DNA from: Apilactobacillus bombintestini | Lineage (GTDB): Bacteria; Bacillota; Bacilli; Lactobacillales; Lactobacillaceae | Length of the DNA: 64,000 nucleotides | Direction: 5' to 3' | Assembly: GCF_003627035.1 (NCBI RefSeq) | Contig: NZ_CP032626.1 | Span: forward strand, 124,001 to 188,000 | Shown here: positions 1 to 64,000 of the stretch, one piece after another | Numbering within the stretch: the first letter of the stretch is position 1 | Layout of the letters: each line of letters opens with the position of its first letter | Program-made: the position numbers and the translations under genes | The notes under the pieces: model-generated | What the model was told of the DNA's origin: nothing | Database searches by the model: none | The model's input: only the letters and a program-made list of their open reading frames with translations

Positions 1-1
1 A

Positions 2-28
2 GCTGCATTAATTGGATATGTAATCTAA
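2..28 (+). CDS. C-terminal tail of a gene entering from the left edge (partial)
   Basis: One frame stays open from the window edge and ends AALIGYVI-stop (TAA at 26-28), directly before a strong hairpin terminator. This is the usual arrangement for the end of a plus-strand gene convergent with the minus-strand genes that follow. Nine codons are too few to identify anything, so the call rests on context only. Confidence 0.25.
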   Translation, partial: AALIGYVI

Positions 29-30
29 AA

Positions 31-66
31 AAGAACGCTAAAGTAAAACTTTAGCGCTCTTTTTAT
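31..66. terminator. Bidirectional rho-independent terminator
   Basis: Perfect 8-bp stem cgctaaag/ctttagcg (36-43, 49-56) with a five-base loop. It has a T-run on the plus side and an A-run on the other side, so it can serve both the gene ending near 28 and the minus-strand gene starting its 3' end at 63. Confidence 0.8.
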
Positions 67-431
67 TTGGGCATTAAGTTGTAGTCGATTTGTTTAATAA
101 TAATGGATAATAAACCGGTTAAAATAACGGCTACTAATAAGATGAGAGTAGCAGCATGCATTGCAAATAAGATGATACCTAAAATCAATAACACGATAAA
201 AACGACTATTTCTTGTTTTATAGAGACGCGTTTTATATAGGTAGAAATAATTTGTGCCAATAAAATGATTAAGAATAAAATTTCTAGAAAAATTAAAAAG
301 GTTAATGCGAAGCTAAATCCGTTGTTATCTATGGATTGCGCATCGCCGGCAATGCCAATGCCGATAAAAACCATTTGTTCTATGCCGATTAACGTAGCTA
401 TTACTTTAAATATTATAGAAACTATTTTCAA
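63..431 (-). CDS. Small integral membrane protein, unknown function
   Basis: About 122 residues, dominated by four hydrophobic segments (around IIFKVIATLIGIEQMVFIGIG, FALTFLIFLEILFLIILLA, EIVVFIVLLILGIILF and LILLVAVILTGLLSIII). I do not recognise a family. The frame is open back to a TTG at 491, but the TTG at 431 has an AGGAGAG ribosome site five bases upstream and is the better start; the 491 start would add 20 residues and has only a weak site. It lies immediately downstream of the ABC permease, probably as the last gene of that operon, and may be an accessory or immunity-type membrane protein. That role is inference from position only. Confidence 0.55.
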   Translation of the reverse strand: MKIVSIIFKVIATLIGIEQMVFIGIGIAGDAQSIDNNGFSFALTFLIFLEILFLIILLAQIISTYIKRVSIKQEIVVFIVLLILGIILFAMHAATLILLVAVILTGLLSIIIKQIDYNLMPK

Positions 432-492
432 AATTACTCTCCTAACGTAGTTCAATATATTTACCGTAACAGATTTACGTATACCTTCCAAA

Positions 493-1302
493 TTATCTTT
501 CTGATAGGGTTAATTGCATGCGATTTAAAATAATTTGCGTAATTATGATCATTGCGATAGTGATTTCCACGCCGATGCTGATGCTGACGATATCAAAATT
601 TCCGTAAGCAATACTTCTTAGTGCCTTTAATTGATAAGTTAGAGGATTGATACTGGTTAATGCTTGCAATATCCAAGGTGCATGGTGTGGTAACGCATAT
701 AGCGTAGGTGCCGCGTAAGAAATGGGTGTGAAAATAAGCGTCATAATTAAATCACGTTTTTCATACGTAGCAATTTTAGTGCTTAATAAAATACCTAACG
801 ATGACCAAAATTCTAAAATAATTAGTCCTAAAAGTAACGCCATGAAGTAATAAAACACGTTATAAATACCACCTGATAGCACGCCTAAAATAAACAGAAT
901 AATACCTTGAAAAATAAAGCCGATGGAAGGAAAGAAACTCATACCAGTTAGGTAATGCCACGGTTGCACGCCGTTTAAAAATTTAATAGCTAATAAACCA
1001 TACTGTTTATCTACGGTGGCGCGATACATGGCTTGCGACATTTGCGTGGTCATAAAGAAAGCCAAAATTCCGATTAATGCGTATTGATTATATGCAATTT
1101 TATGACCGAAATAATTAATAGAGGAAATATTAGTGCTCAAAGCTAAAACCAATAAGCCGTATAACATAATAGGTTGCATTACCATAGATACCAGTAAACC
1201 TTTGTTGGTTTTAAAGGCTCGCCATTCGTTATTGGCGACGATTAAAATGGCTTTTAAACCTAATGAGTGGTGCCTAAATGTGCTAGGATTCACGCTTATC
1301 AC
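493..1302 (-). CDS. ABC-2 type transporter permease
   Basis: 269-residue membrane protein with about six hydrophobic segments and the layout of ABC-2 exporter permeases: a cytoplasmic N-terminus (NNEWRAFKTNKGLLVSMVMQP) followed by paired helices and a final helix near the C-terminus. It overlaps the ATPase reading frame upstream by about 20 bases, the usual coupling in an ATPase-permease operon. GTG at 1302 is one base from AAGGAG; the GTG at 1293 has better spacing (10) and may be the real start. Because the partner ATPase is broken, this permease is probably non-functional or depends on an ATPase encoded elsewhere. The exported substrate cannot be read from the sequence. Confidence 0.75.
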   Translation of the reverse strand: MISVNPSTFRHHSLGLKAILIVANNEWRAFKTNKGLLVSMVMQPIMLYGLLVLALSTNISSINYFGHKIAYNQYALIGILAFFMTTQMSQAMYRATVDKQYGLLAIKFLNGVQPWHYLTGMSFFPSIGFIFQGIILFILGVLSGGIYNVFYYFMALLLGLIILEFWSSLGILLSTKIATYEKRDLIMTLIFTPISYAAPTLYALPHHAPWILQALTSINPLTYQLKALRSIAYGNFDIVSISIGVEITIAMIIITQIILNRMQLTLSER

Positions 1303-1992
1303 GCTCCTTTAAGTAGGTGTCTCTTAGGCTCGCGTCAGCAGTGAATTCTTTTAGCGACCCGAAGAAAATTTGTTGATGTTGATCAATGAATAAAACTTTA
1401 TCTACATATTCATCTAATAAAGTTAAATCATGCGATGAAGCAATAACTAAATGACCCGTGGCTGCCCGATTTTTTAAATATTGAAATAGCTGTTCGGCCG
1501 ATTCCACATCTAAACCGGTAGTAGGTTCATCTAGAATGTAAATATGTGGTTGGCGGGCAATTTCCCGCGCAATTTGAACGCGTTGCTGTTGTCCGCCGGA
1601 TAGATGATCTACGGGACTGTCTAATAAATTTTCAATATCTAATAATTTAGCTGCCTGTTTTACTAATGCATTAGCTTTATGGAAACTAAATCCGGCTAAT
1701 AGAGGGCCTTGTAAAATGTTATCGAAAACCGTAGTGTACCAGTCGATAATCTGGGTTTGCGGACTGAATCCGGTGATTCTAAAGGGATTTTTAGCATCGA
1801 AATCCGACCAATGAATTTAGCCTTGTATTACTGGCAATATTCCGATTAACGAATTCAATAAAGTGGATTTACCGGCACCGTTGGGACCGATGAGAGCGAT
1901 AAAATCACCATTTTGTACGGAAAAATTTAAATCATTAACAATAATTTGCTGGTCGTAGCCAATACTGGCATGCGTTACTTTTAGTGGCATAG
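1283..1992 (-). pseudogene. ABC transporter ATP-binding protein, broken by frameshift and nonsense codon
   Basis: Reading the minus strand gives a near-complete nucleotide-binding domain: Walker A GPNGAGKST, Q-loop GFSPQTQ, signature LSGGQQQR, Walker B IYILDEPT and the switch histidine in ASSHD. Two lesions break it. First, the ATG at 1992, correctly spaced (7 bases) from AGGAG, is out of frame with the rest because the A-run after MPLK has six A's rather than five. The alternative in-frame ATG at 1999 abuts the Shine-Dalgarno and is implausible. Second, an in-frame TAA at 1817-1819 sits between Walker A and the Q-loop (…VIQG-stop-IHWSD), where GAA, CAA or AAA would be expected. Only the C-terminal 74 residues remain as an uninterrupted frame. 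Either a real pseudogene or local sequence errors. Confidence 0.8.
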
Positions 1993-2039
1993 GTCATCTC
2001 CTAAACTATTGGGATGATAGGATTTTACCACGTAAATAG

Positions 2040-2071
2040 AAAAAAGCTCTTAGTTTAACACTAAGAGCTTG
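2040..2071 (-). terminator. Rho-independent terminator of the purine permease gene
   Basis: Perfect 10-bp stem aagctcttag/ctaagagctt (2044-2053, 2061-2070), with a U-run when read on the minus strand, 14 bases after the permease stop. Confidence 0.85.
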
Positions 2072-2084
2072 GTTTTTATTTAAT

Positions 2085-3395
2085 TTAGTTATTTAGTAAC
2101 CAGAAGAAGATTACGAAGACTACCGCTAAAATATACATTAAAGGATGTACATCTTTACCACGTTTAGCGGCTAGCATAGAGATAGGATAAATCACAAATC
2201 CTAATGCGATACCGTCGGAAATACTGTAAGAAAGAGGCATTCCTAAAACAATGATAAAGGATGGTGCGGCAATTTCGAACTTATCCCAATGAATATCTTT
2301 TAGAGAATTTGCCATTAAGATACCAATGATAATTAAGGCAGGTGCAGTAACTTGATCGGTGATAACGCCCAATAGTGGGGAGAAGAAAGTTCCTAGGATA
2401 AATAAAATACCAGTAATAATAGCTGTGAATCCGGAACGACCACCCACGGCGATACCTGCAGAAGATTCTACGAAAGCACCCATTGGAGAAGCACCTAGTA
2501 GTGAACCACCTACAGTAGTTAAGGAATCAGCACCTAACGCACGACCGATACGAGGAATCTTGTTGTCGCGAATCAAACCTGCTTGTTTAGCAAGACCTAC
2601 TAGAGTACCCGTGGTATCAAAGAAGGTTACTAATAAGAAAGTGAAAACGACAATCCATAATTGCACGCTGTTGATTTCGCCGATGTGAGAAACACCAGCT
2701 AGAAATACGGGTTTGATACTTGGAATTCCGGCTACGATGTGAGAAGGTAGCGCAATTAAATGAGTGCACATACCTAAGATAGTAGTAGCAACCATACTAA
2801 TGAAGATGGCGGCAGGAACGCGGGCACTCATTAAAACGACGGCCACGAATAAACCGAAAATAGTTAACCAAGTACTACCTACGTGAAATGATCCTAAAGT
2901 AACTAAAGTACTTTTATCAGCGACGATTAAACCACCTTGATTTAATCCTAGAAAAGCAATGAATAAACCGATACCACCAGCGATGGCACTTTTTAGATCG
3001 CTAGGGATGGCATCAATGATAACTTCTCTAATTTTAAAAGCAGTTAAAACTAAGAAAATAAGTGAAGCAATCAAAGTTCCGGCTAAAGCCGTTTGCCAAG
3101 GCACGTGCATGCCGATACATACGGAGTAAGCGAAGAACGCATTCATTCCTAAACTAGTGGATAATGCGATGGGATAGTTGGCAATGACACCCATTAAGAA
3201 ACAACCTAGGGCAGTGGCTAAAGCAGTGGCAGTAAATGCGGCTCCTTTGTCCATGCCGGAAGCACTCATAACGTTGGGGTTAACGAATAATATGTAAACC
3301 ATCGAAACGAAAGTGGTTAAACCAGCTAAACATTCGGTACGATAATTGGTACCTAATTCATCAAAATGAAAATAACGGGCAATTCCCTTTAACAT
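2085..3395 (-). CDS. NCS2/AzgA-like purine (adenine, guanine or hypoxanthine) permease
   Basis: 436 residues, about 12-14 membrane helices. It has the AzgA/PbuG-type features: N-terminal TECLAGLTTFVSMVYILFVN, the SLGMNAFF segment, and LFVTFFDTTGTLVGLA-like and ESSAGIAVGGRSGFTA motifs that are well conserved in the family. Length is normal for bacterial members (about 430-450). Such proteins are proton-coupled nucleobase importers of the cell membrane; the exact base cannot be assigned. Start ATG has AAAGGAGA eight bases upstream. It is a single-gene unit with its own terminator. I looked for a purine riboswitch in the leader and saw none. Confidence 0.88.
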   Translation of the reverse strand: MLKGIARYFHFDELGTNYRTECLAGLTTFVSMVYILFVNPNVMSASGMDKGAAFTATALATALGCFLMGVIANYPIALSTSLGMNAFFAYSVCIGMHVPWQTALAGTLIASLIFLVLTAFKIREVIIDAIPSDLKSAIAGGIGLFIAFLGLNQGGLIVADKSTLVTLGSFHVGSTWLTIFGLFVAVVLMSARVPAAIFISMVATTILGMCTHLIALPSHIVAGIPSIKPVFLAGVSHIGEINSVQLWIVVFTFLLVTFFDTTGTLVGLAKQAGLIRDNKIPRIGRALGADSLTTVGGSLLGASPMGAFVESSAGIAVGGRSGFTAIITGILFILGTFFSPLLGVITDQVTAPALIIIGILMANSLKDIHWDKFEIAAPSFIIVLGMPLSYSISDGIALGFVIYPISMLAAKRGKDVHPLMYILAVVFVIFFWLLNN

Positions 3396-3522
3396 AAAAC
3401 ATTCTCCTTTAATGTTCGTATTTTTGATATCTCACGATTATATATTACCACAATTTTCGATAAAGTCTACTAAAAGACGAACGATATAAACAAAAAATAC
3501 GCAAAAATTGGTTTTTCGTAAT

Positions 3523-3566
3523 AAAAAAGCCCCTATATCCGATTAATTACCGAATATAGAGGCTAA
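3523..3566 (-). terminator. Rho-independent terminator of the aldo/keto reductase gene
   Basis: Long inverted repeat gcccctatatccg / cgaatatagaggc (3529-3541, 3551-3563) with two mismatches. It is followed on the minus strand by six T's and lies a few bases after the stop at 3575. Confidence 0.85.
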
Positions 3567-3574
3567 AAACTTAA

Positions 3575-4507
3575 CTATAGATTTTTGAATTCATTATCGA
3601 TTTGAGCGTATTCTTCATCACTTAGAGAAACGTTCATAGCTTTGGCATTGCTTTGTACTTGTTCAGGCTTCTTAGCACCAGGAATAACTACAGTAATGTC
3701 AGGGTTCTTCATGTACCAAGCTAATACTAATTGAGCAATAGTAGCATCATGCTTGTCAGCTAATGGCTTTAGACCGTTAACTTTCTTAACGATGTTTGCA
3801 AAACGTTCGCCAGAAAAGTCAGGGTTACCATGTCTGATATCATCTTCTGGGAAGTCTACTACTTCTGAGTACTTACCAGTTAATAAACCAGAAGCTAATG
3901 GGAAGAATGGTACGAATGAAATGTTGTTTTCTCTTAAGTAGTCGAACATTTCGTTTTCGGCGTCACGGTGTAATAGACTGTATTGATCTTCAACTACATC
4001 TACGTAGCCGTCTTTGTTGGCTTCTTTGATTTGGTCTAATGAGAAGTTAGAAACTCCGATAGCCTTAATCTTGCCTTCTTCTTTTAGTTCATGTAAAGCA
4101 GCTACCGCTTCATCCTTAGGAGTTTGGTCGTCAGGGAAGTGGATGTAGAAAATATCAATGTAGTCAGTTTGTAGACGTTTTAGAGCATCTTCTACGGCTT
4201 GTTTTAAGAATTGTGGGTTATTATTAATAGTTACATCGCCATTGCTAGTGTCTTGTGCAGCTTTAGTAGCAATTACGAACTTACTACGGTCGTAGCCTTG
4301 AATAGCTTTACCGATTAATTCTTCGGAATGACCCATACCGTATGCAAAGGCAGTATCTAATAAAGTGATACCACTGTCTAAAGCAGTTTTGACGATTTGA
4401 ATACCAGTTTCATCGTTTAAATTAGGGAATAGGTTGTTACCACCTACCGCGTTAGTACCTAAACCAAGTGAGGTAGATTCAACATTTGATTTACCAATTT
4501 TTACCAT
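3575..4507 (-). CDS. Aldo/keto reductase
   Basis: 310-residue (α/β)8 barrel oxidoreductase using NAD(P)H. The catalytic tetrad is visible: Asp in LLDTAFAYG, Tyr in the same segment (AYGMGHSE), Lys in VIATKAA and His in DIFYIHFPD. The C-terminal cofactor-binding stretch VVIPGAKKPEQV is typical of the AKR group that includes Bacillus IolS/YhdN. Length is standard. The start has a strong AAGGAGG eight bases upstream. It stands alone between its own terminator and a divergent gene. The carbonyl substrate is not predictable. Confidence 0.9.
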   Translation of the reverse strand: MVKIGKSNVESTSLGLGTNAVGGNNLFPNLNDETGIQIVKTALDSGITLLDTAFAYGMGHSEELIGKAIQGYDRSKFVIATKAAQDTSNGDVTINNNPQFLKQAVEDALKRLQTDYIDIFYIHFPDDQTPKDEAVAALHELKEEGKIKAIGVSNFSLDQIKEANKDGYVDVVEDQYSLLHRDAENEMFDYLRENNISFVPFFPLASGLLTGKYSEVVDFPEDDIRHGNPDFSGERFANIVKKVNGLKPLADKHDATIAQLVLAWYMKNPDITVVIPGAKKPEQVQSNAKAMNVSLSDEEYAQIDNEFKNL

Positions 4508-4706
4508 ATTAATGGCCTCCTTAATTATTCATTTGTCATACTAATAATAACACCACAATAAAACAAAACCTACCCTAAAGAAAGTCATGAAGTGTTATTC
4601 GTCGGTTTGGGTACCTGGATATGAACAATAATGATGAATTTTAAATTATTAGACGTTAACTTAGTGATTAATATTTGATAAAATTAAGGTGGTAAGGAGG
4701 GTTACA

Positions 4707-5261
4707 ATGAAGAAAGTCTTAATGATTGGCAATCGTCATCATTTAGCGGATAAAACCGCTGCGCAATTAGGCCCACAATATGAAACACAAATTTTAGATA
4801 ATATAAAATTTGATGATGCTAAAAATTATGTGGATGCGCTCGCCGATGTAGAAGTTATTTACACATTTTTAGGTCCTTGGGATGTGGACTTAGCGATGGA
4901 AGCCATCGTAGAAGCACTAGATCAAGTTAATCCCTCTTTGCAACAATTTGTTATGTTATCTACTGCCGGCATTGATAATGAATTACTGGGAACGGTAGTT
5001 TATCCCGGAGTGGAAAATAACAAAGAGTATTTGAATCAACAAAGATATGCGGCCAAATTGGTGGATGAATATGAAATCCCTTATACTATCTTGCGTCCGG
5101 TTCGTATCGTAGACGATTCCGTAGGTAAACTAGAAGTCATCGACGAAGGTGAAAACATGGACTACGGCGAAGTTAGCGCGGACAGTGTTGCCAAGATAGC
5201 TGCACAAGTAGTAGAATATCAACAATTCGTTAATCAATCAGTTGGATTGATTGAAAGATAA
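4707..5261 (+). CDS. NAD(P)-binding, NmrA/SDR-like protein
   Basis: 184 residues from the ATG at 4707, which has AAGGAGGG five bases upstream; an in-frame GTG at 4689 is not needed. An N-terminal β-strand-loop (VLMIGNRHHLADKTAAQLG) replaces the classic GxxGxxG, then VIYTFLGPWD and FVMLSTAGID, a YxxxK-like region (EYLNQQRYAAKLVDE) and YTILRPVRIVDD follow. This is the order found in atypical SDR proteins of the NmrA/YwnB group, which bind NAD(P) and often act as reductases or redox sensors. The glycine motif is degenerate, so cofactor binding is uncertain. It is 13 bases ahead of the next gene and shares its terminator. Confidence 0.7.
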   Translation: MKKVLMIGNRHHLADKTAAQLGPQYETQILDNIKFDDAKNYVDALADVEVIYTFLGPWDVDLAMEAIVEALDQVNPSLQQFVMLSTAGIDNELLGTVVYPGVENNKEYLNQQRYAAKLVDEYEIPYTILRPVRIVDDSVGKLEVIDEGENMDYGEVSADSVAKIAAQVVEYQQFVNQSVGLIER

Positions 5262-5274
5262 GAGGTGCAAAAAC

Positions 5275-5631
5275 ATGGCGTTAAAATTAAACAAGCAACA
5301 ATTACAACAAATTAAACAACAATTAACTGCTACCCAAAAAGATTCTCATTTAGTTATTTTCAAGAGTGTGTCACCCGAATCCGGTGGTACTATTCATATG
5401 ATTACTAACTACGGAACTTTTGAAGCCTTACAAAAACAACGTCCTGAATTAAAGATGGAAATTGTAAGAGATATCGTACCAGTTACTGATAGTTTGGCTT
5501 ACTGGGCAGTGGCTCAAGATACTGCTGCACATTTGAAACCCGGTGATCCTAAGGCTTCTGAAGTGGCTTTACAAGTTGAAAAGTACACTAATGATGTATT
5601 AGAAGATAATAAATTACCTCGTAATCACTAA
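5275..5631 (+). CDS. Conserved hypothetical cytoplasmic protein
   Basis: 118 residues from the ATG at 5275 (AGAGGTG eight bases upstream), probably co-transcribed with the SDR-like gene. Soluble, charged, no signal peptide or membrane helix. It begins with a Gln/Lys-rich helix (KLNKQQLQQIKQQL) followed by an α/β segment (SHLVIFKSVSPESGGTIHMI). I do not recognise the family and assign no function. Confidence 0.6.
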   Translation: MALKLNKQQLQQIKQQLTATQKDSHLVIFKSVSPESGGTIHMITNYGTFEALQKQRPELKMEIVRDIVPVTDSLAYWAVAQDTAAHLKPGDPKASEVALQVEKYTNDVLEDNKLPRNH

Positions 5632-5633
5632 TA

Positions 5634-5649
5634 TGTTTCATGTGAAACA
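5634..5649. promoter_or_regulatory. parS-like ParB/Spo0J binding site (candidate)
   Basis: TGTTTCATGTGAAACA differs by one base from the Firmicute parS consensus TGTTNCACGTGAAACA. The same 16-mer occurs once more, inverted, at 14240-14255. It lies between a stop codon and a terminator stem, so it is not explained by coding constraint. Confidence 0.55.
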
Positions 5650-5650
5650 A

Positions 5651-5686
5651 AGAACCGATTAACTATTGTTAATCGGTTCTTTTTAG
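5651..5686 (+). terminator. Rho-independent terminator
   Basis: Perfect 13-bp stem agaaccgattaac/gttaatcggttct (5651-5663, 5668-5680) with a four-base loop, then TTTT. It closes the 4707-5631 operon, convergent with the catalase gene. Confidence 0.9.
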
Positions 5687-5721
5687 TTAGTATTTAAATT
5701 TATTGAAGACTAAAGTCTAAA

Positions 5722-6528
5722 TTAACCTTGGTCGTTGTGTAGACGTGGGTCAGCTGGCTTAGTCTTAGGAATGCCACCCATAGCTTCTGGGTTTTCTTGG
5801 TAAGTGAATTTCTTACCATCTTTAGCAACTTGTCCTTCAAAGGCACGTGAACCTTCACCATCAGAGAAGTTCATTAGAACGTGGGTGAATTCATCATGTT
5901 CAATGTCGCCCATGTTACCAGGAACAATTACACCATATTTTTCTTCCAATTCTTCTTGTGCTTTCATGAATTGTAGTTGATGTTGAGTTTCTCTAGCTAA
6001 TAGGAACTTCAACATATCACGAACACCTTCGTCATCAGTCATGTCGTATAGACGGCTAACTTGTAGACGAGCTTGTGATTCACGAACTACGTTAAAACGC
6101 ATGTCAGCAACTAAGTTACCACTGGAAGTTACGTAACCGGCGTTCCAAGCAGCACCGTTAGGGTTGTTTAGACCGGCAGTTAAACCGTGAACTAAAGCAT
6201 GTTCTGGATCCATACCAGATAGTAATGCTGCCTTAGAAGGGTCTTTCTTCATTTCTTCAGCAGTCATAGTAGTTGGGGCACCTTCTAATAGGTAACCAAT
6301 CATAGTAGAAATCATTTCCACGTGACCGATTTCTTCAGTACCAGTGTCTAATAATAGGTCTTTGTACTTTTCGTCACCAGTGGATGACCAGCCTTGTGAT
6401 AGGTATGACATCATACCAGTAGTTTCACCCCATTGGCCACCTAGAGCTTCTTGGAGACGGCGTGCCATAATTGGATCTGGACGATCTGGCTTAGCGTTGT
6501 ATTGTAACTTACGAGTGTGTTTGAACAT
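5722..6528 (-). CDS. Manganese (non-heme) catalase
   Basis: 268 residues, a ferritin-like four-helix bundle enzyme that disproportionates H2O2 with a dimanganese site. Ligand motifs are visible: Glu in GGQWGE, Glu/His in TGTEEIGHVE, Glu in VVRESQARL and Glu/His in LARETQHQLQF. The N-terminus MFKHTRKLQYNAKPDRPDP and the Pro/Lys-rich tail are typical of lactobacillar and Bacillus members of this family, and the length is normal. It stands alone with a long leader. The Shine-Dalgarno is weak (GGAAAG…GGGAA). It matters here because the organism otherwise handles heme sparingly: this catalase gives peroxide defence without heme. Confidence 0.92.
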   Translation of the reverse strand: MFKHTRKLQYNAKPDRPDPIMARRLQEALGGQWGETTGMMSYLSQGWSSTGDEKYKDLLLDTGTEEIGHVEMISTMIGYLLEGAPTTMTAEEMKKDPSKAALLSGMDPEHALVHGLTAGLNNPNGAAWNAGYVTSSGNLVADMRFNVVRESQARLQVSRLYDMTDDEGVRDMLKFLLARETQHQLQFMKAQEELEEKYGVIVPGNMGDIEHDEFTHVLMNFSDGEGSRAFEGQVAKDGKKFTYQENPEAMGGIPKTKPADPRLHNDQG

Positions 6529-6877
6529 AAAAAATTCCCACTTTCCTTAATGCTAGGCGAATTGAAACGGATCCATATTAATCTCAAGTAGAGATATCCC
6601 AATAATATAAAACGATTCATTTCCCATACATAATTATTATAATTTTCGAAACATAAGCATAATTAATTACTTAATATCTCGTGTACGATTTAATATACCA
6701 CAACATATATTTTCCACCTACTATTATTACTCGAAAAATTTAAACTTTTTTCTAAAAGAGAGGATAAAACATTGCCATGAATGGGTTTTATCGTTTGAAA
6801 AAAATTTGGATAATTTTTAAAACTACGAGCCATATTATATAATTAGGATATTAAATAACGGAAAAAGGGGTACGGCA
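6529..6877. other. Divergent intergenic region between catalase and addB
   Basis: 349 bases, strongly AT-rich, no gene seen. It holds the divergent promoters of the catalase (minus) and addBA (plus). TATAAT-like hexamers occur on the plus strand near 6838-6843 and on the minus strand near 6638-6650, but no well-spaced -35 partner convinces me. A terminator-like purine-rich segment is absent, so both transcripts likely start here. Confidence 0.5.
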
Positions 6878-9800
6878 ATGTCACTGCAATTTATTTTAGG
6901 AACTGCCAGTTATGATCATGAACAAGTCATCATGGACGATTTACATCAACAAATAGCGCAACGCCCGGATGACCAGTTCTTTTACTTGGTTCCTAACCAT
7001 ATTAAGTTTGAATCTGAAGTCCAAGCTTTAAAGAAATTAAACGTTAATAATGAAAAAATTTATGCCGAAAGTAAATTTCAAACTTTCTCCATTACCCGAC
7101 TAGTTTGGTATTACATGAAGAATCATCCTACATATCAATTAACTCGTTTGAGTGAATCGGGAATTAATATGTTGATTTATCAAATTATTTTAGATCATCA
7201 AGATGAACTTACTGTCTTTCGTGGTGAAGGGGGACAACCCGGCTTCATTCAAAAATTATCGCAACAAATCGCCGAAATGCAGGCTGGCCAAATTACTGCA
7301 GATGATTTAGCAAATATTTTAGATAAACAAGATAACTTAAATGCGGGTCTAAAAGATAAAATGCATGATTTCATCATTATCTATCGTGCATTCGAAGCCC
7401 AAACACAAGACAAATATTTATATAAATCTGATGTTTTAAACCTATTTTGTAAATATGTAGCAGAAGGAAATTTAGACTTATCAAAAAGTCATTTCTACTT
7501 TAATGGTTTTAACCAATTTACTGCGCAAGAAGCTAAATTAGTGGAACTATTAATCCAACAAGCTGCCAGTGTAACCATTGCGCTTAACTTAGACCGTAAA
7601 TACCCTAATGAATTACCCGAAAAACCTAATTTATTTTTCCAATCTGCTAAATGGTATTACCGTTTCTATAACTTAGCTCGTGCTAACCAAATTCCGGTAT
7701 TAGTCGATCAAATGGCTAAACAACAACGTGTCAGCGATGACTTATTACGTTTGGATAAATATTGGCAACAATCTATTAAATTAGGCAAAATCGACGACAG
7801 TACTTTAGATGATAAACATAGTATTGAAGTCATTCGTGCCGATAATCCATTTTCTGAAGTAGAAAATATTGCGGTAAAAATCCGTCAAATGGTAGCGCAC
7901 GGTGGCTATCGTTACTCGGATTTTCTAGTGTTAACTCGTCATCTAGACCGTTATCAAAACGTTTTAGCGCCAGTATTTAACTTATTAGATATTCCGGCTT
8001 TCAACGACGTTACTAAATCCATGGAAGATCATCCATTAGTAGAATTAATTAATGCGCTATTTAGCATGGATGAAGGTAGTCGTAAGTATCAATACTTAGA
8101 CGTGATGCGTTTACTAAAAACGGAATTAATGATTCCTAAAGACGAAGACGGCAACTATTTAGATATTCAAGATTACCGTCGCTACGTAGCGCTAACCGAA
8201 AACTTAGTATTGAAAAACGGTTATGAAGGTAATCGTTGGTTACAAAAAGAAGATTGGCAATATGCTTGGTTATCCGAAAGTGATTTTGGTACGCAAGTCG
8301 ACCGTGTAAAAGAAATTACCGAAGAAATTAATGTCATCAGACATTTTATTAGAGATAATTTCCCACCATTCTTCGCTAAAATGAAGAAAGCTAAAAACGG
8401 TGCGCAAGCTGCACAAATTCTATACGAATTTTTAGTAAATATGGGTGTAGTGGACCAATTAAAGAGTTGGCGTGACCAATCCATCGATGCAGAAAAATTA
8501 GTGGATGCCGCACAACCCGAACAAGTTTGGCAAACTTTCTGTAATTTATTAGATGATTATGTATCTATTTTAGGAGAACGTGAATTTAACTTAGATGATT
8601 TCATTACGCTTTTGCAAAGTGGTTTCTCTGGAGCTACTTATTCACAAATTCCTTCTACTTTAGACCAAGTGGCTATTTCCGAAAGTGGAATTGTACAAAT
8701 GAACAATCGCAAAGTGGTCTTTATGATGGGAGCTACCGACGAAGTAATGCCCGATAAAATTACCAACGAAGCGTTGTTTAGTGACGCGGACCGTGATGAT
8801 TTAGCGGATTCCTTCGATGATGACCAATATCTACGTGATACTGCCGAAAATCAAATGGCCAACGACCCATTCTTAAACTACTTAGCCTTTCTAGTAGGTA
8901 GTGAAAAATTAATTTTCTCCTATAGTTTAGGGGACAACGACGAATCTTCCGTACAAATTTCACCTTATGTAGCTAGAATTGCTAAACATTTTGACTTATC
9001 AGTACAACACATCAATAGTGTGCCAGCTGCCGACAGTGACCAAGTGCAAAAATATGTAGGAACTTACCGTTCTACTCTTCGTCACTTAGTCCAAGCTAGT
9101 CAAAATAGTAAGGAAACGCAACAAGATTTAACTCCGGCATGGCGCTACATTTACACTAAATTAGATCAACATCCTAGTTATCGTGATTTAGCTAATAAAT
9201 TATTGGGTGGCCTAGATTACAACAACACACCTACCCAATTAATGCCGGAAATCGTTACCGGATTATATGGAAATAAAATTAATACTTCCATTTCTAAATT
9301 GGAACAATTTTACAGTAACCCTTACGAATATTTCTTACGTTATGGTTTGAAACTAAAAGAACGTGATGTCTTCGATTTATCACCCGCAAGTACCGGGCAG
9401 TTCTACCATGAATCTATGGATTACTTGATGCGTACTATCAACGAAGAACACGTCGATATTGCCAGTTTAGACAATCAAGCTATGAATGAATTAGTCGATA
9501 CAGTAGTAAGTAAAATGCTAGAAGATCCTAACGATTTTCAATACGCTATTTTACAAAGTTCCAGCCGTATGAATTACATTAAAAACCAATTGGTTAAGAC
9601 AGTTAAACATACGTTATCGACCATTCAAAAACAAAGCCAATACACACCTATGCGTGCTAGAAAGACGGAAATTTCCTTTGGACAAGTGGGTAGAAAGAAC
9701 GACTTAAAACCACTTACTTTCCAATTACCTAAATCCGCGCAATTAACCACCGCTAAATTAATTAACGTGCGTGGTCGAATTGACCGTGTGGACTCCATGG

Positions 9801-10447
9801 ATGTGGATGGTAAGAACTATCTAGGTATCGTGGATTACAAATCTAGTGATCGTCATTTGGACTTCTCTAGAGTATATGACGGAACTTCGATGCAAATGAT
9901 GACTTACATTGATGTGTTAGCGCACAACTTAGGCATCATGGATGAAGAAGACAAGGCAGCATTAGCCGGTGCTGTTTACATGCACATTTTCAATCCTAAA
10001 TATGCTAGAAAAGATATCCGCACTTCCTTTGAAGATACTATTTTGAAGAAACAAAAGTACCAAGGAATTTTAGTCGACGATGGGGAATTATTAAATAAAA
10101 TTGATAAGAAAATTGCCGACGATAAATACGGTTCATCGCTAGTTTACCCACTACAAAAGAAAAAGAGTGGAGGCTTTTACAAGAGCAGTCCTATCGTAAA
10201 ACCCGAGGACCTCGATTTATTGCTAGCGCATAACGAAGATTTGATTAAACAAGCCGGGATGAAGATATTTACCGGAAATGTGGATATGCAACCCGCTCGT
10301 TTCGGACAAAATCAAGATGCTATGCAATTCACACCATACCGTTCCATTATGCAATTTGATCCATTGCTAAATGAAAATAATTATCGTGACGTACCGAAGT
10401 ATGATTTAGCGGAAGTACTTAAAAAACTAAGGGGGGATAATCAATAA
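6878..10447 (+). CDS. addB: ATP-dependent helicase/nuclease subunit B
   Basis: 1,189 residues. AddB/RexB is the second subunit of the AddAB (RexAB) end-resection complex, which processes double-strand breaks for RecA and recognises Chi. The C-terminal RecB-family nuclease signature is seen as GIVDYKSSDRHLDF preceded by the INVRGRIDRVD segment. The N-terminus reads FILGTASYDHEQ where Bacillus AddB has a Walker A of the GxSGSGKT type, so ATP binding by this subunit appears lost. The four Fe-S cysteines of Bacillus AddB are also absent (C-terminus QFTPYRSIMQFDPLL). Both losses are what I recall for lactic acid bacterial RexB. The stop overlaps the addA start as TAATG. Confidence 0.93.
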   Translation: MSLQFILGTASYDHEQVIMDDLHQQIAQRPDDQFFYLVPNHIKFESEVQALKKLNVNNEKIYAESKFQTFSITRLVWYYMKNHPTYQLTRLSESGINMLIYQIILDHQDELTVFRGEGGQPGFIQKLSQQIAEMQAGQITADDLANILDKQDNLNAGLKDKMHDFIIIYRAFEAQTQDKYLYKSDVLNLFCKYVAEGNLDLSKSHFYFNGFNQFTAQEAKLVELLIQQAASVTIALNLDRKYPNELPEKPNLFFQSAKWYYRFYNLARANQIPVLVDQMAKQQRVSDDLLRLDKYWQQSIKLGKIDDSTLDDKHSIEVIRADNPFSEVENIAVKIRQMVAHGGYRYSDFLVLTRHLDRYQNVLAPVFNLLDIPAFNDVTKSMEDHPLVELINALFSMDEGSRKYQYLDVMRLLKTELMIPKDEDGNYLDIQDYRRYVALTENLVLKNGYEGNRWLQKEDWQYAWLSESDFGTQVDRVKEITEEINVIRHFIRDNFPPFFAKMKKAKNGAQAAQILYEFLVNMGVVDQLKSWRDQSIDAEKLVDAAQPEQVWQTFCNLLDDYVSILGEREFNLDDFITLLQSGFSGATYSQIPSTLDQVAISESGIVQMNNRKVVFMMGATDEVMPDKITNEALFSDADRDDLADSFDDDQYLRDTAENQMANDPFLNYLAFLVGSEKLIFSYSLGDNDESSVQISPYVARIAKHFDLSVQHINSVPAADSDQVQKYVGTYRSTLRHLVQASQNSKETQQDLTPAWRYIYTKLDQHPSYRDLANKLLGGLDYNNTPTQLMPEIVTGLYGNKINTSISKLEQFYSNPYEYFLRYGLKLKERDVFDLSPASTGQFYHESMDYLMRTINEEHVDIASLDNQAMNELVDTVVSKMLEDPNDFQYAILQSSSRMNYIKNQLVKTVKHTLSTIQKQSQYTPMRARKTEISFGQVGRKNDLKPLTFQLPKSAQLTTAKLINVRGRIDRVDSMDVDGKNYLGIVDYKSSDRHLDFSRVYDGTSMQMMTYIDVLAHNLGIMDEEDKAALAGAVYMHIFNPKYARKDIRTSFEDTILKKQKYQGILVDDGELLNKIDKKIADDKYGSSLVYPLQKKKSGGFYKSSPIVKPEDLDLLLAHNEDLIKQAGMKIFTGNVDMQPARFGQNQDAMQFTPYRSIMQFDPLLNENNYRDVPKYDLAEVLKKLRGDNQ

Positions 10448-13400
10448 TGCAATATACTAAACCACAAGAAGAAGCGGTTACTGAAAAATTTGACCGCAAC
10501 GTGTTAGTTTCAGCTTCTGCCGGTTCCGGTAAAACCCGTGTCTTGGTAGATCGTGTAATTAATAAATTAATTCGTGACCAAGTAAATATTGATGAAATGT
10601 TGATTGTAACCTTTACTAAGGCGGCCGCTAAAGAAATGCGTGACCGTATTCAAACTGCGTTACATGAACAATTAGACCAAACTAAGGATGCTAGTAAAAA
10701 GGCCTTCTTAGTGCGTCAATTGCGCCGTTTACCGGTAGCTGATATTTCTACGATGGATTCATTCTGTCAAAAAATCGTGCAAAATTATTACTATATTATT
10801 GATTTAGACCCTAACTTCCGTTTATTAGCAGATGCTACCGAAAGCCAAATGTTAAAAGAACAAGTTTGGGATGCCGTACGAGAAGATTTGTATGCCAACG
10901 ATAAAGATGGTCAATTTGCGCAATTAACCGAAAACTTCTCGGATGACCGTTCTGACGATGGTTTAACCGACTTAGTTTTTCGAATTTATGACTACGCAAA
11001 CGTTAACCGCGACCCTGTCGATTGGTTGAAAAAGACCACACGTATTTATGAAGTCGGCGAGGAAGGTTTAACTAAGAGTGATTTTTATCAAAAACAATTA
11101 CTACCTTTCATTAAAAACGATGTGCAACAACAACGGTTAGCATTTAATTCCGCTAAACAAATTGCTGACGACAATATGATGGAAAAAGAATCCGCTGCTT
11201 TGCAATTAGATGTAGAGCAAATGGATGACTTAATGGCGTCATTAGATACGCAAAGTTGGGATGACATTCGCGAAGCCTTCACTTCTGCGAAATTCAAAAC
11301 TTTCCCTCGTACCAACAAAGATTATGATGACGTTATGAAGGGATTACACGACCGTATCAAGGATATTCGTGATACTGCCAAGAAGGCATTCCAAAAGATT
11401 CCGGGTAGATACTTTGGTTTAGACGAAGCCGATAACTTAAAAGTCATGCAAGCTTCTAAGCAATTAATTGAAAAGTTAATTCAAGTGGTTTTGACCTTCA
11501 GTGATAGCTATCAACAAGCTAAATTAAAACGTCACTGTCTAGAATTTATCGACGTGGAACATTATGCTTACCAAATTTTGGCAGGTAATAGTGAACAATC
11601 TCACGCTGTGCGTGATAATTTACAACGCCAATATAACGAAATCATGGTGGATGAATACCAAGATAATAACCGTCTACAAGACGCTATCTTATCTACTTTG
11701 GCACATCCTGACCACGGTAATATGTTCATGGTGGGAGACGTTAAGCAATCCATTTATCGTTTCCGTTTAGCCGACCCATCCATGTTTATTGATCGTATGG
11801 AAGATACCGAAAATGAACATACCATTGTTTTACCGGATAACTTCCGTTCGGCAGCTAACATTGATGATTTCATTAACTTAATCTTTACTCAAACTATGGA
11901 TAAACAAGTGGGTGAAATTAACTATACTGGTGACGCTAAATTAAAAGCGGGGGCTAAATACCCTGATGATTTACAAGCCAACGTCGATGTAATGGTTTAC
12001 GAAAGTAAAGACGATGATGACGCCGATGAAACTATGGATGAACAATTCCAAGTACAAGATAGTGCGCATGGCCAAGTGGAAATGATTGCACAAAAAATCG
12101 ACGAAATGGTTAATAAAAAGATGCCGGTATTTGATCGTAAAGCCGGTGAAATGCGTCCGGTAAAATACTCTGATATCGCCATTATTTCCGCTACTAGAAA
12201 TAATAATTTAATCATTTCAGATATCTTTGGTGCGCATAATATTCCCGTATTAATTAACGGGGCACAAAGTTACTTTAAGACCACCGAAATTCAAATCATG
12301 ATGGCTATGTTATCCATCATTGATAACCCTTACCAAGATATTCCATTAGTAGCGGTATTGCGTTCACCTATGGTAGGGCTAGATGAAAACCAACTAGCTT
12401 ACCTACGTATTAATTCCAAGATGGGTGATTACTTCAACGCCGTTTTACATTTCTACCATCATTATGATGAAATGCAACATTCCGAATTTAGTGACCAAGT
12501 CTTTAACCGTGTGCAAACCTTTATGCACCAACTACAACATTTCCGTGATGTGGCACAACAACACGAAATTGTAGATTTAATCTGGGATATTTATGAAACG
12601 ACTGGTTTTCTAGATTATGTAGGAGGAATGCCTGCCGGAAAACAACGTCAGGCCAACTTACATGCACTATATGAACGTGCCTTTGATTATGAACAAACTA
12701 GTTTTAAAGGATTATTCCAGTTCGTTCGCTTCGTTCGTCGTATGCAAGAACGTAATGAAGACTTAGATGAAGCTAATGCGGATGACAACGACGACGCAGT
12801 TTCCGTAATGACTATTCACGGAAGTAAGGGACTAGAATTTCCCGTAGTCTTCTTAATGGATGCTTCCCATGGTTTCAACCAACAAGATACGAAGAAATCT
12901 TACGTGTTAAATGATCGACTAGGGCTAGGGATTACTTATACCGACCCCGAAACTCGCATTAAAGAAGATTCTCTACAACGTCAAGTGGTTACTGCTATTG
13001 AAAACCAAGGACTATTAGCCGAAGAAATGCGTAAATTATACGTAGCCTTAACTCGTGCGGAACAACAACTATTTATCGTGGGCGCTACCAAGGCTTCTAA
13101 CGACCGCACTAAGGTGTTGGATGCGTGGAATAAAGCTGCCCACGGTAACGATAGATTAGTGGATGCAGCGCTACGTAGTGGGGCCAAGAATTATCTAGAT
13201 TGGATTGGACCTGCATTGGTACGTCATCCAAGATTTAGAGATAAATTTGGGGATGACACCGACTCCACCGTATTAGATGATGATAATACCCAATTTGACG
13301 TTGAATTTATCAATGCTAACGATTTATCTAAGCACGCCGTTACTGGTGATAACGCAACTAGTGCTAAATGGTTGGATAATTTAGTAAGCAGTGCCAAAAA

Positions 13401-14178
13401 GTTAGTGCCTAAAGATATTAACGTAGATGATATTAACCAAGTTATGGATTATGTATATCCTAATGACGTGGCTACGCATACTACTGCTTATCAATCCGTT
13501 TCCGAAATTAAACGTTTATTCGAAGATCCGGATAATCTACAATTAGGTAACTACGATGATAAATGGCAAGAAAATAAACAAAGCAGTCGTTATGTAAATA
13601 ATGACTTTAGTACACCTAAATTCATGCAATCAGTAAGTCAACCTATGCCTACTGATATCGGTATTGCAACTCACTTGTTGCTACAAGAAATTGACCTAGA
13701 CACTGCGCCTACAGCCGATACTGTAAATGACTTGTTGCAACGTCTAGTAGCTGATCAAGTGATTACGCCGGAAGTAGCTAAGAAGATTAATACTGCTGAA
13801 GTAGCCCGCGTCTTCGAAAGCCCATTAGGTAAGATGATGCTAGAACATACCGATGCACTTCGTCGTGAAGCACCATTCTCTATGTTAATGGATGCCAACT
13901 TAGTCTTTAATGGCTTCGCTGCCGATGCACAAGAAAAAATCCTAGTGCACGGAATTATTGACGGCTACATTGAATTAGCAGATAAAGTAATTCTATTTGA
14001 TTACAAGACTGACTATGTTCCATGGCCGGGTAATGATGAACAAGCACAAAAGATTGTCGATAAATACCGGGGTCAAATTAATCTATACGCCACCGCGTTG
14101 GAAAATATTTTGCATAAACCGGTAGTAGGCAAATACTTATACTTGTTGTCTATTAATCGTTTAGAAAAAGTTGAATAA
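10447..14178 (+). CDS. addA: ATP-dependent helicase/nuclease subunit A
   Basis: 1,243 residues, close to Bacillus AddA. UvrD-type SF1 helicase: Walker A SASAGSGKTRVLVDR (about residues 23-37), motif II IMVDEYQDNNRLQ, motif III/IV VGDVKQSIYRFRLADP, motif V/VI VSVMTIHGSKGLEFPVV and LYVALTRAEQ. A C-terminal nuclease domain carries ILFDYKTDYV. Forms the helicase-nuclease motor with AddB for recombinational repair. Translationally coupled to addB by a one-base overlap, with GGGGGG-rich ribosome site upstream. A strong terminator follows. Confidence 0.95.
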   Translation: MQYTKPQEEAVTEKFDRNVLVSASAGSGKTRVLVDRVINKLIRDQVNIDEMLIVTFTKAAAKEMRDRIQTALHEQLDQTKDASKKAFLVRQLRRLPVADISTMDSFCQKIVQNYYYIIDLDPNFRLLADATESQMLKEQVWDAVREDLYANDKDGQFAQLTENFSDDRSDDGLTDLVFRIYDYANVNRDPVDWLKKTTRIYEVGEEGLTKSDFYQKQLLPFIKNDVQQQRLAFNSAKQIADDNMMEKESAALQLDVEQMDDLMASLDTQSWDDIREAFTSAKFKTFPRTNKDYDDVMKGLHDRIKDIRDTAKKAFQKIPGRYFGLDEADNLKVMQASKQLIEKLIQVVLTFSDSYQQAKLKRHCLEFIDVEHYAYQILAGNSEQSHAVRDNLQRQYNEIMVDEYQDNNRLQDAILSTLAHPDHGNMFMVGDVKQSIYRFRLADPSMFIDRMEDTENEHTIVLPDNFRSAANIDDFINLIFTQTMDKQVGEINYTGDAKLKAGAKYPDDLQANVDVMVYESKDDDDADETMDEQFQVQDSAHGQVEMIAQKIDEMVNKKMPVFDRKAGEMRPVKYSDIAIISATRNNNLIISDIFGAHNIPVLINGAQSYFKTTEIQIMMAMLSIIDNPYQDIPLVAVLRSPMVGLDENQLAYLRINSKMGDYFNAVLHFYHHYDEMQHSEFSDQVFNRVQTFMHQLQHFRDVAQQHEIVDLIWDIYETTGFLDYVGGMPAGKQRQANLHALYERAFDYEQTSFKGLFQFVRFVRRMQERNEDLDEANADDNDDAVSVMTIHGSKGLEFPVVFLMDASHGFNQQDTKKSYVLNDRLGLGITYTDPETRIKEDSLQRQVVTAIENQGLLAEEMRKLYVALTRAEQQLFIVGATKASNDRTKVLDAWNKAAHGNDRLVDAALRSGAKNYLDWIGPALVRHPRFRDKFGDDTDSTVLDDDNTQFDVEFINANDLSKHAVTGDNATSAKWLDNLVSSAKKLVPKDINVDDINQVMDYVYPNDVATHTTAYQSVSEIKRLFEDPDNLQLGNYDDKWQENKQSSRYVNNDFSTPKFMQSVSQPMPTDIGIATHLLLQEIDLDTAPTADTVNDLLQRLVADQVITPEVAKKINTAEVARVFESPLGKMMLEHTDALRREAPFSMLMDANLVFNGFAADAQEKILVHGIIDGYIELADKVILFDYKTDYVPWPGNDEQAQKIVDKYRGQINLYATALENILHKPVVGKYLYLLSINRLEKVE

Positions 14179-14186
14179 TAAAATGA

Positions 14187-14234
14187 AAAAGCCCGTATAC
14201 TTGCTGAAAAATGCACTGTATATGGGCTTTTCTA
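14187..14234 (+). terminator. Rho-independent terminator of addBA
   Basis: Stem aaaagcccgtatac / gtatatgggctttt (14187-14200, 14218-14231) ending in a T-run, nine bases after the addA stop. Confidence 0.85.
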
Positions 14235-14239
14235 ATAAG

Positions 14240-14255
14240 TGTTTCACATGAAACA
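14240..14255. promoter_or_regulatory. parS-like site, second copy (candidate)
   Basis: TGTTTCACATGAAACA is the exact reverse complement of the element at 5634-5649 and one base off the parS consensus. It lies just past the addA terminator, again outside any gene. Confidence 0.55.
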
Positions 14256-14334
14256 AAAAACGAAACGTAGATATTAATGATTAATTGCCATAAAAATCTT
14301 AGGGAAAATTAATGGATACTTAAGCCGCCAAGCC

Positions 14335-14363
14335 TTGCACCATAATATATGGATTGTTAGAAT
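14335..14363 (+). promoter_or_regulatory. Promoter of the acetaldehyde dehydrogenase gene
   Basis: TTGCAC (14335-14340), 17-base spacer, TAGAAT (14358-14363). A sigma-A type promoter whose expected start lies about 35 bases before the gene's ATG. Confidence 0.6.
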
Positions 14364-14406
14364 CAAGATGTAGCCAGACATTGGTTTTCTTAAAGGAGGG
14401 CAAAGA

Positions 14407-15783
14407 ATGGTTCAAGCAGAAAAAATGATTGATAACTTAGTAAAAAACGCGCAAGCTGCGTTGGCACCTATGCGTGAACTAAACCAAAAGCAAGTCGATA
14501 AAATCGTCGATGCTATGGTACAGGCGGGGTTAAAACACAGTGCAGAATTAGCCCAAATGGCCCAAGAAGAAACTGGTCGTGGTGTTACTCGTGATAAGAC
14601 CATGAAGAATATCTTTGCGGCTGGTCAAGTGGGCGAATATATTAAGGATCATAAAACAGTAGGAATTGTGGATCGTGATGATGACGCTAAAACCGTAACC
14701 ATCGCCGAACCACTAGGGGTATTAGCTGGTATTACACCGGTTACTAACCCAACTTCTACTGCCTTATTCAAAGCTATTATTGCGATGAAGACTAGAAATC
14801 CTATTATTTTCAGTTTCCATCCACAAGCTTTGAAATCATCAAGTCGTGCTGCTGAAGTAGTGTTAGATGCCGCATTAAAGGCCGGTGCTCCTAAGAATTG
14901 TATTCAATGGATTACTGAACCAAGCATTGCAGCTACCAATGAATTAATTAATCATGATGGGATAGCAACTACTTTAGCTACCGGTGGTCCCGCTATGGTA
15001 AAAGCTGCGTACTCCACAGGAAAGCCTGCATTAGGTGTAGGTCCTGGTAACGCACCATTATATGTACAAAAATCCGCTGATTTAGACGCTGCGGTAGAAG
15101 ACATTGTAGCTTCTAAGACCTTTGATAACGGAATGATTTGTGCTACTGAAAATAGCTTGGTCATCGACCATGATATTTATGATGATATGAAGAAGAAATT
15201 ATCTGCAGCAGGCGTTTACTTCGTTCCTAAGGATCAACAAGATAAATTAGCAACTACTATGTTTAACCCAGAAACTGGTAGTGTTAACGGTCCTATTCCA
15301 GGTAGTTCTGCAAAACAAATTGCTGAACAAGCTGGTATCGAAGTTCCTGCTGATACTAAGGTATTAGCTGCAGAATTAGATGGTATCGGTAAAGATTACT
15401 TGCTATCCGGTGAAAAATTATCACCAGTAGTTTCAGTATACGAAGCTGATAACCAAGATAATGCTTTTGACTTGGTAAAAGCTATCTTAAACTACGGTGG
15501 ATTAGGTCACACTGCAGGAATTAAAGCTACTGATGATGAAGTTATTACTGAATTCGGTATGCAAATGCAAGCTTGCCGTATCCTAGTTAACACTCAATGT
15601 GGACTAGGTGGGGTAGGAAACATTGTAAATGGATTAGCACCATCCTTAACCTTAGGTACAGGATCATGGGGCTTTAACTCCATTTCTCACAACGTTTCAG
15701 ATGCTGACTTATTAAACTACAAGAAGATTGCTTATCCACGTGAAAATAAGCATTTCAAAGACTTATTAGAAAAATATATGTAA
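14407..15783 (+). CDS. Acetaldehyde dehydrogenase (acetylating), AdhE N-terminal-half homologue
   Basis: 458 residues matching the ALDH half of bifunctional AdhE: EETGRGVTRDK, PLGVLAGITPVTNPTSTALFK, PALGVGPGNAP and the catalytic cysteine in FDNGMICATEN. It converts acetyl-CoA and NADH to acetaldehyde reversibly. The protein ends at …HFKDLLEKYM with a stop, and nothing resembling the Fe-dependent alcohol dehydrogenase half follows before the terminator at 15846. Full AdhE is about 870 residues, so this is a clean single-domain version. A strong AAAGGAGGG precedes the ATG. Loss of the ADH half is associated with fructophilic Lactobacillaceae. Other acylating ALDHs of similar size exist, but the sequence reads as AdhE-like. 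Confidence 0.85.
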   Translation: MVQAEKMIDNLVKNAQAALAPMRELNQKQVDKIVDAMVQAGLKHSAELAQMAQEETGRGVTRDKTMKNIFAAGQVGEYIKDHKTVGIVDRDDDAKTVTIAEPLGVLAGITPVTNPTSTALFKAIIAMKTRNPIIFSFHPQALKSSSRAAEVVLDAALKAGAPKNCIQWITEPSIAATNELINHDGIATTLATGGPAMVKAAYSTGKPALGVGPGNAPLYVQKSADLDAAVEDIVASKTFDNGMICATENSLVIDHDIYDDMKKKLSAAGVYFVPKDQQDKLATTMFNPETGSVNGPIPGSSAKQIAEQAGIEVPADTKVLAAELDGIGKDYLLSGEKLSPVVSVYEADNQDNAFDLVKAILNYGGLGHTAGIKATDDEVITEFGMQMQACRILVNTQCGLGGVGNIVNGLAPSLTLGTGSWGFNSISHNVSDADLLNYKKIAYPRENKHFKDLLEKYM

Positions 15784-15845
15784 TCTAAGAAGAATCGCGG
15801 ACTAAAAATCTATAGATACTTTAAGAGATTATATTAATAAAAAAT

Positions 15846-15879
15846 AAAAGGTCGTTAACTTAGGTTAACGACCTTTTTT
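15846..15879 (+). terminator. Rho-independent terminator
   Basis: Perfect 11-bp stem aggtcgttaac/gttaacgacct (15849-15859, 15864-15874), four-base loop, six T's. Confidence 0.9.
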
Positions 15880-16749
15880 ATTTTTATAATGCATGCAATT
15901 AACTTTATTAGCTTATAATGATATTATTATATACGATATTTGAAATGTTTGATATGAAAACTTAGGGTAGGCGAACTACTAATGCAATACAATAAAAGAA
16001 AAATAAGAAAAATTAATGATAAAAAAGTTTTAAAGAAAGTTAAGAGAAATTGGGTGGTAGCATCCATTTCATCATTTGCATTTTTCGGAGCAATTGGATT
16101 TACATTGGTCTCTAACCACACGGAAGCTTTAGCTGATTCATATAAAAATCAACCAGTGGTAGTGGGTAACTCGACTAATGGTAATTAATATAGTCCCGTT
16201 ACTTCATCTAGTGCAAATGCTGATAATTCCAGCATTAAATCTGGTGCAGCCACTAATAATATCGATTCAAATAGTAATGAAGTACATACATCATCTATGT
16301 CTAATGATGATACGCAAAATACCAATAGTGCATCGACTATAAATAGTAGCCAATCTAGTAGTATTGCCAATAATCCCTTAGCAGGAGCTAATTTATCACA
16401 AGCACGAGCTATTATTGATCAAATGGCTGCTTCTGCACAAAGTAGTATTAATAGTAAAGTTGCCGATTATAAAGTGGCTTTGTCACAAGGGTTATCTAAT
16501 CGAGATGATTCTGATTTATATACAGTATATTTGGTAGATAGAACCAAGCATAATCCTAGAACCAGAGTGTTAAATAATGGGCAGGGTATTCCCAACGGAA
16601 TTGATTTTACGGATGGAAGTTCACTAAATTATACGATTTCCAGTGATGTTAAAAAGATTTTAAAACAAAACAATTATGTTATTGCTATTAGCACAGTTCC
16701 ATTGGGTTCATTCTACAATGGTTATGAATTATTAGTTGAACCTCGAGGA

Positions 16750-18225
16750 ACTCATAAACATTATCATGCCGTAGCTGATTTCTATGATTTCTTTGGAAAT
16801 AGAATCATGGATATAAATGGTAAACCAGCTCATGGAATCGTAGATTTAAATAGTAATGGTAATTATCTAATATCCGTACTTGAACATAGTGATATGGATA
16901 GTAGATACGATGTAGCTAGAGCTATGGGACAAATGGCTATTTATGATTCACAAGGTAACTACAACATAACTCTACCTTTTGGTAATGGATTAGTAACTAA
17001 AACTTTGAACTTCTATAATATTGATGGTCAAAAGATAACCCAGGGTATGGTAAATATTGATTCTTCTGGCAATATAACTAACATGTATGACGCTAGAGGA
17101 TTATCAAATACTGTATACCATTTAATGAGCAATCCAACAATTGTTCCTGATAACAACAATGCGGGACAATACAAAACCACAGTTTTTCAAAATACCACTA
17201 AGTTATACTTCAGAAATGCTAATGGACAGATTTTAAATAACAAAGGTGTGGCTTATATTAATGCGGATGGATCAGGCTCTGTAGCAGATTCTTCTAGCAT
17301 TAACTCTGCAAATTATCATTTGGGAAATAATCCACAGTTAGTTAAATATAATGATGGTTATGTAGTCGACGTTATAAGAAATTCTAGAACAGCTGTAGTC
17401 ACATTTACTAATAATGGAAAACCTATTACTGATAGCAATGGCAATCAATATGTAGGTAAAGTGTACGTTGATGAAAATGACGTTGCTAAGTTAACTAGTT
17501 CCGGCAATTTGAGCAATAGTAATTACCATATGGATTCCAATAGTACCTTAATTAAAGATGCTACGGATGACAATTATGTAATGGAAGTAATTCCTAACAA
17601 ATTAACTTCTTTTGGTAGTGCTGATTTTGTGGATGCAGATGGTAATAAACATGGTCAAGGAACTTTAGTTATTGATGATAATGTTCCTAAGTTAGTGGAT
17701 GATGGTAGTTTAGATATTAATAACTACTATGTAGTAAATGGCAAGGTAATCAATAATAATGGTCAATACCAAGTATTGGTTCATCCATACTCAGTAGCTA
17801 ACACTATTCCAGTTACTTTCGTGGACGCAAATGGTAATAGCCATGGACAAGGTGTAGCGGTTATAGATAAAAATAATAATCCTAGATTAGTAGATAGAGG
17901 ATCATTAGATACCGATAACTATTATGTATTAAATAACGGCCAAGTCTTTAATAATCAGGGTGCATATCAAGTCAAAGTTGCACCTGTAATTAATTATGTC
18001 TTTAAACCCATTAAATTCTGGGATACCAGCACCAATAGATTATTACCAGGCCAAGAAGGTCAAGGGATAATATTTAATAATGATTACGAAAACCCTAAGG
18101 ATTGGGCTTTTGAAAAATCAGGAACCTTGGATACTAATACTTACTATATTTCAGATTCCCAAGTTCACTACGGTGGTAAAGATGGTGACTTTCTTTGGAT
18201 GTACGTAACACCTAAGCCACAATAT
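16750..18225 (+). repeat. β-module repeats within the surface protein
   Basis: Degenerate repeats of about 60-75 residues following the pattern VxFxDANG…GxGxxxID…GSLDTNNYYV…NNGQYQVxVxP. The best two copies start near 17,620 and 17,810. They resemble Gram-positive mucin-binding-type modules in general layout, but I do not claim a specific family. Confidence 0.6.
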
Positions 18226-21200
18226 GCTGATTCCATTGCTAAACAAAATAATCAATCAGCTGCTTCATATATTTCTGATATGATATCTTCAGCTTCTAGC
18301 AAAGCCACTTCAATTGCTGACAGTGTTGCAGCTTCTAATGCGGTAATTGTGCATACTCAGTATCAATCTTATATAAATAGTGCTATAGCCAAAATGAAAA
18401 CTGATTCTGCAAGTGCTAAATCGCTTACTGATTCATTAGTGGCTAGTGCCATTAGCAGTGTACAAGCAGATAAGTTAAAAAATATTGCAGATTTAACTAG
18501 TCAAAATCAAAGTGCCGCTAAAAGTTTGAATGACAGTTATGCAGAAATTATAAAAGAATTGAAAGATTCAGCTTCTTCTGCAATTCAATCTTCTGCTGAT
18601 CAATCTGCGGATGAAGTGAGAAAATCGGCACAAAGCGACTTAAGTGATAAATTGTCATCTTTGAATGCTGAATTTGCTAAAGAAAGTGCTGCACAAAATG
18701 CTAAGTATTTGGCAGCATCTACTGCTGCATCACAATCTGCAGTTGATAATTTAAATAAAGCCATGGATTCACTTACTCAATCTGCTAATACTGCATTAAC
18801 TGCACAAAGTTTAGCGGATAGTCAATCTATGGAAGATTTAAAGCAACAAAATGATGCTAATTTGCAAACTGCTTCTAAGCAAGCACAAAGTGATTTGTCC
18901 GCAGCTGTGAAATCGTTGCAAGATTCCGCTTCTTCTGTTGCCCAATCAGTAGCTGCTGAAAATGATAATCGTATCAATAGTTTGAAAGCACAAATGTCGG
19001 AAGAGGCAACAAATGCTTCCAATAGTGCGAACGCAGCTATTTCTGCAGCAGCATCAGCCGCAGAATCCACTGCTGCAAGTAAAGCACAATCGCAAGCCGA
19101 TTCAGTAGCTACATCTAATTCACAAGTAATTAGTAATTTAAATAGCCAAATGTCAGCAAATTCAGTAGCAGCTTCCAAGAGTGCAGACGTAGCTATCTCA
19201 AAAGCGGCTTCAGATGCCAGATCAGAAGCGGAAAGTAAAGCACAATCAGAAGCCGACTCAGTCGCTGCCTCTAACTCTGAAGTCATTAGAAGTTTACAAA
19301 GCCAAATGGCACAAGACTCTGCAAATGCTTCTAATAGTGAAAATGTAGCTATTTCTAAAGCAGCAGCATCAGCTGAATCCACAGCCGCAAGTAAGGCACA
19401 ATCGGAAGCCACTTCACTTGCTACATCTAATTCACAAGTAATTAATAGTTTGCAAAGTCAATACGCTAATAATTTACAAAGTGCACAAACTTCAGCATCC
19501 CAAGCTATAAGTAATATCATTACATCATTACAAGCTTCAGCATCGGCTGTTGCACAATCTGTTGCCAATTCCAATGCTAACTACGTTGGGAGTTTAAAAG
19601 CTCAGATGTCACAAGATGCGACTGATGCCTCCAATAGTGCGAACGTTGCTATTGCCAATGCAGTATCCAATGCTATATCAGCAGCGGAAAGCAAAGCTAA
19701 GTCTGAAGCGGATTCAGTAGCCACTTCTAATTCTCAAGTTATTAGTGATTTACAAAGCCAGTATGCTAATAGCATGCAAGATGTCAAAGCATCGGCTGCG
19801 CAAGCTGTAAGGGATGCTATATCATCTGTACAAAATTCTGCATTTTCAGCTACTCAGTCTGTTGCTGATTCTAATGCTAACTATATTAGTAGCTTGCAAA
19901 CACAAATGTCACAAGCTTCAGTTGCTGCTTCCCAGAGTGCTGAAATAGCTATTGCGAATGCAGCTTCCAATGCTAGATCAGAAGCCGAGAGTAAGGCTAA
20001 ATCCGAAGCTGATTTCGCGACTGTTTCAAACGCGCAAGTAATTAATAGTTTACAAATCCAATATTCTAATAATATGCAAAGTGCGCAAACGTCAGCAAAT
20101 CAAGCCATGAGCGCCGCTATAACATCATTGCAAAATTCTGCATCTTCTGTTGCCCAATCTATTGCAGATTCCAGTGCAAACCATATCAATAGTTTACAAG
20201 CACAAATGAAACAAGATGCAGATACCGCCTCTAAGAATGCGGTCGCTTATATTGCAAAAGCAGCATCTGATGCTAGATCAGAAGCCGAAAGTAAGGCAAA
20301 AGTCGCAGCCGATTCTATGGCAACTGCCAACTCACAATCAATTAGCGACTTACAAAGTCAATACGCTAATAGCATGCAAGATGCCAAAACATCAGCTGCC
20401 CAATCTACAGCACAGGCAGTTAAGGACGCGATTGCATCTGTACAAGCACAAATGCAACAAAATGCCGCTGCTGCCTCCAAGAATGCTTCGGAAGCTATCG
20501 CAAATGCGGCAGCTAACGCTAAATTGGCAGCGGAAAGTGAAGCTAAATCACAAGCAGATTTAGTTGCAGCATCCAATGCCCAAAGAATTAAAGACTTACA
20601 AAGCAAGTATGATAATAGTATGCAGGATGCTAAAACAGCAGCAGAACAAGCTATAAGTGCCGCGGTAGCATCTGTACAAGCTTCAGCCGCTTCTGTTGCG
20701 CAAGTGGTTATGACTAATAATTCTAACCAAATTAGTAGTTTACAAAGTCAAATGTCACAAGCTTCCATCACTGCCTCTAAGAGTGCAGCCGCAGCTATTG
20801 CCAATGCCGCAGCTGACGCTAAATCTGCGGCGGAAAGTAAAGCTAAGGTCGAAGCTGATTCTGTAGCTGCTTCAAACTATCAAGTAATTAGTAATCTACA
20901 AAGTAAATATGCTAATAGCATGCAAAATGCTAAAACATCAGCTGCTCAATCCGCAGCGCAAGCAGTTAAGGAAACTATTGCATCCCTACAAAACCAGATT
21001 CAACAGAACTCTATTGCTACTTCTAATAGTGTAGATATAGCGGTTAAATCAGCTCAATCTACAGCGGAAAGTAAGGCAAAGATTGAAGCCGATTCTGTAG
21101 CTGCTTCCAATGCCCAAGTTATTAATGCATTAAAGCAACAAAACATTGCGGATTCTAAAGCGGCTTCACAACAAGCACAAAACAATTTATCTGCAGCTGT

Positions 21201-22090
21201 GAAATCTATTCAAGATTCAGCATTTTCTGCTGCTCAATCTATAGCGACGGATAATGCTAACAGCATTAACAGCTTAAAAGCACAAATGCAACAAGCTTCC
21301 CTTACTGCTGCTAAGAATGCAGACATTGCTATTGCCAATGCGGTTAAATCAGCTCAATCAGCTGCTCAATCAAAAGCTGATTCCAATGCAGAAGTAGCTT
21401 CTCAACGTGCAGAATTAGTATTAAATTCTGCAAAAGCATCAGCGGCAGCTTCAGCTAATGCAGTTATGGAATCGTTGAATGTTACTAATTCATTAGCATT
21501 GGTTTCTGTACAACAAAAGGCTATGAATGATAGTCAAACAGCATCTCAAGCAATGAATGATTTGAGAAATGCTATGAGTAGTCAAGCGCAATCTCAAATG
21601 GATAGCTTGAATCAATCTAACAGCATCGCCCAAAGTAACATTAAAGCCCATTATGATAGTCTAATTAGTTCGCTAGAAAATAGTGTTAAATTAAACGCGG
21701 CTAAGGCTGCTTCCAGTGCGGCTAGTGCAGCACGAGCTGCTGTAGATAAGAGTATGTCTGCTCAAAAAGCATCATACGAAGATGATTATATGAAGAAATC
21801 TAATGCGGCAAATGCATCCTTTGCTAGTCAGATGGCCTCATTAACTGATAGTTTAAATAAAGCTAAAGCATCTGCAGTTTCATCTGCACAAGCAGCCGCA
21901 GATTCTAAGATGAGTTCAATGCAAGCTTCACTCGCAGCTGAATATCAAAAGAATATTAATAATTCTAAAGAAAGTGCACCAGCATCTAATGCAGATCAAC
22001 AAGCTGCGAAATTAAATATTCAAATTTGTTCACTAGCTGAGCAAATGAAAGAACAATTAGCATTAAACTATAATAAAGATCAACTAATTA
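18226..22090 (+). repeat. Ala/Ser/Gln stalk with ~99-residue super-repeat
   Basis: Recurring anchors SNSQVISxLQSQYANSMQ and AAESKAKSEADSVA return about every 297-300 bases (for example ESKA near 19,687, 19,987, 20,284 and SNSQVI at 19,428 and 19,725). Some units are shortened to about 235-250 bases, evidence of unequal recombination. Heptad-like spacing of Ala/Leu suggests a long coiled coil rich in Ser acceptors. Confidence 0.75.
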
Positions 22091-22760
22091 AGCAGTATCA
22101 ACAAAAAGTGATTGAATTACAAAATCGCTTAGATATTAATGATAAATATTATCCAACTACAGAAACTGCTAAAACCTATACAGTTATTAACGGTTCTGGA
22201 ATTTGGGTACACAGTGACAAGAAATTCTCTTCTAATAATCGCAAGCGATTTATTTCATATGGTGCTCAATTCCAAGTACAACGTGTAGTTAAATATAAAG
22301 GAATTACTAGACTATACATTGGAAATGGTGAATACGTCACATCCAATAGACATTATGTTTTAAACGTAGCTGGTTTAATGAATTTACCTCGTTATGTATA
22401 TAATTTAGATGCTCCTAGAAATACTACTTCGGTTCATAAGGTATCTAGATACAAGTACATTAATGGTCACTTGCTATTACGAGTAGGTGGAAGGTATGTA
22501 GATAGTAGTCAATATGGTAATGGCTATTATTCTACTTATAAGGACAATCATAACCGAAAGTATCAAGTAATTAGACGTAGCGGTGTATTCATTCATAACA
22601 GTGCAAGATATACTAAACGTAATGCAATTAAGAAAATAAGAATGGGAACCATATTCAAAATTAAGCAGGTGGTAAAATACAAAGGAATCACTAGATTCTA
22701 TATCGGAAACGGTAAGTATATTACTTCCAATAAAACTTTTGTTAAACAGAAGAGATAAAT

Positions 22761-22797
22761 AAAAAAAGCCTCTATCTAATAGATAGAGGCTTTTCTT
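22761..22797. terminator. Bidirectional terminator between surface protein and glycosyltransferases
   Basis: Perfect 12-bp stem aagcctctatct/agatagaggctt (22766-22777, 22781-22792) with a three-base loop, T-run on the plus side and A-run before it. Shared by the convergent units. Confidence 0.9.
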
Positions 22798-22805
22798 ATA
22801 CTCTT

Positions 22806-24320
22806 TTATATACTTTTTATAAATTCATTCCATTGTTTCATTACTTTATCAGCACTGAATTTTTCGGCTTTCTTAATAGCATTTTCATGGAAACGTTGAT
22901 AAATATCATCATGTGTTAAAAGATTAATTACGCGATTAGCAAAAACCGCTAAATCATTATTAGGTATTAAATAACCGTTTTGATCATTATCGATAATTTC
23001 GTTAGGACCATAATTAACATCGAAGGCGACTTCAGGAACCCCGTAAGATAAGCCTTCGACTAGCGACATACTTAGTCCTTCACCCTTAGAGGTTTGTAAT
23101 AAAACGCGCGTATTGGATAAAATTTGTGCTTTGTCTTTACCTAACTTGTAGTCAACTAAGGAGACATTATCAGTAATTTTTAGTTGCTTTATGATAGCAT
23201 CTAATTCTTTTTTGTAATCCACAGATTCGAAATAACCTACCATAGTTAGGTGAATATCAGGAATAACTTGTTTGATAGCTGGAATAATGGTTAATAATTC
23301 GTCAACGCTTTTATCTTTAAACATTCTACCCATATAAGTGATTTCATGAGACTTCATAGCATCACTAGGCTTAGGCATGTCTAAAATAGCTGTGTCAAAG
23401 ATGCTATAGAATTTACCCTTAGGATAGCGTTTAGCTAAATCATCACGTTGTTGTGGAGTGGCAACGATAACTCCTTTATATTTACTAAATTGTTGGCTAA
23501 ATAAGGGGACTAGATTTCCCATTAAGTTGGCCTGAGGATTGTGTGCTTCTGCTGAATTGGCAGTATGTTGAGTATGAAGCATTTGATATTTTTGTGTGGT
23601 GGAATCTACATTAGCTACCACGTTAGTTAGGGATGGGCGATCATTAATAAGAATGCAGTCGTCATCGCAAATTTCATTTAAAAAGAAGGTGAATAAGTCA
23701 TCTTCGGTATTAAAACGGTAAGTTTTTCCCTTGTAGTTTAATAATTTAAACATAGTAGGGAATAATTGATTTCCGATATTCATATGAGTAATTTCCATAA
23801 CGGGCTTTCCCGTAGTATCTAAAATTAATTCATGACCGATATTGCCATCGGGATGCATGTAAATTTCTTTAGATTTAAAACCACGATAATCGTATACATC
23901 ACGACTGGCTACGTTACCGAAGTTATCATAGTAATCCACATTACCAATTTCACCTACTGTAAGAGGGAAGATGGATACTTTAGCCACTCGTTGTCCTAAT
24001 CTTTCAATGTAGGACTTGTTATTATCGATACCGTGAATCTTGTATCCGTGCTTATCTATTAAGTTAGAATATCTTAAATATTCGTGATGTCGTTTTTTTC
24101 CGGTAGCATGTTGGAAAAAGTCATACATGTTTAATACTTCATCATCGTTAATGCCGTATTTATGGATTTCTTGGTGAAAAGATGGATTATAATTTCTAGT
24201 TATGATTTTAGCGTCAATATTATTTTTACGGAATAATTTAAGACGGTTCATGGCAGAAAATTCGGTACCAGAATTAAACGTAAAAATATTTTCGTTGATA
24301 AATAAGAATTTCTTGGTCAT
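22806..24320 (-). CDS. GtfA/TagE-like glycosyltransferase (GT4 type)
   Basis: 504 residues, the usual length of GtfA. A β-rich family-specific N-terminal half (about 1-240, with MEITHMNIGNQLFPTMFKLL) is followed by a GT-B Rossmann region: ITYMGRMFKDKSVDELL, LVDYKLGKDKAQILSNTRVLL and the EX7E motif in GEGLSMSLVEGLSYGVPE with YGPNEII. Homologues include the GtfA subunit of O-GlcNAc transferases of serine-rich adhesins and L. plantarum TagE5/TagE6 used for protein O-glycosylation; teichoic-acid α-glucosyltransferases are related. Two bases separate it from the upstream paralogue, with AAGGAGG before its ATG. Context favours glycosylation of the facing Ser-rich protein. No SecA2/SecY2 genes are seen in the window. 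Confidence 0.8.
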   Translation of the reverse strand: MTKKFLFINENIFTFNSGTEFSAMNRLKLFRKNNIDAKIITRNYNPSFHQEIHKYGINDDEVLNMYDFFQHATGKKRHHEYLRYSNLIDKHGYKIHGIDNNKSYIERLGQRVAKVSIFPLTVGEIGNVDYYDNFGNVASRDVYDYRGFKSKEIYMHPDGNIGHELILDTTGKPVMEITHMNIGNQLFPTMFKLLNYKGKTYRFNTEDDLFTFFLNEICDDDCILINDRPSLTNVVANVDSTTQKYQMLHTQHTANSAEAHNPQANLMGNLVPLFSQQFSKYKGVIVATPQQRDDLAKRYPKGKFYSIFDTAILDMPKPSDAMKSHEITYMGRMFKDKSVDELLTIIPAIKQVIPDIHLTMVGYFESVDYKKELDAIIKQLKITDNVSLVDYKLGKDKAQILSNTRVLLQTSKGEGLSMSLVEGLSYGVPEVAFDVNYGPNEIIDNDQNGYLIPNNDLAVFANRVINLLTHDDIYQRFHENAIKKAEKFSADKVMKQWNEFIKSI

Positions 24321-24322
24321 GA

Positions 24323-25957
24323 TTAATCCTCCTTACCATGTTCCATGTCGCTTAAGCCTTGCTGAATATCGAAGTGGTAGGCTTTTAACTTTTCTCGCCA
24401 AGACTTTTTAGCAGCTTGTAGTAGTTTTTCCCAGGCTTTCCAAACATTGTCTTCGGAGAAACGACTGGATAAGTCATAAGCTTTATCCGACATTTTTTGT
24501 AATAATTTATCATCAGTAAATAATTTAACCATACGATTGGATAAAGCTTTAGTGTCATCGTAATCCACAATGTAACCATTCTTTTGGTCTACGATTAATT
24601 CATTAGGACCATAGTTAGTGTTGAAGGTAATCCCCACATCACCTTGATTTTGGGCTTCTAGTAGAGCTAGATTAAAGCCTTCCATAACGGAAGCTAGGGC
24701 ATAAACTTGAGCATTGCTTTGTACTTTAGCTACATCATTAGTGTAGTCATGTAAATGTACAGCATTTTTTAAGTCATATTTTTCTAGGGACTTATTAATA
24801 CGTTTCATAGCAATATCATTGTTGGAATGATCTATATAACCATAAACATCCATATTAATGTCAGGAACTTCTTTTTTAGCCATACCCATGGCATCAATAA
24901 TCTTATTGATTTGTTTTTCTGGAGAAACGCGCGCAGTGATTACAATGCTATGTTTCTTACGATTACTTACAGGAATACGGGACTTTTTTAAGTCTTTATT
25001 TTTAATGACCCCAACGGGAATAGCAAACATATCAATATCGGTGTTAAAACGTCTTGTAACGTCTCTAGTTTGTTTTTTCGTAGAACAAATGATAGCGTCA
25101 TAACGGTTAGCATTAGTTAAAGTATATTCATAATTATTGTTCATGATGGAAGTATCAGGCCTTTGTGCGTCACCTGCATGCGAACTGTGTATGTATAAGG
25201 CTGTGTAAGTGGGTGAGCTTAAATCTTCCAGGATTTCTTCGAAATAATCTGAACGATCCATTACATAAATGTTGGGATGGTTTTTATCCATAAATTCTAG
25301 GTTGATGTCTTCTAGAAATTCTTTTAATAAACCTGCAATGCTGTGGTGAGTACGTACCGTTCCTTTAGGGCTGATGGTTTTATAACCAGATTTTTCTATT
25401 TTACCCAGGGCGTTTTTACGGAAATAATCTTCTACTGCAGGATAACCATCTGGAGTGTACCAAGTTTCAGTAGCAATTTTATTATCGGGAGTATACCATT
25501 GGCTCATAGATAAGAAGCCACGGTAATCATAAAAATCTACACAGTAAAGGTTGTTAAAGCCATCAAATAATTCCACGGATTTAACTATTTCATCGTCAGT
25601 AATGTCTTTGCCAAATAAATTAATACGGGCAACGATTTGTTGATTAGAGTAAACAATAAGGCGATGTTGTTCTTCGTCTCTTTCATATGTAAGTGGGGAT
25701 ACTCCAAAATCAATATCTTTTGGATGAATAATTTTTCTTTCCACATGGGTAGCTTGTTGAAAGTAATCAAATACGTTTAAAATATGTTGATCTGCAATGT
25801 CATTTTTATTTAGATAATAGTGTAGTAGTGGATTCCATACATGGAAAACTATACGATAATCTTCACCGAATTTTTCGAATAGTTTGGCACGTTTTAATTG
25901 GGCGTGTTCAATACCTGAGTTTTTAGCGTTAAAACTAGAATTTAGAAAGAAATTCAT
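24323..25957 (-). CDS. GtfB/TagE-like glycosyltransferase, paralogue of the downstream gene
   Basis: 544 residues with the same architecture as the next gene: N-terminal β-meander (…CVDFYDYRGFLSMSQWYTPDNK), then the GT-B nucleotide-sugar half with SIVITARVSPEKQINKII and EGFNLALLEAQNQG…YGPNELI. Its EX7E pair is intact, so both proteins may be catalytic or one may be a chaperone subunit as in GtfA-GtfB complexes. First gene of the two-gene operon (ribosome site AAGGGG). Likely cytoplasmic and acting on the unfolded adhesin before export. Which member corresponds to GtfA and which to GtfB cannot be settled by eye. Confidence 0.8.
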   Translation of the reverse strand: MNFFLNSSFNAKNSGIEHAQLKRAKLFEKFGEDYRIVFHVWNPLLHYYLNKNDIADQHILNVFDYFQQATHVERKIIHPKDIDFGVSPLTYERDEEQHRLIVYSNQQIVARINLFGKDITDDEIVKSVELFDGFNNLYCVDFYDYRGFLSMSQWYTPDNKIATETWYTPDGYPAVEDYFRKNALGKIEKSGYKTISPKGTVRTHHSIAGLLKEFLEDINLEFMDKNHPNIYVMDRSDYFEEILEDLSSPTYTALYIHSSHAGDAQRPDTSIMNNNYEYTLTNANRYDAIICSTKKQTRDVTRRFNTDIDMFAIPVGVIKNKDLKKSRIPVSNRKKHSIVITARVSPEKQINKIIDAMGMAKKEVPDINMDVYGYIDHSNNDIAMKRINKSLEKYDLKNAVHLHDYTNDVAKVQSNAQVYALASVMEGFNLALLEAQNQGDVGITFNTNYGPNELIVDQKNGYIVDYDDTKALSNRMVKLFTDDKLLQKMSDKAYDLSSRFSEDNVWKAWEKLLQAAKKSWREKLKAYHFDIQQGLSDMEHGKED

Positions 25958-26055
25958 ATCCGTAACCCCTTTTTAGATAATTAATATTATTATAACGCAG
26001 TGAAGGAAGACGTTGGTATAATGAGCAGAGCTTTTTGCTATTAAGATTCTGCCGA

Positions 26056-26094
26056 TAAAAAAACACCTCACAACTATTTAGTCATGAGATGTAA
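26056..26094 (-). terminator. Rho-independent terminator of the YeiH-like gene
   Basis: On the minus strand acatctcatgac / gttgtgaggtgt form a 12-bp stem with G·U pairs, followed by a run of T's. Confidence 0.7.
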
Positions 26095-26098
26095 TTGG

Positions 26099-27127
26099 TT
26101 AAACATGAATTAATAATTTAATTAAGATTAATGCTGCGATAATTTGTATAGCGCCGACGCCGATACTGTAAATGGCAAAACGTTTACCAGCTTTTAAGAA
26201 AGCTTGTAAGTTCAAACGTAAACCAATAGCAGCTAGGGCGATAATTTCACACCAAGTACTTAGGAAATGGGCAGTGCCGGCAATCCAACTAGGTAGGGTT
26301 AATAAACTGTTTAGTAAGCAGAAAATTAAGAACCATAATACGTACCAAGGTAAGAAATTAATTTTACCTTTTTTAATGTCGTCTTCGACACTTTCGGCGG
26401 GAGTTGCTTTAGCAACGTTTTTGGCATGAATACGAGCAAAAACAGTTACCACTACTACTAACATGATGATACGCATGATCTTAAATAAAGTGGCAAATTG
26501 CACAGTAGTTTGGTTAACCATAGTAGCACTGGCAATTACTTGTCCCACGGATTGCACGGTTCCACCAATTAAGGCACCACGTAGCATGTCTAAATGTCCA
26601 AATGAAATAGTACCGATGATAGGTAAGATTAACATCATAACGGTACCCATTAAATTAACTAGGGTAATGCTCATACCGGCATCATCGTCGGAAGCATTAA
26701 TTACGGGCTTAATGGATGCGATGGCAGATGAACCACAAACGGCGTTTCCACCAGCCATACATAAGTAAATACCGTCATCGAATTTTAACCATTTTCCGAT
26801 AGCAATAGCCGCTACAATGGTGATGGTCATTTGAATGATGATGAATAATAAACCAGTCCAATGTAGTTGCACGATAGTTTGGAAAGTAATGGTTAAACCT
26901 AACAACATTACGGAATATTCTAAAAGTCGCTTTTCGGCGAATTTAGTTCCGGCGTTTAGGATAGGTTGTTTTAAAACTGTGTTTCCCAGCACTATTCCGA
27001 TTAAAATAGCGATGGTAGCTGCACCGATGTTGGGGATGAAGTGGGTTAGAAATTGACTTAAAATAGCAATAATAGTTGCCACTGCGAATCCCGCAAAGCG
27101 TTTCTGAATGGTAGCTAGCAAAATCAA
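26099..27127 (-). CDS. YeiH-family (UPF0324) putative membrane transporter
   Basis: 342 residues, about 10 helices. Hallmarks of the YeiH/PF03601 family are visible: IGAATIAILIGIVLGN, EKRLLEYSVMLLGL, CMAGGNAVCGSSAIAS and GGTVQSVGQVIASA. The family is often annotated as a putative sulfate exporter, but substrates are not established in lactobacilli. TTG at 27127 follows AAAGGAGA by two bases; a second TTG two codons later (27121) has better spacing and is an equally good start. Single-gene unit with terminator. Confidence 0.85.
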   Translation of the reverse strand: MILLATIQKRFAGFAVATIIAILSQFLTHFIPNIGAATIAILIGIVLGNTVLKQPILNAGTKFAEKRLLEYSVMLLGLTITFQTIVQLHWTGLLFIIIQMTITIVAAIAIGKWLKFDDGIYLCMAGGNAVCGSSAIASIKPVINASDDDAGMSITLVNLMGTVMMLILPIIGTISFGHLDMLRGALIGGTVQSVGQVIASATMVNQTTVQFATLFKIMRIIMLVVVVTVFARIHAKNVAKATPAESVEDDIKKGKINFLPWYVLWFLIFCLLNSLLTLPSWIAGTAHFLSTWCEIIALAAIGLRLNLQAFLKAGKRFAIYSIGVGAIQIIAALILIKLLIHV

Positions 27128-27286
27128 GTCTCCTTTATTTAATTTTTGACAATATTTTGATTATATCAGATAGAAAAATTAAACAGAAGACGTAAATATA
27201 AGTAATTTTGTATTTATCATTAGTTATTACTTTTATAATGCATGAATTTCCCGTATAATAAAAGTAATAGGAGTGATATTTTATAT

Positions 27287-27535
27287 ATGTGGAATATAAT
27301 TGCGATTCTTTTAATTATTTTTGCAATTTATGAAGCGGTTCGTAGTTTACGTGACCGCGGTGTTATTCGAGATATCTTAAACGATCGTCCCAGCGTACAA
27401 AAGATACGCGAAATAATATCATCTGCTAATGGCGATGATGCACAAATCGTAAAAGAGATTAGAAATGAATTTAATATTCATCGTTATCCTGCCATTAGAC
27501 TTTTTGCGGATGTCCGTAAAATGAAAAAGTTATAA
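27287..27535 (+). CDS. Small membrane-anchored protein, unknown function
   Basis: 82 residues from ATG at 27287: one N-terminal transmembrane segment (WNIIAILLIIFAIYEAV) followed by a charged cytoplasmic α/β tail (RDRGVIRDILNDRPSVQKIREII…). TAGGAG lies about 13 bases upstream, rather far; the frame is open to an ATG at 27242 but without a ribosome site. Own terminator. No family recognised. Confidence 0.6.
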   Translation: MWNIIAILLIIFAIYEAVRSLRDRGVIRDILNDRPSVQKIREIISSANGDDAQIVKEIRNEFNIHRYPAIRLFADVRKMKKL

Positions 27536-27572
27536 TTAATTGCAAATCGGCTACTTAGTCGATTCGAGAAAC

Positions 27573-27609
27573 AAAAACCCCTCACACCAACGTGTGAGGG
27601 GTTATTTTT
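27573..27609. terminator. Bidirectional terminator
   Basis: Perfect 11-bp stem acccctcacac/gtgtgaggggt (27577-27587, 27592-27602), four-base loop, T-rich on one side and A-rich on the other. Serves the small membrane gene and the convergent MFS gene. Confidence 0.85.
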
Positions 27610-27614
27610 ATTTA

Positions 27615-28997
27615 TTAATCTTTTTTGCTTTTAAGCACGCGGGATAAGATAAGAGCCGCAATGATTAGTAAGATAAATAATAGAATAAAGCCATGTTCAG
27701 AACCAGTAGCAGTACCAGCTGCTAAGTTCTTAGTACCTAATTGACTGATAGTTACGATAGCAGCCACGATAGAAGTACTAATAGCACCAGAAATTTGTTG
27801 GATTGTGTTGAATACCGCATTTCCGTCGGTAGTAGTTTCCTTAGCTAAAGTACTTAGACCACTAGTCATTAAGTTACCAAAGGTTAGACCTAAGCATAGC
27901 ATGTAAATTAGATAAATTACTAAGATCATAACACTACTTAAGTGAGTACCTAGTACCATGAATAAAATTAGGCCGATAATACCAAAAGTTAATCCGGCAG
28001 CGATAGGTTTAGCAGCACCGTATTTATCTAGTAAGCTACCTGATAGAGGAGCAAATACCGCACCTAAAGCAGCACCCGGTAGCACCATTAAACCAGCGAT
28101 AAAGGCGGATTGATGGTTAACCAATTGAATGTAGTTAGGTAAGATAAATGATAAACCTAAAGTAATGAATTGTAGGATAAAGAAAGCAATTACGTGTCCG
28201 GAGAAACGAGCATTTCTTAATACACCTAAGTTAATGATAGGTCCTTCGATAGATACGGAACGCTTGTATAATGCGATAACAGCGATTAAACCAATGATGA
28301 TAGGTAAAATAACTTTAACGCTTAAGATGCTTCCGCTACCCATACTACTGAAGCCGTATACTAAGCCTGAGAAAGTAATAACGATTAGTAATAAACTCCA
28401 GATATCTAGGTGAGAACGGTGAATTTCTCTAGATTGTTTGATGTTAAAGATTCCTAAGAAGAATGAAATAATCAAGATAGGAAGTAAGATGGCGAAAATG
28501 TAACGCCAACCGATAGAAGAAACCACGATACCACCGAAAGTAGGACCTACGGCAGGAGCGATGGCAGTAATTAAGTTACCAACACCCATCATGACACCAA
28601 TTTTAGCTTTAGGAACACGATCTAAGATGATGTTAAACATCAATGGTAGAGCAATTCCTGTACCCAAACCTTGTACCACACGACCTAGTAATAAGATAGT
28701 GAAAGTAGGTGCACAAAGGTCTAATACCACTCCTAAGATAAATAGTAGGTTACCCACTACGAATAAACTCTTAGTTTTGAAGCTACGATTTAAAATAGCT
28801 GATAGTGGCACTACGATTGAAACGATTAGTAAGTAAATAGTAGTCATCCATTGGACGGTACTAGTGTTAACGCTGAAATCCTTCATAAGAGTAGGGAAAG
28901 TAATGTTCATTGAAGTTTCAATAACTACTCCACAAAAGGACATAATACCGGCAGCGATAACTGATAATAAAGTACTTAAAGATATTTTGTTATCCAT
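27615..28997 (-). CDS. MFS drug efflux transporter, DHA2 (EmrB/QacA) family
   Basis: 460 residues, about 14 helices. N-terminal DHA2 signature TSMNITFPTLMKDFSVNTSTVQWMTTIYLL, motif C-like GPTFGGIVVSSIGWRYIFAILLP and motif RVVQGLGTGIALPLMF. Such proteins export lipophilic or cationic drugs using the proton gradient. It follows a MarR regulator by three bases in the same operon, so it is probably derepressed by a compound that binds the regulator. Confidence 0.88.
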   Translation of the reverse strand: MDNKISLSTLLSVIAAGIMSFCGVVIETSMNITFPTLMKDFSVNTSTVQWMTTIYLLIVSIVVPLSAILNRSFKTKSLFVVGNLLFILGVVLDLCAPTFTILLLGRVVQGLGTGIALPLMFNIILDRVPKAKIGVMMGVGNLITAIAPAVGPTFGGIVVSSIGWRYIFAILLPILIISFFLGIFNIKQSREIHRSHLDIWSLLLIVITFSGLVYGFSSMGSGSILSVKVILPIIIGLIAVIALYKRSVSIEGPIINLGVLRNARFSGHVIAFFILQFITLGLSFILPNYIQLVNHQSAFIAGLMVLPGAALGAVFAPLSGSLLDKYGAAKPIAAGLTFGIIGLILFMVLGTHLSSVMILVIYLIYMLCLGLTFGNLMTSGLSTLAKETTTDGNAVFNTIQQISGAISTSIVAAIVTISQLGTKNLAAGTATGSEHGFILLFILLIIAALILSRVLKSKKD

Positions 28998-29000
28998 GTA

Positions 29001-29423
29001 TTAATCCCCCATAATTTTAATTAATTTGTCTAAACTATTTAGTAAAGATTCATATTCATCATCGGAGAAGTGTTGGTGAATAAAGCGTTGATTGTCGTCC
29101 ATAAATTGAGTAATGGCGTCACAATAACTTAGTGCTTTATCGGTTAAAATAACCTGTTTGAGTCGACCGTCAATCTTGGAAGGGACTCGTTTAAGTAGTC
29201 TTTTAGTTTCCATTCTTTGTAAAAGAGTAGAAGCGGTGGATCGACGAATGTAAAATTCTTTTTCGATGTCTTTTTGAAACATCTCTTCATTAGGGTGATA
29301 ACTTAAAAAGTCAATAACGCCCATTTGTGTGCTAGTTAAATTATATTGGCTAGCGAATTTATCGAATTTCTTTACGAATTGTGTACCCGCTATTTTAACT
29401 TGGCGACCTAAATCTTCTTTCAT
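29001..29423 (-). CDS. MarR-family transcriptional regulator
   Basis: 140 residues with a winged helix: LTSTQMGVIDFLSYHPNEEMFQKDIEKEF then RRSTASTLLQRMETKRLLKRV and the wing DGRLKQVILT. Length and order are standard. ATG at 29423 with GGAAGGAG eight bases upstream. It heads the operon with the MFS efflux gene, and a 14-bp dyad sits just upstream of its start, so autorepression is likely. Confidence 0.88.
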   Translation of the reverse strand: MKEDLGRQVKIAGTQFVKKFDKFASQYNLTSTQMGVIDFLSYHPNEEMFQKDIEKEFYIRRSTASTLLQRMETKRLLKRVPSKIDGRLKQVILTDKALSYCDAITQFMDDNQRFIHQHFSDDEYESLLNSLDKLIKIMGD

Positions 29424-29444
29424 AATGATGCTCCTTCCTAAATA

Positions 29445-29458
29445 GTTAGCATACTAAC
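29445..29458. promoter_or_regulatory. MarR-type operator dyad
   Basis: GTTAG-CATA-CTAAC, a perfect 5-bp inverted repeat with a four-base spacer, about 22 bases upstream of the marR start. It resembles known MarR-family operators built on TTAG/CTAA half-sites. Confidence 0.6.
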
Positions 29459-29521
29459 AATTATAAAATATTCACAAAAAATTTCAAGAATAAATTATAA
29501 GAGACGACTAAATTAGCACAT

Positions 29522-29556
29522 AAAAAAAGCACTTCATTAATATGAAGTGCTTTTAA
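29522..29556 (-). terminator. Rho-independent terminator of the glutamine-type ABC operon
   Basis: Perfect 9-bp stem gcacttcat/atgaagtgc (29529-29537, 29542-29550); seven T's follow on the minus strand. Confidence 0.85.
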
Positions 29557-29564
29557 AATTCGTT

Positions 29565-30302
29565 TTAAACGGCCAAAACCTTGGATAAGAAGGACTTTAG
29601 ACGTTCGTTCTTAGGATGGTTGAAGATTTCATCAGGAGTGCCTTGTTCTTGGATAATTCCTTGATCTACGAAGACTACTCGATCAGCAACTTCTTTAGCA
29701 AAGCCCATTTCGTGAGTAACCACGACCATAGTCATACCATCTTCAGTAGCTAATTTTTTCATAACGTTTAAAACATCGCCGACCATTTCAGGGTCTAGAG
29801 CAGATGTAGGTTCATCAAATAACATAATGTCAGGGTTCATAGCTAATGCACGAGCGATGGCGATACGTTGTTTTTGACCACCTGATAGTGAGTTAACGGG
29901 AGCATCGAATTTATCTTCTAGTCCCACAACTTTTAGTAATTTTTCGGCAGTTTGTTTAGCTTCTTGCTTACTCATCTTACCTAGTTGAACAGGGGCTAAC
30001 ATGATGTTTTCACCCACTGGTAGGTTGTTGAATAAGTTGAAGTGTTGAAATACCATACCGATTTGTTCACGAACTTTATCAATGTTGATATCTTTCTTAG
30101 CGATATCTTCACCGTGAACTACCACGGAACCTGAAGTAGGTTGTTCCAAACCATTTAAGGTTCTAAGTAAAGTGGATTTACCGGAACCAGAAGGACCAAT
30201 AATAACAACTACTTCGTTATCTTTAACTTCTAGATTTACACCTTTTAAAACGTGGTTGTCAGCATATTGCTTGTGTAAATCAGTAACTTTTATTTTACTC
30301 AA
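29565..30302 (-). CDS. glnQ: Polar amino acid ABC transporter ATP-binding protein
   Basis: 245 residues, complete: Walker [11 protein letters not shown]-loop VFQHFNLF, signature LSGGQKQR, Walker [16 protein letters not shown], switch His in VVVTHEMGF. This is the GlnQ/HisP subfamily that drives glutamine, glutamate or similar uptake. Its start overlaps the stop of the upstream binding-protein/permease fusion by four bases, so the two are translationally coupled and form a complete importer. Confidence 0.88.
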
Positions 30303-31750
30303 ATTTTTGTCCTCCTTTTACCCCAGTTAGATAGCCAAGTTAGTAGGGTGATAATAATTAAGTAAATAATTGAAATCATTGCCCAAACTTTAAAGCCTTC
30401 TAGGTTTCTAGCGATAATGATCTTACCAGTTTGAGTAAGTTCCAAAATACCGATAACAGATAGAATGGAAGTATCCTTTAAGGTAATGATGAATTGGTTA
30501 ATAAAGGAAGGTACGATTAAACGAATACCTTGTGGAAGAATAACCTTACGCATGGATTTGCCGAATGGTAAACCTAAGCTTCGAGCAGCTTCCATTTGAC
30601 CTTTATCTACAGATTCAATACCACCTTTAACAAAGGCTGCAATGTAAGCACCTTCGTCTAACATTAAGGTAATAACACCCGCGATAAATGCAGGAATCTT
30701 AGTACCAGTTAGAGTAGGAATACCAGTGTAGATAAATAGAGCTAGAACTAATAGAGGCATACCTCTAAATAGGTAAATAACTGTAGCAGATAAGCCACGG
30801 AAGAATTTAATAGGAAGTACTCCTAATAGACCGAAGATAACTCCAAAGATAGTAGCAAAAATAATGGAAATAATAGTTAACCATAGAGTTTGTAAGAATC
30901 CTTGGTATAGAAATACTTTATTTTGTTTTAAAATTCCCCAGAATGAGTGGTTGTCAGCAGCACTCTTCTTGGCGTTTAAGTACTTGTTTAAAATCTTTTG
31001 GTATTGGCCGGTTTTCTTTAAATGAGTTAAACCAGCGTTAAATTTCTTAAGTAATTCACCGTTTTGACCTTTTTTAACTCCGAAACCAACGGGAGTACCA
31101 GCAGCAGGCTTAGTCTTGATACTTAGTTGAGTACCTTGATTAATAGCATACTTTAGAACTGGTTCATCGTCGAAACAGGCAACTGAGTTACCAGTTAAAA
31201 CGTCTTCATAAACGTTACTGGAATCATCGAAAGTAGAAATCTTAAATCCATATTTCTTTTGAATGGATTGTGCATATTGTGCACCGGTGGTACCAGTCTT
31301 AACGGCAACGGTCTTACCACGAAGATCGTTTAGGCTCTTAATCTTGTTATTGTTTTGAGAAGTAGCCATAACTACACCTGAATTGTAGTAAGGAGTTGAG
31401 AAATCAAACGTACCCTTACGTTCGGGTGTAACTGACATACCAGCAATAACCCCGTCCATTTGACCGGATTGTACGGCTTGAACGGCACCACTGAAACCAA
31501 CAGCTTTAATGTTAACTTTAAAATGCTGGTCCTTTGCAATGGCCTTTACTAAATCAATATCAATACCTACATATTTATTGTTGTCGTTGGCGTATTCAAA
31601 GGGAGGGAAAGTTACATCGGTCCCGATGGTGTAGGTTTTTTCAGCCGCGTGTGATTTAAGTGGCGCAGCAAATAACCCCAACGCAACGATTAATCCGCAT
31701 GCCAATGTAAATATCCATCGGAATGCTAATGAATGTTGCTTCATCTTCAA
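30299..31750 (-). CDS. Amino acid ABC transporter fused substrate-binding and permease protein
   Basis: 483 residues. Signal/anchor segment (about 10-35), a solute-binding domain (about 38-265; [47 protein letters not shown]) and a permease domain (about 280-483) with five helices and the EAA-type loop [22 protein letters not shown]. This SBP-permease fusion is common for glutamine-type importers of lactic acid bacteria (GlnP class). One binding domain only. Forms the importer with the adjacent GlnQ. Substrate probably glutamine/glutamate, inferred from class. Confidence 0.88.
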
Positions 31751-31763
31751 AACTCCTTTTCAC

Positions 31764-31778
31764 GTTATGTTTCATAAC
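31764..31778. promoter_or_regulatory. Perfect dyad in the glnP-type leader
   Basis: GTTATG-TTT-CATAAC, 6-bp arms, just upstream of the ribosome site of the importer operon. Could be an operator or a small leader hairpin. No regulator can be named. Confidence 0.35.
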
Positions 31779-31996
31779 ATCGTATATATGTATAATACCA
31801 GAACAGACAGTAAAAGTATATTTATAATTACCAATTTTTTAAAAAAGTCGGCTTTTTATGTAAGAAAACCTAACATATGCTTATATACAGTGGCTTTTGC
31901 TATTAAATTCTGATCTATATTAATGAAGCAAAAATTTTAAAAATGAACTATAAATATAAACCAAAATTCTGTTATAAATGTCAAAAATTAATTATT

Positions 31997-32013
31997 GGTC
32001 AAAATTTATCAAA
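31997..32013 (+). promoter_or_regulatory. Degenerate CtsR-like box
   Basis: GGTCAAA-ATT-TATCAAA: first half-site perfect, second with two mismatches, correct three-base spacer. About 77 bases upstream of the perfect CtsR box. Confidence 0.45.
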
Positions 32014-32073
32014 AAAAGTTTCACCTTAGAAATGCTATTATATCAACGTTTCTATAAATAAGTTAAAAATAAA

Positions 32074-32090
32074 GGTCAAAAAAGGTCAAA
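32074..32090 (+). promoter_or_regulatory. CtsR operator
   Basis: GGTCAAA-AAA-GGTCAAA, an exact match to the CtsR direct-repeat heptad with a three-base spacer, 130 bases upstream of clpL. CtsR represses clp genes and releases on heat shock. Confidence 0.9.
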
Positions 32091-32176
32091 AATATATTGA
32101 ATTATGTAAATTAGGTGTTAGTATATTAGTTGGTGACAGGGAAGAGCACCAAGGAGATGTGACCTGCACCTAATAA

Positions 32177-32195
32177 ATAAGTCCAAAGGACTTAT
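32177..32195 (+). promoter_or_regulatory. Hairpin in clpL 5' leader
   Basis: ATAAGTCC-AAA-GGACTTAT, perfect 8-bp stem with a three-base loop, ending about ten bases before the AAAGGGGG ribosome site. No T-run, so not a terminator. Preceded by a GC-richer segment (32133-32170) with complementary GGTG/CACC blocks. Suggests a structured leader, possibly affecting translation. Confidence 0.45.
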
Positions 32196-32219
32196 AAAAA
32201 TATAAAGGGGGATTCAATT

Positions 32220-34307
32220 ATGGCAAACATTCCATTTGATCCATTTAATGATGATTTTGATCGTATCTTTAATCAATTTTTAGGCAATGACGCTAGTCAT
32301 TCACAACGCCGTTACATGATTAACGGACAAGAAGTTACCCCAGAACAATTACAAGAGTTAAGAAAAAATGGCCAATTACAAGGCAATACAAAACAAGCAA
32401 ATGCTACTAAACAACAAGGTGGCATTCTAGAAAAGTTAGGTAGAAATCTTACCCAAGAAGCTCGTGATGGTAAGTTAGACCCAGTTATTGGTAGAAATAA
32501 AGAAATTCAAGAAACTGCTGAAGTTTTATCTAGAAGAATTAAGAACAATCCGGTATTAGTAGGTGACGCCGGTGTAGGTAAGACTGCGGTAGTAGAAGGT
32601 TTAGCTCAAGCCATTGTTAAAGGTGATGTACCTGCAACTCTTCGTGATAAGGAAATTATCAGTATTGATATTTCTGGACTAGAAGCTGGTACTCAATACC
32701 GTGGTAGTTTCGAACAAAATATTCAAAACTTAATTAAAGAAATTAAGGCAAAGAAGAACGTTATCTTGTTCTTCGATGAAATCCACCAAATCTTAGGTGC
32801 TGGTAACGCCGGTGACGAAAGTGGTTCTAAAGGTTTAGCTGATATTATCAAACCAGCTTTATCTCGTGGTGAAATCAGTGTAATCGGTGCTACTACCCAA
32901 GATGAATACAGAAACACTATTCTAAAGGACGCTGCATTATCACGTCGTTTCAACCAAGTACAAATCAAGGCACCTAATGAAGAAACTACTTTGCAAATCT
33001 TAAAGGGTGTTCGTGGTTTATACGAAAAGCATCATAATGTAGTTTTACCTGATGAAGTTCTAAAAGCTGCGGTAGACTACTCAGTTCAATATATTCCACA
33101 AAGAAGCTTGCCTGATAAGGCTATTGATTTAGTCGACATGACTGCCGCTCACTTAGCAGCACAACATCCAGTCCTAGATCAAAAGCAAATCGAAGATGAA
33201 ATTAAATCCGAAAAGCAAGCTCAAGAAGATGCTGCAAAGAACGAAGATTATGAAGCTGCTATGCAACATAAGAATCGTGTAGCCGACTTAGAAAAACAAG
33301 CAGATAGCAAGACTGACGCTAAGAAAGTCACTGCTACTGTTGATGACGTCGCTAAATCAGTAGAACGTTTGACCGGAGTACCTGTTTCTAAGATGAGCAG
33401 TACTGACATCGAACGTCTAAAGACTATGGGCGATCGTCTAAAGGGTAAGGTTATCGGCCAAGACGAAGCTGTACAAGCCGTTACTCGTGCAATTCGTAGA
33501 AACCGTGCTGGTTTTGACGAAGGTAACCGTCCAATTGGTTCCTTCTTGTTCGTAGGTCCTACTGGAGTAGGTAAGACTGAATTGGCTAAGCAATTAGCTA
33601 AGGACATGTTTGGTAACAAAGACAACATTATCAGATTAGATATGTCTGAATACTCCGACCCAACCGCTGTTTCTAAATTAATCGGTGCTTCTGCTGGTTA
33701 TGTAGGATACAACGATAACAACAATACCTTAACTGAAAAGGTACGTAGAAACCCTTACTCCATCGTATTGTTGGACGAAATTGAAAAGGCTAACCCACAA
33801 GTATTAACCTTGTTACTACAAGTCTTAGACGATGGTCGTTTGACTGACGGACAAGGCAATGTAGTTAACTTCAAGAACACTGTAGTAATCGCTACTTCTA
33901 ACGCCGGATTCGGAAACGAAAGCTTAACTGGTAAAGATGACAAAGACAAGAAGATTATGGATCGTCTAGCTCCATACTTCCGTCCTGAATTCTTAAACCG
34001 TTTCAACGCTATCGTCGAATTCTCTCACTTAGGCAAGGATGACTTAAAGGACATCGTCAACTTAATGTTAGATGATGTAAACCACACTTTGGCTAAGAAA
34101 GACATGGACGTAGAAGTTTCTGACGAAGTTAAGGACTTCTTGATTGACCAAGGCTATGATGAAGCTATGGGTGCTCGTCCACTACGTAGAGTAGTTGAAC
34201 AACAAATTAGAGATAAGATTACTGATTTCTACTTAGACCATGAAGATATCAAACATCTAAAGGCTGATATGCAAGATGGTAAGGTAGTAATTAGTGAAAA
34301 TAAGTAA
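32220..34307 (+). CDS. clpL: ATP-dependent Clp protease ATP-binding subunit ClpL
   Basis: 695 residues, HSP100/ClpL chaperone. A short N-terminus ([20 protein letters not shown]) and [16 protein letters not shown] replace the double Clp-N repeat of ClpC/ClpE. AAA-1 Walker A is GDAGVGKTA (about residue 113) with Walker [11 protein letters not shown] short coiled coil lies about 325-365. AAA-2 Walker A is GPTGVGKTE and Walker B is [10 protein letters not shown], with arginine-finger region FRPEFLNRF. No IGF/LGF ClpP-binding loop that I can see, consistent with a ClpP-independent disaggregase. Monocistronic, controlled by the CtsR box upstream. Confidence 0.93.
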
Positions 34308-34326
34308 TCATCATTAAGATAAATAA

Positions 34327-34362
34327 ATAAGCCTCAGGATTATTCCTGGGGCTTATTTTTTG
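34327..34362 (+). terminator. Rho-independent terminator of clpL
   Basis: Stem ataagcctcagga / tcctggggcttat with one G·U-type mismatch and a short loop, followed by T's, 20 bases after the clpL stop. Confidence 0.85.
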
Positions 34363-34446
34363 TCTTGCAAACCATCTATTTTGATAATAAAGCAGCATTT
34401 GCTATAGTTATTAAAACAACGTATATTAAAAGAGGTATTTTAATTA

Positions 34447-34662
34447 ATGAAGCTATTAATAAGATACATTCTATCAATTATAATATTTTCCATAGTTACT
34501 ACTTTAATTAATGTAGTATTGAGAGGCGATATAACTTCCTTAAACTCTTTCATATTTGGCTGTATTTTTTGGATGATTATATCCTTGATAGGATGGACAC
34601 TAATTTTTGGAATTTTATATTTAAAACTAAATCATAATAACCATACAAAAAGACGCCACTAA
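34447..34662 (+). CDS. Small two-helix membrane protein, unknown function
   Basis: 71 residues with two transmembrane helices (LIRYILSIIIFSIVTTLINVV and FIFGCIFWMIISLIGWTLIF) and a basic His/Lys/Arg tail. AAGAGGT lies about 11 bases upstream of the ATG. The terminator stem overlaps its last codons. No family recognised. Confidence 0.55.
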   Translation: MKLLIRYILSIIIFSIVTTLINVVLRGDITSLNSFIFGCIFWMIISLIGWTLIFGILYLKLNHNNHTKRRH

Positions 34663-34681
34663 ACAGTGGCGCCTTTTTTAT
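34651..34681 (+). terminator. Terminator overlapping the end of the small membrane gene
   Basis: Stem agacgccact/agtggcgcct with one mismatch and a three-base loop, then six T's. Overlaps the gene's last four codons and stop. Confidence 0.8.
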
Positions 34682-34713
34682 TGTGTTATACACATCATCT
34701 TAAAAGGAGAGGA

Positions 34714-36342
34714 TTAATACTTAGGTTCCCACTTAGTATCTTCAATAGCTTGGTCAACATCTTTAATGTCTTCACGAGTTAAACCACGTTTTACCGCGCT
34801 ATCGGCAACCGCCTTAGCTACAGTAGTTGAGAATTGATCCAACTTAGAAACTGGAGGTAAGACTGCAGCACCTGGTTTGTCAGTGTCGACAATACCACCA
34901 AGTGAGTGGGCTGCGGCAGAAATCATTTCATCATCTAGGACACTTGCAGTTGAAGCAATAGCACCTAAACCTAAACCAGGGTAAACTAATGCGTTATTAG
35001 CTTGACCGATTTGGTAAGTAGTACCGTTGTATTCAATATCCTTAACAGGAATACCAGTACCGATTAGGGCTTTACCGTCAGTCCATTTTAGTAAGTCTTC
35101 CGCTTTAGCTTCTGCCAACTTAGTTGGGTTGGAAATAGGGAAGATAATTGGACGTTCACAGTGAGCAGCCATTTCCTTAACGATATCTTCAGTAAAGGTA
35201 TTTGGTTGAGTAGAAGTACCTACTAAGATAGTTGGGTGAACAGCTTTAACTACGGCTTCTAGACTAGTTAATTCGTCAGGGTTATCGAATTCGTCACGAC
35301 TTCTAGCAAATGGTTTTTGTTCAGGAGTTAGAGTGTCGTCATCATCGAATAATAGACCTTGTTTATCAATTAAGTAGAAGTGTTTCTTAGCTTCTTCAGG
35401 GTCCATACCTTCTTGTACGAATTCATCGTAAACACGTGAAACGATACCAGTACCGGCAGTACCTGCACCAAATGATACATAGATTTGGTCTTTCATGTCT
35501 TCGCCGGAAATGTTTAGGGCACCTAAAATACCAGCTAATACGATGATACCAGTTCCTTGAATGTCATCATTAAATACAGTGTATTTGTCCTTGTACTTGT
35601 TTAGGATTTCAGCGGCATTGCTACGACCGAAATCTTCAAAGTGTAGGTACATATCTGGGAATAATTCTTCCGCATCTTCTACGAAAGTATCCACGAACTT
35701 GTGGTATTTTTCACCGTAAACACGTTCGTGACGGTTACCTAGATACATAGGATCGTTTAATAATTCTTTGTTGTTAGTACCAGCATCTAATACAACTGGA
35801 AGAACTTGGCTAGGGTCGATACCTGCGGCAGCAGTGTAAACCATTAGCTTACCAACTGCGATATCAACACCGTTAGTAGCCCAGTCACCAATACCTAAAA
35901 TACCTTCAGCGTCAGTAACTACGATTAAACGAATGTCACGACCATCAGCAGCATTCTTTAATGATGTCTTGATAGTGTCTAAGTCATCATCGATAGATAA
36001 GAATGTAGCGTTTTGTGGTTGAACAAATAGTTCACTGTAGTTTTCGATAGTTTCAGCAATGGTTGGGTCGTATACGATAGGCATGAATTCTACAACGTGT
36101 TGTGAGAATAGTTTGTAGAATAGTACACGATTTTCGTTGAAAATTTGCATTAAGAAAATGCGTTTTTCAAGATCGGAATCTTTAGTTTGGAATTGTGCGT
36201 ATGCTTGGTCAGTTTGTTCTTGTAAAGTTTGAACATATGGTGGAAGCATACCTTCTAAACCTAATTCTTTACGTTCTTCTTTAGTGAATGCAGTACCTTT
36301 ATTCTTAAATGGGTTGTTTAAAATGTTGTATCCCATAGTCAT
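34714..36342 (-). CDS. mleS: Malolactic enzyme
   Basis: 542 residues, collinear in memory with Oenococcus/Lactococcus malolactic enzyme: [67 protein letters not shown], a Rossmann GAGTAGTG and [11 protein letters not shown]. It decarboxylates L-malate to L-lactate and CO2 with NAD and Mn2+, raising pH and generating proton motive force. Malolactic rather than malic enzyme is favoured by the overall match and the divergent MleR-like regulator. The malate permease (mleP) that often follows is not here: the next gene is convergent and unrelated. Confidence 0.93.
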
Positions 36343-36374
36343 AATGCATACCTCTTTTCTTAATTAATACGTAG

Positions 36375-36404
36375 ATAATAATACATGAGTATTCAGATAG
36401 TCAA
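36375..36404 (-). promoter_or_regulatory. Promoter of mleS
   Basis: On the minus strand TTGACT (36404-36399), 18-base spacer, TATTAT (36380-36375). It lies in the mleS-mleR divergent region, where LysR-type regulators bind. Confidence 0.55.
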
Positions 36405-36478
36405 AACTTAGTGTTATAATAAATATAATTTATATGTGAAATATAAACCTTATTATATCAACGTTTGGAGCACGTTTT

Positions 36479-37363
36479 ATGAACACTAGAGATCTGGAAT
36501 ATTTTATAAGCTTAACAAAATTAAAAGTTTTTTCTAAAGTAGCGGAAGAATTTGGCGTTAGCCAACCTACCATTACCTTTGCCCTAAAAAGGCTAGAAAA
36601 AGAAATGGATGCCAAACTTATAATCCGTCATCGTACTCATGGTGACTTAATTGTAACCGATAGTGGTAAACAATTGTTAAATCATGCTCAGGCCATCATT
36701 CGACATTTCACGGTGGCCAAGAGAAACATCGCTAATCTAAAGGCTAAGAAAGTATCTATCGGGTTGCCACCTATTATCGAAACTAGATACTTTCCTAAAA
36801 TTGCTAATAGTTTAAAACAAGAAAAATTATTGCACAGTATTGATACTTATGAATATGGTTCCGAAACTACCAAGGCAGCACTTAAAAATGGGGAATTAGA
36901 CCTAGCTCTCTTAGGTTCTAATAATCCGCTAGATGATCCTGCGATTGAAACCGAAGAAATCGAGAGAATCCCATTTTGTGCCTATGTAGCTAAAGACCAT
37001 CCATTGGCTAAGCAAGGTAAAATTTATTTTAAAGATTTAGCCAAAGAAGACTTTATCTTATTTAAACAAGGCTTTGTGCAAAATGAATCCTTTAACCAAT
37101 TAGCTAAACGTAATGCCTTTCATCCGAACGTAATTTTTAGATCTAACGAATCCAATAACATTATGCGTTTAATTGAACATAATGTAGGAGTAGGTTTCTT
37201 TAATTCCTTAGTTAATACTCCTGACGATGTAGTTAAACTAGAGTTCTTAGACGAAGATATGCCCATGTTTGTTACTAACTTGGTTTACTTAAAGTCTCAT
37301 TACTTTAGTGATTTTCAAAAAGAAGTCTTGGATGTCATTAGAGAATCAATTAAAAAAGAGTAA
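36479..37363 (+). CDS. mleR: LysR-family regulator of malolactic fermentation
   Basis: 294 residues. N-terminal LysR helix-turn-helix: MNTRDLEYFISLTKLKVFSKVAEEFGVSQPTITFALKRLEKEMD without gaps; then a periplasmic-binding-like effector domain (about 90-290). Divergent from and adjacent to mleS, the standard MleR position; malate-dependent activation is known for MleR in Lactococcus. Size is normal for LTTRs. GGAG lies nine bases before the ATG. Confidence 0.9.
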   Translation: MNTRDLEYFISLTKLKVFSKVAEEFGVSQPTITFALKRLEKEMDAKLIIRHRTHGDLIVTDSGKQLLNHAQAIIRHFTVAKRNIANLKAKKVSIGLPPIIETRYFPKIANSLKQEKLLHSIDTYEYGSETTKAALKNGELDLALLGSNNPLDDPAIETEEIERIPFCAYVAKDHPLAKQGKIYFKDLAKEDFILFKQGFVQNESFNQLAKRNAFHPNVIFRSNESNNIMRLIEHNVGVGFFNSLVNTPDDVVKLEFLDEDMPMFVTNLVYLKSHYFSDFQKEVLDVIRESIKKE

Positions 37364-37367
37364 ATAC

Positions 37368-37392
37368 AAGCCCCGCTCGGTGGGGCTTTTTT
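37368..37392 (+). terminator. Terminator of mleR
   Basis: Stem aagcccc/ggggctt with a short loop and T-run, directly after the mleR stop. Confidence 0.8.
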
Positions 37393-37420
37393 ATTGCCTT
37401 ATTACTTTTAAACCAATAAA

Positions 37421-37446
37421 AAAAGCACTCATAACGAGTGCTTTTT
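37421..37446 (-). terminator. Terminator of the cystine-type ABC operon
   Basis: Stem aaaagcactc/gagtgctttt, six-base loop, A/T runs on both sides. Serves the minus-strand operon ending at 37463 and may back up mleR. Confidence 0.8.
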
Positions 37447-37462
37447 TCGTATCTATATAATA

Positions 37463-38275
37463 TTAGTCTTTCTTAGAAGTAATGTCAGAACCGAAGTACT
37501 TCATAGATAGTTTCTTCATAGTTCCGTCTTTTCTTAGTTGTTCTAAGACTTGGTTAACTTTCTTGTTTAGAGCTTTAGAATTCTTGTTGAACATGATAGA
37601 TGTTGCAGCAGGTTCTTGTAGCTTAGTAGGAACGTCAATTTCTTTTAGACCCTTAGTAGAGTTGTTCTTAGCGTAGTACTTCCATGCAGGAATAGCATTA
37701 ACAGTACCATCAGCACGACCTTGTTGGATCAATTGGTAACCAGTGGAGTTGTCAGGAGTAGATGAAATGTTAGCACCAAACTTCTTAGCAACTACGGCGT
37801 TATCAGTACCAGCACCGTCGACGATGTTCATACCTTTAATGTCTTTGATACTCTTCATAGAACTGTTGCTCTTAGTAATTAAAGTGTAGTAAGAGTAAGC
37901 GTATGGAGTAGAGAATGAGTATAATTTTTCTCTTTGTGGAGTAACGGTCATGTTGTTCATAACAGCATCGTAACGGTTACTACCTAGACCAGCGATTAAA
38001 CTGTCCCATTTAGTTTGAACGAAGTCAGCCTTTAGACCCATCTTCTTAGCAACGTCTTTAGCTAAATCCACTTCGAAACCTTTTAGTTGGCCACCTTGAC
38101 GGTATGAGTAAGGAGCATAAGTTCCTTCCAAACCAATAGTTAATTTACCATTGTTAGTTAAGTTATCTTTGTAGTTCTTAGCACTGGAGTTACCGCATGA
38201 TGCTAATAAAGCACCGGTACCGGCAACGGCTAATAATACAGTTAGAGATTTGAATAATTTGTTGAATTTCATCAT
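37463..38275 (-). CDS. Amino acid (probably cystine) ABC transporter binding lipoprotein
   Basis: 270 residues from ATG at 38275, which has AAGGAG five bases upstream. Lipoprotein signal with lipobox LLAS-C (Cys near residue 27). Class 3 solute-binding domain: LTIGLEGTYAPYSYR, GFEVDLAKDVAKKMG, FVQTKWDSLIAGLGSNRYDAVMNNMTVTPQREKLYSFS. The KWDSLIAGL segment is characteristic of cystine-binding proteins (TcyA/BspA class), so cystine uptake is the best guess. Last gene of a three-gene importer operon (permease, ATPase, binding protein). Confidence 0.88.
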   Translation of the reverse strand: MMKFNKLFKSLTVLLAVAGTGALLASCGNSSAKNYKDNLTNNGKLTIGLEGTYAPYSYRQGGQLKGFEVDLAKDVAKKMGLKADFVQTKWDSLIAGLGSNRYDAVMNNMTVTPQREKLYSFSTPYAYSYYTLITKSNSSMKSIKDIKGMNIVDGAGTDNAVVAKKFGANISSTPDNSTGYQLIQQGRADGTVNAIPAWKYYAKNNSTKGLKEIDVPTKLQEPAATSIMFNKNSKALNKKVNQVLEQLRKDGTMKKLSMKYFGSDITSKKD

Positions 38276-38284
38276 TAACACTCC

Positions 38285-39031
38285 TTAAATGTTTTGTAAG
38301 CTCATAGCGGCAAGAAAGTCTTTGATACGACTATCGTCAGAAGAGAAGAATTCTTCGGTAGGTCCGTCAAAACCAACTTTACCGTCTTCAATGAAAGTAA
38401 TTTTATCAGCTACACGTTGCGCAAAAGTTAAATTGTGCGTAACGATAACTAATGATTGTTTTTCTTTAGCTAGTTCCAAAAGTACCTTAAGTACTTCTAA
38501 TTCAATTTCTGGATCTAGTGCACTGGTAGGTTCATCTAATAGGATGTATTCAGGATGCATAGCTAATGAGCGCGCGATGGCAACACGTTGTGCTTGACCA
38601 CCGGATAGTTGGCTAGGATAAGCATCGGCCTTGTCTTTCATACCTACTTTATCTAGTAAGTGAAGAGCTTCAGTACGTGCTTCATCCTTGCTTTTACCTA
38701 GTACTTGAACTTGTCCTTCCATCACATTTTTAACGACGGTTAGATGAGGAAATAAATTAAAACCTTGAAATACCATGCTAGTCTTTCTGCGGATTTGCAA
38801 AATGGTTTTAGAACTTAGTTTCTTTTGTCCAAAATCAATTTTTAAATCGTTGAAATCATATTCACCGGCTTCGGGCTTTTCCAATAAGTTCAAAGAACGA
38901 AGTAGGGTAGATTTACCAGAACCAGAAGGACCTACAATTACTGAAGTTTTATTTTTAGGAAATTGTAGAGAAATATTATCCAAAGCATGTTGCTTACCAA
39001 AGGTTTTGGAAACATTTTTTAAATTAAGCAT
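38285..39031 (-). CDS. Amino acid ABC transporter ATP-binding protein
   Basis: 248 residues from the ATG at 39031 (AAGGAG seven bases upstream). Complete motif set: [46 protein letters not shown]. Polar amino acid class, middle gene of the cystine-type operon; nine bases from the following lipoprotein start. Energises import with the adjacent permease. Confidence 0.88.
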   Translation of the reverse strand: MLNLKNVSKTFGKQHALDNISLQFPKNKTSVIVGPSGSGKSTLLRSLNLLEKPEAGEYDFNDLKIDFGQKKLSSKTILQIRRKTSMVFQGFNLFPHLTVVKNVMEGQVQVLGKSKDEARTEALHLLDKVGMKDKADAYPSQLSGGQAQRVAIARSLAMHPEYILLDEPTSALDPEIELEVLKVLLELAKEKQSLVIVTHNLTFAQRVADKITFIEDGKVGFDGPTEEFFSSDDSRIKDFLAAMSLQNI

Positions 39032-39045
39032 ATGCAAGCTCCTTT

Positions 39046-39747
39046 CTAGTTTTTAACGAAAGAACGAGAAACTCGTTTTTCCAAGTAACTTTGTAGAACG
39101 GAAAGAATACTACATAATACCGCATAAATGGCAGCTACCAAGATGTACATAATTAAAGGTTGATAGTTTTCCGCAGCGATTTGTTGACTGACTTCAAACA
39201 TTTCTACGATAGTAATGGAAGCAGCCAATGAAGTATCCTTTACCAATCCGATAAATTCGTTAGCTAGTGGAGGTAATGAAACTCGACTGGCTTGTGGTAA
39301 AATGATGCGCCATAAAACTTTGCGCTTAGTCATACCTAGTGAATAAGCAGCTTCCCATTGACCTTCCGGAATGGATAAAATGGCACCACGGATGGTTTCA
39401 GAAGCATAAGCTCCGGTGTTTAGAGAAAAAGTAATAATTCCGGCAACCACTGGAGTTAAACGAATTCCATCGGGGAAAATTCCCGCGATTCGAAGGTATG
39501 GTAACCCGAAAAACACAATGAATAATTGCACTAATAGAGGGGTACTTCTAAATAACCATACGTAAAAATGAAAAATGGCTTTTACAATTAAGAACCAACC
39601 ACCTTTTTGCGAAATCTTTATTAAGGCAGTAATCACAGCAATGGTTAAACCAATAATAAAGGAAACAATCGCAATGGGGATGGTATAAATTAGACACGCT
39701 TTAACTAGTTGTGGAGTAGCGTCACGTATAATATCCCATGCACTCAT
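39046..39747 (-). CDS. Amino acid ABC transporter permease
   Basis: 233 residues from the ATG at 39747 (AAGGAGG six bases upstream). Five hydrophobic segments and the HisMQ-family coupling loop EAAYSLGMTKRKVLWRIILP. Also RSTPLLVQLFIVFFGLPYL, conserved in this family. First gene of the importer operon, 14 bases upstream of the ATPase. Confidence 0.88.
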   Translation of the reverse strand: MSAWDIIRDATPQLVKACLIYTIPIAIVSFIIGLTIAVITALIKISQKGGWFLIVKAIFHFYVWLFRSTPLLVQLFIVFFGLPYLRIAGIFPDGIRLTPVVAGIITFSLNTGAYASETIRGAILSIPEGQWEAAYSLGMTKRKVLWRIILPQASRVSLPPLANEFIGLVKDTSLAASITIVEMFEVSQQIAAENYQPLIMYILVAAIYAVLCSILSVLQSYLEKRVSRSFVKN

Positions 39748-39863
39748 AGGCATCCTCCTTATTTATATCTGTTTATAAATTCCAATATATGATTATTCTA
39801 CACTATTTTTAATCGTGACAAAAACATTTGTGTGCTAAATAATTTATTTTTTTAGTAATTCAA

Positions 39864-39929
39864 TAAAAAAACACCCATCTGATAGCTATAACCCCCTAGA
39901 ATAAGGTAAATATAGCAATGGATGGATGT
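39864..39929 (-). terminator. Terminator of the first mscS gene
   Basis: On the minus strand acatccatc…gctata pairs with tatagc…gatgggtgt around a long loop, followed by seven T's. Imperfect but well placed, 20 bases after the stop. Confidence 0.6.
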
Positions 39930-39949
39930 AGTGTCAATTTAAGTTTTTA

Positions 39950-40813
39950 TTAATGTATAGGTGTTACCAAATCATTATTAGGTAACTCAATACCTGCAGC
40001 GGTAATAGCTTCTAGATATAATTGTAGGAATTTGAATTGTACGGCAAACTTAGCAGTGTCTTTGCATGGAATCCATTCTTTGACGATAAGAGTACCGTTA
40101 CCAATGTCGACAGTTCCTAATAGTTGAGGATCATCAATGATGCCGTCAGTAGTGGCCACGTTTTTAGCATTCACATCTTTCATAATGTCGATAATTTGTT
40201 GAATCGGACTGTTAGGATAGATTCGAATGTTAATCTCGGCCTTAAGACGGTCTTTGGACATATTACAGATGTTAGTAATGTAGCGGTTAGGTACGAAGTT
40301 AAGCGAGTCATCGACGCCACGGATTTGGGTAGAACGTAAACCAATTTCTTCAACGGTACCGGTGATGGTATCTAAAATAACGAAGTCGCCGACGTCTAAT
40401 TGATGTTCAAATAAAATAAAGAACCCGGTGATGATATCGTTAGCTAAACCTTGGGCACCTAAACCTAAAGCTAGAGAAATCAATCCGGCACCAGCTAGTA
40501 GAGAACCGACTGGAATTCCTATTACGGACAAAATGGAATATAACCAGAAGAATTCTAGAATATAGTTGAAAGTGTTAGTAGAAATAGAATCTAGTGTCTT
40601 TTCTCGTTTAGGATTACGATGCTTTTGTTTTCTAACATAACGATTGAAGAAATGATTAATTAATAGTTGTCCTAAAAATTTAACTATTAAAAAGAAAATG
40701 GATAATAACGCCACGTCAATGACGATAAAAGTTAAGTTGTGTAAAATATCGCCCCAGTTAAAACTATCGATATATTGTTTGACTACACTAGGGTTAGTGG
40801 GTTGATGTTTCAT
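39950..40813 (-). CDS. MscS-family mechanosensitive channel, copy 1
   Basis: 287 residues from the ATG at 40813 (AAAGGA eight bases upstream). Helices near 25-50 and 75-100, pore helix GSLLAGAGLISLALGLGAQGLANDIITGFFIL, then the β-domain GDFVILDTITGTVEEIGLRSTQIRGVDDSLNFVPNRYI. It releases solutes on hypo-osmotic shock. Close paralogue of the next gene upstream; each has its own terminator, so they are separate transcription units. Small MscS type (E. coli MscS 286 residues). Confidence 0.88.
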   Translation of the reverse strand: MKHQPTNPSVVKQYIDSFNWGDILHNLTFIVIDVALLSIFFLIVKFLGQLLINHFFNRYVRKQKHRNPKREKTLDSISTNTFNYILEFFWLYSILSVIGIPVGSLLAGAGLISLALGLGAQGLANDIITGFFILFEHQLDVGDFVILDTITGTVEEIGLRSTQIRGVDDSLNFVPNRYITNICNMSKDRLKAEINIRIYPNSPIQQIIDIMKDVNAKNVATTDGIIDDPQLLGTVDIGNGTLIVKEWIPCKDTAKFAVQFKFLQLYLEAITAAGIELPNNDLVTPIH

Positions 40814-40840
40814 GTGTAACATCCTTTCTATAGATAATAA

Positions 40841-40866
40841 AAAACGCCCGAAAAACGGGCGTTAAA
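40841..40866 (-). terminator. Terminator between the two mscS genes
   Basis: Perfect stem aacgcccg/cgggcgtt (40843-40863) with a five-base loop; T-run on the minus strand. It ends copy 2 before the leader of copy 1. Confidence 0.85.
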
Positions 40867-40871
40867 TTCTT

Positions 40872-41738
40872 TTATGAATTTGAAATATCAGCAATTACTT
40901 TGTTGTTAGGAAGTTTAATGCCAGCCTTCTTAATTGCTTCTAAGTATAGTTGTAAATATTCGAATTGTACATCAAAACGTGCTTCGTCAGTAGTTGGGAT
41001 GTATTCTTTAACGGCAATAGTACCGTCACCCATATCTACAGTACCTAGAAGTTGAGGATCAGCAATGATTCCTTCAGTCTTAGGAACGTAGTCGGCATTA
41101 ACTTGTTTGATAATATTGATAACTTCAGTAATAGGAGTGTCTGGATTTACACGAATGTTAATTTCAGCTTTCATGCGATCCTTAGACATGTTGCAAATAC
41201 TGGTAATGTATCTGTTAGGAATAAAGTTTAATGAATCATTGTTACTTCTAATCTTGGTAGTTCTTAAACCAATTTCGGAAACAGTACCGGTAACGTCACC
41301 GATAGTAACGTAGTCACCGATGCTAATTTGTTTTTCGAATAGAATAAAGAATCCATTAATAATATCGTTAGCAAGGCCTTGGGCACCTAAACCAATAGCT
41401 ACGGAGAATAATCCGGCACCGGCTAATAAGGTACCAATAGGAACCCCGATAAAGGTTAGTACAGAATAGATCCAAAAGAATACTAAAATGTACATGTATG
41501 AATTAACGGAAAGTGAGTGTAGAGTTTTTAAACGGTTTTCGGCTACACCGTGTTGTTTTTTAGCGTAGTTGCTAAATAAACGATTAATAATCATTTTTCC
41601 TACCGCTTTTAGGATAAGAAAGAAAATGGAGATTAAAACTACGTCGATCACAATGTTAGTGATGTTGTGTAAAATTTGGTCCCATTTAAAACTTTCAATG
41701 TATTTGGTAATAAAACTAGGATTGTCAGTTTTATTCAA
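40872..41738 (-). CDS. MscS-family mechanosensitive channel, copy 2
   Basis: 288 residues, TTG start with AAGGAG nine bases upstream. Same layout as copy 1: GTLLAGAGLFSVAIGLGAQGLANDIINGFFILFEKQ and GDVTGTVSEIGLRTTKIRSNNDSLNFIPNRYI, C-terminal domain ending IKLPNNKVIADIS. A tandem duplication that has clearly diverged. Divergent from a TetR regulator at 41855, which might control it. Confidence 0.88.
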   Translation of the reverse strand: MNKTDNPSFITKYIESFKWDQILHNITNIVIDVVLISIFFLILKAVGKMIINRLFSNYAKKQHGVAENRLKTLHSLSVNSYMYILVFFWIYSVLTFIGVPIGTLLAGAGLFSVAIGLGAQGLANDIINGFFILFEKQISIGDYVTIGDVTGTVSEIGLRTTKIRSNNDSLNFIPNRYITSICNMSKDRMKAEINIRVNPDTPITEVINIIKQVNADYVPKTEGIIADPQLLGTVDMGDGTIAVKEYIPTTDEARFDVQFEYLQLYLEAIKKAGIKLPNNKVIADISNS

Positions 41739-41854
41739 TTTTATTCACTCCTTAATAAGAATATATTAATAGCCTAACATTTAACGGCGAGATATGATAG
41801 TTACAGCTTAGGTAAAGTTAATGTTAAAATGTTTATGCTTAAGGGGGATGTCAC

Positions 41855-42421
41855 ATGGCGCAGTATGAACATAAAAGAAAAATAACTGATGATAATATCG
41901 TGAAAGCTTTTTTGAAATCTGCTAAAGATAGAGGTGTCGATGCAGTAACCGTACGTGACATCATACAATATGCACAAATTAACCGCAGTACTTTTTATCG
42001 ACACTATCAAGATAAATACGATTTAATAGAACAATTGGAATATCGTATTATCGAAGAAATTGATAATGCCAATAAAGATTTCAATAAATTTTCTATGAAA
42101 GATGCTTCTATAAAGGATATTAAAAGTGCGGCGAACCAATTTGTTTATCAATTTTTAACTGTAATTGAAAAATATCAACCTATCTTAGAAATTATGGTTA
42201 GCGCAAAAGGAAATATTCAATTTACTATCCATTTATTAGATTATTTTTCTAAAATGGTAAGCAGTACTACAACATCATTTATTTCTAAGTTGGAAGATAA
42301 AGATCGTCGCCTAATGTCTGCATACTATTCATCTACTGCATTTGGAGTAGTAGTATTTTGGATTCATAATTTTGATGAATATAGTAAAGACGATATTTAT
42401 GAATTTTTAATTAACCAATAA
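41855..42421 (+). CDS. TetR-family transcriptional regulator
   Basis: 188 residues. N-terminal HTH with VTVRDIIQYAQINRSTFYRHYQDKYDLIEQLE, then a variable helical domain similar in size to the DhaS-like subgroup. ATG preceded by GGGGGA. Divergent from mscS copy 2 (116-base gap with imperfect TAACATTTAAC/GTTAATGTTA arms) and convergent with the MacB-like gene. Target not certain. Confidence 0.82.
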   Translation: MAQYEHKRKITDDNIVKAFLKSAKDRGVDAVTVRDIIQYAQINRSTFYRHYQDKYDLIEQLEYRIIEEIDNANKDFNKFSMKDASIKDIKSAANQFVYQFLTVIEKYQPILEIMVSAKGNIQFTIHLLDYFSKMVSSTTTSFISKLEDKDRRLMSAYYSSTAFGVVVFWIHNFDEYSKDDIYEFLINQ

Positions 42422-42422
42422 A

Positions 42423-42449
42423 AAAAAGACCAGCAAACGCAGGTCTTTT
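42423..42449. terminator. Terminator between tetR and the MacB-like gene
   Basis: aaaagacc…ggtctttt stem with A-run and T-run on either side, able to work in both directions; slightly imperfect inner stem. Confidence 0.65.
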
Positions 42450-42455
42450 GTTTTT

Positions 42456-44369
42456 TTATTCAGCACTTAAACTTTCTATTGGATCTAATTTAGCACCCTT
42501 GTTGGATGGGAGAATAGAAGCCAATAAGTTAATAATGATGGCAATTACGATACCAAAGATAGCGTCACCAGGAGTAACTTGAATGATTGAGTAATCAATT
42601 AAACCATTTACTCCGGAGTTAATTGCTAATTGAAGTAGGTAAGCCAATACTACGGAAAATACTGAAGAGAAGATTCCTAAGAATAATGCTTGACTTACGA
42701 ATAACATTCTAATGTTACCTTTAGTAGCACCTAAGGCACGTAAGATACCAATTTCTTTAGTACGTTCAGCCACACTGATGTATAGCACTACGATAATCAT
42801 GATGGCAGATACTAATAGAGAAATACCAGCGATAGCAGCTAATACATAAACCGCCAAGTTAATGTAAGTGTTTAAAGTAGAAACAATTTCACCGGCACCA
42901 GAAACGGTGTAAGCACGTTTGTTATTAACAGTTAGTTTATTAATACGGTTTTGTACTGGAGTAACGTTTTTAACACCACCGTCGATTTCGGCATTAATGT
43001 AATTAGTTTTAGCATCGATACCATTAGCGTTTAATTCTTTTTGAATGGTAGCAAAGTTAATGATAGTAATTGGACTTTGTGAATCTACAATTCCTGAAAT
43101 CTTTAAGTTGCTAGTTACAGGGAAAGGACGACCGGCTTTCATATCAGTGAAAGTAACTTGAATAGTTTTTCCTACCATGGAGTTAGGGTTCTTTTTGTTT
43201 AAACCTTGAGCAGCTGAAGTGTTAATTAATACTTCGTTATCACTAGGCTTAGTTCCGTGTTTAATGTTGTCTACGTTAGTAGTAGATAAACTAGAACTTA
43301 AGTAAGATGATTGTGCAGTCTTTTTACCATATTTGAATTGCACACCTTGGGATGCGTAACCACGTTGTACTGATTTTACCCCTTTGACTTTGTTAATGCG
43401 ATTTAAATCAGAAGAAGTAAATGATGAATGATCATCTTTATTGTGGTGCATGATTTGTACACTGTTAGGGTTAACTTGTGAGTAAATTTCGTGATTAATG
43501 TAACCACGAACCCCATTACCTAATCCCAACATAAAGATAACGGAGAAAATACCGATTAATCCACCGAAGATAATTAAAATATTACGCTTGGCATTGTATT
43601 TTAAGTTATCCCAAGTCATCTTAGTAACGGATTTAAAAGATAAACCTTTAGATTCAATAGCAGGTTTTTGGCTAGCTTCATATTGGTTACGTAATAATTT
43701 GTCTTGATCAATACGTCCGTCAGTCATGTGAACGATACGAGTTCCGTAAGCTGCTACTTTTTCAGAATGAGTTACGGTTAAAACTAATTTACCTTCCTTA
43801 GCGATGTTATCTAAGATTTGTAAGATTTCGGTAGTGTTTTCAGGGTCTAGGGCACCAGTAGGTTCGTCGGCGATTAACATTTCAGGGTCACCGGCTAACG
43901 CACGGGCTATAGATACACGTTGTTTTTGACCACCTGATAATTGGTTAGGGTATTTGTTAATGTGATCAGATAATCCTACCTTATCTAATAACTCTTTGGC
44001 ACGTTTAATTTGTTGTCTCTTGGATAATTTAGTCATTTCCAATGGCACTAACACGTTGTCTAAAACGGTCAAATGACTAATTAGGTTAAAACTTTGGAAG
44101 ATAAATCCAATAGTTTTACGACGGTATTCGTCTAATTGCTTATCTGTATCATGTTTTAGTGAATTGTCGTTAATGCAAACATCACCAGAGTATTTACTAT
44201 CTAATCCACCGATGATATTCATTAAAGTGGACTTTCCTCCACCGGATTCACCTAGGATGGATACCATTTCACCTTTATCAAAGTCTAAATTGATTCCTTT
44301 TAGAACCTTAAATTCTTCTTTGCCTAAATAATATGATTTTTGAATATTTTTTAATTGTAAAAATGACAT
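42456..44369 (-). CDS. MacB-like ABC transporter, ATPase fused to FtsX-type permease
   Basis: 637 residues from the ATG at 44369 (GAGGAG seven bases upstream); the frame stays open further but without a start signal. N-terminal ATPase (about 1-225): [31 protein letters not shown]. One transmembrane helix follows near 270-295, a large extracytoplasmic MacB_PCD-type domain (about 300-500), then three C-terminal helices with the FtsX coupling motif VAERTKEIGILRALGATKGNI. Mechanotransmission-type exporter for peptides, antibiotics or envelope proteins. Substrate unknown. Divergent from the GH25 gene. Confidence 0.88.
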   Translation of the reverse strand: MSFLQLKNIQKSYYLGKEEFKVLKGINLDFDKGEMVSILGESGGGKSTLMNIIGGLDSKYSGDVCINDNSLKHDTDKQLDEYRRKTIGFIFQSFNLISHLTVLDNVLVPLEMTKLSKRQQIKRAKELLDKVGLSDHINKYPNQLSGGQKQRVSIARALAGDPEMLIADEPTGALDPENTTEILQILDNIAKEGKLVLTVTHSEKVAAYGTRIVHMTDGRIDQDKLLRNQYEASQKPAIESKGLSFKSVTKMTWDNLKYNAKRNILIIFGGLIGIFSVIFMLGLGNGVRGYINHEIYSQVNPNSVQIMHHNKDDHSSFTSSDLNRINKVKGVKSVQRGYASQGVQFKYGKKTAQSSYLSSSLSTTNVDNIKHGTKPSDNEVLINTSAAQGLNKKNPNSMVGKTIQVTFTDMKAGRPFPVTSNLKISGIVDSQSPITIINFATIQKELNANGIDAKTNYINAEIDGGVKNVTPVQNRINKLTVNNKRAYTVSGAGEIVSTLNTYINLAVYVLAAIAGISLLVSAIMIIVVLYISVAERTKEIGILRALGATKGNIRMLFVSQALFLGIFSSVFSVVLAYLLQLAINSGVNGLIDYSIIQVTPGDAIFGIVIAIIINLLASILPSNKGAKLDPIESLSAE

Positions 44370-44580
44370 GTTATCACTCCTCATATCAAAAAGTTTGTAT
44401 AGCCTATTATAGGAGCCGTAAAAAATTATACAATCACCAAAATGAACAAAAGTGTTGCATTTTTGATGAAATATTACCAAAATAGCCCTAATTTGTAACA
44501 TTAATATATTCGTTTTGCAATATTCACTGTCTATAATAGATAACAGAATTAGTTAGACAGTAAAAAAGGAGTCCTAATTG

Positions 44581-45561
44581 ATGAAGAAAAAATCAATGTT
44601 AATGTTGCTGCTAACTCTCATTGGGATTTGCTTTGTGATGATCATGAACAAACCTGCTGATACCCAAGCGGCTGCTAAACGAGCCTATGATTTGTCAGAA
44701 TGGCAAGGCCGTTTATCTGCACGTAAAGTTAAGCAACTAAAAAAAGAAGTTCCATTCGTTATTTTACGAGTACAATATGGTAGCTCATATAATGATAGAA
44801 CATTCAGTTACAATCGTAATTTATTAAATAAATATCAAGTACCATACGGAGTATATTCATTTAGTTTGTATCGTAATTCAGCATCAGCTGCTAACGAAGC
44901 ACGTTTGTTATACCAACGTGCTCCCGAAGCTAAGTTCTATGTAAATGACTTTGAAACTACTTCCATTAGTAGCAAGCGCGCTAACGCTGCTACTCGTAAA
45001 TGGGCTAGAACTATTAAGCCTATGGTAGGTGGCCGTAAAGTATTGTTCTATTCTTACCAATCCTTTATGCAAACCTACGCATCTCGTGCGCTAAACGCCT
45101 ATGATGGTTACTGGGTAGCTGCTTATACTCGTGCTGAACCTACTATGCCTCATGTAATGTGGCAATATACTGATCGTCACTATTCCAAGGCATTGCGTAA
45201 ACGTTTGGATGCCAGCAAGTTACGTCAAGATCAACAATGGTTCATTGGTGGTACTGCTGCTCAACCACAACCTGCAAAGCCAGCTCCAGCACCTGCTCCA
45301 GCTAAGGTAGTGCACCACAAGAAGAAGCATGCTAAGAAAGTGGTAAAGAAAGTTCATCACAAGAAGCGAGTTAAAAAACATCCAAAGAAACATGTCAAGA
45401 AACGTCATGTTAAAAAGATTCGTCACAAAAAGCGTCATGTTAAGAAGCATAAGAAGCGCCATGTAAAGAAACATGCTAAAAAGCATACTAAAAAACGTCG
45501 TCACGTTAAGAAAGCGCATCATAAAAAGAATCATCACAAAAAGCGTCACGTACGTAAATAG
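44581..45561 (+). CDS. Secreted GH25 muramidase with Lys/His-rich C-terminal tail
   Basis: 326 residues from ATG at 44581 (AAAAGGAG nine bases upstream). Signal peptide (about 1-31, ending TQAAA), GH25 lysozyme domain (about 34-215): AYDLSEWQG with the first catalytic Asp, FVILRVQYGSSY, VPYGVYSFS, the DFE catalytic pair in YVNDFETTS, HVMWQYTDRHY. A Pro/Ala hinge follows (AAQPQPAKPAPAPAPAK), then about 80 residues almost entirely Lys, His, Arg and Val arranged as HVKK/HHKK/KRHVKK repeats to the end. Hydrolyses peptidoglycan; the cationic tail probably binds teichoic acids or the wall electrostatically in place of LysM/SH3 domains. Confidence 0.88.
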   Translation: MKKKSMLMLLLTLIGICFVMIMNKPADTQAAAKRAYDLSEWQGRLSARKVKQLKKEVPFVILRVQYGSSYNDRTFSYNRNLLNKYQVPYGVYSFSLYRNSASAANEARLLYQRAPEAKFYVNDFETTSISSKRANAATRKWARTIKPMVGGRKVLFYSYQSFMQTYASRALNAYDGYWVAAYTRAEPTMPHVMWQYTDRHYSKALRKRLDASKLRQDQQWFIGGTAAQPQPAKPAPAPAPAKVVHHKKKHAKKVVKKVHHKKRVKKHPKKHVKKRHVKKIRHKKRHVKKHKKRHVKKHAKKHTKKRRHVKKAHHKKNHHKKRHVRK

Positions 45562-45568
45562 ATAAACA

Positions 45569-45600
45569 AAAAAAGCTAGTCAATCGACTAGCTTTTTTTA
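45569..45600 (+). terminator. Terminator of the GH25 gene
   Basis: Perfect 11-bp stem aaaagctagtc/gactagctttt with a four-base loop and T-run. Confidence 0.9.
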
Positions 45601-45636
45601 TGTGGAATTATAGATAATTATGAATAAAAATATGGA

Positions 45637-45786
45637 AAAGCAATTTTGCTTTACGAGTTAACATTGGGATAAAGCTAACTTGGGATTTCTCCCAATTACT
45701 CTGGTTGGAGTCGAACCAACGATAATAAATTATCTACCGAACAGAGCAACGAAAGGATAAGTTTTAAAATGTTGCATTCATTCATT
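45637..45786 (-). ncRNA. Candidate small RNA with tRNA-like core
   Basis: On the minus strand a promoter TTGCAA-16 bases-TATGAT (45820-45793) leads into a region with no open frame. In order it holds a ~37-base leader, the 52-nt tRNA-like element (45748-45697), a GAAA-capped hairpin TTGGGA-GAAA-TCCCAA (45695-45680) and a hairpin aaagca/tgcttt (45652-45637) followed by a T-rich stretch. This layout fits an independent ~150-nt RNA rather than the 3' UTR of the SGNH hydrolase gene, although both are on the same strand. I recognise no known RNA family. Confidence 0.4.
45697..45748 (-). other. tRNA-like fold lacking an anticodon arm
   Basis: 5' TGCTCTG pairs with 3' CAGAGTA as a 7-bp acceptor-like stem (one G·U). 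A canonical T-arm GTTGG-TTCGACT-CCAAC (45720-45704) directly precedes the 3' strand. Between them are TTCGGTA and a small hairpin GATAA-TTTA-TTATC (45734-45721). There is no room for separate D and anticodon arms and no CCA. Either a specialised tRNA mimic or a decayed tRNA gene. Confidence 0.55.
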
Positions 45787-45792
45787 ACGATT

Positions 45793-45820
45793 ATCATACT
45801 ACTAAATGATAAAATTGCAA
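45793..45820 (-). promoter_or_regulatory. Promoter of the candidate small RNA
   Basis: Minus strand TTGCAA (45820-45815), 16-base spacer, TATGAT (45798-45793). It lies within 60 bases of the SGNH hydrolase stop. Confidence 0.45.
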
Positions 45821-45855
45821 CTAAATTTTAATACTTTTCTCATAAAGTTTGTAAA

Positions 45856-46608
45856 TTAATCATCATCCAACATGGAATCTAATTCACGGACGAAAATAGG
45901 GGTCCAACCATAACGGTATCCGGCACAAGTTGGATGAGTGTCATCTAACATGAATTCGGGATGTTGTTGATTTAATTTAGCCAAGTTGGCATTATTCCAA
46001 ATATCGATAATGGCGAAGTGCCATTTGTATTGAAGTTCGAATAGTTGTTTTCTTAAAAATTCATAAGCAGGATTAGGACTACGTAGGCAAGTGTAAAATA
46101 CGATAGGACAGTCCCAATGCTTTTGTACATACGCAATTATGTATTCAATAGCACCCAGACTGGTGGAAGTATCGAAGTCATCCATATCATAAGAACGACT
46201 GATAAAGCCCATCTTAGCGCCTTTGCGTTGATCATTAGTAGATAATTGGCAGGCGAATAAGTCTAAAGGTTGCTTCGTATCTAAGTGCTTGCGTAACCGA
46301 CTGACGTAAGATGAATCATCTAGATCAGCTAAAGTGGTTCCACTAACGGCTTCTTTGATAGCATCGACGCCGTGTTCTACACGTAAAAAGTCGACGAAAG
46401 AAATTCCGTTAGCAGCTAATCCATAGGTAACGGAGGAACCTAAAAAGGCAATTTTTTTATTATTTAACTTACCATCTACGAAAAAATCTTCAGAAGGGCG
46501 GTAAATATCGCTGTTGGCTTTTCGTAGTTCCATGCTTTTCTTTGAAACCTTCACTAGGGCAGCACCTGCTGCGGTAAACAAAGCTGTTTTAATTAATCCA
46601 TGCTTCAT
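45856..46608 (-). CDS. SGNH/GDSL-type hydrolase
   Basis: 250 residues. An N-terminal hydrophobic stretch (about 5-22, GLIKTALFTAAGAALVKV) may anchor it to the membrane. SGNH blocks: IAFLGSSVTYG (nucleophile Ser), LDLFACQLSTNDQR (Asn of block III), and the catalytic pair in FMLDDTHPTCAGY (DxxH). Such enzymes are esterases or lipases; some act on O-acetyl groups of the wall. Substrate unknown. Single gene with a leader rich in AT. Confidence 0.82.
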   Translation of the reverse strand: MKHGLIKTALFTAAGAALVKVSKKSMELRKANSDIYRPSEDFFVDGKLNNKKIAFLGSSVTYGLAANGISFVDFLRVEHGVDAIKEAVSGTTLADLDDSSYVSRLRKHLDTKQPLDLFACQLSTNDQRKGAKMGFISRSYDMDDFDTSTSLGAIEYIIAYVQKHWDCPIVFYTCLRSPNPAYEFLRKQLFELQYKWHFAIIDIWNNANLAKLNQQHPEFMLDDTHPTCAGYRYGWTPIFVRELDSMLDDD

Positions 46609-46753
46609 GATAAGAACCTCTTTATTTTATTTTTGCTTACCTCGATTTTACTAGTAAATTTGGTGAACTACAACGAAACTTCTCATTTTTTTATAAAAAA
46701 TATTTAATAAAATGTCCATTTAAAAAATATTTCATTGGGTAAGATAAAATTGC

Positions 46754-46782
46754 TTGCAAATTAAGGTTAGTAAATATAAAAT
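46754..46782 (+). promoter_or_regulatory. Promoter of nox
   Basis: TTGCAA (46754-46759), 17-base spacer, TAAAAT (46777-46782); expected start near 46789, just before the Rex box. Confidence 0.55.
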
Positions 46783-46800
46783 ACAATTTGTAAAAACTTA

Positions 46801-46816
46801 TGTGATTATTATCACA
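46801..46816. promoter_or_regulatory. Rex operator
   Basis: TGTGA-TTATTA-TCACA, matching the TTGTGA-N6-TCACAA Rex consensus in the core, about 12-27 bases past the expected nox transcription start. Rex is an NADH/NAD-sensing repressor, so nox would be induced when NADH is high. Confidence 0.75.
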
Positions 46817-46860
46817 AACTCGCAGAACGAGTATCTAAATTATAGGAGGCCATGATAATT

Positions 46861-48222
46861 ATGAAAGTTATCGTAGTTGGTTCTTCACACGGTGGATATG
46901 AAGCCGTTCGTGGAATGCTTTTGGAAAACCCAGACGCTGAAATTCAATGGTATGAAAGAGGAGATTTTATTTCCTTCTTATCTTGTGGAATGGAATTATA
47001 CCTTGAAGGTGTCGTTAAAGATGTAAATAAAGTTTCATATGAAACACCTGAAAACGCAGAAAAAGATGGTGTACACGTATTTGTAAAACAAGAAGTTGCA
47101 AGTATCGATGCTGCTAACCACCAAGTACACGTTAAAAACCTAGCAGATGGTTCAGAAAGAGACGAAGGTTACGACAAGCTAATCTTAGCTATCGGTGCTG
47201 TTCCTCGTCGTCTAGATATTCCTGGTAAAGATCTAGAAAACATCTACGCTATGCGTGGACGTGACTGGGCTATCAAACTAAAACAAAAGATGGTAGATCC
47301 TGATCTAAAACATGTCTTTGTAATTGGTTCTGGCTACATTGGTATCGAAGCTGCTGAATCATTTGCTAAGGCAGGTAAAGAAGTAACTATCATCGACCAC
47401 AATTCTCGTCTATTAGGTAACTACTTAGACCCAGAATTCACTGAAATTTTAACTCATGAATTTGATGATCATGGTGTTAAATTCGTCGGTGACGTCGATG
47501 TACAAGAATTTGTAGGTAAAGACGGTAAGGTATCTGGCGTTAAAACTAACAAAGGTAACTTCGATGCTGAATTAGTAGTCGAAACTGCCGGAGTAGTTGC
47601 TAATACTAAACTATTAGATGGTGTCGCTGACCTAGATGATCATGGCCTAATCAAAGTAGATGAACATCAACAAACTAGCCAAGCTGATATCTACGCAGCT
47701 GGTGATTCTACTATGGTTCCATTCGCACCTACTGGCGATTTATCATACATCGCTTTAGCTTCTAACGCTCGTCGTCAAGGACGTGTAGCTGCCGCTAACG
47801 CTGCAGGTAGAGAATTAAAGATGACTCCAGTTTCTGGTTCATCCGCTCTATCTGTATTTAGCTACCACTTCGCTTCTACTGGTGTTAAGGAAGACACTCA
47901 AGCTAAATGTGGTGTTAAGAATGCTAAATCAGTATTAATTGAAGACTTTGCCGTTCCTCCATTCGTTTCCGAAGCCGCAGGTAACGCTAAAGTACAATTC
48001 AAACTAACATTTGATGCAGATGATGGTCGTATCTTAGGTGGTCAAATCATGTCCAAACGTGACGTAACTGCTAACATCAACACCATTTCATTTGCTATTC
48101 AACAACATGCTACTGTATACGACTTAGCATATGCTGACTTCTTCTTCCAACCAGGTTTCGACCGTCCTTGGAACATTATGAACGAAGCTGCGCAAGCTGC
48201 AGTAAGAAAACTAAACAAATAA
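46861..48222 (+). CDS. nox: NADH oxidase, water-forming
   Basis: 453 residues from the ATG at 46861 (TAGGAGGC 11 bases upstream; an in-frame ATG at 46852 is too close to it). FAD-dependent pyridine nucleotide-disulphide oxidoreductase: FAD motif VIVVGSSHGGYEA, redox-active Cys in FISFLSCGMELYLEG, NAD motif FVIGSGYIGIEAAE, second FAD motif DIYAAGDST, and a C-terminal dimerisation domain. Single active-site Cys is typical of H2O-forming Nox; CoA-disulphide reductases share this layout and cannot be excluded. Regenerates NAD from NADH with O2, important for a heterofermenter without full AdhE. Confidence 0.9.
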   Translation: MKVIVVGSSHGGYEAVRGMLLENPDAEIQWYERGDFISFLSCGMELYLEGVVKDVNKVSYETPENAEKDGVHVFVKQEVASIDAANHQVHVKNLADGSERDEGYDKLILAIGAVPRRLDIPGKDLENIYAMRGRDWAIKLKQKMVDPDLKHVFVIGSGYIGIEAAESFAKAGKEVTIIDHNSRLLGNYLDPEFTEILTHEFDDHGVKFVGDVDVQEFVGKDGKVSGVKTNKGNFDAELVVETAGVVANTKLLDGVADLDDHGLIKVDEHQQTSQADIYAAGDSTMVPFAPTGDLSYIALASNARRQGRVAAANAAGRELKMTPVSGSSALSVFSYHFASTGVKEDTQAKCGVKNAKSVLIEDFAVPPFVSEAAGNAKVQFKLTFDADDGRILGGQIMSKRDVTANINTISFAIQQHATVYDLAYADFFFQPGFDRPWNIMNEAAQAAVRKLNK

Positions 48223-48238
48223 TCGTTAATAACGGTTA

Positions 48239-48272
48239 AAAAGGGCATCGAAGCAATTCGATGTCTTTTTTT
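48239..48272 (+). terminator. Terminator of nox
   Basis: Stem gggcatcgaa/ttcgatgtct with one G·U pair and a four-base loop, then seven T's. Confidence 0.85.
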
Positions 48273-48284
48273 GTGCAGATATGT

Positions 48285-48297
48285 TGACACGGTGTCA
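48285..48297. promoter_or_regulatory. HrtR operator 1, overlapping the -35 hexamer
   Basis: TGACACGGTGTCA, a perfect dyad about a central base. It overlaps TTGACA (48284-48289), the -35 of a promoter whose -10 is TAACAT 17 bases on. Close to the 15-bp dyad I recall for lactococcal HrtR (ATGACACAGTGTCAT). Confidence 0.75.
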
Positions 48298-48325
48298 CTA
48301 TTTTATTAACATATAATTTATAAAA

Positions 48326-48338
48326 TGACACGGTGTCA
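48326..48338. promoter_or_regulatory. HrtR operator 2
   Basis: Identical TGACACGGTGTCA, preceded by A as in the lactococcal site, centred 41 bases (about four helical turns) from operator 1 and ending 18 bases before the hrtR ATG. Confidence 0.75.
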
Positions 48339-48356
48339 CCAAAGGAGGAAAAGATT

Positions 48357-48944
48357 ATGCCTACAGCTACATTTGAGAATTTAAAACCGGAAAAACAAGA
48401 TCAAATCTTTGTGGCTTTGATTAATGAGTTTTCTAAACATCGCTTAATGGAAGCCCAAGTAGCCAGAATTATTAAGGATTGCGGCATTGCGCGCGGTTCT
48501 TTTTATAAGTACTTTGCCGATTTAAACGATAGCTATGAATATGCTTTAAAACGTGTTCTAACGGCTGTTCATTTCGACATCTTACACTTAATTGAAAACG
48601 AACCTAACAATTCACTAGCTGCCTTTTATGAGGCGACACGTGCCTTTATTGATAAGCTAAGTAATTCTAAATATCGTGAATTTTATCGTAAATATGTTTT
48701 ATATAACCAATACGAATTAAAACATACCGAATACGATTATCGTCATATGCCTAGTGAACATTTAATACTGAAGGTAAATGGTCACGAGGTATCTGATAAA
48801 GAAACGGTAGTAGTGACTTACAAATGGGCTACTAAAGCTGCGCATGAAGTCATTAAAGCAGTTTTAGAAGGCCACGATGCCACACAAGAATTACAAGATT
48901 ATCAAAAGTTATTACACGTACTTAATGCGGGATTAAGTAAATAG
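48357..48944 (+). CDS. hrtR: Heme-responsive TetR-family repressor HrtR
   Basis: 195 residues from ATG at 48357 (AAAGGAGG nine bases upstream). TetR HTH: FSKHRLMEAQVARIIKDCGIARGSFYKYFADLNDSYEYALKR. The C-terminal helical domain carries several His residues that could bind heme. The gene order regulator-permease-ATPase matches hrtRBA of Lactococcus, and two TGACACGGTGTCA dyads cover its promoter. The heme ligand is inferred from synteny and operator match, not from a recognisable heme site. Confidence 0.78.
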   Translation: MPTATFENLKPEKQDQIFVALINEFSKHRLMEAQVARIIKDCGIARGSFYKYFADLNDSYEYALKRVLTAVHFDILHLIENEPNNSLAAFYEATRAFIDKLSNSKYREFYRKYVLYNQYELKHTEYDYRHMPSEHLILKVNGHEVSDKETVVVTYKWATKAAHEVIKAVLEGHDATQELQDYQKLLHVLNAGLSK

Positions 48945-48955
48945 GGGGAAGTAAA

Positions 48956-50023
48956 ATGTTTTTATCCATTCAAGAAATGAAGAAAAATAAATTACGTTAC
49001 GGCTTAGTGGCGTTAGTTATCGTAATGATTGCTTATTTAATCTTTATTTTAACGGCGCTAGCTTTTGGTTTAAGTAACGCCAGTAAACAAGCAGTGGACA
49101 CCTGGCATGCGGACAAAATTGTATTAAACGCCGATGCGAACGGTTCACTAGATCAATCTAATATCGAGGGTAGTCAGGCTCATGCTTACACCAATAAATC
49201 TCGTGCTGATATCGTCCAAATGGCCGGTAACGTGCAAACTACTAAGCAACAAAATAAAGTAACTGCCCAAATTATGGGATTACAAAAGGGCCAATTTATT
49301 TATAAAGATTTACACATCCAAAAGGGACATATCTTTAAGAATGATCGCCAAGTGGTAGTAGATCAAAGCTTGTTGCAAAACAATGGTTATCACTTAGGTC
49401 AATGGATTAAATTTAGTCGTACCGGTAAAACTTACCAAATTGTCGGAACTATTAAAAACACTACGTTAAACGTGGCACCGGTAGTTTACGGTACTGTTAG
49501 CGCTATTCGTGAAGCTAAATTTGGCGATAAAAATAATAATAACGTCAGTGCCTTAGTTTATAAAAAAGCACCACATCAAAAGGTCAGTGGTACTGAAGTC
49601 TTTAATATTAATGACTTTATTCAAAATATTCCGGGTTACAGTGCCCAAAATAGTACTTTCAGTTTCATGATTGTCTTCTTACTATTAATCACGTTAGTTA
49701 TTATCGCTATTTTCTTATTTGTTTTAACTATGCAAAAGATTCCATACTTTGCGGTAATGAAGATTCAAGGAATTTCTAACAGCTATCTAGCCTTTAACAT
49801 CATTAGTACTGCCGTTATCTTAACGGTAGCCGGCATCGTAGTTAGTGGTATTTTAACTGCCTTAACAGCTATGTCAATGCCTGCTGCAGTACCTATGACT
49901 TTCGATATTCGTTTAATGAGTTTAGTAGTAGCGCTATTAATTTTAATGTCGGTAATTGGAGCTATCATTCCTATGCGTACCGTCTCTAAAATTGATCCAG
50001 CTATTGCGATGGGAGGTAAATAA
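48956..50023 (+). CDS. hrtB: Heme efflux ABC transporter permease HrtB
   Basis: 355 residues, the length of lactococcal HrtB. N-terminal helix (LVALVIVMIAYLIFILTALAFGL), extracytoplasmic domain (about 45-235), then three C-terminal FtsX-type helices with VLTMQKIPYFAVMKIQGISNSYL and a final IPMRTVSKIDPAIAMGGK. Twelve bases after hrtR and directly abutting hrtA. With HrtA it removes excess heme from the membrane. Confidence 0.78.
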   Translation: MFLSIQEMKKNKLRYGLVALVIVMIAYLIFILTALAFGLSNASKQAVDTWHADKIVLNADANGSLDQSNIEGSQAHAYTNKSRADIVQMAGNVQTTKQQNKVTAQIMGLQKGQFIYKDLHIQKGHIFKNDRQVVVDQSLLQNNGYHLGQWIKFSRTGKTYQIVGTIKNTTLNVAPVVYGTVSAIREAKFGDKNNNNVSALVYKKAPHQKVSGTEVFNINDFIQNIPGYSAQNSTFSFMIVFLLLITLVIIAIFLFVLTMQKIPYFAVMKIQGISNSYLAFNIISTAVILTVAGIVVSGILTALTAMSMPAAVPMTFDIRLMSLVVALLILMSVIGAIIPMRTVSKIDPAIAMGGK

Positions 50024-50719
50024 ATGGCACGTATTGAAGTAAAAAACGTTAATAAAATGTTTGGTAACAAATTCGCGCAAACTCCAGCGCTAACTGATAT
50101 TAATTTCTCCGCTAATGACGGTGAAGTTATTGCTATCACAGGTCCTTCCGGTTCCGGAAAGAGTACCTTTATGAAAATTTTAGGGGGTATTTTATCCGCA
50201 ACCGATGGTGAAATTAACGTTGATGGTGACAACTACCAAAACATGAAAGAATCCGTAAAAACTAAGTTTCGTCTAAATCATTTAGGCTTTATCCTACAAG
50301 CTTACAATTTATTACCTTACTTAAAAGTTAAAGATCAATTTAAGTTAGTGGATAAAATTAAAAAACACGGCAATATGGATAAAGATACTTTTGACCAATT
50401 AGTCGATAAACTACAAATCGGGGACTTAATGCAACATTATCCTGATGAATTATCAGGAGGACAACAACAACGTGTCGCTATCTTGCGTGCGTTATACACT
50501 AATCCGGATGTTATCTTAGCCGATGAACCTACTGCCGCATTGGACGGAAAAATGGCAATAGAAACTATGCAATTACTACAAGAACTAGCGCATAAACAAA
50601 ATTGTATCGTTATTTTAATTACTCACGATGCTCGTTTGTTAGACTATGTAGACCGTAATTTCCAAATCGTAGATGGTAAAGGTAAATTCATCAATGTCGA
50701 CGATGCAAAATTAGTATAA
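50024..50719 (+). CDS. hrtA: Heme efflux ABC transporter ATP-binding protein HrtA
   Basis: 231 residues: [63 protein letters not shown]. Belongs to the LolD/MacB-type ATPase class that pairs with FtsX permeases. ATG directly follows the hrtB stop, with GGGAGGT within hrtB's last codons. The 3' terminator has been split by a mobile-element insertion. Confidence 0.8.
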   Translation: MARIEVKNVNKMFGNKFAQTPALTDINFSANDGEVIAITGPSGSGKSTFMKILGGILSATDGEINVDGDNYQNMKESVKTKFRLNHLGFILQAYNLLPYLKVKDQFKLVDKIKKHGNMDKDTFDQLVDKLQIGDLMQHYPDELSGGQQQRVAILRALYTNPDVILADEPTAALDGKMAIETMQLLQELAHKQNCIVILITHDARLLDYVDRNFQIVDGKGKFINVDDAKLV

Positions 50720-50749
50720 AAATAAAAAAGCAGCTAAAGATTATTCTTT

Positions 50750-51001
50750 TGAACTGAACCCCTTGAGTTGGAGAAATCTAACCTAAGGGGTTCTTTTATG
50801 TTTTCTAAAGAATTAAAATTGGCTTCCGTTAGAGATTGTTATAATGTTTTAGTCTTTACAGAAATTAGTTAAGAAATATATGTCCTATTACAATAATTAT
50901 CATATAAAACAAAAAATGGGAGGAATGTCATCGGTTGAATACCGAATTAATTTCTCCCAGAAAATATCATAACTATCCTTCAATTTTAGAGGTTCAGGTC
51001 A
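50750..51001 (+). mobile_element. IS3-family (IS150-like) remnant, internally deleted, copy 1
   Basis: 252 bases with imperfect terminal inverted repeats (left TGAACTGAACCCCTTGAG, right end reading inward TGACCTGAACCTCTAAAA). It keeps the start of orfA (MFSKELKLASVRDCYN, from 50798) and the end of orfB (YYNNYHIKQKMGGMSSVEYR). About 1 kb of the transposase is missing. The left end forms an AACCCCTT/AAGGGGTT hairpin followed by CTTTT. Confidence 0.8.
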
Positions 51002-51018
51002 GAGTTTTTTTATTTATA

Positions 51019-51744
51019 TTAAGAATTACTATGTTTTGAATATTCATCTTCATTTAAGATGGATTTAGCATAATTATCAACATGGACTCTTTGGGCACTG
51101 GTTTTGTAATAAGTATTTATTAAGTAGGCTTTGCTTACAGTTTTAGAGGTAAATGGCGTTTCTGCAACAGTTTTATTACCGGCATGTGCCATGTCTTGGT
51201 ATTTTATGGTGACGTCGGATCCGTCTACCTTAAACATTGTATCGGCAGTTCCATCACCGTTACGAGTAAGTCGATTATATTGGTGATTGTCCGTATCTTC
51301 CCTATTACTGCTTTTATCCATATAAAAGAAATCGTACAAAAATTCTGAATCTTTTGGGTTAGGTTTCTTCACAGATGTATAATCGCTATATTGATCTGTA
51401 TTACCTTTCTTACCCGATGCATTAGCATTTAGATCATTTTTATACTCATTTGCCAATACACCCAATGTTTTGTCGTCCAGTTCTACATTACTAGTAGAGT
51501 TGGATGAATTATCATCATTTGATGAGCTTGCTCCATTTGAGATGGTAGATGAATTATTATCATTTGATGAGTTTGCTTCATTTGAGATGGTAGATGAATT
51601 TGATCCTGAGCTAACCTTCTTTGAGGTTTGCCCTGCACCGTATGGCTTATCAGAGTGGTGAGCTGCTTTACTATTTCCGCAGCCTACCAACATCATCGAA
51701 ATTAATGACGCCAATCCAATTATGCATATTCTCTTTTTTAACAT
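51019..51744 (-). CDS. Putative lipoprotein carried between two IS remnants
   Basis: 241 residues from the ATG at 51744 (GAGGAGG eight bases upstream). Lipoprotein signal with lipobox MLVG-C. A Ser/Asn linker (about 30-85) contains two 15-residue repeats (SSTISNEANSSNDN and SSTISNGASSSNDD). The C-terminal part (about 90-241) has no family I recognise; it is polar with the segments SEFLYDFFYMDK and GTADTMFKVDGSDVTIKYQDM. Exposed at the outer membrane face. Flanked by same-orientation IS3 remnants, so probably acquired. Confidence 0.65.
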   Translation of the reverse strand: MLKKRICIIGLASLISMMLVGCGNSKAAHHSDKPYGAGQTSKKVSSGSNSSTISNEANSSNDNNSSTISNGASSSNDDNSSNSTSNVELDDKTLGVLANEYKNDLNANASGKKGNTDQYSDYTSVKKPNPKDSEFLYDFFYMDKSSNREDTDNHQYNRLTRNGDGTADTMFKVDGSDVTIKYQDMAHAGNKTVAETPFTSKTVSKAYLINTYYKTSAQRVHVDNYAKSILNEDEYSKHSNS

Positions 51745-51830
51745 TTTTGATTCCTCCTCGTACACATTATACTACCGTTATAATTACATAACAGATACAT
51801 ATATACAAAAAAGAGATTTTGTTGCAAATC

Positions 51831-52265
51831 TGAACTGAATCTCTTAAGTTGGAGAAATCTAACCTAAGGGGTTCTTTTATGTTCTCTAAGAAATTAACTG
51901 CCATTAAAGATTATTATAAGGATTTAGGTTTTACAGAAGTTACTAATAAGTATGATATCAAAGATTCTGCGATCCTTTATGAATGGATTAGAAAGGTTGA
52001 ACAATAAATTAATTAATGGTGAAACTAGTTACAGAATTACCATTCATTCAGATTAAGGATTTCAGTATCAAAATGGTAGATATATCAACATTTTAAAAAG
52101 CAATAAAATTTTTCAAAGCATGAGCAGAAAAGCTACTTGTCTATATATCTTATTACAATAATTATCGTATAAAACAAAAACTGGGAGGAATGTCATCGGT
52201 TGAATACCGAATCAATTTCTCCCAGAAAATAGCATAACCATCCTCAATTTTATGGATTCAAATCA
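51831..52265 (+). mobile_element. IS3-family (IS150-like) remnant, copy 2
   Basis: 435 bases, same orientation as copy 1. It keeps a 42-codon orfA start (51879-52007, MFSKKLTAIKDYYKDLGF…YDIKDSAILYEWIRKVE, an HTH), a piece of the orfB DDE core (HSD-stop-GFQYQN…QSMSRKA) and the same C-terminus (YYNNYRIKQKLGGMSSVEYR). The core carries a TAA replacing the Q after HSD, and the segment with the catalytic Glu is deleted. Inverted-repeat ends match those of copy 1. Confidence 0.82.
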
Positions 52266-52283
52266 TTTTTAGCTGCTTTTGTT

Positions 52284-52739
52284 TTATTCTTGATGTTTCT
52301 TTTCTACGTGATCAGCAATGTCATTGTAGAAGCGCTTTTCTAGTTCAGAGGAGCCAGAACTCTTGAAGGCTTGCCAACTACCCACTAGATCAATGCTGAA
52401 TAAATTAATTTTGTTAGGAATTAAGAATTCCTTTTCCAAAGTATCTTTTAAATCTTTAGCGATTTCTTTAGTACGGTCTAGAACTTCGAATTCTTTTTCG
52501 TTGATAAATGAAGATTCAAATTCTTTTTGGTAACGGTTTAAGAAATTACTCATAACTTCTTTTAATTCTTCATCGTATTTAGGGATGAATTTACGTTTAC
52601 CATCTTCGAATTCATGGTAACCATCGTCTACTAAAAAGGAAAGTTTGAACCATTCAGTATATCCATCGCGAGAATCCTTGTAATCTAAATCTGGATCGTT
52701 AAATTCATTGAACATTTCATTAACTAGTGCAATTGCCAT
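52284..52739 (-). CDS. Conserved hypothetical protein
   Basis: 151 residues, soluble and acidic, mostly helical: VNEMFNEFNDPDLDYKDSRD, WFKLSFLVDDGYHEFEDGKRKF, then long charged helices and a His/Lys tail. No signal peptide or membrane helix. I do not recognise the family. Single gene with strong start context; its terminator is one arm of the split hairpin. Confidence 0.6.
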   Translation of the reverse strand: MAIALVNEMFNEFNDPDLDYKDSRDGYTEWFKLSFLVDDGYHEFEDGKRKFIPKYDEELKEVMSNFLNRYQKEFESSFINEKEFEVLDRTKEIAKDLKDTLEKEFLIPNKINLFSIDLVGSWQAFKSSGSSELEKRFYNDIADHVEKKHQE

Positions 52740-52811
52740 ACCTCTAAACTCCTTAAACTATAATCTATCTACATTATATACTAATATTTACGTTTAATGA
52801 CTGCAAACCAT

Positions 52812-53699
52812 TTATTTTTGTGCATTTTGTACTTGGGTGTATTGTTCTTGCATCCAAGATAGATAAGTTAAGCTACGAGAAGGCTTAGTTTCGGTAACTT
52901 GAACAATAGGAATATTGTTTTGTTTAGCTAAATCTACGAAACTGCTGATAACCGAATTTTCTACCTGACGGTTAACTACAAAGAAGGCAATTTTGTGATT
53001 TACAATGTCATCTTGTAGTTTACGAATACTTCTAGGTGAAGGGTCGTTACCTTTTTCGATTGCGTATTCAAAGGATGGGTCAGATACTTTATATCCCATC
53101 TTTTCTAGTGAGTAATCAAAAACGGGTTCGGAAACGGCTACTGGTTTGTTAATCTTATGTTTTTTAATGTCTTTTAATTGATCATTTAATTTCATAATTT
53201 GTTTGCAGTAATTTTTGGCGTTGGCATGGAATTCTTTAGCGTGTTTAGGTTGTAATTTAGCAAAATGATCGGCTAAAGTATTAGCTAGTTTTTCCATAGT
53301 GTCGACGTTATACCAAATGTGTGGATTATCACTGGAATCCTTATTCATTAGTTTACCTACGTCGATAGGTTCAGCTTTAGAATCACTTTTAACTAATTTT
53401 TGTGCCCAGGAATCGTAACTCAAGCCGTTGTAAATCATTACGTTAGCTTTGTAGACGCTTTTGGCATCGTTACTGGTAGGGTTGAATTCGTGTGGATCCA
53501 CGTTAGGGTTACTGATAATAGAAGTAACATTACCATGATTTCCCACTACGTATTTCGCTACTTCACCGTAAAAATCTACGGAAGAAGTGATGTTAATGCT
53601 TTTACTTGCATCATTAGTGGTTCCACTGGCACAGCCAGTCAACATTAATAAGCAAAAAGCAAGGGCAGCTAGTAGGCTACCGATTCTTAATTTGTGCAT
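52812..53699 (-). CDS. Metal (Zn/Mn) ABC transporter binding lipoprotein, cluster A-I
   Basis: 295 residues. Lipobox MLTG-C (Cys near 23). ZnuA/PsaA-type fold: SVDFYGEVAKYVVGNHGNVTSII, ligand His in VDPHEFNP, ligand His in DNPHIWYNV, then SEPVFDYSLEKMGYKV where most members have a His (GHxAF), so this ligand would be Glu, and the NRQVENSVI region near the fourth ligand. Metal identity is therefore uncertain. No permease or ATPase gene is adjacent; an ArsR-type repressor gene precedes it and a 22-bp dyad lies in its promoter. Confidence 0.82.
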   Translation of the reverse strand: MHKLRIGSLLAALAFCLLMLTGCASGTTNDASKSINITSSVDFYGEVAKYVVGNHGNVTSIISNPNVDPHEFNPTSNDAKSVYKANVMIYNGLSYDSWAQKLVKSDSKAEPIDVGKLMNKDSSDNPHIWYNVDTMEKLANTLADHFAKLQPKHAKEFHANAKNYCKQIMKLNDQLKDIKKHKINKPVAVSEPVFDYSLEKMGYKVSDPSFEYAIEKGNDPSPRSIRKLQDDIVNHKIAFFVVNRQVENSVISSFVDLAKQNNIPIVQVTETKPSRSLTYLSWMQEQYTQVQNAQK

Positions 53700-53717
53700 A
53701 ATGGTACCTCCAAAAAA

Positions 53718-53772
53718 ATATACCTAATTTAGTTATATAACAAATACATTTATATAATTAAAGTAGGTATAT
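53718..53772. promoter_or_regulatory. Long operator-like inverted repeat upstream of the metal-binding lipoprotein
   Basis: Arms atatacctaatttagttata… (53718-53739) and its inverse (53751-53772), 20 of 22 bases pairing, separated by 11 bases. It lies 20 bases upstream of the lipoprotein start and after the arsR stop, the expected place for ArsR/SmtB-type control. Confidence 0.65.
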
Positions 53773-53797
53773 GTCAAGAATTATTAATTAAATCTTA

Positions 53798-54079
53798 CTA
53801 GTCGTTAATGTGTGTTTTTAACGTATCTAATAGTTGTGAAACGTGATTATCACTTAATTGATAAATACGTTCTTGGCCGTCTTTTCGGCTAAACACTAAG
53901 TTGGCATCAGCTAATATTTTCAAATGACGAGAAATATTAGGTTGCGAAGTAGCAAAGTAGTGCATTAGATTAGAAACATTACTTTCTACATTTTCTTGTA
54001 GATAATATAAAATCTTAATTCGCAACGAATTATCTAGTGCTTTTGTAATCATATGTAATTTTTGGTCGTTAATGATCAT
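53798..54079 (-). CDS. ArsR/SmtB-family transcriptional regulator
   Basis: 93 residues from ATG at 54079 (GGAGG six bases upstream). Winged HTH: SLRIKILYYLQENVESNVSNLMHYFATSQPNISRHLKILADANLVFSRKDGQERIYQL in one run of the family's usual spacing. The α3 ELCV(C)DL metal-binding motif of arsenic sensors is absent; C-terminal His (DNHVSQLLDTLKTHIND) could form an α5-type site as in Zn sensors. Likely represses the downstream lipoprotein gene. Confidence 0.82.
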   Translation of the reverse strand: MIINDQKLHMITKALDNSLRIKILYYLQENVESNVSNLMHYFATSQPNISRHLKILADANLVFSRKDGQERIYQLSDNHVSQLLDTLKTHIND

Positions 54080-54142
54080 AATTATCCTCCGCATTAGATG
54101 TTACATAAATTATAACGTTTATTGGTCTAAAAAGTACAGAAC

Positions 54143-54631
54143 TCACTGCTTTTTTAGACGTCTGATTTTGGTACCTAATTTTTCTTTGCGGTCATCAGAG
54201 ACTCTATACATTACTTGTGCATAGCCTAAGATGATAAGTAGCAAAGACAAAATGATAAAAAGTGGGATGGACAAGTGCCATCTGAAGGCATCAAATAAGG
54301 TTTTGATGGATACGATTGCATCCAACATGCAGGCAAAAGAAATATATGCCCAAGCAGTCGATTGGTTGGAAACATTATAAAAGGCACGGAACTTGGTGGT
54401 ATTTTCGTTATAGTGGCTGTCTCTTAGAATCTTTCTTAGACGATTTCTTTCCAACATAATTTTTAGTGGTGGAATCATCCATAAGCCGGCCATAATGGGA
54501 TGATATTTCTTAGATGAGTTTTCCATTTTATGTAGCTCATTAATTTGGTTAGACATATCTAACACGCCTTGAAATAGGCAAAATACAAACATAATATAGC
54601 TGGCTAAAAAACTAATGATTGCGTATATCAT
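54143..54631 (-). CDS. Membrane protein, unknown function
   Basis: 162 residues: N-terminal helix (IISFLASYIMFVFCLFQGVL), cytoplasmic loop with MAGLWMIPPLKIMLERNRLRKILR, two more hydrophobic segments (WAYISFACMLDAIVSI and LSIPLFIILSLLLIILGYA) and a basic tail. No family recognised. Divergent from the GDPD gene. Confidence 0.55.
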   Translation of the reverse strand: MIYAIISFLASYIMFVFCLFQGVLDMSNQINELHKMENSSKKYHPIMAGLWMIPPLKIMLERNRLRKILRDSHYNENTTKFRAFYNVSNQSTAWAYISFACMLDAIVSIKTLFDAFRWHLSIPLFIILSLLLIILGYAQVMYRVSDDRKEKLGTKIRRLKKQ

Positions 54632-54754
54632 GATTTCCTCCTAATTAGACTATACCTTTATTGTACCATTTGTGAATATTGATGGTTTGCAAAATACCAA
54701 AATAGCATTATTATAAGTGAGAGAAAGAATATAAATACGAAAGGAGACTTTAGC

Positions 54755-55450
54755 ATGAGAACTATGATTTTTGGTCATCGTGGGGTTCCTGAATTATATC
54801 CAGAAAACTCCCTACAAGGCTTTCGTTATGCTGTTCATCATGGTATTGAAGGTGTGGAATTTGATGTGCATTTGACTAAAGACAATGTACCGGTCGTAAT
54901 GCATGATGAAAAAATCGATCGAACTACTGATGGTCGTGGGTACATTAAAAACTATACATACCAAGAATTGCGACAATTTTCCTTGGAAAATTATGAACCC
55001 ATTCCTTCACTACAAGAAGTGTTAGACTTGCTAGAAGGCCGCGATGTATATGTTAATTTAGAATTTAAGACTAACAAAATTCATTATAAAAACATCGAAA
55101 AAATCGTGACGGATATGGTAGATCAATATGCTTTAGTTCATCCGATTTTATATTCATCATTTAATTTATCATCTATTAAATTGGCACAACCTTTAGCGCC
55201 TAACGCTGAATTCGCCTTTTTAACAGGAAAACGTATTAAAAATCCTAAGTCGTTCATGCAAGCTAATCACTTGAACGCATTACACTTGAAATTTTATCAC
55301 CCAGATATCGAATCTAACGAAAGAATTTGGACTGTGAACCAATCTTTGCGACTTCATTTCATGATGAAACACCGCGTGGCCGGGATTTTCACCAATAATT
55401 TCCAACGTGCTATGGAAATTCGTGATGAACTACAAGGAAAAAATGACTAA
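54755..55450 (+). CDS. Glycerophosphodiester phosphodiesterase
   Basis: 231 residues, TIM-barrel GDPD family. IFGHRGVPELYPENSL gives the His-Arg and Glu catalytic elements, GVEFDVHLTKDNVPVVMHDEKIDRTTDG provides metal ligands and the second His; NLEFKTNK supplies another Glu. Hydrolyses glycerophosphodiesters to glycerol-3-phosphate and alcohol. No signal peptide, so cytoplasmic (UgpQ-like). AAAGGAGA lies eight bases before the ATG. Probably co-transcribed with the next gene. Confidence 0.9.
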   Translation: MRTMIFGHRGVPELYPENSLQGFRYAVHHGIEGVEFDVHLTKDNVPVVMHDEKIDRTTDGRGYIKNYTYQELRQFSLENYEPIPSLQEVLDLLEGRDVYVNLEFKTNKIHYKNIEKIVTDMVDQYALVHPILYSSFNLSSIKLAQPLAPNAEFAFLTGKRIKNPKSFMQANHLNALHLKFYHPDIESNERIWTVNQSLRLHFMMKHRVAGIFTNNFQRAMEIRDELQGKND

Positions 55451-55506
55451 CACAAAATCGTTGATAAGTGTTAGAATACTTTTATTACACTCACGGAGGC
55501 TAGAAA

Positions 55507-56196
55507 ATGGCACTAACGATTGCTGAATTGTATTTTTTAATTACTAGTAAATCCAAAGACAGTCGAGTTATGCTTCGTAACGTCCGTTCACGTGCTTATT
55601 TAGTGGATTGTTGCTTATTAGATTTAGCGACTGCTGGCGCAATTAAGCTAAACGATCAAAATCGTATAGAAATTACTGGTACTTTGCCACATCATCTATA
55701 CTTTTTGAACTCCTTTATGGATTTAATTACTCGCAATAAAAACGAAGATGCAGATACTGTAATTGCTAAGTTGTTACAAAATGTTGAAGTGATGAAACAT
55801 ACCTATATGGCGCTAGGCGAGCAATTCTACGAAGGTGGTCATGTGGTAGAAAAGAAAAAGGGATTAGTGCACAAAGTTAGAACTTTTGTACCTAAGAGCC
55901 AAACCAATCAAGATATTATAAATGATATTTATGATCAAATGATGGGAACTGCCCCTATGACTACTAACGTATATTGTCTAGCTCGTATGTTGGTAGTAAG
56001 TCGTCAATTAAAATTATGTTTTAGAAGTAAGGAACGCCGTGTTATTGCGGTACGTCTAAAGAACTTACAAAAACATCCTGAATATAATGAAATTCAAGAT
56101 TTAATAACTGCATTTGCAAGTCATATGAAAAAAGTAACGGTGTTGGTTGCTAAAGAACAACCCGCATCCTACATGGTGAAAAATCGCCGAGTATAA
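55507..56196 (+). CDS. GPP34 (GOLPH3)-like protein
   Basis: 229 residues. The N-terminus LTIAELYFLITSKSKDSRVML…RAYLVDCCLLDLATAGAIKL and C-terminal pattern YCLARMLVVSRQLKLCFRSKERRVIAVRLKNL match the layout of bacterial GPP34-domain proteins, which bind phosphoinositides in eukaryotes but have no settled bacterial role. 56 bases after the GDPD gene and sharing its terminator, so a link to membrane lipids is possible but inferred. The family call is moderate. Confidence 0.55.
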   Translation: MALTIAELYFLITSKSKDSRVMLRNVRSRAYLVDCCLLDLATAGAIKLNDQNRIEITGTLPHHLYFLNSFMDLITRNKNEDADTVIAKLLQNVEVMKHTYMALGEQFYEGGHVVEKKKGLVHKVRTFVPKSQTNQDIINDIYDQMMGTAPMTTNVYCLARMLVVSRQLKLCFRSKERRVIAVRLKNLQKHPEYNEIQDLITAFASHMKKVTVLVAKEQPASYMVKNRRV

Positions 56197-56231
56197 GAAA
56201 AACGCGTAGCTAATAGCTGCGCGTTTTTTTA
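56197..56231. terminator. Bidirectional terminator
   Basis: Stem aacgcgtagc/gctgcgcgtt (56201-56224) with a short loop, A-run before and seven T's after; overlaps the end of the convergent pheB gene by a few bases. Confidence 0.85.
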
Positions 56232-56663
56232 TTCCATAGCAATTAATTCGGTCTTGTTAGTACCGGAAATGCTGCGGATTTGATCTAATAATTCATCAAT
56301 AGAAATAGTCATTTTACTAAGATCTAGTGAAATCACTACACTGGCGGAATTATTAATGGGAATATTTTGGTTAATAGTTAAAATATTGGCATGATATTTA
56401 GAAATAGTGGTAAGTACTTGCGATAAAATACCACTGCGGTGATTTAGTAAAAAGGAGATCACTGCTTTTTGTTGCCATGATGATTGTTCAGTTTCGTAAA
56501 CATAGTCTTTATATTTATAATAACTAGCTCGACTAATGCCTACTTTTTTGGCCGCTTCACTAACGTTTTTTACGTCACCGTGATCTAGTAATTTGCGGGC
56601 TTCGATGACTTTCCCGAAGGCGTCGGGTAATAAGGAATCATCGACAATATAATACTTGCTCAT
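56229..56663 (-). CDS. pheB: ACT-domain protein PheB (UPF0735 family)
   Basis: 144 residues: an N-terminal helix-turn-helix-like segment (VSEAAKKVGISRASYYKYKDYVY, about 34-56) then a C-terminal ACT domain (VISFLLNHRSGILSQVLTTISKYHANILTINQNIP). This two-part layout is that of PheB/YszB proteins, often linked to chorismate or phenylalanine metabolism but of unproven function. Normal length (about 145). Confidence 0.82.
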   Translation of the reverse strand: MSKYYIVDDSLLPDAFGKVIEARKLLDHGDVKNVSEAAKKVGISRASYYKYKDYVYETEQSSWQQKAVISFLLNHRSGILSQVLTTISKYHANILTINQNIPINNSASVVISLDLSKMTISIDELLDQIRSISGTNKTELIAME

Positions 56664-56721
56664 AAACTCACCATCATTTCCGAAAAATTATCTTATTTTT
56701 ATTTTATCACGTTCTACATAC

Positions 56722-56756
56722 AAAAAAGACCGTTTAGTAAAAACTAAACGGTCTAA
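56722..56756 (-). terminator. Terminator of the Apf-like gene
   Basis: Perfect 11-bp stem gaccgtttagt/actaaacggtc (56728-56738, 56743-56753) with a four-base loop; six T's follow on the minus strand. Confidence 0.9.
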
Positions 56757-56759
56757 TTT

Positions 56760-57131
56760 TTAATACCAATGATGTCTTTGCCAGAAATGCTTGGCTTTAA
56801 CCCAAGTTCCGTAACGATGTTTAACATAACGGTTGGCAGTTAGTTCTTGGTTTTTCTTGGAATGGTTACCATGTAGGTAGTATTCGTTCAATTGGAATTT
56901 TCCATAACAGATACCATTACGAACGTGGTAACGGTTAGTAGATTCATGGAATGAAACCCAACGACGAGCTCTAATTTGCTTTTTAGATAATTTACGTTCT
57001 GCAACATGTTGCCAATGACCAGCAGCACTAGCGGAAACATTGTTGTTTGCGATATTTAAAGCGAATAACATTAGAAAAGAGGTTACGGCGATTACTGTGA
57101 ATTTAACGATATTTTGACTAATAGTTCTCAA
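56760..57131 (-). CDS. Secreted lysozyme-fold protein, aggregation-promoting-factor-like
   Basis: 123 residues. Signal peptide (about 1-36, cleavage near SASA-A) followed by a transglycosylase-like domain: ARRWVSFHESTNRYHVRNGICYGKFQLNEYYLHG, ending ANRYVKHRYGTWVKAKHFWQRHHWY. This C-terminal pattern is the one found in lactobacillar aggregation-promoting factors (Apf), here without a LysM or extended linker. The catalytic-type Glu is kept (HEST). Probably wall-associated. Own terminator. Confidence 0.8.
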   Translation of the reverse strand: MRTISQNIVKFTVIAVTSFLMLFALNIANNNVSASAAGHWQHVAERKLSKKQIRARRWVSFHESTNRYHVRNGICYGKFQLNEYYLHGNHSKKNQELTANRYVKHRYGTWVKAKHFWQRHHWY

Positions 57132-57267
57132 AAAACAAAACTCCTTTAATAAAAATTCGATTTCTAGTTAATATCTTTCAATGGTTATAACTATACGCGG
57201 TAAATGTCTCAAGAATGTTATTGGAATTTTACAATTTGTTTATCAATTATTACAAAGTTACAACAAG

Positions 57268-57283
57268 TTTGGGTATACCCAAA
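57268..57283. promoter_or_regulatory. Perfect palindrome upstream of dyp
   Basis: TTTGGGTATACCCAAA, 16 bases, fully self-complementary, located 25 bases upstream of the dyp -35 hexamer and within the divergent apf-like/dyp region. Candidate operator; regulator not identified. Confidence 0.45.
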
Positions 57284-57307
57284 ATATTTCCACATTATCG
57301 AAAAAGT

Positions 57308-57337
57308 TTGAATTTAGTTATTAAAAGTGGTTATAAT
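57308..57337 (+). promoter_or_regulatory. Promoter of dyp
   Basis: TTGAAT (57308-57313), 18-base spacer, TATAAT (57332-57337). Confidence 0.65.
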
Positions 57338-57352
57338 GAAGTTGTTAAGTAA

Positions 57353-57369
57353 TTTGTAATCATTACAAA
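57353..57369. promoter_or_regulatory. PerR/Fur-like box at the dyp transcription start
   Basis: TTTGTAAT-C-ATTACAAA, a perfect 17-bp palindrome whose core TTGTAATCATTACAA differs from the PerR consensus TTATAATNATTATAA by one symmetrical base pair in each arm. It begins about 15 bases after the -10, where a repressor would block initiation. Confidence 0.55.
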
Positions 57370-57392
57370 CTAGCTGGAAAGAAGGAATTAAA

Positions 57393-58343
57393 ATGCCATT
57401 TGATCCTACTGATGCACAAGATGTATATAAAGATGCAGGAAAAAATGTTTTATTTACTACTTTAAAAGTTAACCGTACTAATGCTAAAGATGATTGTGCT
57501 AAAGTTCAAGAATTAGTTTCTCGCGAACAAGCAATTTTACGTTCTATGAATATTCGCTATCCGGAAGAACACTTGAAAGTAGCTTTAGGATTTTCTAATT
57601 CCATTTGGGACTATCTTTTTGCAGATGCTAAAAAGCCTCAAGAATTAGAAGACTTTAAACCAGTTAAGGGACCTAAATATACAGCTCCCGCTACTCCAGC
57701 AGACTTATTTATCCACATTCGTGCCGATTCTGAAGCCGTGGTATATGAAGTTGCTAGTCTAATTAGAGAATACTATCGTGACTTTACTAAGGTAGAAGAT
57801 GAAACTAAAGGTTTCAGATACTTTGAAGGCCGTTCTATTATCGGTTTCGTAGATGGTACTGAAAACCCAGAAGTACAAAAGGCTTCTCATTATGCCATTA
57901 TCGGGGATGAAGATCCTGATTACGAAAATGGTTCATATGCTTTCGCACAAAAATACATCCATGATATGGATGCTTGGAATGCATTAAAGACTGAAGACCA
58001 AGAAAAAGCCATCGGTAGAAAGAAGTTCAATGACTTAGAACTAGAAGATGACTACAAATTAAAGAATTCCCACAATGTTGCTTCACAAGATAACGATGAC
58101 GGAATTGAACACAAGATTGTACGTATGAACGTACCATTCTCTGATCCTAGTTCTGGTAAAACTGGTACTTACTTTATCGGTTACGCAAGACACTGGACAG
58201 TCACTAAACGTATGTTAGAAAACATGTTTGGTCAATCAGACCGTCTACTAGACTTCTCTGATCCAGTAACTGGTAATATGTTCTTTATTCCTTCAGTAAC
58301 CACATTGAATCAAATTGTGGATGATGAACTACCAGCTAAATAA
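57393..58343 (+). CDS. DyP-type heme peroxidase
   Basis: 316 residues, normal for the family. The GXXDG motif is present as IIGFVDGTENPE (catalytic Asp). A proximal His is plausible in HKIVRMNVPF; the distal Arg is likely in GYARHWTVTKRM. Oxidises substrates with H2O2; some members act in heme handling. No Tat signal seen, so cytoplasmic. It sits behind a PerR/Fur-type palindrome. A heme enzyme in an organism with heme-efflux genes suggests it uses imported heme. Confidence 0.9.
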   Translation: MPFDPTDAQDVYKDAGKNVLFTTLKVNRTNAKDDCAKVQELVSREQAILRSMNIRYPEEHLKVALGFSNSIWDYLFADAKKPQELEDFKPVKGPKYTAPATPADLFIHIRADSEAVVYEVASLIREYYRDFTKVEDETKGFRYFEGRSIIGFVDGTENPEVQKASHYAIIGDEDPDYENGSYAFAQKYIHDMDAWNALKTEDQEKAIGRKKFNDLELEDDYKLKNSHNVASQDNDDGIEHKIVRMNVPFSDPSSGKTGTYFIGYARHWTVTKRMLENMFGQSDRLLDFSDPVTGNMFFIPSVTTLNQIVDDELPAK

Positions 58344-58365
58344 TTATATAGAAGAAATTTAATCT

Positions 58366-58397
58366 AAAAGGTGCTACATTTAATGCAGCACCTTTTT
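58366..58397 (+). terminator. Terminator of dyp
   Basis: Stem aaaaggtgct/agcacctttt with an 11-base interior, followed by T's. Confidence 0.8.
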
Positions 58398-58524
58398 TAT
58401 ATAAAGATTTACGAACGTTTACCATGTTTTGTATAATAATATTTGTGAAATTTTTTCAGTGTTTATTTCACAAACAAAAAAACATACATTCGGTGGAAAA
58501 CTCAAGATCAATATAAGATAAAAA

Positions 58525-58775
58525 TTGTCCACAATTTGTTGATAACTCAAGCATGAAACACAATTTTGGAGTTTTCCACTGTTTGTGGATAACTCTGTGG
58601 ATAACCTTGTGGAAAAGAAAGTTACACATTATTTGCACCATGTTAGAATGCTGATATATCAACATTTATATACTGTTACACGCTTAAAAATGTACATGAT
58701 CTGGTTGTGGACAACTCTCGAAAAAACTTGACAATTAGCCACCAATATTAGTAGTAGTTATTAACATGTGGATAC
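58525..58775. promoter_or_regulatory. DnaA-box cluster upstream of rlmH
   Basis: Two perfect DnaA boxes TGTGGATAA (58584-58592, 58596-58604) and one-mismatch boxes at 58525-58533 (TTGTCCACA), 58537-58545 (TGTTGATAA), 58608-58616 (TGTGGAAAA), 58706-58714 (TGTGGACAA) and 58767-58775 (TGTGGATAC), within 251 bases and with no gene. A further weak copy is at 58572-58580. DnaA binds such clusters outside oriC; I recall the region upstream of the Bacillus rlmH homologue (yydA) as one. Confidence 0.75.
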
Positions 58776-58819
58776 ACAAAATATTGGGGTATAAAAATTA
58801 AAAAAGGAGATTTCACAAA

Positions 58820-59299
58820 ATGAATATTAACTTAGTAGTGGTTGGAAAACTAAAAGAAAAGTATTTTAAGGCCGGAATAGCCGAATATAGCAAGCGTTTA
58901 TCCCGTTTTTGTAAATTTCGGATTATCGAAGTTCCTGATGAGAAAGCTCCTGAATCTTTAAGTCAAGCGCAAATGGATGAAGTTATGGATAAAGAAGGAA
59001 CTCGTATTTTAAATAAGATTTCCGATAAAGAATATGTATATGCTTTGGCAATTTTGGGAAAAGAACGTTCCTCAGAAGAATTCGCTAAAGAATTAGATAA
59101 ATTAACTACCTATGGTCATTCTGATATTACTTTTGTAATTGGTGGATCATTAGGATTAGCTCCTAAAGTTTTAAAACGTGCTGATACACAAATTTCATTT
59201 GGCCGTTTTACTTTGCCACATCAATTAATGCGTTTAGTATTAACCGAACAAATTTATCGTGCCTTTATGATTAATGAAGGTAGCCCATATCATAAATAA
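58820..59299 (+). CDS. rlmH: 23S rRNA (pseudouridine1915-N3)-methyltransferase RlmH
   Basis: 159 residues, exactly the family's length. SPOUT-class knot: [23 protein letters not shown] at the N-terminus, [17 protein letters not shown] (SAM-binding loop) and the C-terminal [30 protein letters not shown] signature. It methylates Ψ1915 of 23S rRNA in assembled 70S ribosomes. In Firmicutes it lies near the origin. AAGGAG lies ten bases upstream; a terminator follows. Confidence 0.96.
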
Positions 59300-59302
59300 A
59301 CT

Positions 59303-59336
59303 AAAACCCTGCGAAATATTCGCAGGGTTTTTATTT
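59303..59336 (+). terminator. Terminator of rlmH
   Basis: Perfect 10-bp stem aaaccctgcg/cgcagggttt (59304-59313, 59321-59330), seven-base loop, T-rich tail. Confidence 0.9.
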
Positions 59337-59409
59337 TACATAGATACACCATTAATGTAATATATAATTTACATATGTCATATATATATTACTTAAAAGA
59401 GGCATGAAC

Positions 59410-59610
59410 ATGAAAAATTATGTAAGAGAAATGCGCAATAGAGAGGGTATGCAGCAAAAAGAATTGGCGAAAGTAGTGGGCGTATCCCGTCAGACTTTAA
59501 GCTTGATTGAAAAAGGTGATTACAATCCTTCTTTACGATTATGTATAAATATTGCGCAAGCTTTAAATACAGATTTAAATACTTTATTTTGGAGGCACGA
59601 TAATGAATAA
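59410..59610 (+). CDS. XRE-family small helix-turn-helix regulator
   Basis: 66 residues from the ATG at 59410 (AGAGG seven bases upstream; an ATG two codons earlier is too close). The protein is essentially one Cro/C1 HTH: REMRNREGMQQKELAKVVGVSRQTLSLIEKGDYNPSLRLCINIAQAL. YozG-like. Its last eight bases overlap the following membrane-protein gene, a common regulator-membrane protein pair in lactobacilli. Confidence 0.85.
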   Translation: MKNYVREMRNREGMQQKELAKVVGVSRQTLSLIEKGDYNPSLRLCINIAQALNTDLNTLFWRHDNE

Positions 59611-60124
59611 CACACGTGAGTCTTGGTTCACAAAAATTATTAAATTCTTTTATGGAGTTAGAGGACCCTTGGATGAGTACAAACAACAGATAATTAATCG
59701 CTTGGGAAATCAATGCTACATAATTTTATCTAGTTATTTATATATTATTACTTTCCTTGCTTTTCTATTATTTAAAGTAGTAGACGCAAGAACTCTTTTG
59801 TATTACATTATCATAGGTAATTTCGCTATATTATTAATATTAAGTTCTTACACTGGAAAAACAGTAAGAAAACATCATTTAGACGCCATTGAAGTATATG
59901 ATAATGATCATTTAAAAGCTGTTAAACGAGGTTGTCTTCATCGTGCAATAATTAGTGCTATCGCTTATTTCTTATTTTTAGATATATTTATTAATGGATA
60001 TAACATGCTTCATGATGGATTAGATGGACTAGGCTTAATAATAACCACATCTATCTATATTGGTGGTGCTATAGTGTTGGGTATTACAAAATATCATTTT
60101 GATCTTAAGAGAATTAAAAAATAA
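59603..60124 (+). CDS. DUF3278-like membrane protein
   Basis: 173 residues, four membrane segments in two pairs. N-terminus FTKIIKFFYGVRGPLDEYKQQIINRLGNQCYII resembles the GPLDEYK…IGN signature I recall for DUF3278 proteins, which pair with an XRE regulator as here. Translation is coupled (GGAGG within the regulator gene, ATG overlapping it). Function unknown; possibly a stress or bacteriocin-immunity-type membrane protein. Confidence 0.65.
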   Translation: MNNTRESWFTKIIKFFYGVRGPLDEYKQQIINRLGNQCYIILSSYLYIITFLAFLLFKVVDARTLLYYIIIGNFAILLILSSYTGKTVRKHHLDAIEVYDNDHLKAVKRGCLHRAIISAIAYFLFLDIFINGYNMLHDGLDGLGLIITTSIYIGGAIVLGITKYHFDLKRIKK

Positions 60125-60181
60125 AATTGACTTTTAAAAATGAATGGCTTAATATTTGCCTTGTAATTGAATATTAATAAG

Positions 60182-60308
60182 TTTCTTCGGGGCAGGGTGC
60201 AATTCCCGACCGACGGTGAGTGTTATAATACAAGTCCGTGACCCGCTTAACGGCGGTGGATGCAGTTAAAATCTGCAACCGACAGTACAGTCTGGATGGG
60301 AGAAGAAA
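60182..60308 (+). ncRNA. FMN riboswitch (RFN element), copy 1
   Basis: Complete RFN: P1 tttcttc/gaagaaa closes the element; inside are GGGGCAGGGTG, TTCCCGACCGACGGTGAG, GTCCGTGACCCG, CGGCGGTGGATGCAG, CTGCAACCGACAGTACAGT and CTGGATGGGAG. Binds FMN. It is followed by its own terminators, not by a gene. Confidence 0.95.
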
Positions 60309-60314
60309 TTAAAT

Positions 60315-60360
60315 GGCAACCCGTACTTTGTAGGCAAAGTGCACTTTTTAAGTTGCTTTT
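60315..60360 (+). terminator. Hairpin with T-run after RFN copy 1
   Basis: gcaac…acttt-gtaggc-aaagt…gttgc nested stems, followed by ttttt. Reads as a first terminator or anti-structure of the first riboswitch. Confidence 0.5.
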
Positions 60361-60380
60361 TAAACCAGAATTGGACTACT

Positions 60381-60416
60381 AGCCCCTAGATACTAATGTA
60401 TTTAGAGGCTTTTTTT
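60381..60416 (+). terminator. Regulatory terminator of RFN copy 1
   Basis: Stem agcccctagatac/gtatttagaggct (60381-60393, 60398-60410) with one mismatch, then seven T's. Confidence 0.85.
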
Positions 60417-60458
60417 ATTATCTTTATTAATTATTCAATTACTGACAATTAAATATCG

Positions 60459-60583
60459 TTCTTCGGGGCAGGGTGCAATTCCCGACCGACGGTGAGTGTT
60501 GTAACACAAGTCCGTGACCCGCTTAACGGCGGTGGATGCAGTTAAAATCTGCAACCGACAGTATAGTCTGGATGGGAGAAGAA
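60459..60583 (+). ncRNA. FMN riboswitch (RFN element), copy 2
   Basis: Nearly identical to copy 1 over the whole aptamer; the few differences lie in the variable stem-loop (gttgtaacac versus gttataatac) and one base of the GACAGTAYAGT block. It directly precedes a terminator and the ribD ribosome site, the standard arrangement for control of ribDEBAH. Confidence 0.95.
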
Positions 60584-60652
60584 TACTTAAACGTAGCTAC
60601 CAGTGTATCTAAAATACTAGTGTAGCTAGGTTGTTTTAGACGTGAATTTTTA

Positions 60653-60686
60653 ATCCCCGAATACTAAGGTGTTCGGGGATTTTTTA
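60653..60686 (+). terminator. Regulatory terminator of RFN copy 2
   Basis: Stem aatccccgaatac/gtgttcggggatt with G·U pair and short loop, then T's, ending 14 bases before the ribD start. Confidence 0.88.
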
Positions 60687-60700
60687 GTAGGTGAGAAGAT

Positions 60701-61765
60701 ATGTTTTCAGATAAATATTGGATGAATATAGCGATAAAAAAAGCGCAATTAGGAGGTGAAACTTATAAAAATCCTCGTGTAGGAGCAGTAATAGTCAAAA
60801 ATAATCATTTATTGAGTATAGGGTATCATCACTATTTTGGCGGTGATCATGCGGAGGTAAATGCCTATCGTAATGTGGCAAATAAAGATGATTTAAAAGG
60901 TGCTACTTTATTTGTAACTTTGGAACCTTGTTCTCATTTTGGCAAAACTCCACCTTGTTCGCATCAAATTGTGCAATGGGGCATTAAAAAAGTAATCGTG
61001 GGCCAAATGGATCCTCATTCATTAGTGGCAGGTAAAGGAATTAACTATTTATTAAATCACGGAGTCGAAGTGATTACAGGAGTTAATGAAGCTACATGTA
61101 AAAACATTAACGTTTCCTACAACTATTTTTACACACATCAACGTCCCTTTATTACTTTAAAAATGTCACAAACCCTAGATGGCAAAATAGCTTTAAACAC
61201 CACCACACGAGATTATTTAACTAATGATAAAGCTAATGAAGATGTACAAAACCTTCGAGCAAAATATCAAGCTATCGTGGTGGGCGCCCATACTGCAGTT
61301 CAAGATAATCCCCGCTTAACGGTTCGTAATCAACACTTATCCCATCCAGCCGTACGCGTGATAATTGCCGGCAATACCGACATTAGTGCAGCTAAGCATT
61401 TGCTAGAAGATAATGCAGCTCCCACATATATTTTCACGCAAAGTTTAACCGTAAAGAATATGCAGGTGGCTAGTCATTGTCGTGTTTTTTATAAAGACTC
61501 ATGGAACCTAGCCGAAATTATGAAAGTTTTATATCAACAAAATATCCAGTCGGTTTTAGTAGAAGGTGGCAGTAAATTACATGATGCCTTCAGGGATGCT
61601 AATTTATTCGATCAAGTGATTCAATATATAGTTCCACAAATTGCAGGAGGCGATTCGCTACCAGCTTTTAATAGCTTACGACATGTAGAAAAAATGACGC
61701 ACATGAATGTTAAATCCGTAGATACAGTCGGCAATGCTATACGAATAATAACTCAAAGGAAGTGA
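60701..61765 (+). CDS. ribD: Bifunctional riboflavin deaminase/reductase RibD
   Basis: 354 residues. N-terminal Zn deaminase (about 1-145): GDHAEVNAY supplies the His and catalytic Glu, EPCSHFGKTPPCSHQI the two Cys ligands. C-terminal NADPH reductase (about 146-354): RPFITLKMSQTLDGKIAL and SVLVEGGSKLHDAF. It catalyses the second and third steps from the GTP-derived pyrimidine. Start context GGTGAG seven bases before the ATG. First gene of the riboswitch-controlled operon. Confidence 0.95.
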   Translation: MFSDKYWMNIAIKKAQLGGETYKNPRVGAVIVKNNHLLSIGYHHYFGGDHAEVNAYRNVANKDDLKGATLFVTLEPCSHFGKTPPCSHQIVQWGIKKVIVGQMDPHSLVAGKGINYLLNHGVEVITGVNEATCKNINVSYNYFYTHQRPFITLKMSQTLDGKIALNTTTRDYLTNDKANEDVQNLRAKYQAIVVGAHTAVQDNPRLTVRNQHLSHPAVRVIIAGNTDISAAKHLLEDNAAPTYIFTQSLTVKNMQVASHCRVFYKDSWNLAEIMKVLYQQNIQSVLVEGGSKLHDAFRDANLFDQVIQYIVPQIAGGDSLPAFNSLRHVEKMTHMNVKSVDTVGNAIRIITQRK

Positions 61766-61770
61766 TTGCA

Positions 61771-62373
61771 ATGTTTTCTGGCATCGTGCAAGGTACCGCT
61801 AAATTAGTGGATGCGCAAGTAACCCCTCATAATTTTCAAATTCAGTTAAAAGCTGATAACCCCCTTTTTAGGAATGTAAATATCGGTCAAAGTGTAGCAG
61901 TAAACGGTGTATGCTTAACCGCTATCCAGGTGGATGATTACACCTTTAGCGCACAAGTAATGACCACGACTATGAATATCTCTAATATCAATCCTAAATA
62001 TTTAACTAAAGACACTACGGTAAATATCGAAACGGCACTTAAACTGGGGGATTCGTTAGATGGTCATATCGTACAAGGCCATGTGAATGGGATGGGACAA
62101 ATAGTCACCATCCATGATCGAATTAATTCCAAGTTATTTGAGATTAAAACTGATCATCAACTATTAGAAGAGATGATTCCCAAAGGCTCGATAACTGTAA
62201 ATGGTGTGAGTTTAACCATCGTAGATATTTTTTCAGATAGCCTTTCGGTTAGTCTTACTAATCACTCGGAACAAGTAACTAATTTTAAAGATTATCAAGT
62301 AGGCGACATCGTCAATATCGAAACGGATTTTATTGGTCGCCAAGTGAATGCATATTTAAAAAATAAGGAGTAA
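61771..62373 (+). CDS. ribE: Riboflavin synthase, alpha subunit
   Basis: 200 residues from ATG at 61771 (AAGGAAGTGA six bases upstream), five bases after ribD. Two lumazine-binding β-barrel repeats: MFSGIVQGTAKLVDA…NGVCLTAIQVD and SLDGHIVQGHVNGMGQIV…NGVSLTIVDIF. Dismutates two 6,7-dimethyl-8-ribityllumazine molecules to riboflavin. Normal length. Confidence 0.95.
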   Translation: MFSGIVQGTAKLVDAQVTPHNFQIQLKADNPLFRNVNIGQSVAVNGVCLTAIQVDDYTFSAQVMTTTMNISNINPKYLTKDTTVNIETALKLGDSLDGHIVQGHVNGMGQIVTIHDRINSKLFEIKTDHQLLEEMIPKGSITVNGVSLTIVDIFSDSLSVSLTNHSEQVTNFKDYQVGDIVNIETDFIGRQVNAYLKNKE

Positions 62374-62375
62374 TT

Positions 62376-63578
62376 ATGGATACCATCAATAAAATTAAAA
62401 AAGCGGTGAAACAACTAAAAGCTGGCAACGTCATCGTAGTGGCGGATGCCCCTAACCGCGAAGCTGAATGTGATTTAGTAGGTTCCGCGCAACTAGCTTC
62501 TCCCGCAATAATTAATACCGTCATAAAGGAAGCTAGAGGAGTCTTATGTGCTCCTTTAACGAAAAGTAGAGCTGAACAATTACATTTAAATTTAATGGTT
62601 AAAAATAATACGGAAAAATTTAATACCAAATTTTTAGTTAGTCTAGATTCGAAAAAAGTTTCTACGGGAGTATCACCACTAGATCGTGCACAGACTTTAA
62701 ATGATTTAGCGGACGGTAAAAATAGTTCTGCGGATTTTGAAAATCCTGGTCATATTTTTCCACTAATGGCTGAAGGCGACGGAGTATTAGCCAGAACTGG
62801 TCATACGGAAGCTTCTGTAGACATGATGAAAATCGCTGGGTTATCACCAGTAGCTTTTATTTGTGAAGCTATTCAAGATAATGGTGAAATGTATCGCTAT
62901 GGTGATGCTAAACAATTAGCCGAAAAATTAGACACGGTCTTAATAACGGTAGCCGATATTAGAAAATATCGTTACTTAGTTAATGATGGTGCTATTGCTA
63001 AATTAGATACGGTAGATTTACCTACGTCGTATGGAGATTTTACTCTCACCGATTATCAAAGTACTGAAGATGGCCAACTACAATTAGTGCTTAAATCCAA
63101 GAAGCCATCCGATTCTAAAACACCTTTAGTCCGACTTCATTCGGAATGCTTTACTGGGGATGTATTGGGTTCTAAACGTTGTGATTGTGGTGAACAATTA
63201 ACACATTCGTTACAACTCATTAGCGAACACGGCGGTTACTTGATTTATTTACGTCAAGAAGGCCGTGGTATCGGATTAAAGGACAAGTTAAAGACGTATA
63301 AATTACAACAAAACGGCGTCGATACATATGATGCCAACGTGATGTTAGATCATGCTCCCGATGAGCGTGAATACCTAATTGCAGCAGCTATTTTAAAAGA
63401 TATGGGAATTAATAATATTCAATTATTAACTAATAATCCTGATAAAATTGCTCAACTACAAAATTTAGGAATTACTATATCTAAACGGGTACCGTTAGAA
63501 ATACCTAAAAACGGGGTGGATGACGATTATTTAACCACCAAGAAAAATAAATTTAATCATTTATTAAAACAAATATAA
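62376..63578 (+). CDS. ribBA: Bifunctional DHBP synthase/GTP cyclohydrolase II RibBA
   Basis: 400 residues. N-terminal DHBP synthase (about 1-200): acidic loop reads NREAECDLVGS where most enzymes have RENEGDL, so the Gly is a Cys but Arg, Glu and Asp are kept; GHIFPLMAEGDGVLARTGHTEASVDM is intact. C-terminal GTP cyclohydrolase II: Zn site HSECFTGDVLGSKRCDCGEQL region with C-x10-C-x-C, and RQEGRGIGL. Supplies both precursors of lumazine. AAGGAG five bases before the ATG, two bases after ribE. Confidence 0.94.
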   Translation: MDTINKIKKAVKQLKAGNVIVVADAPNREAECDLVGSAQLASPAIINTVIKEARGVLCAPLTKSRAEQLHLNLMVKNNTEKFNTKFLVSLDSKKVSTGVSPLDRAQTLNDLADGKNSSADFENPGHIFPLMAEGDGVLARTGHTEASVDMMKIAGLSPVAFICEAIQDNGEMYRYGDAKQLAEKLDTVLITVADIRKYRYLVNDGAIAKLDTVDLPTSYGDFTLTDYQSTEDGQLQLVLKSKKPSDSKTPLVRLHSECFTGDVLGSKRCDCGEQLTHSLQLISEHGGYLIYLRQEGRGIGLKDKLKTYKLQQNGVDTYDANVMLDHAPDEREYLIAAAILKDMGINNIQLLTNNPDKIAQLQNLGITISKRVPLEIPKNGVDDDYLTTKKNKFNHLLKQI

Positions 63579-63596
63579 AAATGGAGATGTATCAAA

Positions 63597-64000
63597 TGGA
63601 ATATGAAGGTAAATTAATCGCAAGTAACGATGCAAAAGTAGCAATCGTAGTAAGTAAATTCAATAAATCCGTGACTGATAAATTAAGAGCGGGAGCTAAA
63701 AGTATTTTTCTAAGATATGGTATTGCCGAAAACAATATTGATACCGTTTGGGTACCGGGAGCTTTTGAAATCCCAGCTATTGCCAAATTACTACTAAGTT
63801 CTAATAAATATGATGGAGTTTGCGCATTAGGATCAGTTATTAAAGGCCAAACTAGTCATTATGATTATGTATGTAGTGGCGTTACTTCCGGAATTAATCA
63901 AATTGCGCTGGAATTTTCTACTCCTATTACTTTCGGAGTATTAACTACGGATACTTTAGAACAAGCCCAACAACGTGCCGGTGGAAAAGGCGGTAACAAA
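63597..64000 (+). CDS. ribH: 6,7-dimethyl-8-ribityllumazine synthase, beta subunit (partial, cut by window end)
   Basis: First 134 or so residues: MEYEGKLIASNDAKVAIVVSKFN, VWVPGAFEIPAIAKLL (substrate loop), LGSVIKGQTSHYDYVCSGV with the catalytic His, STPITFGVLTTDTLEQAQQRAG near the end. Family length is about 155, so roughly 20 residues lie past the edge. Last gene of the rib operon, 18 bases after ribBA with GGAG upstream. Confidence 0.95.

Follow-up and report, generated by a model that had tools for sequence, protein, structure and literature searches.

A truncated tRNA-Asn gene and a conserved 3′ element predicted to pair with the Mn-catalase leader in Apilactobacillus bombintestini

A truncated tRNA-Asn gene between the SGNH hydrolase and GH25 genes

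The locus studied here lies on the minus strand of the window, by which we mean the whole 64-kb stretch of DNA analysed, between an SGNH/GDSL hydrolase gene upstream and a convergent GH25 gene, whose protein ends in a long, low-complexity tail rich in lysine and histidine (KKHVKKRHVKK...). The features of the locus and those of the distant Mn-catalase gene are collected in Table 1. A first-pass annotation, made from the sequence alone, had described a fold of 52 nt (45748-45697) in which an acceptor-like stem and a T-arm are joined by a single hairpin, and the sequence is exactly so: the acceptor-like stem (TGCTCTG/CAGAGTA) contains 7 bp, all of them paired and one of them G.U, the T-arm (GTTGG-TTCGACT-CCAAC) is canonical, and one 5-bp hairpin substitutes for the D and anticodon arms. 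The Rfam tRNA model (RF00005) aligned to this remnant from end to end with 21.1 bits (E 0.063 for 451 bases), which is below the gathering score of 29 for the family, the D and anticodon arms being missing, and ARAGORN reported no tRNA in the 64-kb window. When both strands of the window were scanned for a 7-bp acceptor stem plus a T-arm with a TTCNA loop, within a total length of 44-67 nt, the remnant was the sole match. The same scan gave at least one match in 6 of 40 random (Markov) windows, with a mean of 0.15, so that the geometry of the remnant is by itself only moderately improbable.

Table 1. Features of the remnant locus and of the Mn-catalase gene in the window
Feature	Coordinates	Strand	Basis or remark
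SGNH/GDSL hydrolase gene, upstream	45856..46608	-	
Promoter-like site TTGCAA-N16-TATGAT	45793..45820	-	pattern scan, relatives
Predicted transcript 5′ leader	45749..45786	-	inferred from -10 position; fold
Truncated tRNA-Asn gene	45697..45748	-	sequence, Rfam tRNA alignment, orthologous sites of relatives
Remnant acceptor stem	45748-45742/45703-45697	-	
Remnant replacement hairpin	45734-45721	-	
Remnant T-arm	45720-45704	-	
Remnant position 73 (A)	45696	-	
Whole ultraconserved element (predicted sRNA body)	45600..45696	-	alignments, relatives, genome searches
Hairpin 1 (UGGGA-GAAA-UCCCA)	45681..45694	-	fold; same place as small hairpins after array tRNAs of relatives
Hairpin 2	45656..45680	-	fold
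Hairpin 2 loop, 11 nt, UUUAUCCCAAU, predicted recognition loop	45673-45663	-	fold
Hairpin 3 (AAAGCA-AAAU-UGCUUU)	45637..45652	-	fold
Invariant AU-rich tail, complements upstream part of Mn-catalase leader	45601..45636	-	alignments
Terminator-like hairpin with T run	45566..45601	-	pattern scan, fold
GH25 gene, convergent	44578..45561	+	
TATATT of presumed Mn-catalase promoter	6692..6697	-	position kept across leaders
Predicted target stretch of Mn-catalase leader	6580..6644	-	complementary to element
Target core AUUGGGAUA	6603-6595	-	
Mn-catalase gene, ATG at 6528	5722..6528	-	95% identical to A. kunkeei protein

The window genome (complete, 1.29 Mb) was compared with 15 other Apilactobacillus genomes, among them those of A. 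kunkeei, A. apinorum, A. zhangqiuensis, A. waqarii, and A. nanyangensis. In 8 of the 15 the orthologous site is an intact tRNA-Asn(GUU) gene, the final copy of two or three in tandem, followed by the same 3′ flank as in the window, and the intact gene was found in every one (8/8) of the relatives sharing this flank. The loci of seven relatives are collinear with the window on both sides, from about 37.4 to 56 kb, including the SGNH hydrolase and GH25 genes; the contig of the eighth (G002) begins at the tRNA. With respect to these seven, the window lacks the tRNA copies and carries approximately 1.5 kb extra at 50.74-52.26 kb, and three or more deletions within the D/anticodon part set the remnant apart from the array tRNAs. 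This synteny with intact tRNA-Asn loci settles the tRNA origin of the remnant: the 52-nt element is a truncated tRNA-Asn gene, and nothing has been inserted at its site. A decayed tRNA gene was the alternative that the first-pass annotation had set beside its preferred idea of a tRNA mimic, and the observation it had named as speaking against that idea, a full tRNA at the orthologous site with the window copy a degraded remnant, is the one made here. The extra 1.5 kb (50740-52260) contains one reading frame, 51019-51765(-), lipoprotein-like and absent from the seven collinear relatives.

Of the 62 tRNAs that pass the cut-off in the window genome, two are intact tRNA-Asn genes at other places, which makes the array dispensable in this genome; CCA was found near the 3′ end in 19 of the 62 (a loose count that includes overlaps with the discriminator). 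A query consisting of the A. kunkeei array and element found matches, mostly to the tRNA part, in 109 of 301 family genomes and 22 of 40 genera, its own genome counted. ARAGORN identified a tRNA-Asn in 23 of the 23 such loci tested, and in 21 loci inspected by eye a plain terminator mostly follows the final tRNA. On these grounds the array looks like an ordinary second class of tRNA-Asn, and an unusual role for this tRNA was rejected. In tandem tRNA-Asn arrays across Lactobacillaceae (L093, L095-L097, L099-L103, L105), most spacers open with a small hairpin whose position is kept and whose sequence varies, as judged by eye; these hairpins are possibly a processing aid.

Comparison of the remnant with its relatives revealed that none of the 12 acceptor and T-stem pairs is broken; over and above the variation found between array copies, one T-stem pair is changed on both sides (C-G to T-A) and one pair is changed to G.U. 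When three substitutions were placed at random among the 24 paired bases in simulations, all 12 pairs survived in 3-6% of cases. The first-pass annotation had taken the near-perfect pairing as an argument against simple decay; this low chance of survival lends it weak support, but some of the substitutions may predate the loss of function of the tRNA, and the indication that selection maintains the pairing is for this reason suggestive only.

The conserved element behind the remnant

The sequence immediately behind the remnant is exceptionally conserved. In a 20-kb alignment of the window and seven relatives, positions 45695-45601 rank first among 19,907 95-base windows, with 96.8% invariance against an alignment mean of 45% and 89.5% for the runner-up, and both of the longest invariant runs of the alignment lie inside it. 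Directly behind the tRNA, 8 of 8 relatives share the same 95 bases, from which the window element departs by CG in place of AA and an additional, inserted A; the blocks around the element have pairwise identities of 75.8-94.3%. The element is single-copy and present in 9 of the 16 genus genomes, including the window genome, a count that omits a 32-base match in G007 and a second, 34-base match in G014. By eye, the weak AU-rich matches in these two genomes (L050, L051) are AT-rich chance; the AU-rich part also gave weak matches in G009, G129, G078, G162, and G310 (L117-L121). Four genomes of the genus (G007, G009, G010, and G011) carry an array at what seems by eye to be the same site, without the element, and neither the element nor Mn-catalase was matched in G013 and G015. 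The SGNH protein of the window had no match in G001, G013, and G015, in a search run without a positive control.

An exact 20-mer of the element occurs in 8 records, all Apilactobacillus, among 84,980 species genomes, a collection that may lack the window's own record. No match to the element was found in 25 genomes outside the genus (up to 18 candidates scored), and among the 301 family genomes, with the two best candidates of each scored, only short AU-rich pieces of it matched outside the genus. On the element, every Rfam family stays below its gathering score.

The RNA corresponding to the element folds as three hairpins followed by an unpaired AU-rich tail and the terminator, with a folding z of -6.6 for the window RNA and of -3.5 for 45600-45696 without the terminator. 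Across species the element varies too little for covariation to show in hairpins 1-3. Two terminator-like hairpins were found where 0.3 were expected; the one at 45601-45566 probably acts on the plus strand as well, for the convergent GH25 gene. As for the promoter that had been called plausible, a site does exist, but its pattern matches at chance level (1 found, 2.6 expected). Similar sites (TTGCAT/TTGCAA ... TATTAT) are located at a comparable place before the tRNA-Asn arrays of relatives, and the pattern was not found in L073 and L078. Of the earlier description, the two trailing hairpins also exist, but the conserved unit does not end with them, extending beyond 45637 to approximately 45600 before the terminator; similarly, the new small RNA that had been proposed is probably present, but as the sequence 3′ of the remnant and not as the tRNA-like fold. 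As long as the RNA is unprocessed, bases 45785-45777 (minus strand) of its predicted 5′ leader can pair with the AU-rich tail, and a further effect of processing might thus be to expose this tail.

A small protein was considered and rejected, since a 21-codon frame that starts from ATGTTAACT in relatives (by eye) is frameshifted in the window by a one-base insertion and since the DNA does not vary at third positions either. An intergenic stretch of A. apinorum (L134, region of G006:C2:675960) contains the element motifs TATAATTCCAC and TTTATCCCAAT in swapped order, and may be either a second related RNA or chance.

Complementarity between the element and the Mn-catalase leader

The complement of the loop UUUAUCCCAAU was searched in three genomes and found at 8 places. 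Three of them are the elements themselves, one is the Mn-catalase leader of A. kunkeei, where the match to the element extends further, and the remaining four lie, by eye, in coding sequence (L131 and L135), at the start of a peptidase-like frame of A. kunkeei (L133), and in the intergenic G006 stretch mentioned above. A longer pattern, searched in 16 genomes, matched the nine elements and six more sites, all of them in the Mn-catalase leader, and its reversed version gave zero matches in the same genomes. Mn-catalase is present in 14 of the 16 genomes, the G008 copy being a piece at a contig end, and the A. kunkeei protein matches PF05067 and NF052557. The stretch of the leader that is antisense to the element comprises approximately 65-85 nt (65-84 bases in the leader alignments described below) and falls within about -131 to -45 relative to the start codon. 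In addition, TATATTAAATCG is found at -169 to -174 in 14 of 14 Mn-catalase leaders of the genus, so that the complement should fall inside the transcript; the consensus promoter scan did not report the corresponding site in the window (6692..6697).

Leaders were aligned to the reverse complement of the element, with the window's own element as query for the window and that of A. kunkeei for all others. Ten of the 14, i.e., the nine from genomes with the element and that of G001, outscored shuffled sequences, with 0 of 1000 shuffles as good in nine leaders and 1 of 1000 for the window's own, whereas the four leaders from genomes without the element contain no complement (253-875 of 1000 shuffles as good). 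The complement is thus present in 9 of 9 genomes with the element and absent from four Mn-catalase genomes without it. In G001 the target is present and the element was not found; one contig of this genome apparently begins about 85 bases past the expected place. Since element and target may share one ancestral origin, the co-occurrence counts for about one evolutionary event. These observations correspond to conserved complementarity to the mRNA of another locus, as in a trans-acting antisense sRNA.

Furthermore, when duplex energies were ranked for the leaders of 48 predicted window genes of at least 100 codons each, that of Mn-catalase was the best, with -44.5 kcal/mol (mean -26.3, sd 5.3), followed by those of the plus-strand genes at 14407 (-38.0) and 48956 (-37.3). 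The real duplex was matched by 1 of 500 shuffled leaders and by 4 of 500 shuffled elements. The core AUUGGGAUA is conserved in 10 of 10 leaders, and in every one it lies in a comparatively open region, with a mean unpaired value of 0.55-0.82. The G004 leader carries one A to G change that preserves a G.U pair; the window and apinorum-clade leaders have lost the AAGC part of the complement, with no compensating change in the element. Masking or unmasking of the Shine-Dalgarno sequence was rejected as a mode of action, as blocking the complement in silico had no consistent effect in seven leaders, with a clear opening in G008 alone.

Proposed role of the element and alternative explanations

The data point to a reading in two parts. 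The remnant is what is left of the final gene in a tRNA-Asn(GUU) array, and the segment 45695-45600 behind it probably encodes a trans-acting antisense sRNA that would pair with the leader of the Mn-catalase mRNA and likely control this mRNA. Transcription is predicted to start from the promoter taken over from the array (45820-45793) and to stop at 45566, in the terminator; the 11-nt loop would meet the exposed core in the leader first, and pairing would then zipper along the AU-rich tail. With a slight leaning in its favour, our guess is that the pairing would repress the gene through destabilised catalase mRNA and that the supply of the sRNA, carried on a tRNA transcription unit, would be tied to growth. 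Trans-encoded antisense sRNAs are known that pair loop first with mRNA leaders. The element resembles them in its terminator-like hairpin, its exposed loop, and its complement in a 5′ leader, and it has a promoter-like site, although one at chance level by pattern; it differs in that its complementarity is unusually long, in its fusion to a tRNA unit, and in scoring below the gathering score of every Rfam family. The best reading of the locus is that the sRNA was co-transcribed with the tRNA-Asn array and outlived the tRNA.

What became of the tRNA itself is a separate matter. We see about an even chance that the remnant is a functionless, dying pseudogene and that the conserved flank is independent of it, a view that concerns the minihelix step alone and is compatible with the antisense sRNA. 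The intact orthologous genes in relatives, the two intact tRNA-Asn genes that remain while the array is dispensable, and the occurrence of similar acceptor/T-stem variants in other array tRNAs all agree with plain decay. It has to be noted, however, that no fewer than three deletions of D/anticodon sequence have left all 12 pairs formed, for which the chance given three substitutions is the 3-6% of the simulation, and that decay leaves the 95-nt conservation unexplained. With somewhat less than even confidence, the acceptor/T-arm minihelix would instead have been kept as a cut signal for RNase P and RNase Z that sets the 5′ end of the sRNA. An RNase Z gene is present, and the B. subtilis enzyme is described as touching the acceptor and T-arm alone (PMC7479834); the abstract of the same paper contrasts it with archaeal enzymes on aberrant substrates. 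The mimic favoured in the first-pass annotation, which would bind tRNA enzymes, EF-Tu, or T-box leaders, is very improbable in spite of its intact acceptor/T-arm geometry and found no support, because the remnant form occurs in one of the nine genomes with site and flank, the other eight having the intact tRNA-Asn, because the anticodon arm is missing, and because the conservation sits in the 3′ flank and not in the supposed mimic. That annotation had also likened the kept T-arm to what integration sites sometimes show. Although tRNA genes are commonly used for integration, we consider it scarcely credible that the remnant is the attachment site of an integrated island: the locus is collinear with seven relatives on both sides with no insertion there, the nearest window-private stretch observed is 5 kb away, and a 30-nt core of the element has no exact match in viral contigs.

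The conservation of the element might also reflect a DNA site, such as a weak DnaA-box-like or regulator cluster, with the catalase leader sharing an inverted operator. The element contains four sites with at most two mismatches from TTATCCACA, which we take to be the DnaA-box consensus; none of 500 Markov shuffles had as many, and just three such clusters exist in the 64 kb. However, no site comes within one mismatch, and the motif was picked after inspection of the element. Moreover, the match in the catalase leader is collinear, antisense, about 65-85 nt long and 3′ of the presumed promoter, far longer than an operator, and in the predicted RNA fold the leader core lies open. We regard a DNA site as unlikely, and retain the antisense sRNA as the preferred explanation of the element.

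How such an sRNA came to stand behind a tRNA array is open to a more tentative proposal, which we hold to be rather doubtful in its full form. The antisense regulator would have originated when the catalase leader was copied in inverted orientation to a place behind the tRNA-Asn array, borrowing its promoter and RNase P/RNase Z sites, and the tRNA would here have been stripped to a minihelix serving solely as the cut signal, or processing tag, for making the sRNA. In the eukaryotic mascRNA/MALAT1 system, a tRNA-like fold acts as a cut signal that sets an RNA end; its likeness to the predicted role of the minihelix is a mere analogy, the system being eukaryotic and the order of parts different.

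The nearest precedent is tRNA-Other of Bacillus cereus, described by Rogers et al. 2012 (PMC3399842) as a pseudo-tRNA that has no part in translation and is embedded in a larger regulatory RNA, the sequence around it being complementary to several oxidative stress genes. The likeness lies in this combination of a pseudo-tRNA with such complementarity around it. By contrast, tRNA-Other flanks a genomic island, whereas the remnant site is collinear with relatives and borders none; moreover, the intact tRNA-Asn ancestor is here visible in relatives, and what has been conserved is a discrete 3′ element for which a single clear target is predicted. The nearest tRNA-trailer RNA is 3′ETS-leuZ of E. 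coli (Lalaouna et al. 2015, as given in the review PMC8166272), a 53-nt sponge for other sRNAs that lies directly 3′ of a tRNA and is excised from the precursor. In relatives the element likewise lies directly 3′ of tRNA-Asn on the same strand, and it may be excised in a similar way; unlike 3′ETS-leuZ, it has an mRNA leader as its predicted partner and persists where the tRNA has been lost.

In the open-licence PMC literature, none of the matches listed described this RNA or any sRNA that targets Mn-catalase; a paper on A. kunkeei RNA (PMC10496945) focuses on mRNA and states that small RNAs need further study. If the proposal is correct, peroxide defence would be coupled to a tRNA transcription unit through direct RNA pairing, and a tRNA gene could die while its own 3′ trailer becomes the selected product.

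Elsewhere in the window, two nearly identical FMN riboswitch aptamers are arranged in tandem on the plus strand, at 60179-60311 and 60455-60587, with 117.4 and 113.3 bits. They precede a reading frame at 60701, which from its sequence looks like RibD.
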